NCBI GenBank assembly: GCA_016793645.1
Contig: JAEUHD010000006.1
Location: 1-32,439 of the forward strand
Direction of reading: 5' to 3'
Source of the DNA: Verrucomicrobiales bacterium
GTDB taxonomy: Bacteria > Verrucomicrobiota > Verrucomicrobiia > Limisphaerales > UBA9464
DNA: 32,439 nt
Below are positions 1 to 32,439 of the stretch, piece after piece. A program made the translations under genes and the position numbers. The notes beneath the pieces were generated by a model. It had not been told where the DNA came from. It ran no database searches and saw nothing but the letters and a program-made list of their open reading frames with translations. Each line of letters begins with the position of its first letter. The stretch's first letter is position 1.

Positions 1-998
1 AGCAGGGCGACGGGCGACGGCTGGAGCTTCACCAGTTGGTCATAGAGCGACAGGATCCGGGCCCAGTCCGTGGACGCACCTTCGCGCGCCGTCGAGTGGC
101 AGGCGGCGATCGCAGCCTCGAGGTGGTACTCGGAGAGTTGCGCACCCCCGGCGGCCATTCCGAGATACTCGACGCCGCGTTGAATCATCGCCCGATTCCA
201 AAGCGCGCGATCCTGCTCGTCGAGGCGGAGTGGATTTCCCGCGTCGTCCACGCGCGCAGGCAGTCGGGCGGCGTTGAGCAGCAGCAGCGCCGCGAGGGCC
301 AGGGTTTGGGGTTGGCGGGTGGCGGGGTGTCCCGTGAGTTGAAGAACGAGACGGACCGCCTCATGGCACAGGTCCGTACGGATCAGTTGATCACCGGAGG
401 AGGCCCGGTATCCCTCGTTGAAGAGCAGGTAAAGGGTTCGAAGAACCCCGTCGAGCCGTTGGGGAAGTTCCGGGGAATCCGGAACCACGAAGGGGAGATT
501 GAGGTCCCGGATGCGCTGGCGGGCACGGACGAGGCGCTTGGCGATGGCCGCCTCCGTGGTGAGGTAGGCGGCGGCGATTTCGGACGCGCTGAAGCCGCAG
601 AGGGTTCGCAGCGCGAGCGCGGTTTGGGCCTCGGTGGACAGTTGCGGATGGCAGCAGACGAAGAGGAGGCGCAGTGTTTCGTCGCTGAGATCCTCCGGGG
701 AGGACATCGCCCCGGAATCCAGGGCGCCGTGCCATTGCGACTGGGCCGCGATGATTCCCTCCTGTTTGCGGTCCCAGTTCCGTTCCCGGCGTAGCTGATC
801 GAAGGCGAGGTTCCTCGATGTCTGCGTGAGCCAGGCGGCGGGATTGTCCGGGATCCCCCGATAGGGCCATGTCTGAAGAGCCCGCACAAAGGCCTCCTGG
901 ACGACGTCCTCGGCCAGTTGAAGCCGGTGCAGGCCAAGATGCGCCACCAACTGGGAGACGAGGCGGGCGTGTTCGTGGCGGAAGAGATCCTCGGTCAT
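1..998 (-). CDS. ECF42-type RNA polymerase sigma factor, C-terminus cut by window edge
   Basis: Read on the minus strand from the ATG at 998-996, the frame stays open to the window edge (332 whole codons). Region 2 of a sigma-70 factor is clear around residues 30-75 (AEDVVQEAFVRALQTW, NPAAWLTQTSRNLAFDQLRR). Region 4 follows near residues 115-160 (LCGFSASEIAAAYLTTEAAI). After it comes a long helical extension with LYLLFNEGY and, at the edge, LYDQLVKLQPSPVALL. This extension (DUF6596, TPR-like) is the hallmark of ECF42 sigma factors of roughly 400 residues, so some 70-90 residues are probably missing. ECF42 factors are known for lying beside YCII-related DGPF proteins, and such a gene lies two genes upstream here. 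No anti-sigma factor is visible; in this family the extension itself is thought to control activity. Family assignment is strong, the target genes are unknown. Confidence 0.9.
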   Translation of the reverse strand, partial: MTEDLFRHEHARLVSQLVAHLGLHRLQLAEDVVQEAFVRALQTWPYRGIPDNPAAWLTQTSRNLAFDQLRRERNWDRKQEGIIAAQSQWHGALDSGAMSSPEDLSDETLRLLFVCCHPQLSTEAQTALALRTLCGFSASEIAAAYLTTEAAIAKRLVRARQRIRDLNLPFVVPDSPELPQRLDGVLRTLYLLFNEGYRASSGDQLIRTDLCHEAVRLVLQLTGHPATRQPQTLALAALLLLNAARLPARVDDAGNPLRLDEQDRALWNRAMIQRGVEYLGMAAGGAQLSEYHLEAAIAACHSTAREGASTDWARILSLYDQLVKLQPSPVAL

Positions 999-1004
999 GG
1001 GTGG

Positions 1005-1080
1005 GTTCGTAGTCCGGGATTCATCTCGTGCATTGGTGCGAGGGGACGCGGGGGAGCCACCTGAAGGTGGGACTACGAAC
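1005..1080. repeat. 76-bp element with 11-bp inverted ends, copy 1
   Basis: The element begins GTTCGTAGTCC and ends GGACTACGAAC, which are perfect reverse complements. Just inside the right end is CCACCTGAAGGTGG, able to form a 5-bp stem with a TGAA loop. Copy 2 at 1591-1666 differs at only three positions and has the same orientation. It lies between the sigma factor start and the stop of the SnoaL-like gene. The structure is that of a non-coding REP/MITE-like element; which transposase moves it cannot be seen here. Confidence 0.8.
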
Positions 1081-1102
1081 GGAGGGCGGGACTTCCCGGC
1101 GG

Positions 1103-1534
1103 TCATTCGACCTCGGGCTTGCTGACGACCATTCCCGTCATCGGATCGAAGGGGGAGGAGACGTGTTCATGAATGACGAGCCAGCGTCCCCCGGTGCGCT
1201 GAAAGGCCAGGGTGGCACGGAACCACATTCCGGCGGCGGGATGGTCCTCCGGCCATCCGGTGATGCGGAAGATCCAGTGGGCCACGGCGACGTCCACTCC
1301 CGCGATGAGGCGGATGTCGCGTCGTTCGTAGCCGAAGGATTCCGGGAAGCAGGGGAGACACTCCTCCCACATCGTCCGGATCGCGGGAACCCCGCGGAGT
1401 TGGAACGGGGGTTTGACGTCGAACAGGATGATCGACGGGGCGTAATCCGCGAAGAGCTGCTGGAGGTTCCGACCCTTCAGGGCCACAATCCAGCGGTCGA
1501 TTGCCTTGGCGATTTCAGTTTCGGCAGGGTTCAT
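1103..1534 (-). CDS. SnoaL-like / nuclear transport factor 2 family protein
   Basis: This is a 143-residue protein starting MNPAETEIAKAIDRWI. The pattern fits the cone-shaped NTF2-like fold: an N-terminal helix, then YAPSIILFDVKPPFQLRG, then strands VAVAHWIFRITG, WFRATLAFQRTGGRWLVIHEHVSSPF. The C-terminal GGRWLVIHEH stretch is typical of the SnoaL/SgcJ (DUF4440-like) branch. Members are small ligand-binding or catalytic domains, cytoplasmic, with diverse and often unknown reactions; no substrate can be named. It lies inside the ECF42 module on the same strand, between the YCII gene and the sigma factor. It is the only gene between the two copies of the 76-bp repeat. Length is normal and no damage is visible. 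Confidence 0.8.
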   Translation of the reverse strand: MNPAETEIAKAIDRWIVALKGRNLQQLFADYAPSIILFDVKPPFQLRGVPAIRTMWEECLPCFPESFGYERRDIRLIAGVDVAVAHWIFRITGWPEDHPAAGMWFRATLAFQRTGGRWLVIHEHVSSPFDPMTGMVVSKPEVE

Positions 1535-1590
1535 ATCTGGGGGAGGTTGCAGTTCACGTGGGTGGATGGGAATCCGGACTTGGAGCGCAA

Positions 1591-1666
1591 ATTCGTAGTC
1601 CGGGATTCATCCCGTGCATTTGTGCGAGGGGACGCGGGGGAGCCACCTGAAGGTGGGACTACGAAC
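1591..1666. repeat. 76-bp element with near-perfect inverted ends, copy 2
   Basis: Same length and orientation as copy 1 at 1005-1080, with three substitutions (first base A for G, and two in the left half). The right end GGACTACGAAC is intact. Read on the minus strand, that end gives GTTCGTAG, whose TAG (1661-1659) is the stop codon of the YCII-family gene. The element therefore overlaps the 3' end of that gene by 8 bp and fills most of the 124-bp gap to the SnoaL-like gene. Confidence 0.8.
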
Positions 1667-2057
1667 TTTGGAATGTTTTCACTTCGGCCATGGGGCGGCA
1701 GAGGTCTGCGATCGGACGGACCTCAATCTGGGCGCCGAACTCCAGGATCGGACACGCCTGGGCGAGTTGGACGGCCTCGTCCAAGGAGGGAACCGCCAGA
1801 AGGAAGTATCCGGCGATGGCCTCCTTGGATTCGGCGAAGACGCCGTCCGTCACCGAAGAACCGCGGGGTCCCGACACGAGTTTTCCCTCCTCGACGAGGG
1901 GTTGAGCGCCGCGATGGACGCCCTTTTGGGTGAGGCCGTCCACCCAGGCATAAAAGTCCGTCATCACGCGCTGCAACTGCGCGGGGGACATGCCGTGATT
2001 CCAGTGGGTGCCGCGGATCAGCAGCAGATATTCGTCCGTGGGATTCTGTGGATTCAT
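1659..2057 (-). CDS. YCII-related (DGPF-type) protein
   Basis: The 132-residue product starts MNPQNPTDEYLLLIRGTHW. YLLLIRG, LVSGPRG, DGVFAESKEAIAGYF and a closing EFGAQIEVRPI mark the YCII/DGPF family. In the usual family motif the third residue is proline (DGPFAE-KE); here it is valine. The ATG at 2057 was chosen because the family begins exactly with MxxYxLL; an open frame continues upstream to 2330 but lies inside the SRPBCC-VOC gene. These small ferredoxin-like-fold proteins are the standing partners of ECF42 sigma factors; their biochemical role is not settled. The last codons (FQSS then TAG) run into the 76-bp repeat, so the present C-terminus was set by its insertion. Confidence 0.87.
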   Translation of the reverse strand: MNPQNPTDEYLLLIRGTHWNHGMSPAQLQRVMTDFYAWVDGLTQKGVHRGAQPLVEEGKLVSGPRGSSVTDGVFAESKEAIAGYFLLAVPSLDEAVQLAQACPILEFGAQIEVRPIADLCRPMAEVKTFQSS

Positions 2058-2101
2058 GGGGTGATGCTCGGTGATTCCGGACGGGGAGGCGAAGATTTGA
2101 T

Positions 2102-3076
2102 TCAATGGCTTTGGCTTCCCTGCGTGGCGGGGATCGTGTTGATCATCCAGGTGACTCCGAAGCGGTCGGTGACGACGCCGAAGGCCGGGGACCAGAAGGT
2201 CGATCCGAGCGGCATGCAGACGGTCCCTCCGGCGGACAGGGCGCGGAAGGTGCGTTCGGCATCGGCGGCATCCGGGACCGCCAGGGCGAGCGAGATGCCG
2301 GCGAACGAAGGCTTGCCCGTGCCGTGACAATCGGACGCCATGATCTGGGTCCCGCCGATGCGCAGGGCGGCGTGCATGATGAGTTCAGGATTGCCCGGAG
2401 CGCAGCCCTCCGACGGCGGAGCATCCTTGAAGCGCATCAGGGCGTCCAATTCGGCTCCCAGGGCCTCGCGGTAGAACGCAACCGCCTCGCTGCACCGTCC
2501 GTCAAAATTGAGGTAGGGGCTGACGAGGCGTCCGGTGGGGCAGGAGACGGGGGGAGGCGTCGGGATCGGGAGGTCGCTCTCAACAAGTTCCGCCAGTTGG
2601 TCGGTGGCCTGGTTCCATCCTGCGTGGAATCCCATCTTCTCGTGGGCCTCGCGATCCGCGACGGTCTGATGCCGGATCAGCACGTTGTACCGCGTGCCCG
2701 TTCCCTCCGGTTCAAACGTCAGGATGCCGGTCATCGGGAAGCCGCACGTGCCGGGCTGGGGTTCCGGGGCGGGTTCCCAGGCGGCCACGTAGGCCGTGGT
2801 GAAGACCAGGCGGCGGCCCGGGACCACCTCCAAATAAACCCCGCGATGATCGTGTTCCGTTCCGTCGGGCATGCGCATCACCGTCCGCTGGGTCCCACCG
2901 GGTCGGAGGTCGACCTCGGCCTCGGTGGTCACGACCGGCTTGGGGGTGAACCATTGGCGGAGCAGCTCCGGCTGCGTCCAGGCCGCGAATACGCGCTCCG
3001 GCGTGGTCTTGAGATGACGGGTGAGGGTGAGGTCACGGGACGTTGTGTTCATGGAGGGCTTCGTTTCGGAATTCAT
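2102..3076 (-). CDS. SRPBCC (AHSA1-like) - VOC (PhnB-like) fusion protein
   Basis: The 324-residue product has two domains usually encoded separately. Residues about 9-175 are an AHSA1/SRPBCC domain (TLTRHLKTTPERVFAAWTQP, LLRQWFTP, MRMPDGTEHDHRGVY, FHAGWNQATDQLAELVE). Residues about 185-324 are a PhnB-like VOC domain (VSPYLNFDGRCSEAVAFYRE, MHAALRIGGTQIMASD, and a closing FGVTWMIN). A proline-rich linker (PIPTPPPVS) joins them. AHSA1-like domains bind hydrophobic ligands; PhnB-like VOC domains resemble glyoxalase/bleomycin-resistance folds but often lack activity. Both families commonly accompany ECF42 sigma factors, which fits this position as first gene of the module, 44 bp before the YCII gene. 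ATG 3076 has GGTGA just upstream; a second ATG at 3052 is an alternative. The frame is continuous through the linker, so this is a real fusion unless there is a sequencing error. Confidence 0.9.
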   Translation of the reverse strand: MNSETKPSMNTTSRDLTLTRHLKTTPERVFAAWTQPELLRQWFTPKPVVTTEAEVDLRPGGTQRTVMRMPDGTEHDHRGVYLEVVPGRRLVFTTAYVAAWEPAPEPQPGTCGFPMTGILTFEPEGTGTRYNVLIRHQTVADREAHEKMGFHAGWNQATDQLAELVESDLPIPTPPPVSCPTGRLVSPYLNFDGRCSEAVAFYREALGAELDALMRFKDAPPSEGCAPGNPELIMHAALRIGGTQIMASDCHGTGKPSFAGISLALAVPDAADAERTFRALSAGGTVCMPLGSTFWSPAFGVVTDRFGVTWMINTIPATQGSQSH

Positions 3077-3227
3077 CGTTGTTCACCGGGTTGACGAATG
3101 GGAAGTCCAAGGGAGGACAACATTCTCAAAGAATCTTCCGGCAGCGGGAGTGTCGGAGGAATCCGGCTTGGGAATCTTCCGGAATGGGGTGCGGCGCCCG
3201 GGAGTGGTTCATCGTTTTCAATTGTAA

Positions 3228-3244
3228 GATTACACTTGCGAAAC
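3228..3244 (+). promoter_or_regulatory. GATTACA-type motif upstream of first PD40 gene
   Basis: The 265-bp gap 3077-3341 between divergent genes holds no gene. Its one AT-rich patch (3211-3237) carries GATTACACTTGCGAAAC. A similar string, GATTACATTCGTAAC, lies upstream of the second PD40 gene at 6570-6584. In both, TACA(C/T)T could serve as a -10 hexamer, but no matching -35 at normal spacing was found. Treat it as a shared upstream motif only. Confidence 0.25.
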
Positions 3245-3341
3245 ATGACGGCCTTGGACTACATCATTTCCGTTGCCTCCCTGGATTCTCCGCTCCGGTC
3301 CCTTCCGGGGTGGTCCTCCGGCAACCGAATCCCCAAAACCT

Positions 3342-6300
3342 ATGAAAGCCCTTGTCCGAACTCTCCCGGTCGTCCTGGCGCTCCTGGCGGTCCCGCAGCG
3401 CCTCGGATCCGAACCGGTTCCTGTCACGGTCCGTCTGCCCGACGCGCCGTGGAATTCCGAAGTGGTGGGCAGCGCCGCCGGTCCGGTGTGGGCCGGCGGG
3501 CATCGCTATCTGTTTTTTGTCAGCGACGTGCCGAACCTGGTCGAAAACGATTTCAACGGGCCGGGCATGGATGTCTTCCGGCGGGACACGGTCACGGGAA
3601 GGACGGAGTTGGTGACCGTGTCCCGGATCCCGGGCGAGGGCGCGAATCGCGCGATCCCGGAATTCTCGGTGTCCGCGGACGGTCAGCGCGTCGCCTTTGT
3701 GACGCATGCATCGAACCTCGTGGACGGTGATACCAACGAGGCGGCGGACGTCTTTGTCCGGGACATGGAGGCGGGGACCACCACCCTGGTAAGTTGGAAT
3801 CTCGACCGCAGCGGTCCGGGCGCGGGTTCCTCCTTCAATCCGGTCCTCTCCGCGGACGGGCGGAAAGTGGTGTACGGGACGCCGGCATCCGATGTCCGGC
3901 CGGGTGCCACCCCGGGCATCGGTTTCGCGCTGTGCCTCCGCGACGTGGCTTCGGGCGATGTGACGGTGATTGGCGACTGGGCCTACCTCTATGTCGTCAG
4001 TGCTGCGGCCGACGTGGTGGCGTACCTAAGCGACGACCGTCCGGGGTCGGAGCCGGCCGGAACCGCGACCGACATCATGGTGTGGAGGGCATCCACGGGC
4101 CTGTCCGAGAGGATCCGGCTGCCGGCGGTTTTCGGCGGCGGCGTGAATGCCATTGAACGGGTGTCGATCCTGAATGTGACCCCGTCCGGAGAGTTCCTGG
4201 CGTTTTATGTGCCGGGTACGTTTGGCAGCAACAGCCAGAATACCCGGGGTATCTGGAGGGCGGACCTGAGGACGGGAACGGTGACTTCGATCTGGAACCC
4301 GGAAATGTTGGTGAACCCAATCGCGGAGGACTGGCTTTCGATTTCGGACGATGGCCGGCGACTGGCGTTCCTCATCAACAGGGACCGCGATTTCCTGGAT
4401 GGAGCCATCCGGTGTTGGACGGAGGGGAAGGGGCTTCAGAGCCTGGAGGAACTCGCCCCGCCCGGAGTCGGGACGACGGACGTCCGACGGGCGACTTCCC
4501 TGCAGATGAGTCCGGATGGCGGTCGAGTGCTGTTCTCCACGGCGGAGGCGGTTCCGGAGGCGGGACCCATGGAACCGGGCACGCCGCGGGCATTCCTCCG
4601 GGAATTGGAGTCCGGTGTGACCCGGGTGATCGCGGTGGAGGAGCGGGAACTCGACGCCGCGTTTGATGACTCCGGATCCTTCCTGGCGTACTCGCCCCAG
4701 GAGAACGACGGCGCGGGCGCCTCGTTGAAGGTGCTCGATCCGACGCTCCCGGCTCCCGTGGAGATCCTGAGTCCTGTCAATGTGACGGCTCCGGTGACTT
4801 CGGCTGCGACCTGGGCGCGGGTGGTTTCGTTGAGCGATGACGGGCGGCGCATTCTATATCGGAGCAATGCCCGGGATCTCTCCCCAACTCCGCCGTCGGC
4901 CGGGCTGGACACCTATGTTTACGACGCACTGACGGGGTCCAACCAACTCGTCAATGTCGCCGGGACGACGCCACCCGCCACGGCCTATCGGGCCCGTCGG
5001 AGTGTGATGTCTGCGGACGGCAGCACCGTGGCCCTGCTGAGTCCGGAGGCTGCGGTTGCCGGGACGACGGATTATCCGGTCAATGTCCTGGTCCAGGTCC
5101 TGGGGGAGGGAGCCCCAGTTTTGGGCAGCCCCAAGGTCGATGGAGTCCTTGGCGGAGTGGATTCGAGTGCAGGCCTGCAATTAAGCGGTGATGGGCGGCG
5201 AGTATTGTTTCGGTGGAACGAAGTGAAATCCCCGCCGCCCATTTTCTCCCGCGAAGAAGGACGGTATTTGCCTTCCGACTGGGATGCGCAGATCGGGGAA
5301 CTGACCCCGTTCTCCGAGACCGCGCTCAGTTCCGATGGCGCGAGGATCGGGGTCGCGGGCAGGGTGCCCACGGGCTGGTACGACTTTGAGGCGCGTCGTT
5401 CGCAACAGGCCATTCTGTTTGGGTCGAGTTTTGCGTATCCGATCCACACGCCATCGCAGGGGCGGAGGATGGTTGTGGGAGTTCTGCTCTTCCCGGGTGG
5501 GCCGGTGGATGTTTACCGGATCGACCCGGTCGTCGGCCAAAGGGAGCTGCGGATTTCCAGGACTGAGTATCGCCTGGGGAACCTGCTCGCCTCGGGCGAC
5601 GGAAGCACGGTGGTTGGATCCGGCCGCGCGGTTCAGGCAGCGGGAAGCGTCGCAGCGTCCCGCCAAATCTTTTCGGTGGCCATGGACTCGGGCGTGATCG
5701 AGTTGATCTCCGTGGGTGTCGATGGTCTCCCCGCCAACGGGGATTGCCGCTCCCCGCGGGTGTCCGGGGATGGACGCTTCGTGGTCTTCTCCAGTTTTGC
5801 CTCCAATCTGGTGGATGGGGACAGCAACGGGTTCGCCGACATCTTCGTCCGCGATCGATATGCGCGCGTCACCCACCGGCTGTCCCGCCGGGATGACGGC
5901 ACGCAGGAGAGCGGAAATTGTGCCGGACCCGCCATCAGCGGAGACGGGCGCACGGTGGCCTTCACCACCTTCGGAACGCGGCTGATTCCGGGAGATCCGT
6001 CCCGCGAGCCGACCGTGGTGAAGGTGTCGGTGCCGCAGTCGTCAGTTGTGGATACGGACGGCGATGGCCTTCCCGATGTCTGGGAGCAGGACCATTTCGG
6101 ATCCCGGGCGGAAGGCGCGATGGGAGATCCCGATGGAGACGGACTCACAAACCTCGACGAGTATCGCGCGCACACCTCCCCGGTGGATGAACTGTCCGGT
6201 CTGGAGATGGCGGGGTTGAGGGAGACGGCGGACGGCGTTGAGGTGGATTGGTACGGACATGCCGGCGTCCGGTATCAGTTGGAGAGTGCGGACTCCCTGG

Positions 6301-6422
6301 CGCCGGGGGCGCGGTGGACTCCGGTGGGCACTCCCATCACTGGATACGAGGGGCTCGTCCATCAGCGGTTGCAGGGCCTGGCGCCGGCGGAGTTCCTGCG
6401 GGTGGCATTGGCCCAGCCGTAA
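3342..6422 (+). CDS. Secreted PD40/TolB-like beta-propeller protein, first of tandem pair
   Basis: The 1026-residue product starts with a signal peptide (MKALVRTLPVVLALLAVPQ). Most of the chain is degenerate propeller repeats of the PD40/TolB type. The clearest read VSADGQRVAFVTHASNLVDG, then DVFVRD, and near the end VSGDGRFVVFSSFASNLVDG, then DIFVRD. Around residues 903-940 are two Asp-rich calcium-type motifs (DTDGDGLPDVWE and GDPDGDGLTNLDEY), like thrombospondin-3 or dockerin loops. The last ~60 residues form a Y-Q-L-E ... W ... F-L-R-V module shared with other proteins here. ATG 3342 is preferred over an upstream ATG at 3273 because the signal peptide starts there and the preceding CCCCAAAACCT matches the paralog. 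It is probably exported and surface-bound; the ligand or substrate is unknown. Confidence 0.88.
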   Translation: MKALVRTLPVVLALLAVPQRLGSEPVPVTVRLPDAPWNSEVVGSAAGPVWAGGHRYLFFVSDVPNLVENDFNGPGMDVFRRDTVTGRTELVTVSRIPGEGANRAIPEFSVSADGQRVAFVTHASNLVDGDTNEAADVFVRDMEAGTTTLVSWNLDRSGPGAGSSFNPVLSADGRKVVYGTPASDVRPGATPGIGFALCLRDVASGDVTVIGDWAYLYVVSAAADVVAYLSDDRPGSEPAGTATDIMVWRASTGLSERIRLPAVFGGGVNAIERVSILNVTPSGEFLAFYVPGTFGSNSQNTRGIWRADLRTGTVTSIWNPEMLVNPIAEDWLSISDDGRRLAFLINRDRDFLDGAIRCWTEGKGLQSLEELAPPGVGTTDVRRATSLQMSPDGGRVLFSTAEAVPEAGPMEPGTPRAFLRELESGVTRVIAVEERELDAAFDDSGSFLAYSPQENDGAGASLKVLDPTLPAPVEILSPVNVTAPVTSAATWARVVSLSDDGRRILYRSNARDLSPTPPSAGLDTYVYDALTGSNQLVNVAGTTPPATAYRARRSVMSADGSTVALLSPEAAVAGTTDYPVNVLVQVLGEGAPVLGSPKVDGVLGGVDSSAGLQLSGDGRRVLFRWNEVKSPPPIFSREEGRYLPSDWDAQIGELTPFSETALSSDGARIGVAGRVPTGWYDFEARRSQQAILFGSSFAYPIHTPSQGRRMVVGVLLFPGGPVDVYRIDPVVGQRELRISRTEYRLGNLLASGDGSTVVGSGRAVQAAGSVAASRQIFSVAMDSGVIELISVGVDGLPANGDCRSPRVSGDGRFVVFSSFASNLVDGDSNGFADIFVRDRYARVTHRLSRRDDGTQESGNCAGPAISGDGRTVAFTTFGTRLIPGDPSREPTVVKVSVPQSSVVDTDGDGLPDVWEQDHFGSRAEGAMGDPDGDGLTNLDEYRAHTSPVDELSGLEMAGLRETADGVEVDWYGHAGVRYQLESADSLAPGARWTPVGTPITGYEGLVHQRLQGLAPAEFLRVALAQP

Positions 6423-6426
6423 GCGG

Positions 6427-6459
6427 TCGCGCGCCGGATTCCAAGAATCCGGCGCGCGA
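6427..6459 (+). terminator. Perfect 14-bp stem hairpin after first PD40 gene
   Basis: Five bases after the stop codon, TCGCGCGCCGGATT (6427-6440) pairs without mismatch with 6446-6459 across the loop CCAAG. No T-run follows, so it is not a textbook intrinsic terminator. It may end or protect the upstream mRNA. Confidence 0.55.
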
Positions 6460-6569
6460 TGTCACCGAACCTTGCCCGAGGTCTCGGATGTCCTCCGATG
6501 GTGTCACAAAGAAAACCCAAGGAACTGTGTTGCTCACTTTACTGTTGACGACTGTCAATGATTCGATTG

Positions 6570-6584
6570 GATTACATTCGTAAC
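6570..6584 (+). promoter_or_regulatory. GATTACA-type motif upstream of second PD40 gene
   Basis: GATTACATTCGTAAC lies about 36-50 bp upstream of the ATG at 6620, inside the AT-rich patch 6533-6585. It parallels GATTACACTTGCGAAAC at 3228. TTGACG at 6545-6550 looks like a -35 hexamer, but it is 22 bp from TACATT, too far for a standard sigma-70 promoter. Confidence 0.25.
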
Positions 6585-6619
6585 CCGTCCAACTTCATCC
6601 CTCTCCCCTCCCCAAACCC

Positions 6620-9600
6620 ATGAAGACCTTCCGGTGTTTCCGTTGGTTCCTGGTCGCTGTCATCACCAACCTCGCCGGAGCCGACCTGGTGCCGGTCTCC
6701 GTTCGGGATGCCGGATCCGCGGCTCACTCCACGGCGTCCGGCCTGTCTGGAGCCGGCGGGTTCGCCGACGGGGACCGCCAGGTCTTCTTTTTGAGTGATG
6801 CGCCGGACCTGGTCGTCGAGGATCCCAATGGCACGGTCCAGGACCTCTTTCGCAGGGATCGCCGTGACGGCCGCACGGAGTTGGTGTCCCGCGCAACACC
6901 GGGGCCCCTGGGGTATCGCCCGGTCAGCGGTTTCTCGGTTTCCGGGGATGGGCGATGGGTTGCCTTGGAATGGGGCACCGACGTCGCCGCCCTGTTCGAC
7001 ACCAACGGAGTGCCGGATATCTACGCGCGGGATTTGACCGGGGGCGCCTTTCAACTCGTCAGTGTCCGGGTGGACGGAACGGGGGCGGGGGACGCCGCAG
7101 CGCTTCATCCCCTGATCTCCTCGGATGGGCGGTTCGTCGCCTTTGAGAGTGCGTCCACGAACCTGGTGGACGCGGTGGATTCGAATGCGGCGATCGATGT
7201 CTTTCTTCGGGATCTGCAGGTGGGGCGTACGGAGTTGATCAGTGTTTCGGCGCCCGGGATTGCCGCGGACCGCGAGTCCCGGTTGCTGGCGTTGAGTGAC
7301 GACGGCTCCGTGCTCGTGATGGAAAACTCCTCGGTGGGTCCGGGATCCCTGGAAGGCCTGTCCACCGAGCTTCTCGTGTGGCGCCGCGGGGATTCCGACC
7401 TGCGTCGCGTCGTGGTACCCGGCACACCCCTCCGGCCGGTTTCCCAGCCCCTTCCGGTGGGCGAAGCCGAGTTGTCGAGGGACGGCCGGAGGCTGGCGTT
7501 CAGTTTTCCGCCTTCCGCCGCCGTACCGACGGAGACCGTCGGGATTTGGGTGTTGAACCTGCAAACCTCGGAGATGGTTCACGCATCGGGCGGTCTGGAC
7601 GTGTCCTCCTCGGCTTTGGCGTTGGGTCCTGTGCTGTCCCCGGATGGTCGCACGATCGCCTTTGAGGTCGTTCGTGGCGATGGGGAGAACCCGCGTGTCC
7701 AGGTGGGGGTTTGGAGGGAGGGGGTTGGACTGCGAACCCTGTCCGAATGGGTGGGCGGGGGTGCGGGCACCGAACCGGCATCGTCGGTGGATCCGGTGGT
7801 GAGTCCAGATGGCCTTGCGGTGTTGTTTGCAACGGATGCTCCCGTGCCTGAAGCCGGGGTGACGGAGTCGGGCCGGTGGCAACTGTATCACCGGGTGTTG
7901 GAGACGGGAGCCACCCGCCTCGTCAGTCGTGAGGATGGAGTGACGCTTCCGGAGTTTGACGCCACCGGACGATGGATTGTGTTGTCGGAGCAGGAGCCCG
8001 TGATGGTCCCGGGGGATCGGAATGGGCAATCGGATGTGGTGGTGGTGGGTGTCCTGGAGGGCACTCGCGAGGTGGTGTCCTTGGTGGATCCGCTGGTGAT
8101 GGGACGGACGGCCTCGGGGAACAGCCGTGGCGGCCTGCGGTGGAGTGAGGATGGACGATTCCTGGCGTTTCGTTCCGACGCACCGGACCTGGTTCCCGGG
8201 GATGGCGGCAGGACCCTGGATGCATTCCTCTTCGACCGAATTTTGGGTGTGACGGTCGTCGCCACCGTGACGACCAACGGAAGTCCGGCAGGGCGCTTCC
8301 TGGATGGCTGGCTCAGTGGCGACGGGCGGCGCATGGTTTTTTCCCGGGAGGGGGGTGTCCTGACCCATCCTTCGGAGGATCTCCTGTCGCAGGTGTACGT
8401 TTGGGACCGTGTCTCCCGGCGACTGGAACTGGCGAGTGCTGCGGACGGCGTTGAAACGGCTCTGGCGGGAGCCAACGTGTTGTTGTCCGCAAGCGCGGAT
8501 GCCCGAACGGTTGCGTTTGCGCGGGGCCTTCCCCTCGCACCCCATCTCCTTGTCCGCGATCTGGACCGGCGCCGAACCTGGGAATTGAATGATCGTATCC
8601 TATATGGCCCCGTGGCAGGCGCGGCCAGCCGCCTGCAACTTTCCTCCGATGGGCGGGTCGCCTATCTGGGATCCCCCCGGCAGACGGGATATGTGGTCGT
8701 ACGGTTCGGGGACACGTGGGTAAAGGCGTTTGATGTCCTCGGGCGCGACGCCGTGCTCTGCGGCGACGGGCGGCACCTGGTGTATCGAAGGGATCGATTC
8801 GACGGGGATCCGGGAGTCTTCATCCAAGACATCCCGCAGGGAACGGTTCGGAGGTTGACCGACGCGGTTTGGACTCCACGAGAAATGCAGTCCACACCGG
8901 ATGGCGCGGTGTTGGTCTATGCGCGGACGGCCGATCCCGGGGCGGCCCCTGGGACGTCCCCGGTTCAGGTTTGGTCGATGCGGACGGCGACGGGGCAGGA
9001 GGAACTGATCAGTCGGACGCCCGGGGGGAACCCGGGTTCCGCGGACAGCCGCGAGCCGGTGATCTCCTCCGACGGACGATTCGTGGTCTTTCGGAGCTTC
9101 GCCGCAGATTTGGTCCCCGGGGACTCCAATGCGCAGCAGGACATTTTTGTCCATGATCGTTACACGGGGCACACCACCTTGTTGTCGCGCTCCGAATCCG
9201 GTTCGCTGGGAAATTCCCTCTCGACCCGACCGGAAATCAGCGCGGACGGACGGTTCGTCGCCTTCACCACCTTTGCAGACAATCTGGTTTCCGGAGATGG
9301 GAACGGGTCGGGCGACGTGGTGATGACGCCCCTGTCCTGGGAGTCCGCGCCCGACCTTGACGGCGATGGTTTGCCCGACGGATGGGAGCGGGACCAGTTT
9401 GGATCCCTGGCGGAGGATTCGGGTGGAGACCCGGACGGCGACGGGACGAACAACGCTGCGGAGTACTCCGCAAGGACGGTTCCCACGGATCCCGCGTCGC
9501 TATGGAAGGTCGTTGTCTCCGGGGATGCCGGACGCCCCGGACTTGAGTGGATTGGACACGCCGGGGTTTCGTATCGCGTGCAACGGAGAGATTCCCTCGG

Positions 9601-9715
9601 CGGGACGCTGGAGTGGACCCAGGTGGGCGACCTGATTTCCGGGTATGGCGGGATACTTCGGGCGGAACTTCCGGAGACCGCGGCCGGAGGATTCTTTCGT
9701 GTAGTCGTGGAATAG
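6620..9715 (+). CDS. Secreted PD40/TolB-like beta-propeller protein, second of tandem pair
   Basis: The 1031-residue product is a paralog of the preceding gene in length, layout and motifs. A short signal peptide (MKTFRCFRWFLVAVITNLAG) leads into a sequence starting ADLVPVSVRD, against SEPVPVTVRL in the first copy. Propeller repeats recur, for example ISSDGRFVAFESASTNLVD and ISSDGRFVVFRSFAADLVPG followed by DIFVHD. From about residue 912 come DLDGDGLPDGWE and GDPDGDGTNNAAEY, then a C-terminal module (GHAGVSYRVQ ... EWTQVGDLISGY ... FFRVVVE). The copies have diverged widely, so the duplication is old. The ATG follows CCCCAAACCC rather than a Shine-Dalgarno sequence. Likely an exported surface protein; the partner is unknown. 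Confidence 0.88.
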   Translation: MKTFRCFRWFLVAVITNLAGADLVPVSVRDAGSAAHSTASGLSGAGGFADGDRQVFFLSDAPDLVVEDPNGTVQDLFRRDRRDGRTELVSRATPGPLGYRPVSGFSVSGDGRWVALEWGTDVAALFDTNGVPDIYARDLTGGAFQLVSVRVDGTGAGDAAALHPLISSDGRFVAFESASTNLVDAVDSNAAIDVFLRDLQVGRTELISVSAPGIAADRESRLLALSDDGSVLVMENSSVGPGSLEGLSTELLVWRRGDSDLRRVVVPGTPLRPVSQPLPVGEAELSRDGRRLAFSFPPSAAVPTETVGIWVLNLQTSEMVHASGGLDVSSSALALGPVLSPDGRTIAFEVVRGDGENPRVQVGVWREGVGLRTLSEWVGGGAGTEPASSVDPVVSPDGLAVLFATDAPVPEAGVTESGRWQLYHRVLETGATRLVSREDGVTLPEFDATGRWIVLSEQEPVMVPGDRNGQSDVVVVGVLEGTREVVSLVDPLVMGRTASGNSRGGLRWSEDGRFLAFRSDAPDLVPGDGGRTLDAFLFDRILGVTVVATVTTNGSPAGRFLDGWLSGDGRRMVFSREGGVLTHPSEDLLSQVYVWDRVSRRLELASAADGVETALAGANVLLSASADARTVAFARGLPLAPHLLVRDLDRRRTWELNDRILYGPVAGAASRLQLSSDGRVAYLGSPRQTGYVVVRFGDTWVKAFDVLGRDAVLCGDGRHLVYRRDRFDGDPGVFIQDIPQGTVRRLTDAVWTPREMQSTPDGAVLVYARTADPGAAPGTSPVQVWSMRTATGQEELISRTPGGNPGSADSREPVISSDGRFVVFRSFAADLVPGDSNAQQDIFVHDRYTGHTTLLSRSESGSLGNSLSTRPEISADGRFVAFTTFADNLVSGDGNGSGDVVMTPLSWESAPDLDGDGLPDGWERDQFGSLAEDSGGDPDGDGTNNAAEYSARTVPTDPASLWKVVVSGDAGRPGLEWIGHAGVSYRVQRRDSLGGTLEWTQVGDLISGYGGILRAELPETAAGGFFRVVVE

Positions 9716-9731
9716 ATGTCCCGGGAGGCGA

Positions 9732-9764
9732 CGCGAATCGGGCTCGCATCGGGACCCGTTCGCG
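9732..9764 (+). terminator. GC-rich hairpin after second PD40 gene
   Basis: CGCGAA-T-CGGG (9732-9742) pairs with CCCGTTCGCG (9755-9764): ten pairs, one bulged T and a 12-base loop. It starts 16 bp after the stop and has no T-run. It sits in the 68-bp gap before the oxoamine synthase gene, in the same place as the hairpin after the first PD40 gene. Confidence 0.4.
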
Positions 9765-9783
9765 GCTTCCGTCGGTCCAGGCC

Positions 9784-10944
9784 ATGAGCGTACGTCGGAC
9801 ACGGCGAGAACCGGATCACGCTCCCCTGACGTTTGTGGATGCCACCCACATTCGCGTGGGGCGGCGACGGCTGCTGTACTTCGGCGGCTGCGACTACCTC
9901 GGACTGGCGTGGCACCCTGACGTGCGTGCGTCCATGCGGAAGGCGCTGACCACCGGACCCACGCAAACGGGCGCCTCGCGAACCACCACGGGTGAGCACC
10001 GGATCTATTTCGAGGTCGAGCAGGCCCTGGCCCGCTTCTTCCAATTTCCCGCCGCCGCCCTGGTGTCCTGTGGATACCTCGCGCCCCTCGCAGCCCTTCA
10101 AGCGCTGCGCCCGTGGGTGGGTTCCGTGGTTCTCAATTCAGAGTCCCACGCCTGTGTCCGCGACGCCGCCGCGGCGTCGGGACTCCCGCTTCTTCGCATG
10201 ACCGATTCCCATCCGGACTCGCTGGTTCGATGTCTGAAGCGGCTGCCCCAAGGGTCGCGTCCGGTGCTGTTGACCGATGGGACCTTTGGTATTCGCGGGG
10301 GAATGGCTCCCGTGGATGCCTACCTGCGGCATCTTCCGCGTCGCGGCTGGATGGTGGTTGACGATGCGCACGGCGCGGGCGTGGTGGGGCCGGGGGGGCG
10401 GGGGATCGTTGCCCGATATGGAATTCAGGATCCGAGGGTGGCGGTGACGATGAGCCTCGCGAAGGCCGTGGGTGTTTCCGGGGGAGCCGTGTTGGGAACT
10501 GGGGAGGTGATTCAATCCCTGCGCAAGGCCGGGCCGTATGTGGGGAGCACGGCGATGCCGCTGGCGATCCCATCCGGAATTCTCGCGGCGTTGCGGGTGA
10601 TCCGGCGCGAGCCGGGGCGGATCCGCCGGGCGCAGGCGCTTCAGCGCCGGCTGTTCGAGCGTCTTCCGGAGCATCCGGCGGTTCGGGGATGCCCGGAAAC
10701 GCCGGTGACGGCGGTGAATCCCTCCTCGCCCACCGAGGCTGAGGCCGTGCGGCGGGCCTTGTTGGACGCAGGCATCCTCCCGACATGGATTCGATATCCG
10801 GGCGGTGCGGCGGACGGATTCTTCCGCTTCGCGGTGAGTGCCGAGCATATGGAGTCCGAGGTGGACCTGTTGGCAGGAGCTTTGTCGACCGCGTTGGAGG
10901 TCTGGCCAAAAGGGGGCGGGTTGACGGGGCGGGCTTCGAGTTGA
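9784..10944 (+). CDS. Alpha-oxoamine synthase family aminotransferase (BioF/KBL-like)
   Basis: The 386-residue product is a fold-type I PLP enzyme. Family marks in order: YFGGCDYLGLAWHP (residues 32-45), SRTTTGEHRIYFEVEQALA (65-83), H122 in SESHAC for ring stacking, VVDDAHGAGVVGPGGRG (191-207) with D194 and H196, and MSLAKAVG (223-230) with K227 as the likely Schiff-base lysine. The family joins an amino acid to an acyl-CoA with loss of CO2 (biotin, heme, sphingolipid and threonine pathways). Some usual residues differ: the segment usually like TEGVFSMDG reads TDGTFGIRG. No biotin genes are near, so naming it bioF would be unsafe; a lipid or secondary-metabolite role is equally possible. ATG 9784 was chosen because homology starts there; an open frame continues upstream into the PD40 gene. 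It is followed after 10 bp by the beta-helix gene, suggesting co-transcription. Confidence 0.85.
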   Translation: MSVRRTRREPDHAPLTFVDATHIRVGRRRLLYFGGCDYLGLAWHPDVRASMRKALTTGPTQTGASRTTTGEHRIYFEVEQALARFFQFPAAALVSCGYLAPLAALQALRPWVGSVVLNSESHACVRDAAAASGLPLLRMTDSHPDSLVRCLKRLPQGSRPVLLTDGTFGIRGGMAPVDAYLRHLPRRGWMVVDDAHGAGVVGPGGRGIVARYGIQDPRVAVTMSLAKAVGVSGGAVLGTGEVIQSLRKAGPYVGSTAMPLAIPSGILAALRVIRREPGRIRRAQALQRRLFERLPEHPAVRGCPETPVTAVNPSSPTEAEAVRRALLDAGILPTWIRYPGGAADGFFRFAVSAEHMESEVDLLAGALSTALEVWPKGGGLTGRASS

Positions 10945-10954
10945 GGGTTCGCCG

Positions 10955-12811
10955 ATGAATGGTTCGGGAAAGGGGCCACGGGCTTCGGTCAGGTTGGGAT
11001 TGGTGTTCCTGTCCTTCGGACTTCGGGTTCTCGGTGGCGGGACCTTTCCGGAAAATCCCCGCGTGGTGGACGTCACGAAGCCGCCGTACTCGGCCCGCGG
11101 GGACGGCGTCTCCGATGACACCGAGGCGCTTCAGCGGGCGTTCCAGGATCATGTCGGCCGAAACCATTTGCTGTGGTTTCCCAGGGGCGTTTACCGGGTA
11201 ACCCGCACCCTCACCTGGCCCAAGCGCTGGGAGGGTCGTGAGAACTGGGGCATGACGTGGGTGCGGGGTGAGGATCGGGACCAGACCGTCCTCCGGTTGG
11301 CGGATGGAGTCTTTCCTGATCGGCAAAGGCCTGGGGCCATTCTGGACTGCGGGGGATTCGGATCCGCAGACTGGTTCCACAATTATGTGGAGTCGATCTC
11401 CTTTGACGTGGGCGGCGGCAACGCCGGGGCGGTGGGACTCCGGTTTTACTCGAACAATTCCGGGGCGGTGCGTCATTGCCGGTTCCGAGCCGGGGAGAAC
11501 AGCGGGCTTATTGGATTGGATCTCGGCACCCGGGACATGAATGGGCCGCTGCTCGTTCAGGATTGCGAGATCCAGGGCTTCGAACGCGGCGTGTATACGG
11601 CCCATGCCGTCAACAGCCAGACGTTCGAGCGGTTGCGTCTGCGGGGCCAACGCCAGGCGGGTTTCGAGAACGAGGGGCAGATCCTGAGCCTTCGGGGTTT
11701 GACCAGTGAGAACCAGGTGCCCGCGGTGAGGACCTATGGAACGCTTTGCCTGTTGGACGCCGACCTGACCGGACTCGGGCCCGCGAAGGAGGTCCCGGCC
11801 CTGGTGAACTACAATGGAGGCGTCGTATTTCTGCGCGACGTTCGGACTCGTGGGTATCGCCGGGCCGTGGGGGATGTCGCGTCCCCGGATGTTGGCGCCG
11901 CCCTGCGGGTGGAGGGATCGGACAAACCCGGGAGTCTCGGGCCGGAGGTTGTGGAGTACGGGTCTCTCCCGGTGACGCGGCTGTTCGCTGCGACCGGAGG
12001 CTCCCTGCGTCTGCCGGTTCGAGAGACGCCGGACGTGCCATGGGATCCCCCTTCGGAATGGGCGGTGGTGGACGCCTTTGGGGCGGACCCGGATGGCGTG
12101 CGGGATTCCTCGGGCGCGATTCAGAGGGCCATCGACTCGGGAGCGACCACGGTGTTTCTTCCCGGGAGCTACCGGCTGCTCACCCCGGTGGTGATCCGGG
12201 GAGTGGTGAGGCGGGTGATCGGGCTTGGTGGGACCATCAACTATGGTCACGGACTGAAGCCGGATCTTCGCATTGCCGATGGGACCGCACCGGTGGTGGT
12301 GCTGGAGCATTTCTCCAACATTCATGGCGGACTGGAAATCGCGACCGGGCGGACGGTGGTCCTGAGGAGCGTCGCTGACTGCGATTTGACCTCCACGGCT
12401 GCGGCGGAGGAAGCCGAGTGGTTCCTGGAGGATGTCGTGACCCATGGCCTCCACGTGAAGCGGCAGACACTGTGGGCCCGCCAACTCAATATCGAGAACG
12501 AGGGAACCCACTTCACCAATGACGGCGGGACCGCGTGGATTCTGGGTTACAAGACCGAACGGGGTGGAACGCTCGTTCGAACCCTGCGCGGCGGGCGCAC
12601 GGAAATCCTCGGCGGCTTCAGTTACACAACGACTGCCGGTCAGTTGGCACCGATGCTGGTGAACGAGGATTCGGATGTCTTCGCATTCCTGGCCGAGATT
12701 TGCTACTCGGGAGATCCCTTCCACGTGCGGGTTCAGGAGTCCCGGAATGGCGAGGTTCGCAAACGACTTCAGGGCGAGGGCCTGACGCTCCCTTACGTCG
12801 GGCGCAGGTGA
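10955..12811 (+). CDS. Secreted pectate-lyase-3 type beta-helix protein
   Basis: The 618-residue product has a hydrophobic N-terminus (VRLGLVFLSFGLRVLGGG) consistent with a signal peptide. Two pectate_lyase_3 (GH28/GH55-like) entry motifs are visible: YSARGDGVSDDTEALQRAF at residues 45-63 and DAFGADPDGVRDSSGAIQRA near 373-392. Each is followed by a wall-like string of strands (WFPRGVYRVTRTL; VFLPGSYRLLTPVVI), as in tandem right-handed beta-helices. Such proteins bind or cleave polysaccharides; catalytic residues cannot be assigned by eye, so the substrate is open. The ATG lies 10 bp after the oxoamine synthase stop, pointing to a two-gene unit. It lacks the calcium motifs and C-terminal module seen in the other large secreted proteins here. 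Confidence 0.8.
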   Translation: MNGSGKGPRASVRLGLVFLSFGLRVLGGGTFPENPRVVDVTKPPYSARGDGVSDDTEALQRAFQDHVGRNHLLWFPRGVYRVTRTLTWPKRWEGRENWGMTWVRGEDRDQTVLRLADGVFPDRQRPGAILDCGGFGSADWFHNYVESISFDVGGGNAGAVGLRFYSNNSGAVRHCRFRAGENSGLIGLDLGTRDMNGPLLVQDCEIQGFERGVYTAHAVNSQTFERLRLRGQRQAGFENEGQILSLRGLTSENQVPAVRTYGTLCLLDADLTGLGPAKEVPALVNYNGGVVFLRDVRTRGYRRAVGDVASPDVGAALRVEGSDKPGSLGPEVVEYGSLPVTRLFAATGGSLRLPVRETPDVPWDPPSEWAVVDAFGADPDGVRDSSGAIQRAIDSGATTVFLPGSYRLLTPVVIRGVVRRVIGLGGTINYGHGLKPDLRIADGTAPVVVLEHFSNIHGGLEIATGRTVVLRSVADCDLTSTAAAEEAEWFLEDVVTHGLHVKRQTLWARQLNIENEGTHFTNDGGTAWILGYKTERGGTLVRTLRGGRTEILGGFSYTTTAGQLAPMLVNEDSDVFAFLAEICYSGDPFHVRVQESRNGEVRKRLQGEGLTLPYVGRR

Positions 12812-12958
12812 CCTGGGAACCGGTTTCCGGGAAGCGTGTGAACGTGTCTCGCGGTTTTGGTAGGTATCCCTCGGACCAGGGACGGTACGTCCGCGGAACC
12901 CAAAAACCTACAGCCAGGTCACGCTCCTGAGAATTCGACGCGACAGTGCGCCGCGCGC

Positions 12959-12988
12959 TTGCGATCCGATATGGGCGCTGTCGTTAAT
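12959..12988 (+). promoter_or_regulatory. Possible sigma-70-like promoter before glycosyltransferase
   Basis: In the 215-bp gap 12812-13026, TTGCGA (12959-12964) and GTTAAT (12983-12988) are 18 bp apart and about 40 bp ahead of the ATG at 13027. The match is partial, and nothing else was recognised in the gap. Confidence 0.25.
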
Positions 12989-13026
12989 GGCGATCGTACC
13001 GAAGTTTCCAGAAACCACCTGTCCGA

Positions 13027-14169
13027 ATGGCGAAGATCTTCTTCAGCCTCGCCGGCGAGGGGCGAGGGCACGCAACCCGGGTGCGCACCCTGGTCGAAGC
13101 CCTGCGGGACGACCATCAAGTGACGGTGTTTGCCCCGGGTGAGGCGGGGGTGTTTCTGCTCCCGCTGTATCAGGGGACGAACGTGTGCATCCGGCGGATG
13201 CCTGGGCTTCAGTTCGAATACACGGAGGACCGCCGAATCGACTTCCGTAGAACGATCGGTGCCGGCGCCCAGTATCTCGGTCAGCTCCCGCGATTGATCC
13301 GTGACCTCGAACGGGTCGCCCGGGAGGAACGTCCCGACCTGATGATCAGTGATTTTGAACCGGCCCTGCCCCGCGTCGCCAGGAAACTCGGCATTCCCCT
13401 GCTGAGCATCGACCACCAGCATTTTCTGTCCTGTTATGATCTCTCATCGCTGCCGATTCGGCTGAGATGGCATGCCGCGTACATGGGATGGGTCGTCCGC
13501 GCGCTGGTGAATGGTCAGCGGGAAACCGTCGTTTCTTCGTTCTATTTTCCGCCCCTCAGGAAGGGATGCCGTTCCGTAACCCAGGTTGGAGTGATGTTGC
13601 GTCCGGAGGTGCGCACTGCTTCGGTGTTTCAGGGGTCCCACCTGGTGGCGTATTGGCGACGATTCGCTCCACCCCGGGTCATGGATGCCCTGGCCTCGAT
13701 CGGTCGGGAGGTCCGGGTGTATGGCCTCGGAGTTCATCCCCGCCGGGGTGGCTTGGTGTTTTGCCAGATCGACGAACACCGGTTTCTTGAGGACCTGGCG
13801 ACCTGTGATGCGCTGATCTCGACCGCGGGAAACCAACTGGTCGGGGAGGCTCTTTTCCTCAACAAGCCGGTGCTGGCCCTTCCGGAGGCGCGAAACTTCG
13901 AGCAGTACCTCAACGCGGAGTTTCTCAGGTTGAGCGGAGCCGGCCATGCCGTGGAACTGGAGCGGGTCACTGCGAAGGATCTCCGACTGTTTCTGGATTC
14001 GCTGGACCACCTCAGGCCGCGGATCGACCGACCTCGCATGGACGGGTTACAGCCCACCCTCGCCGTGATTCGGAAGCACCTCCCGATCTCCGCATCCGCC
14101 CGGGAGTTTCGACCCAGGGGTTTCCATCAACCCGACCGCAAAGCGCGGTCCTTTCCCGTACTCTCATGA
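13027..14169 (+). CDS. Glycosyltransferase family protein (GT-B type, Glyco_trans_1_3-like)
   Basis: The 380-residue product opens MAKIFFSLAGEGRGHATR. The G-E-G-R-G-H-x-x-R turn at residues 10-18 is typical of the GT-B transferases grouped as Glyco_trans_1_3, related to UDP-sugar transferases of the MurG/UGT type. A sugar-nucleotide site is suggested near residues 263-297 (LISTAGNQLVGEALFLNKPVLALPE). There is no signal peptide or clear membrane helix, so it probably acts on the cytoplasmic side. Donor and acceptor cannot be read from the sequence. Its last codons overlap the radical SAM gene by 4 bp (ATGA), a sign of translational coupling. The final 30 residues are basic and proline-containing (FRPRGFHQPDRKARSFPVLS) and look like an added tail beyond the fold. 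Confidence 0.85.
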   Translation: MAKIFFSLAGEGRGHATRVRTLVEALRDDHQVTVFAPGEAGVFLLPLYQGTNVCIRRMPGLQFEYTEDRRIDFRRTIGAGAQYLGQLPRLIRDLERVAREERPDLMISDFEPALPRVARKLGIPLLSIDHQHFLSCYDLSSLPIRLRWHAAYMGWVVRALVNGQRETVVSSFYFPPLRKGCRSVTQVGVMLRPEVRTASVFQGSHLVAYWRRFAPPRVMDALASIGREVRVYGLGVHPRRGGLVFCQIDEHRFLEDLATCDALISTAGNQLVGEALFLNKPVLALPEARNFEQYLNAEFLRLSGAGHAVELERVTAKDLRLFLDSLDHLRPRIDRPRMDGLQPTLAVIRKHLPISASAREFRPRGFHQPDRKARSFPVLS

Positions 14170-15233
14170 GAATCGTCTCCCTCGTGAAGGCGATGGCTGA
14201 CGTCCGCCGGGGCCGTCCATCCCCTCCGCGATTCCTGACCTATATCGTCACATGGAACTGCAACGCCCGGTGCATCATGTGTGATTGCTGGAAGAAGGAG
14301 TCCCCGGAGGATCTGTCCCTGGAGGAGGTGGACCGGATTTTTGCCCAGCTTCCGCGACTGGATGCCGTCCGGCTCACGGGTGGGGAACCCTTTGTCCGCG
14401 CCGATTTGCGGGCCATCGCCGAAATCACCCTCCGGCGTCTTCGACCGCTGTTCCTCCATGTCACCACCAATGGATTCCTGACACCGCGCATCGTCGAGTT
14501 CTGCGAAACGCGTCCCCGGGAGCTTCCGCTCCGGCTGCTCGTTTCCCTGGATGGCACGCGGGAAAAGCACAATCACGTTCGCGGCCGTGGGATCGCGTGG
14601 GACACCGCGTTTGCCACCGTCAAGGCGCTGGCGCCGCGGCAGCGGGAGCTCAATCTGGAACTTTCGGTCAACCAAACCATTGTGGATGCGGATGGTCCCG
14701 CTGAGTACCGGCGCCTGCGTGAGGTTCTGAAGCCGCTGGGCGTGAGGCTTCAGGTGGTCATGGCCTACGACGTGAGCGCCACCTACAGCCTGACGGAGGA
14801 ATTGGATGCAGCCCCGTCGATTGCCGGCCAGTTCTCCACCTTTGGTCGGCTGACACCGGAACAGACGGCGGAGCTTCTGGATGAAGTGGAGCGCGACGCC
14901 GCCGCGTTCCCATTCGCAGAGCGCGTCAGCAAGCGGTACTACACCCGCGGAATTCGCAACCGACTGCTGGGGGGTAAAGGCAGTCCGAATCCGCCTTGCG
15001 TCGCCCTCAATGCTCATTTGCGGCTTTATCCCGATGGCGACATGCCCACGTGCCAATTCAACAGCCGTCGGGTGGGGAACCTGCGCCGCCAGTCCTTTGA
15101 TGAGGTCTGGGGAGGCGACCTCATCCAACGTCAGCGGGCGTGGGTGCGTCAGTGCCCTGGGTGTTGGGCCGAATGTGAGGTCCTTCCGAATGCGATCTAC
15201 AGCGGGGACCTGCTCCGGGCCCTGGTGCGGTGA
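14166..15233 (+). CDS. Radical SAM protein with SPASM-like C-terminus
   Basis: The 355-residue product has the radical SAM cluster motif C32-x3-C36-x2-C39 (CNARCIMC) and the SAM-binding GGEP at 72-75 (RLTGGEPF). Strand LLVSLDG and helix patterns of the partial TIM barrel follow. The C-terminus has five more cysteines (C278, C296, C330, C333, C337; for example QCPGCWAEC), spaced like a SPASM or twitch domain carrying an extra Fe-S cluster. Such enzymes modify peptides, proteins, sugars or lipids by radical chemistry. No small precursor-peptide gene is seen nearby. The 4-bp overlap with the glycosyltransferase suggests the two act in one pathway, perhaps on a cell-surface lipid or sugar. The start ATG at 14166 is fixed by that overlap. 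Confidence 0.9.
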   Translation: MRIVSLVKAMADVRRGRPSPPRFLTYIVTWNCNARCIMCDCWKKESPEDLSLEEVDRIFAQLPRLDAVRLTGGEPFVRADLRAIAEITLRRLRPLFLHVTTNGFLTPRIVEFCETRPRELPLRLLVSLDGTREKHNHVRGRGIAWDTAFATVKALAPRQRELNLELSVNQTIVDADGPAEYRRLREVLKPLGVRLQVVMAYDVSATYSLTEELDAAPSIAGQFSTFGRLTPEQTAELLDEVERDAAAFPFAERVSKRYYTRGIRNRLLGGKGSPNPPCVALNAHLRLYPDGDMPTCQFNSRRVGNLRRQSFDEVWGGDLIQRQRAWVRQCPGCWAECEVLPNAIYSGDLLRALVR

Positions 15234-15330
15234 CCTGCCAAATTCCGGTGTCGTTTCGTTGGGGGCAGGCCGTCGGGGAACCTCGGAACGGCAGGGGACC
15301 GGGGGGCCGTTTCGAGGGAGTCGGTCGACG

Positions 15331-17817
15331 TTATGGAGAATTTGCCCGAATGCGGACGGACCCCGGAGGCTTCACCTGTCCGGGCCAGTGGGTCCAGTCG
15401 GCTCCCGGATCCTCCCGGAGGGATCGGGGTATGCGGGACATGACCTGTGCGGCGAGATTGGGGAAGACGGGGGCGTTGACCCGACGGGCCACTTCCAGTG
15501 TCAGAAAGAATTGTCCGGAGTCCTGCGCTTCGCGCAGCGCCGGGGGCAGCGGACCCGGATGAGTCTTCAGAACCTCCCGAAGGTATTCCGCCTCAGGAAC
15601 TCCGATGAACCAGGGGGCGCGAAGTCCGACCACATTGCGTCCGGCATCCCATTCCAGCCACGCGTTGCCGAGCGTGTTCACGGGACCCGGGCCCGGATCC
15701 GGAACGACTCCCACGACGCACAGGGCAACACCTTCGGGATGTCGGGCCAGCGGATCGGCGACCGGAGCGTGTTCGCGCAATTGATCGCAGGCGTCGCGCA
15801 CCAGGCTCCAATCCACCTGGGCGAGCGGCGTGCCGTCGGCGAAGGCGCACAGTCCGACAATGGGAAGTTCCGGATAGAAATCGCCGCGCAGAAGGAAGGC
15901 GTTGGGGAACTCGGAGAGAAAGGTGCGGGTGATGACGTTGTATTGGGTGCGCGTGAGCTGGAACAGCGGAAGCCACTGGCAGAAGAGCCCGTCGGGACGG
16001 AGGGCCTTGCGGACGGCCGCGAATTGTTCGCGGGCATACATCCGTCCCTCACCGGTCCGCCACGGCAGAAACAGGTCGCCGAGGATCACGTCGTAACGTC
16101 CGGGATTGCGCGCGATGCCCCAGCGGGCGTCCTGCACGGTGAGTTGTACCCGCGGGTCCTTGAAGACGTCGCGATTGAAGGGGCCGAACCAGTTGGAAGC
16201 GAAACCCGCGGCGAGCGGACTCAACTCAAAGGCGTCGATGCGTTCGATTCCGGGATGCAGGGCGGCGCCGGCGAGCGTGCTGCCGGTCGCGACGCCCATC
16301 AGGGCGACCGAATGTGCGTGACCATGAATCAGGAGGGGGAGATGGGCCTGTCGCTCCTGGTTGAACTGCGCCCGCGAGCCTCCGAGCGTGTAGGTGTTGT
16401 TGAAGACAATTCGCCAATCGTTGGTGTCCTGAACGACGGTGGCCACGACGCCTTCGCGTCCGGCACGCACTGCGACCACGCGTTCGCCCGGAACCGGACT
16501 GACCTGGGGCCGTCGTGCCGCGGAGGCCCAGCTCAAACTCCAAAGCGCGAATCCGCCGAGGGCGAGGGCGGCGAGGGCAGGCCGGATGAGAATCCGCGGA
16601 TGGGCTGCATGTCTTCGGCTTGCGAGCAGAAGGATGGCCGTCACCAGATAGGCTCCTCCGGCGGCGACCGGGGTGCGCCAGAGCCCGAGCGCAGGCAGCA
16701 CCAGGGACTGCGTGAGTTCCGCACCGATCCAACCGCCGAGTCCATTCAAGGCCAGCCAGGCGGCGAGGGTGCGCGGCGACGTGGAGCCTCGGAGGAGGAG
16801 AGGAAAGAGAAGCCCGGCGGCCGCAAACGCCGGTGCCACCGCGATGGCGGCGAGGCCGCCGAGCCGCAGGAAGTAGGGCAGCGGAGCGAGTTCGTAGGGG
16901 AGGATCTGAAGTCCGGGGCGGACCAGGAACAGGGCCGCAGGCTGGAGAATCCACAGAACGGCGGCGCAGAACACGGCCGGCGGAATGGCTTGATCGGGAA
17001 AGGCGCGGATTCGTCCCGCCACGGCCGACGCGGCGGCGAGCGCCAGCAGGATGGCCGCGAGAATCGCCGCGCTGGAGAAATGGGAATTGATGGTCACCTG
17101 CGCCAGTTGGTGCTGGGTCACGACCTCGGATCCGAGGACGAGGAATCCGGAAAGAAACGCGAGTGCTCCGGCGAAGCGGGGAGCGGGCAGAGCGGGGGAT
17201 TTCGGATCCTCGAGGAGCGATTCCCTGGGGGCCCCACAGGACAGAACGGCGGCCCCGGCTGCGATCGCCAGACTCAGTCCGCAGGCGGCCAAGCCCGCGC
17301 CCAGCAGGCCGAACGAGGGGAGGGAAACGAAGACCGTCATCAGGACTCCGACGACTCCGCCAAACGTGTTCACGGCGTAGGCGCGAACGGCAAAGCCGGG
17401 CTCGGGAACTGCGGAGAGTGCTGCCGGCAGGACCAGTCCCATGGCGATCGCGGGCGGGATCACGAGAATCGCCGGCAGGATCCAGGGAAGGGTGGTGGTG
17501 GTCCACGTCCCCTGCTGGAGGACATCCGCAAGGGGGACGGCGGACATCACGCCTGCGCCCAGGATTCCGACCAGCAGTTCCGCCCATGCCATGCGGCGCC
17601 AGCCGGTCCGGGCAGGAGCCGGGAACAGGGCGGCCAAAGCGCCCCCGAGGGCGAGACCGAAGCAGAAGGCGCCAACAACGCGCGCGAACGTTCCGGCGCT
17701 GGCTCCAAGGACGTCGACGAGACGTCGGGTCCAGACCAGTTGATGGGACAACGCCGCCGTGCCGCTCAGGAACAGGAGGACGAACGCCGGCCGGGTTTCG
17801 CGGGTCGCCGCCGTCAC
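15331..17817 (-). CDS. Membrane-embedded spermidine-synthase-like protein
   Basis: The 828-residue product joins a membrane half (residues ~1-440, roughly twelve hydrophobic segments, starting FVLLFLSGTAALSHQLVWTR) to a spermidine-synthase-like Rossmann half. The SAM-fold marks are VALMGVATGSTLAGAA near residue 504, the acidic turn DAFELSP near 527, and YDVILGDLFLPW near 575-585. This MFS-like/spermidine-synthase fusion is widespread in environmental bacteria; polyamine synthesis has generally not been shown, and the acceptor may be something else. It starts with GTG at 17817, overlapping the stop of the upstream secreted-protein gene by 4 bp (GTGA), so translation is probably coupled. A long plus-strand frame covers the region but shows no protein family features. 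Confidence 0.85.
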   Translation of the reverse strand: MTAATRETRPAFVLLFLSGTAALSHQLVWTRRLVDVLGASAGTFARVVGAFCFGLALGGALAALFPAPARTGWRRMAWAELLVGILGAGVMSAVPLADVLQQGTWTTTTLPWILPAILVIPPAIAMGLVLPAALSAVPEPGFAVRAYAVNTFGGVVGVLMTVFVSLPSFGLLGAGLAACGLSLAIAAGAAVLSCGAPRESLLEDPKSPALPAPRFAGALAFLSGFLVLGSEVVTQHQLAQVTINSHFSSAAILAAILLALAAASAVAGRIRAFPDQAIPPAVFCAAVLWILQPAALFLVRPGLQILPYELAPLPYFLRLGGLAAIAVAPAFAAAGLLFPLLLRGSTSPRTLAAWLALNGLGGWIGAELTQSLVLPALGLWRTPVAAGGAYLVTAILLLASRRHAAHPRILIRPALAALALGGFALWSLSWASAARRPQVSPVPGERVVAVRAGREGVVATVVQDTNDWRIVFNNTYTLGGSRAQFNQERQAHLPLLIHGHAHSVALMGVATGSTLAGAALHPGIERIDAFELSPLAAGFASNWFGPFNRDVFKDPRVQLTVQDARWGIARNPGRYDVILGDLFLPWRTGEGRMYAREQFAAVRKALRPDGLFCQWLPLFQLTRTQYNVITRTFLSEFPNAFLLRGDFYPELPIVGLCAFADGTPLAQVDWSLVRDACDQLREHAPVADPLARHPEGVALCVVGVVPDPGPGPVNTLGNAWLEWDAGRNVVGLRAPWFIGVPEAEYLREVLKTHPGPLPPALREAQDSGQFFLTLEVARRVNAPVFPNLAAQVMSRIPRSLREDPGADWTHWPGQVKPPGSVRIRANSP

Positions 17818-18686
17818 AGGGGTTCACGCCTCAGGCGGAGGAAGCGGACGTCTCCGCCGGTGCCCAAGGCGACGGTGTGCAGGTGGTTGTCTCCCGTCAC
17901 GGGATCGCCGATCGGGGCCCAGGGAGCCGGGCCGTCGAGTTGCGGACGTTCCTCAATGAAATACCGGAAGTCATTGGCGGCAGCGAAGGTGACCTCCAGT
18001 CCTTCGGTGCCGACCTGGATGTGCGCGAGGGTGATTCCAGATTGGAAATGCAGGAAGAATCGGGGGGATGGTGCGTGCAGGGGTCCACCGCCAGGCCCAT
18101 TTGAGGACGTGTCCACGAATCGGAAACCAACCCGATAGAGACCGGGTTCCGTGGCGCTGAAGACGCGACCGTGGATGTGTCCGAATGGGTCCGCGTCGGG
18201 TGAGCCGTCATTTTCGCTGACGGGAAATCCCCGGGTCCCCTGCGTTTCTCCGACGGGAACGCTGAAGGTCAGTTCGGTGGCGGTGATTTCATCCCCGGGC
18301 GATTCCCAGAATCCCAGGGATCCTCCGGCGGGGCCTTCCACGGTTTCGATGACGGCGTCCACGTGGGTGCCGGGGACGGGATGAAACGGTGCGGGGCCGC
18401 CGCGGTCCGGCGTGGCGGGCTGGCACACGAAGGTCAATTCGGCATGGTGATACCCGGCATAGGGCCCATTAGTGGACAGTTCCAGAGGGACGACATAGCC
18501 CGATTCCGTGGCGTAGTTGGCGGCATTCACAAACAGCAGTGCGGATCCCGCCTCGGGCAGTTGGGCGCCGGCGGCGAGGTGTTCGTGAGCCTTCGGAATT
18601 GCCGGGAGGGCGAGGGCGAGAACCAGGGGCAGGAGCCGGAGCCGCATCCGACAGAGGTCGGTGCGAAAATTGGGACTTCGATTCAT
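17814..18686 (-). CDS. Secreted protein resembling choice-of-anchor M proteins, non-PEP-CTERM paralog
   Basis: The ~290-residue product has a signal sequence (MRLRLLPLVLALALPAIPKA) after a basic leader. The mature part begins HEHLAAGAQ. It is a clear paralog of the next upstream gene: SGYVVPLELSTNGPYAGYHH, VEGPAGGSLGFWE, DADPFGHIHGR, PGLYRVGFRFVDTSSNG. The GP..F..W and GH-H-R-F...G-Y-V-F pattern resembles choice-of-anchor M domains, though this is recognition from memory. Where the paralog has a PEP-CTERM tail, this protein has a ~60-residue module (RYFIEE ... PWAPIGDPVTGD ... FLRLRREPL). Three starts are possible (18722, 18686, 18647); ATG 18686 gives a normal leader. Histidine-rich motifs allow a metal-related role, but nothing proves it. 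Confidence 0.75.
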   Translation of the reverse strand: MNRSPNFRTDLCRMRLRLLPLVLALALPAIPKAHEHLAAGAQLPEAGSALLFVNAANYATESGYVVPLELSTNGPYAGYHHAELTFVCQPATPDRGGPAPFHPVPGTHVDAVIETVEGPAGGSLGFWESPGDEITATELTFSVPVGETQGTRGFPVSENDGSPDADPFGHIHGRVFSATEPGLYRVGFRFVDTSSNGPGGGPLHAPSPRFFLHFQSGITLAHIQVGTEGLEVTFAAANDFRYFIEERPQLDGPAPWAPIGDPVTGDNHLHTVALGTGGDVRFLRLRREPL

Positions 18687-18823
18687 GCAGGCTTTGCTTT
18701 CAAACTGTGGGTGTGGGGCCAAGGGGGCCGTTCCAAGCCGGTGATGGAGCGGGTGTGCCTCCTATCCATCGCCGGTTTCCGGTCCTCTTGCGTCCCCACA
18801 CCCGTGATTGATTCGGCGTCGGA

Positions 18824-19531
18824 TCAACGCCGGCGCATCACCCATCCGAGGGTGAGGAATCCGAGGGCTCCCAGCGCCAGGGTCCCGGGTTCAGGAACGG
18901 CGCTGAATCGGATTTCCAGCGTGGCGCTGGGGCTCTGGATGGGGCCGCCGCCGACCCCGTTGACCGAGGTGTCCACGGCGCGGAGTCCGACCGTGTAATC
19001 CCCCGTGATGGTGGTCGTGAAGCGGCGCCCGTGGAGGTGTCCGTACGGATCCGCCCCCGGATTGCCGGCGCCCAGTGCAGCGTCACTGAGCGCGATCAGG
19101 TTCGGGTCGGCTCCGGCCGTGTATCCCGACGCATAGCTGAAGGTCGGAGCGGTCGCTTCGTCCTCCCAGATCTGGAAGGCCCCGCCGGCAGGTCCCTGCA
19201 CCGAGACGATCTCGTACTGGATGAACGATCCGTTCGCGGCGCTGTTCGGGTCGGCGACGTATGGGATGCCGTCCGCGTCCGTTCCCGACTGGGAATGGAC
19301 CGCGGTCAGGGTGATGCCTCCCTCGTAGAATCCCGCGTAGGTTCCGGACGTCGCAAAGTTGAGCTGTTTGACGTAGCCGGAACTGGCGGCGAAGTCGGCA
19401 CCGTTGAGGAAGGACAGGGCATCGCCCTGGTTTTTTCCGACGGCCCCGGTGTTGAGATGCCCGTGCTGGGCGTAGATCGGCGCGGCCGCGGCGATGAGGC
19501 CGAGTCCGAGCGCGAGTGGGTTGAGGTTCAT
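18824..19531 (-). CDS. PEP-CTERM secreted protein, paralog of downstream gene
   Basis: The 235-residue product starts MNLNPLALGLGLIAAAAPIYA, a signal peptide, and the mature chain opens QHGHLNTGAVG. The C-terminus has the full PEP-CTERM pattern: VPEPG, a hydrophobic helix (TLALGALGFLTLGW) and the basic end VMRRR. Such tails are removed by an exosortase in the inner membrane. The core shares with its neighbour SGYVKQLNFATSGTYAGFYE, VQGPAGGAFQIWED, ADPYGHLHGR and GDYTVGLRAVDTSVNG. The start was set at ATG 19531, 29 bp after the pseudopilin stop, because the signal peptide begins there; AGGAACC lies about 15 bp upstream. The two genes are separated by 137 bp. No exosortase gene lies in this window. 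The ligand is unknown; choice-of-anchor M-like similarity is suggested but weak. Confidence 0.85.
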   Translation of the reverse strand: MNLNPLALGLGLIAAAAPIYAQHGHLNTGAVGKNQGDALSFLNGADFAASSGYVKQLNFATSGTYAGFYEGGITLTAVHSQSGTDADGIPYVADPNSAANGSFIQYEIVSVQGPAGGAFQIWEDEATAPTFSYASGYTAGADPNLIALSDAALGAGNPGADPYGHLHGRRFTTTITGDYTVGLRAVDTSVNGVGGGPIQSPSATLEIRFSAVPEPGTLALGALGFLTLGWVMRRR

Positions 19532-19560
19532 GGGGGTGACTAGGTTCCTTTCATTGTGTT

Positions 19561-20232
19561 TCAGGGTGTGTTGCTGGTGAGTCCGTCGGGACGCACAAAG
19601 CGCGTCACGGGCGGACCCAAAAGGAGGCGGACGGTCGGCCATCGGAGGCCGGAAACGTGGGCGTCCGCGTACAGATAATTGGCGGAGTTCCGGTGTCGCT
19701 GGACCGCGACGTCCCGGGGAAACGCATTGGTGGTGAATCCACCCCCGGACGTGTCCGCGAAATGGAAGTGGTCGGATCCGTCGAACGTGTTGGCGGCTTC
19801 GGCCAGGTGAAGCGTTTCGGTGGGGGCGGGGATGGAGGTCAACCGCGAAAAGTCCAGGGTGGCGGCGCCGTAGGGATGCGGTGTCAGAAAATCGTTGATC
19901 GCGTAGCTGTTCAACCGGGCCCGATTCGTGTCGAGCGGGCATCGGTACACGTTGGTGAGTCCGTAGGCGGCGAGCCGGCCGATCCACGACGCCCCCTGGT
20001 GGGCGGAGAGCGGCAGCACATCCCGATTGTCTCCGGCGTAGAGGGCGCATCCGATCCCGAGTTGCCTCAGGTTGGAGAGACAGGCGGTGGCCCGGGCCCG
20101 GGCGCGGGCCCCGGCCAGGGCGGGCAAAAGCATTCCGGCCAGGATCGCAATGATGGCGATCACCACGAGCAGTTCGATCAGGGTGAAGGCCCTGGGAACT
20201 CCTCCGGGGCTCCTGTGGACGCGTTCGGACAT
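19561..20232 (-). CDS. Type II secretion-like pseudopilin with H-X9-DG-type C-terminus
   Basis: The product of about 223 residues has a class III prepilin signal: a short charged leader ending in R-A, then [18 protein letters not shown] with the E at position +5. Downstream are [19 protein letters not shown] and, near the end, [20 protein letters not shown]. These fit the pseudopilin group very abundant in Verrucomicrobiota and Planctomycetota (prepilin-type cleavage domain with an H-X9-DG-like end). The leader would be cut by PilD and the protein packed into a pseudopilus or left in the membrane. An ATG at 20292 would give a 34-residue leader; ATG 20232 is preferred. It lies 29 bp ahead of the PEP-CTERM gene and is probably co-transcribed with it. 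Confidence 0.85.
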
Positions 20233-20476
20233 GTCGGATGCGGCCGAGTCCGGATTCGGGGTGGTGGAAGGCGCGTGAATCCGGAGGCGCATCCTTCCGG
20301 GACGCCGGTGGGCGTCCGTGGGGATCCAGGAGGGGGACGCCAGGACCGGACGCGGGCGCGATCAGAACGCGCGAATCCGGAGGTCGGGCGGAGCGGGTGG
20401 GACGAGGGGCGGGCCGGGAACGGGCTGTTCGCTACGGCGCGGAACCGACGATCACGGGCGGTCCGGGGACCGGCGT

Positions 20477-20851
20477 TCAGGCAACCCGGGGAGGAGGGAG
20501 GGGCGGAGCGTCGCGTCGGGACTCCGGTGGGTCCTCCGCCTGCGTAAGGAACACGGGAGCGGCTGCGGGAACCGGGGTCCAGAACGAGAGACCGTTGCGG
20601 ATGATTTCCAGCTTCGACTGCTTCAGCGGAAGCTTTGCGGTCTCGCCGGCCGATGTTCCCGCCCGGACCACCTGGCAGAGTTTGCAGGGGTGCTGTCCGT
20701 CAAACGTGGTCGCCAGCGCCGTCCGCAGCGAGGCGTTGCAGGAGCGCTCGATCACCATGGTGGTCCACGCCACCGACTGAAGCGCCACCCAATGCAGCCC
20801 CAGCGTCAGGCAGAGCAGCAGGGCCGCGATGAGGTGGACACAACGTTTCAC
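20477..20851 (-). CDS. Small membrane/secreted protein with HPCxLC motif
   Basis: The ~124-residue product has an N-terminal hydrophobic segment (VHLIAALLLCLTLGLHWVAL), then TTFDGQHPCKLCQVVRAG, then a proline-rich C-terminus (PPESRRDAPPLPPPRVA). From memory, similar uncharacterised proteins with FDGxHPCxLC occur in other Verrucomicrobiota, often near metal-efflux genes; I could not check this. The CxxC pair could bind a metal or be redox active on the outer face of the inner membrane. No ATG fits: GTG at 20851 (then KRC) is preferred, TTG at 20857 is the alternative. It lies 184-245 bp upstream of the pseudopilin gene on the same strand. Confidence 0.65.
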   Translation of the reverse strand: MKRCVHLIAALLLCLTLGLHWVALQSVAWTTMVIERSCNASLRTALATTFDGQHPCKLCQVVRAGTSAGETAKLPLKQSKLEIIRNGLSFWTPVPAAAPVFLTQAEDPPESRRDAPPLPPPRVA

Positions 20852-20909
20852 GAGCAAGGGGAATCTACGGGAGGCTGAAGCGCATCGTCAATGGAACGGT
20901 GCCGAAGGC

Positions 20910-23900
20910 CTACTCGGTGAGGAGGAAGCGCAGATCGTCGAGGGTGAGGCTCTGCGCGAAGTTTTCCTCGCCGAGAATGTCGTTCGCGAGCTGGGATTTC
21001 TGGCGCTGCAGGGCGCGGATCTTCTCCTCGACCGAGTCCTTGATCAGCAGTCGGTAGGCGATCACCTTTTGCTTTTGTCCGATGCGGTGCGTCCGGTCGA
21101 TGGCCTGGGCCTCGACGGCCGGATTCCACCACGGGTCGAACAGGACGACATAGCTGGCCGCGGTGAGGTTGAGTCCGAAACCGCCCGCCTTGAGGGAGAT
21201 GAGGAATACGGCATTGCCCTCGTGGGCCTGGAACTGGCGCACCAGGTCGCCGCGCTTTTCAGTGCCTCCCACCAGGTAGTAGGTGGGCCAGCCGCGGGCC
21301 TGGATCGATTCCCGGAGCAGGTCGAGCATTTCGACGAACTGGGAGAAGACGAGCACCTTCTGCCCCTCCTCCATCAACGGCTCCAGCGTTTCCAGGAGCG
21401 CCTCCGCCTTCGCGCTTTCGGCCTTGGAATCCGGCTTGGCGAGGCGCGGGTGGCAGCAGATTTGCCGGAGTCGGAGCAGCGACGTGAGAAAGTTGAAGCG
21501 GTGTTTGGCGAGCGCGGCGGGTGTGTTGACCCGGAGCAGCATGGCCTGGGCGCGCTTCAGTTCCGCGCGGTACAGCGTTCTTTGTTCCCCTTCCAGTTCG
21601 CAGAACAGGTCCTCCTCAATGCGGTCGGGAAGATCCTTCGCCACCTGTGTTTTGGTGCGGCGCAGCAGGAACGGACGGACCCGCGCCGCGAGGCGCTGCC
21701 GGGCGAGGGCATCCCCGCGCGCATCGAAGAGCCGCGCAAACTCGGCGCGGCACCCGAGCGCCCCGGGCATGGCGAATCCCATCAGGCTCCACAGGTCGAG
21801 CAGCTTGTTCTCGATGGGGGTTCCGGATAGCACCAGGCGGTGTCGTGCCTTGAGCCCGCGGGCAATCTGGGCGGTGATGCTGGCGGGATTCTTGATGTAT
21901 TGGCCCTCGTCCAGAATGACGACGTGAAAGGCCACGCGGCCGAGGGATTCCCCCACGATCCGCAGTTGGTTGTAATTGATGATGTGGATGTCGGCCTGTG
22001 CCGCCAGTGACGGCAGGTCCTTCACCTGCTCGCTGCGCCACACGCTGACGCGGAGGTGCGGCGTGAAGCGCGCCGACTCGGCGCGCCAGTTGTCCGTGAC
22101 GGATTTGGGGCACACCACCAGGACCGGCGCCGCGGCATAGGGCGTCGAGGCGGCGGCGTCCCGGGCCGATTTGCGTTTGCGATCCCCGGGCGCCGGGGCG
22201 GGAGTTGCGGCATCGGAAACCGGCGCCTCCTGGGTTCGCAGCCAGTCCAGCCAGGCCAGCGTCTGCAGGGTTTTCCCAAGGCCCATGTCGTCCGCGAGAA
22301 TTCCGCCAAAGCGGTTCGAGGCGAGATAACACAGGAAGTGAAACCCCTCCTTCTGGTAGGGGCGGAGGTCGGCCTTGAGTGTGGACGGGACATCCGGGGT
22401 GACCCGGGCCTGGATCTCCTCGGCGCGTCGTCGGATCAGTTCGTATTTCTCCGGTTCGACAAAGGCGCGCGCGGCGGTGTCCGCCAGTTGCAGCGCGTGG
22501 AACCGCTGCGCTTCGCTGGAGAGTTCGTGGGGATTGATGCCCAGCCGGGCGAGCTGCTGGTCCTGCTCGGCGGACAGCTTGAACTCGAGTTTCCGCCATC
22601 CCTTGGATCCCAGACGAACCCATTTTCCGCGCGCATCGAGGAGGGCCTTGACTTCCTCCGGGGTCAGTTGGGTGTCGGTGACCTCCAGCACGACCTTGAG
22701 GTCGAACCAGTCCATGCCCGCCTCGGCGACATCGAGGCGGACGCGTCCGGCGACCGTGGCCTGGGTGAAGGAGGCCAGTTCCCCGCGCAGGTCCAGACGG
22801 ACGCCCTCCGGCACGGACGCGAGCCAGGCGGTGAACTGGTCGGGGAATTTCGCCGTGACGCGGAGCAGCCAGCGTTGACGGGCGAAGTCCCACTTGAATC
22901 CGGCCGGTTCCAGCAGCCGCGGAACCTCGGACAGTTTGCCGCGTTCGAAGGTGACCAGGCGGCCGGCACCTTCGGCGGTGGGCGCAGGCTTGCCGGACTC
23001 CGCATCGCGCACCTCCAGCCAGGCGCTGCCGTTCCAGCGTTCCGAATAGCCGTCGTCCGGAGAGATTCCGAGGGCGTCCAGGACGGCGTACTCGGTGTCA
23101 TTGCCGAAGGCGATCGTCCGCAATTCGCCCTGGATCACCGGTTGCAGGGGCACGCACTGGACGCGGTCCGCAAGGCGTTCCGGCAGCGGGATGCCGAGGT
23201 GCTGGAGGAAGCGGACGCCGGGCGCGGTTTCCAGGGAGGGCGCCGGGATGGGCGTGATGGCGGCCGGGTCGAGCACGTGGTCGTCGAGGGGCGGTCCGGA
23301 CCACAGGGCATCGCTGGTGAGGTAGAGGGTGGGGCGCCCGGGGAGCACCACCAGGGTGCGTGGGGCGGCGGATCCGTCGGGCTGGACGAGGCGGAGGCGA
23401 TAGTCGTCCTGTTCATCCTGGACGGGGTCCAACTGCCAGCGGAGCGGGGCTTCGGGATGACGGAGCCGTTCGCCGTCGAGTCCGGTGAGGAAGGGTTCCA
23501 GCGGGGGAAGTCGCAGGAACCGGTTCAACAGCCGTCGGGTTTGCTGGTCGTGGTAGACGAGGTTGATGGGGTAGCCATAGCGGGCGCGCTGGGCGAGCGG
23601 TTGCCAGAGCAGGGCGACCTCGGGGGCCAGTTGGTCGCCGTGTTTTTCATCAAAGTCGCGGAACTTCCCCGGCTTGATGGCGGTCCAGTCCAGGGCCCCG
23701 GGTTTGCGGAACTCCATGAGCGCCTCGGTTTCCGTGAAGCGGAGCCGCAGTTCGACTTCGTCCGCGGACCGCGCGTCCTCGGCCGGACCGATCTGCAGAT
23801 TGCCCAGCAGGGTGCGCCATCGTTCGACGTCGCGTCCGCGGCGCCAGGCCTGGATGCGTTCCCGAAGCGGTTCGAGCCGGGTGAGCGGGCGGAGGAATTC

Positions 23901-24533
23901 GGGCCAGGGGAGTTCGCGCTCCTCGGCGGCCAGCGCGAGATGGTTCCAGAATTCCAGTTCGTCCTTGGGCGGGGCCGGCCAGAGATCGAGCTTTTCCCAG
24001 GTGTTGCCGGGGAAACGGATTCCGAGGGCCACAAAATCGTCGCCGGTGATGGCCGGCCTCTCGCGGAGGCGCGCGAAGCGTTCCTCGACCTTGCGGACAA
24101 ACTCCGACTCCGCCCGGGACAGTTCGCGACCCAGGGCTTCCGTCGCGTGGCGGGCCAGGGCTCCCGAGGCGGCCGGGGGTTCCTCGGGTTTCCGTTTGCG
24201 TTTGCCGGCGCTGAGGTTTCGCACCGACGCCGCGCTGTGTTCCGCGAGCAGGGCGTTCATCATGCCGGCGGCATGCTCGCATCCGCCGCCCGCCGCGCAG
24301 GAACACGCCTCCCACCAGGCCCCGGTTTCCCGGTCAAAGGAGAGGGTGGTTTGGAGCAGCGTGCCGTCCTGGACATCGGCGAGGTATTCGACGCCGGGTT
24401 GCCCGCAGCGCAGGTCCTGGATGATGCCTTCGGCCTGCATCTGCTCCCCGCGGCGGCGCGTCTCCGGGGGCAACTCCTTCAGGAATTGCTGGGCGGCGGC
24501 GGCTTCAAAGTCGGCGAAATCACCCGGTTCCAT
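20910..24533 (-). CDS. SNF2-family helicase with N-terminal SWIM zinc finger
   Basis: The 1207-residue product has a SWIM finger ([14 protein letters not shown], about residues 77-90), a long middle region, and a complete SNF2 ATPase. Motif I is [11 protein letters not shown] near 748-758. Motif II is [10 protein letters not shown] near 872, where the common DEAH is DEGQ. Motif III is [18 protein letters not shown]. In the C-terminal helicase half are [14 protein letters not shown] (~1064) and [20 protein letters not shown] (~1134-1153). Bacterial SNF2/SWIM proteins are DNA-dependent translocases linked to repair or transcription recycling; the exact task is unknown. An Ala/Pro/Lys-rich insertion (about 790-820) sits between motifs I and Ia. 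ATG 24533 is preferred; the frame continues upstream to a TTG at 24590. It is divergent from the histidinol-phosphatase gene across 184 bp in which no clear promoter was seen. Confidence 0.93.
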   Translation of the reverse strand: [1207 protein letters not shown]

Positions 24534-24717
24534 GCAGGGGACGAGGCTAACGGACGACCCCGCGGTTGAACAGGCCGTGGTCGAGTCCAATTTGGGGGGC
24601 TCCGTCGTTCGCCCGGTTTTCCCGGGTGTCTACCCGGACGGCGCCCGAAACTTTCCGCCCGCCTCCCCCATTTGGCTGCTAGGCAGGGACGCCGGTCGCT
24701 GATTGGCTTGGGGCCGG

Positions 24718-25497
24718 ATGAATTTGGAACCCCTGATGGCCCTGCTCCACGAACTCGCCGAAGTGAGTGGGGAGGTGATCCTTCCCTACTTTGCGCAGGC
24801 GGATCTTGGCGTGGAGTTGAAGTCGGATGATTCCCCGGTGACGTTGGCGGATCGCGGTGCGGAGAAGGTCATGCGGGACCTGATCGAGAGCCGGTTTCCG
24901 GACCATGGGATCATTGGTGAGGAGTACGGCAACGTGCGGGAGGATGCGGAGTTCGTCTGGGTGCTGGATCCGATCGACGGCACGCGGTCCTTCATCACGG
25001 CGGTTCCGCTCTTCGTCACCCTCATCGGACTCCTCCACCGCGGGAAGCCGTTGCTGGGGGCGATCCACCAACCCGTGCTGCGCCAGTTGATGATTGGCGA
25101 CGGGAAGGTGACGACACTCAATGGACGTCCCGTGCGGGTGAGAAACACCACGGACATTTCCAAGGCGACCCTGTTGACCACGGACCCGTTGTTTGCGGCC
25201 CGGTATCAGAATGGTCCCGCCTTCGCAGAGTTGGCGAATCGCACGGCCCTGTATCGCTCCTTTGGCGACGGCTACGGCTATCTGCTGGTGGCGGCGGGGT
25301 GGGCGGACATCATGGTGGATCCCATCATGAACGCGTGGGATTTGTTGCCGCTGATCCCGTGCATCGAGGGCGCCGGTGGGCGCATCACGAACTGGAAGGG
25401 GGGATCCGTGCTGGGGGTGGGTGCCGGCGGTTCGTTGTCCGCAGTGGCCTGCGTCCCGGGAGTTCAGGACGCCGTGCTCCGGATGCTGAATCCGTAG
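24718..25497 (+). CDS. hisN: Histidinol-phosphatase, inositol monophosphatase family
   Basis: The 259-residue product is an IMPase-fold phosphatase. Metal ligands are visible in GIIGEEYG (E68/E69) and DPIDGT (84-89), with the later NAWDLLPLIPCIEGAGG supplying the third aspartate. DPIDGTRSFITAVPLFVTLIGL matches the histidinol-phosphatase branch (HisN) better than inositol-1-phosphatase or CysQ. It would remove phosphate from L-histidinol phosphate in histidine synthesis, in the cytoplasm, using Mg2+. No other his genes are in the window, so the substrate rests on sequence resemblance alone. The ATG at 24718 is preferred over a TTG at 24703; ATG 24736 is also possible. The gene converges with the VanZ-like gene, with 15 bp between the stop codons. 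Confidence 0.82.
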   Translation: MNLEPLMALLHELAEVSGEVILPYFAQADLGVELKSDDSPVTLADRGAEKVMRDLIESRFPDHGIIGEEYGNVREDAEFVWVLDPIDGTRSFITAVPLFVTLIGLLHRGKPLLGAIHQPVLRQLMIGDGKVTTLNGRPVRVRNTTDISKATLLTTDPLFAARYQNGPAFAELANRTALYRSFGDGYGYLLVAAGWADIMVDPIMNAWDLLPLIPCIEGAGGRITNWKGGSVLGVGAGGSLSAVACVPGVQDAVLRMLNP

Positions 25498-25522
25498 CTC
25501 CGGGTCCGCACGTCACCCGGGG
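25498..25522. terminator. Possible shared hairpin between convergent genes
   Basis: CCGGGT (25500-25505) pairs with ACCCGG (25515-25520) across nine bases, extendable by two pairs including one wobble. It overlaps the end of the VanZ-like gene and lacks a T-run, so it is weak evidence. Confidence 0.25.
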
Positions 25523-25977
25523 GACTGCGGGGTGGAGTTTCCGACGCTCCGGCCGCCGAACCATTGACGCGCTTGAAGGGCCATCCACTGCCCGGCGGCA
25601 AGTCCCACGAGATCGGCGAGCCAATCCCCGGGATCACAGGTTCGATGGGGGAGAAACGCCTGGGCGATTTCCTCCAGTGTGAGCAGGGTCAGCAGCACGG
25701 CGGTGGTGACGGACATCCCGGCGGGAAGTCGGAAGCGCCGGCGTCCGGGGAAGGCGAGGTTGCAGAGCAGGGAGAGCATCCCGACGAGGCCGACATGACC
25801 CAGTTTGTCCCCGCCCGGAATCCTCATCAGAAAGGCCCACCAGCGGTCGCCCTCCCCCCGGTCGGCAACGACGATCACGGCGATGAAGAACAGGACGAAG
25901 GCGACGGTGGCGCCGCGGACGAGGATTCGGACGGCCGGAGGAAACGGATGGGCTGGAACAGACCCTGGAGACCGCAT
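25513..25977 (-). CDS. VanZ-like membrane protein
   Basis: The 154-residue product has four hydrophobic segments, the first ILVRGATVAFVLFFIAVIVV. Family marks are GGDKLGHVGLVGMLSLLCNL, then LLTLLTLEEIAQAFLPHRTC, then DPGDWLADLVGLAAG. The D-K-x-x-H, E-x-x-Q and D-x-x-D positions are the conserved polar residues of the VanZ family. VanZ was named from teicoplanin resistance, but most members are small inner-membrane proteins of unknown role, often encoded near envelope genes. It lies 56 bp downstream of the giant LTD/CotH gene on the same strand and may be its last co-transcribed gene. Confidence 0.85.
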   Translation of the reverse strand: MRSPGSVPAHPFPPAVRILVRGATVAFVLFFIAVIVVADRGEGDRWWAFLMRIPGGDKLGHVGLVGMLSLLCNLAFPGRRRFRLPAGMSVTTAVLLTLLTLEEIAQAFLPHRTCDPGDWLADLVGLAAGQWMALQARQWFGGRSVGNSTPQSPG

Positions 25978-26033
25978 GCCTCTCGGAGGCGGTGTCCGGT
26001 CGGACGTTCAATCTGCGCTCCGGATTCCGATAC

Positions 26034-29000
26034 TCAGGGTGTGACCACGCGATAGAACCGGGCGGGGCGCTGGGAAGCGGGGGTGGTGTCGGGGATCTCG
26101 ACCTCGCGGGGAGCATCCCCGGCAATGGTGTTTTCGAGCAGTTGCCAGTCGTTGTTTCCAACGCTGGCATTGCGAAATTGGATCCGGTAGGTGCGCCCGG
26201 GGATCGCGAGGAAATGGAGCCGCACGGATCCGTCGGTCGTCGCGTCCAGCGCCAGACCGAGGAGACTGGCGGGATTCCACGGATCGGTTCCCGCCGCAAA
26301 CTCCGCGGCGTTGCTGAACCCGTCCCCATCCGCATCCAAGGCGGCGTCCGAGGCGTTGTCGGGATCCAGCCGGTTGGCCAGTTCCCAGGCATCCGGAATG
26401 CCGTCCCCGTCGGTGTCCAAATTCGGGGGCGCGTTGGGGGCGAGCGGGGAGAGGTTGGCGAGGCGGCGGATCCGCGGGGACCCGTCGGGGATGCGTCCCT
26501 CGGAAAAGTCGGGGGACTGGACGCCGAAGTGGATGGCGTCGATGAGGGAGAGGTCCGGACGGGACAGGCGGAGGGTCTCGCCGAATTGGTCGAGCCGGAA
26601 GTTGAGATGATCGGGACCCAGCCGGGGGGACGCGTCGGCGAAAAAGCGTACAAATCCGCCGGCCGGGACAAAGCTGAGCGGGACGATGGGGAATTGGGAG
26701 ATTCCCGAGAGCGAGGGGTCGTCCGTCAGAAAGTGTCCCCCGAGGTCGACGGGCAGGGATCCGGGATTGATGAGTTCCACCCATTCGTCGTCCGACGTGT
26801 TGACGGCGAGCCATTCATTGAACAGGACGGCCCCCGTGTCGCCGAGGGGTGTTGCGAGGCTGTTGGCGGTGGCCGGGGTGGGGGCGGCCATCAAGGCCCA
26901 GCCTTCGACCGTTCTGCCCGCGGAGCGGTCCACGAGTTGGGATCCGTAGGAAAGCCGGTCGAGCAGCCGGCCGCGGGCGTCGACCAGTTCCAGAAGGGCT
27001 CCCGTATCGGGAAGATCCAGTCCGAGGTTGGGAGTGTTCCCCGGAAGCCGTCTTGAGGTGGCCCAGACGATCCGGCGTTCGGAAGGGCTGAGGAGGGATC
27101 CGGACGGGAAGGTCCAGGCATCGAACCCGTCGAGGCGCAGGACTGTGCCGGAGAAATCCACGGGGGATGCGGAGACGTTCTCGATCTCCACCCAGTCGGC
27201 GACGCTGCCACCGGGCGCCGCCACGGCCGTGAGATTGCGGGCCATGAATTCGCTGAACCGGAGGGTGGCCCCGGGGGCGGCGAGGTAGTTGCTTGTCCCC
27301 CGGGAGGCGCTGAAGGGGAGCGGCGTCCAGTCCCCGTTTCCATCGGGGATGCGCCCGAAGGAAACCCCCGGTGTCTGGGCCGGGTACACCACCTGGCTCA
27401 ACGGGACGCCCTGCGGGTCGGCGAGGGCGATCAGGCCTGCGGTGGCGGGGAGTTTGAAGCCGAGGTGTCCGTGGCCCGAATCCCCGTCGGCCTTGAGGAC
27501 CGCAAAGCCTCCGGGCGCGATGAACACCGGGGCGCGGACCTGGAACAGGGCGTTGCTCGTGGTGAGGAAACTTCCGGTGACGACGGCGGGCAGCTCCGAG
27601 GGATTGTGCAATTCGAGCCAGTCATCCGCGTCATCGGAGTTGGCGAGGAATTCGTTGAGCGCGAGGGAGGATGGCGGTGCGGTCGCGGCGGGTTCATTGG
27701 CCGCGCCGGGAGTCGGATCGCACAGGGCCCAGGTCCCGGACGGTTCCAGTCGTCCCACGGTGAATCCTGCCGCCTGCGGCCCGTAGGCGAGGGAATCCAC
27801 GACGTTGGTTCCGGCATCGAAGAGCGCCACCGTCTCGCCGTCGTCGTCGAGGGAGAATCCGGTCCCGCTGTCGCCGGTGGAGAGCAGGACCCGGAGATAG
27901 CCTCCGGCGGAAATCCGGGAGCCGGATGGAAACACGTGGCGTCGGGGATCGGAGGGACTGTCGGTCAGGCTCCATCCCGCCAGATCCGCGGTTGCGGTGC
28001 CGCGATTGTGGAGTTCGATCCAGTCGCCGTCCGGAAGGGCGGACGCGACCTCGTTGAGTTCGATGATGCTTCGGGTGGCGGGAGCGTTGTCGGCGCCCGG
28101 CGATCCGCCCTTGGAGGCGCTGATCTGCCAGGTCGCGGCGGCACTGGGATCCCCGGTGAGGTTTCGGAGTTCCAGTGAGTATCCCTTGCCGTCCGCCGCC
28201 GCGGGCCAGGTGCCGCTGTCGCCGTAGGTGACCGAGTCGACGATGCGTCCATCGCGGTCGAGGAGCGCGATGCGTTCGCCGCCGTTGGAGAGGGAACCTG
28301 CGAAGGATGCGGTCACCGGGATTCCGGGGTAGCGCGCGGCGAAATCCGACGGCTTGGTGTCGTTGGCGAGCACCCACCGGGCACCGGGGGGGAGCACGGG
28401 AAACGGGGTGGCAAAGCGCAGGTTGATGCCCTCGAAGGAGAACCCCGAAAGATCGACGGGTGTGGCGCCGGTGTTGTGGAGTTCGACGTATTCGAAGGCA
28501 TCGCCTCCCGGCGGATTGTACATCAGCTCCGAGATCCGGACCGGGATGCCGCCGGCGGTGACCTGGAACCGGGCCTCGGTCAATGCGCTCCAGTTGGTCG
28601 TATCCGTGAGCGTGCGGGCGCGCAGCAGGAGGGGGTCGCCGATGACCAGGGGCGTCTCGTACCGGCGGGCGGTCGGGGAAATCGCGTCGGTGAAGGGGAG
28701 CCGCGGGTCGGATCCATCGAGCGTGTAGTAGATGTCCCCCGAGACATTGGTCAGGGTGAGTGCGTAACCGGAGGGCACGGTGCCGCCGAACGGACTGAAC
28801 CCCGGGGCGTTGGTGGAGCGGAGGAATCCGGCGCGGTCCAGGTGGCTGAGCACATTCCGGCGGCGTCCGTTGATCCAGCCCGCGATGAGGGTGTTGCGGA
28901 ATCCGTTGATGACGGTCGTCGCGCGGCTGCGGGACTTGATCTCCTCGTATCGGCGCCGGAGGTTGTCGTCGGTCAGGGCGCCCCCGTTGAAGAAGGCGCG

Positions 29001-31901
29001 GTGAACCCGGTCGGCGAAGAGGAGGCGGAATTCCGGGCTGCGCTTCAGTCCGTTGAAGACGCGGGCGATCTCGGTGCCTCCCCAGGGCGGGCTGGTGGAG
29101 GACAACTGGCCGCTGATCGTGTTGAAGCTGGAGCTGTGCCCGTTGGGATCCCCAAAGCTCCACTCGACATCCCAGTTGTAGAACCGCCAGAGCCCCCCGG
29201 GCTTTCGCTCCCGCGCCGCCCGCCAGTTGTTGTGCGGCCAATCGTCGGCGTCCGCGTAAATCGGCATCAGCAGGTAGTCCACGAAGTTGGTGACATCCAG
29301 ACGCGCCGTGTACTTGAGGTAGTTCTCCCGGTTGGTGGCGAGGGTGGTCTGCGCGAGCTGCATCAGGGCATCCCAGGAGGCGGTGTCGCCCTCGCGTAGT
29401 TCGCTGAACGAGGCCATCAGATCCCATTGGTCGCCGCCGCCGTGATAGGTCCTGAGGAAATCGTCGTCGATGCGCTCCGCAGGATTGTAGTACCCCTTGT
29501 ACACGCCGTTGAGGAAGAGGTGCACAAAGGTCCCGTGGCTTGCCGGTATGCCCAGGTCCGAGGAGAGCTGGCGGCAGTACTCATCCTTGATGAAGGGATT
29601 TGAGGGATCGTTCATTCCCGCCCGGAGGACGAGGGTGTCGAAGGAGTCCACGGTGGTGCCGGGGAAGAGGGGATAATTCAGCCGGCCCTCGCCGTACTCG
29701 CCGCGGAAATAGAGTCGGAACGAGTACTTTCCCTCGGGCGCGCTGGTGCTGCGGTAGTTGTACAGCGACCGGATGTATCCGCCGCCCTGGAGGCGAAGTC
29801 CGGCGTTCACGTGGAAGCCGCCGTTGTCCTCGGGGCGGATGTATTCCACCGACACCGGACGCTCCCATGCCGGCCCATGTTTGTCGGTATTGCGCGGGTT
29901 GTATTCCATGATCCCGGTGCGTCCGTAGAGATTGTTGGTGGCGCTCACGAGGGACAGCGCCGGGAGCGCTCGTTGGCGGGCGTTCAGCCCGTACAGATAG
30001 GTGTGTGTGCGGACGCCCGAGGGCAGGTGATTGGCGCGGGTCGCCGCGGCGCGGATGACCCGGCTGGCGTTGATGAGGATGGGGCCGGTGTAAATGAAGC
30101 CGTTGTTGCCCACCGGCAGGGTTCCGTTGGTGGTGTACCGGATCTCGGCGCTGGGGGTCGGGCAGGCCAGGGTCAGTTGGAATGGGGTGTCGTAGTAGCC
30201 GCGTTCGACGCTGAAGTGCACCTCGTCCACCGTGTTGGTGATGGTGCTGACGCCGTTGTCCGCTCCCGGGGTCGGCGTGGCGAAATACCGCCACGTCTCC
30301 GAGGGGCCGGAACCCTGGCGTCCGTAGGAATGGTCGGCGCCCTGGTGGGGATAGTCCACCTCGCCCACCAGGGCCCGGGGCAGTTCCGGGCCATAGAGAC
30401 GGAGGGTGTCCCCGTTGGCGTTGAGCTTGAAGTCGGTGTGGAGGGGTTGCCCCGGATCGGTGCGATCCTTGGCGGAGGCCCAGATCCGGAGATAGCCGTT
30501 TGGAGGCAGGGTGACCGCGGGGAACACCCAGGCTTCGTCCGCGTCGGCGGTGTTTCCGATCGCCCAGCCGTTCAGGTTGGCGGCGGTGGTCCCGCGGTTG
30601 TGAAGCTCGATCCAGTCCTCGGGGTCCTCGTCCTCGTCCTTCTGCCCCTCCTGGTTCTCCGCGACGATCTCATTGATCACCACATCGGGCCGCGTCGCGC
30701 CCGGGGTGATGGTGTATCCCCACGGGCTCCCGCTGAATGCATGCGGGATGACCTCGGCGGACGCAATGCCGTGGTCATTGCGCCACGAAAGCAGGGAGTC
30801 GCCGGCCGGTGCGGGATCCGCAAAATGGAACCGGTAGGGGCCCGCCCCGATGCCGGTGACGGACACGGCGGGAGCGCCGTTCAGCAGCAGGTCCTGGGCA
30901 TCGACCCCGAGAACGGCATGATTGAAGGTCAACTCCACGTCGCGCAGGAATTTCAACTCCGCGCCGAACGGCGGCAGGCGCCGGGTGATGGCGGGGCCGT
31001 CGGGATCCAGGAATTCGTAGTTCCAGGACGAGCCGGGACTGGAGATGGAGAAGCGCTGCGGGGGTGTCCCGAGGTCCTGGATCCGGTGCAGCGTTCCCCA
31101 GCCGATGGCAACGGTCCCGAAGGCCGGTTGCGGGAACTCGAAGGTGTAGGTGGCGCCCGAGCCGGAGACCCGGGTGGCGGGGGATCCGTTGACCAGGAAG
31201 TGCTGGGCCTCCACGCCGGAGACGGGCTTGTTGAAGGCCACCGTGATTTCCCGAAGGGAGTTCACGATGCCCGGTGGCGGCTGGACCGAGGCGACCACCG
31301 GAGGCCCCGGGGTGAGTTCCGTCGCGGTAAGTTCCGCGGCAAAGACCAGGTCGCTGCTGGTGAGATTGACGTTGAGCACGACCACAGCGAGCACGTTCTC
31401 CCCGGCGATCAGGCGCGCTGGCGCGTCGGGGAGCGAATACGGGGTCACGCTGATGGGTTCGGGGATGTTGGCCGTGGCGGTGTCGGCGAAGCCGGGATCG
31501 CCGGCCGGGGCGTTCAGTGAGGCGACGCGGACGCCGTTCAGGTAGGCCACGAACCCGTCGTCGCACACGGCGCGGAGTTCGACATCGGTCAGATTGGCCG
31601 GATTGGATACGAAGAATTTCCGGCGCAGGAAGAGGGTGGTGTGGCTCCCGGCCATGCCTGTGAGATCCGTCCCGGAGTACCCGCCCTCCCCATATACGAA
31701 GGTGGCCGGGCCCTGTTCCCAGGCGGCGTCGTTGAATCCGCCCCGGGTCCACGCCGTGGGATCCCCCGGGGACGGAGAGGTGGTGCCGCGGAAGTACCGC
31801 CAGTCACCCTCCACGCCGATCAGGGAGATTTCCGCAGCCGGGGCGGAAAACGTCACGGCCCATAGGCACACGGCCACCAGCCATCCGAAGGGGGTTCGCA
31901 C
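26034..31901 (-). CDS. Giant secreted lamin-tail-domain / CotH protein
   Basis: The 1955-residue product has a signal peptide (RTPFGWLVAVCLWAVTFSAPAAE) after a GTG start at 31901. Domains in order: a jelly-roll-like region (~25-195, DDGFVAYLNGVRVAS); two Ig-like repeats (~200-400, NSLREITVAFNKPVSGVEAQ); a lamin tail domain (~406-540, INEIVAEN ... DWIELHNRG); an Fn3-associated/chitobiase-C-like piece (~570-596, IRYTTNGTLP); a CotH kinase-like domain (~640-1000, GYYNPAERIDDDFL near 803 and FYNWDVEWSFGD near 905); a second Fn3-associated piece (IYYTLDGSDP); and five more lamin tail domains starting near 1119, 1280, 1409, 1545 and 1687. Two Asp-rich motifs (DTDGDGIPDAWE, DADGDGFSNAAEF; ~1825-1875) and the FYRVV module end it. 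CotH domains can phosphorylate secreted proteins; whether this one is active was not tested. Likely surface-bound. Confidence 0.92.
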   Translation of the reverse strand: MRTPFGWLVAVCLWAVTFSAPAAEISLIGVEGDWRYFRGTTSPSPGDPTAWTRGGFNDAAWEQGPATFVYGEGGYSGTDLTGMAGSHTTLFLRRKFFVSNPANLTDVELRAVCDDGFVAYLNGVRVASLNAPAGDPGFADTATANIPEPISVTPYSLPDAPARLIAGENVLAVVVLNVNLTSSDLVFAAELTATELTPGPPVVASVQPPPGIVNSLREITVAFNKPVSGVEAQHFLVNGSPATRVSGSGATYTFEFPQPAFGTVAIGWGTLHRIQDLGTPPQRFSISSPGSSWNYEFLDPDGPAITRRLPPFGAELKFLRDVELTFNHAVLGVDAQDLLLNGAPAVSVTGIGAGPYRFHFADPAPAGDSLLSWRNDHGIASAEVIPHAFSGSPWGYTITPGATRPDVVINEIVAENQEGQKDEDEDPEDWIELHNRGTTAANLNGWAIGNTADADEAWVFPAVTLPPNGYLRIWASAKDRTDPGQPLHTDFKLNANGDTLRLYGPELPRALVGEVDYPHQGADHSYGRQGSGPSETWRYFATPTPGADNGVSTITNTVDEVHFSVERGYYDTPFQLTLACPTPSAEIRYTTNGTLPVGNNGFIYTGPILINASRVIRAAATRANHLPSGVRTHTYLYGLNARQRALPALSLVSATNNLYGRTGIMEYNPRNTDKHGPAWERPVSVEYIRPEDNGGFHVNAGLRLQGGGYIRSLYNYRSTSAPEGKYSFRLYFRGEYGEGRLNYPLFPGTTVDSFDTLVLRAGMNDPSNPFIKDEYCRQLSSDLGIPASHGTFVHLFLNGVYKGYYNPAERIDDDFLRTYHGGGDQWDLMASFSELREGDTASWDALMQLAQTTLATNRENYLKYTARLDVTNFVDYLLMPIYADADDWPHNNWRAARERKPGGLWRFYNWDVEWSFGDPNGHSSSFNTISGQLSSTSPPWGGTEIARVFNGLKRSPEFRLLFADRVHRAFFNGGALTDDNLRRRYEEIKSRSRATTVINGFRNTLIAGWINGRRRNVLSHLDRAGFLRSTNAPGFSPFGGTVPSGYALTLTNVSGDIYYTLDGSDPRLPFTDAISPTARRYETPLVIGDPLLLRARTLTDTTNWSALTEARFQVTAGGIPVRISELMYNPPGGDAFEYVELHNTGATPVDLSGFSFEGINLRFATPFPVLPPGARWVLANDTKPSDFAARYPGIPVTASFAGSLSNGGERIALLDRDGRIVDSVTYGDSGTWPAAADGKGYSLELRNLTGDPSAAATWQISASKGGSPGADNAPATRSIIELNEVASALPDGDWIELHNRGTATADLAGWSLTDSPSDPRRHVFPSGSRISAGGYLRVLLSTGDSGTGFSLDDDGETVALFDAGTNVVDSLAYGPQAAGFTVGRLEPSGTWALCDPTPGAANEPAATAPPSSLALNEFLANSDDADDWLELHNPSELPAVVTGSFLTTSNALFQVRAPVFIAPGGFAVLKADGDSGHGHLGFKLPATAGLIALADPQGVPLSQVVYPAQTPGVSFGRIPDGNGDWTPLPFSASRGTSNYLAAPGATLRFSEFMARNLTAVAAPGGSVADWVEIENVSASPVDFSGTVLRLDGFDAWTFPSGSLLSPSERRIVWATSRRLPGNTPNLGLDLPDTGALLELVDARGRLLDRLSYGSQLVDRSAGRTVEGWALMAAPTPATANSLATPLGDTGAVLFNEWLAVNTSDDEWVELINPGSLPVDLGGHFLTDDPSLSGISQFPIVPLSFVPAGGFVRFFADASPRLGPDHLNFRLDQFGETLRLSRPDLSLIDAIHFGVQSPDFSEGRIPDGSPRIRRLANLSPLAPNAPPNLDTDGDGIPDAWELANRLDPDNASDAALDADGDGFSNAAEFAAGTDPWNPASLLGLALDATTDGSVRLHFLAIPGRTYRIQFRNASVGNNDWQLLENTIAGDAPREVEIPDTTPASQRPARFYRVVTP

Positions 31902-31982
31902 CCCGGGAGTCTGGCGAAATGCGGGCGAACGTCAAAGTCGTCGGTGCCCCCCCCCTGGGGTGCCGTCGCCGCGGCCTGGGGA

Positions 31983-32439
31983 TCAATTTCCGCCGAGGGC
32001 GGGGATTCCGGCGACGATCATATCCACTGTCTTTTCCAGCCCGCCCTGGTTGGCGCGCACGACCTGCAGCGCTTTCCGGCCCAGGTGGGCACGGCGTTCC
32101 GGATTGGAGAACAGGTCGTCCAGCGTCCGTTCCAGGTCCGCGGCGTCGGAGACGGAGACCGCACCGCCCTCGGCGAGGAATTGGGGCACCACCTGCGGAA
32201 AATTCTCCATGCGTGGCCCGAAGACCACCGGCTTGCCGAGGGCGGCGGGTTCGATGGGGTTCTGACCGCCACCCACCGTCAGGGATTTTCCGACGAAAAC
32301 CACGTCCGCCCGTTCGTAAAAGAACTTCAGCTCCCCGGTCGTGTTCACCAGCAGGCATTCCACCTCGCCCGGCGCGCGCTGGGTCGAGAGCGTGATCTCG
32401 CTGCGGAAGGCGAAACGGACGCCCAGTTCCGCCAGTTCC
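31983..32439 (-). CDS. waaA: 3-deoxy-D-manno-octulosonic acid transferase, N-terminus cut by window edge
   Basis: The frame is open from the right edge to the stop at 31983 and gives the last 152 residues. Marks of the C-terminal GT-B half of WaaA/KdtA: LLVNTTGELKFFYERADVVF, VGKSLTVGGGQNPIEPAALG, KPVVFGPRMENFPQVV. The usual GGHN-PLEPA appears as GGQN-PIEPA. The enzyme adds Kdo from CMP-Kdo to lipid A precursor at the inner face of the inner membrane, so its presence implies LPS of the Gram-negative type. An ATG at 32363 lies inside the conserved domain and is not the start. The 81-bp gap to the LTD/CotH gene contains no clear signal. Confidence 0.9.
   Translation of the reverse strand, partial: ELAELGVRFAFRSEITLSTQRAPGEVECLLVNTTGELKFFYERADVVFVGKSLTVGGGQNPIEPAALGKPVVFGPRMENFPQVVPQFLAEGGAVSVSDAADLERTLDDLFSNPERRAHLGRKALQVVRANQGGLEKTVDMIVAGIPALGGN

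Follow-up and report, generated by a model that had tools for sequence, protein, structure and literature searches.

A predicted β-sandwich module alternates with PEP-CTERM at the C-terminus of a secreted protein family of Verrucomicrobiota: a candidate sorting or surface-attachment domain

Introduction

The C-terminal elements GlyGly-CTERM, LPXTG and PEP-CTERM substitute for one another within protein families (PMC3237569), and the exosortase trait has been tied to exopolysaccharide (PMC1569441). The signals of T9SS are C-terminal Ig-like sandwiches, which shows, by analogy, that a folded sandwich can serve as a sorting signal (PMC4804311). Little is known of how Verrucomicrobiota position their many exported proteins on the outside of the cell. 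Here we analyse a stretch of 32,439 nucleotides from a Verrucomicrobiales genome (hereafter the window), in which two adjacent genes encode the same secreted core, followed in one case by PEP-CTERM and in the other by a module for which neither Pfam nor NCBIfam holds a model. This module ends dozens, perhaps more than 100, proteins in one genome and trades places with PEP-CTERM, and is thus a natural handle on the question. We found no description of it in the open full-text literature, which omits most subscription papers.

Results

Two adjacent paralogs with one core and two tails

The two genes, whose products we call P0001 and P0002, lie on the reverse strand (Table 1). Their cores are 40% identical over 216 columns (BLASTP, E 7e-40), and the alignment stops at FLHFQS in one and IRFSA in the other, where both bodies finish on the same strand and the tails diverge. 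The tail of P0002 shows the PEP motif, helix and basic end of PEP-CTERM at the C-terminus, and is matched by PF07589 at residues 211-234 with 24.3 bits (Pfam cut-off 20.7), a position to which a genome-wide search assigned the same model. Residues 217-290 of P0001, about 74 in all, have no match in Pfam or NCBIfam. A shared core with tails swapped at the same point is what the sequence-only reading had proposed, with correct gene coordinates for the pair, and the comparison confirms it. The host genome also encodes exosortases (PF09721, 3 matches, best E 3.6e-46), and a further copy of the core, the third, turned up on a different contig in a core search, likewise tailed by the module.

Table 1. 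Positions of the features discussed, numbered from the first letter of the window
Feature	Positions	Strand	Remarks
Module on PD40/TSP3 protein (gene 3273-6422, +)	6195-6419	+	C-terminal
Module on second PD40/TSP3 protein (gene 6620-9715, +)	9494-9712	+	C-terminal
Membrane protein with spermine synthase domain	15331-17817	-	GTG start overlaps stop of core-module gene (GTGA); relatives in 13/77 core loci
P0001 gene, core + module	17814-18686	-	290 aa; signal peptide, core domain, C-terminal module
P0001 C-terminal module	17817-18038	-	Residues 217-290, ~74 aa; predicted six-strand β-sandwich
P0001 core domain	18039-18590	-	Residues about 33-216
P0002 gene, core + PEP-CTERM	18824-19531	-	235 aa; signal peptide, core, PEP-CTERM tail
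P0002 PEP-CTERM tail	18830-18901	-	Residues 211-234; PF07589
P0002 core domain	18902-19465	-	Same core as P0001
Prepilin-like gene, upstream of core pair	19561-20292	-	PF07963; relative in 67/77 core loci
126-aa HPCxLC protein, upstream	20477-20857	-	Relative in 60/77 core loci
Module on CotH/lamin-tail/TSP3 protein (gene 26034-31901, -)	26037-26270	-	C-terminal

Within the core, GP.G, W and GH.H.R are nearly invariant, first in an alignment of 10 homologs and again in one of 60. Both P0001 and P0002 carry an H-x-H near the mature N-terminus as well as the nearly invariant GHxHGR (GHIHGR in P0001), and these motifs suggest that the core is a metal-binding secreted protein. The zinc protein ZepA/All3515 (PMC10957091) resembles the core family in being secreted, in having PEP-CTERM in one paralog and in its conserved histidines, but the core does not match that family in NCBIfam at E 1, so that this identity stays a lead only.

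Most core loci contain a relative of the prepilin-like gene, often immediately upstream of the core gene, and for this reason the HPCxLC protein, the prepilin and the core apparently make up a conserved cluster. The HPCxLC protein, for which Pfam gave no match, spans distant Verrucomicrobiota and ends in PPLPPPR in many copies. A search for palindromes upstream of the cluster found no AT-rich ones.

Tails across the core family

Searching 387 genomes with a profile and scanning 84,980 species genomes yielded, together with the host genome, a core family of 121 distinct proteins, and those records with telling names are nearly all from Verrucomicrobiota. The module forms the tail of 93 and PEP-CTERM that of 25, one has another ending and two are lost at contig ends; none carries both, an exclusivity that is partly built in because two extreme C-terminal elements cannot both come last, yet PEP-CTERM could have stood behind a module. 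In line with this division, PF07589 matches 23 of 25 PEP-class core proteins and 0 of 60 module-class ones in Pfam scans. The expectation from the sequence of the pair, that the core would be found with either tail and never with both, thus agrees with the family at large, and homologs with both tails, which were to count against it, were looked for among all 121 cores without any being found. Six regular-expression flags for a PEP-CTERM together with a module proved spurious, five being VPAS/VAAP-like strings in or beside the module and one a noise match of 2.5 bits.

All but two of the module tails in the family end within 9 aa of the protein end. Two of the 93 stand apart, a protein with 79 residues beyond its module (L108) and one whose module match is weak and divergent (L118). 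The sole complete core protein with neither tail (L087:3971-5224) runs on into a propeller-like stretch.

We also searched for further exchanges of this kind. A BLAST comparison of PEP-CTERM bodies with module bodies in the host genome returned the family of the window only. NCBIfam matches of module proteins to 'myxosortase-dependent M36' were considered as another exchange of tags and set aside, nearly all of them lying in the repeat-like C-terminal part of the model, far below its cut-off.

Exchanges and adjacent pairs on the core tree

In a quick tree of 114 cores, with SH-aLRT as its only measure of support, the tail changes at least 5 times, compared with an average of 22 when the labels are shuffled, and the strongly supported branches force at least two exchanges. 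Most PEP-CTERM and module cores fall into old paralog clades, so independent exchanges are few. The two members of the pair in the window belong to separate old groups, one made up entirely or almost entirely of PEP-CTERM copies and the other entirely of module copies.

A copy with PEP-CTERM adjoins a copy with the module, on the same strand, in 19 loci, namely the window and 18 sampled ones. Such pairs look like a duplicated gene kept with two tails, not like random replacement, and the two tails therefore probably serve different destinations rather than interchangeable ones. They also constitute a built-in comparison, with one body and two tails in one genome.

The module in the host genome and in the phylum

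The module closes three further proteins of the window, whose bodies are unrelated to the core (Table 1), and is therefore no local oddity of the pair. Two of these are large PD40/TSP3 paralogs, encoded adjacently on the forward strand and each with the module at its C-terminal end. In the host genome (5.87 Mb, 400 contigs), a profile of four module sequences gave 60 matches, and one of 75 sequences at least 141 at E ≤1 among the best 150 of 334 candidates. PEP-CTERM has 10 matches over cut-off there (17 at E 1), so that the module is by far the commoner tail, and a pattern search of the host-genome module proteins found no PEP-CTERM among them.

Among 89 host-genome matches, namely those in stop-closed frames in the stretches fetched, 79 end no more than 12 aa before the stop, 71 of them no more than 5 aa. 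Of the best matches in 40 further genomes of the phylum, one per genome, 37 ended within 4 aa of the stop. The rule of C-terminal position is not absolute, as the remaining 3 of the 40 are internal and so are several in the host genome. A module protein usually has one copy.

The partners are diverse: 57 Pfam families were found at 1e-4 among 77 module proteins, including lamin tail, TSP3, β-propellers, Ig, CotH, laminin G and metallophosphatase domains. Judged by a rough rule, a signal-peptide-like stretch opens 47 of 57 complete module open reading frames, whereas the rule picks out 3 of 41 windows taken from the interior of these proteins. Choice-of-anchor is the name given by NCBI to bodies that are found with differing C-terminal anchors; in the host genome, 7-8 residues separate the choice-of-anchor domains U (80.8 bits) and Q (71.2 bits) from a terminal module behind them.

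Across the phylum, in a survey of the best 24 candidates per genome, the module was found in 108 of 240 genomes, and exosortase occurs in 178 of 240. Exosortase accompanies the module in 107 of the 108 genomes that have it and is present in 71 of the 132 without, an association (Fisher p 2e-18, kinship ignored) that may reflect shared lineages only.

Predicted fold of the module

AlphaFold2 (AF2) models of the whole of P0001 (pLDDT 92.3, pTM 0.86) and of the module alone (pLDDT 90.4) predict a separate domain of six strands, the last of which ends one residue before the C-terminus. Since AF2 sets it apart and the same domain is found on unrelated bodies, the module is, on the predicted structure, an independent domain. 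The sequence-only reading had left room for structure prediction to decide whether the module was a separate fold or belonged to that of the core; the former is what the models give, and the latter is excluded by the same two observations.

Its structural neighbours are headed by fibronectin-III (Fn3) domains (Z 6.6, rmsd 2.7 Å over 73 residues), at a level (Z <8) that may mean a merely common arrangement, and the best Foldseek E-value is 0.055. The alignment with small Fn3 chains ends early, near residue 77 of 93 in 4lpw for example, which leaves the final Fn3 strand (G) without a counterpart in the module. None of 75 module sequences matches an Fn3 model of Pfam at E 1. Taken together, the module is predicted to be a promiscuous C-terminal domain of about 70 residues with an Ig/fibronectin-III-like fold, the final strand of which closes the protein.

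A versatile and common fold of this kind (fibronectin-III-like, Z up to 6.6) would also suit a structural end piece, which caps or stabilises secreted β-rich proteins, has spread by 3' gene fusion, does nothing for location and has been exchanged with PEP-CTERM incidentally. The frequent position of the module after TSP3 calcium-binding repeats and the dominance of old paralog clades in the core tree are in keeping with such a role. We nevertheless regard it as unlikely, because short proteins end in the module too (P0001 has 290 aa) and the PEP-CTERM paralog manages without it, and because the module stands directly behind choice-of-anchor domains.

The 75-sequence profile also matches the chitosan-binding discoidin domains 2rv9 and 4zxe (E 1e-5) over 59 positions and, at 0.03, the bacterial Fn3-like protein 3mpc. 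This raises the possibility that the module is a glycan-binding or adhesive β-sandwich, which would tether exported proteins to exopolysaccharide of the cell itself or to polysaccharide from outside, as C-terminal carbohydrate-binding modules do, and would need no dedicated sorting machine. It is carried by genomes with exosortase, a trait tied to exopolysaccharide (PMC1569441), and some copies are internal, one of them (L243) just ahead of an apparent glycoside hydrolase domain. On the other hand, the match to the discoidin domains is limited to the central hairpins, and the extreme C-terminal position, the usual single copy and partners such as propellers, lamin tails and Ig domains are unusual for carbohydrate-binding modules. 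A glycan-binding role is, to our judgement, the most plausible of the alternatives, albeit a doubtful one.

Discussion

We favour the reading of the module as a C-terminal sorting or surface-attachment domain, to which we assign a probability of roughly one half. What speaks for it is the combination of an extreme C-terminal position, unrelated exported partners, exchange with PEP-CTERM on one body and choice-of-anchor neighbours, and this set of features is close to that from which GlyGly-CTERM was inferred (PMC3237569). The sequence-only reading had gone further, in suggesting for the module a job equivalent to that of PEP-CTERM, and this stands in part. Placement, the unrelated partners, the position behind choice-of-anchor Q and U and the two or more forced exchanges argue for it; the 19 adjacent pairs and the internal copies argue against, and no partner machinery was found.

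As a sorting or attachment domain, the module would tag Sec-exported proteins of Verrucomicrobiota in the slot of PEP-CTERM, by another route. A machine of the cell envelope might recognise it and bring the protein to the outer membrane, carry it across or fix it there; speculatively, a partner could dock on the edge left exposed by the absent G strand. In PEP-CTERM/module pairs, one paralog would then be handled by the exosortase and the other by way of the module, which would bring one function to two places. A tentative extension, which we put well below the sorting or attachment role itself, is that Verrucomicrobiota possess an outer-membrane sorting or attachment pathway apart from both exosortase and T9SS, with a six-strand sandwich as the signal, a receptor that docks on its exposed edge and perhaps dozens to more than 100 client proteins in one genome. 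Whatever its role, a profile of the module would annotate many proteins that are now labelled hypothetical.

Comparison with known systems

The C-terminal domains of T9SS (RgpB CTD; PMC4804311) resemble the module in being Ig-like sandwiches of similar size, found at the extreme C-terminus of many unrelated cargos. By this position and promiscuity the module could be a divergent cargo domain whose T9SS escaped our models, a reading that we consider highly improbable. None of the 75 modules matches a T9SS sorting-domain model of Pfam or NCBIfam at E 1, six strands are predicted in place of the seven of the T9SS cargo domain, and SprA_N was found in 0 of 145 genomes of the phylum, including the host, though no control genome gave a signal either. 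T9SS CTD structures are absent among the structural matches listed for the module, which carries no weight either way.

The chitosan-binding discoidin domains of Paenibacillus chitosanase (2rv9, 4zxe) share local sequence similarity with the module, but measure about 136 residues, part of which is matched, whereas the module is predicted to adopt an Fn3-like fold. Fn3 domains, its best structural neighbours, differ in that their chain continues into a seventh strand (G), while that of the module stops on the sixth.

Choice-of-anchor families (NF041518 for Q, NF041766 for U and NF038134 for M) offer the same situation as that described here, one body with different C-terminal anchors, and Q and U directly precede the module in the host genome. 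Their models cover the body ahead of the anchor and not the anchor, and the core of the window reaches the cut-off of none (choice_anch_M, 13.7 bits against 55 in NCBIfam).

The PEP-CTERM/exosortase system (PF07589, TIGR02595; PF09721) differs from the module in the nature of the tag, PEP-CTERM being 24 residues long with a PEP motif, one helix and a basic end, and the module a predicted folded β-sandwich of about 70 residues with neither motif nor helix. Both are C-terminal and both occur on many unrelated exported proteins per genome, and in one core family PEP-CTERM occupies the same junction as the module.
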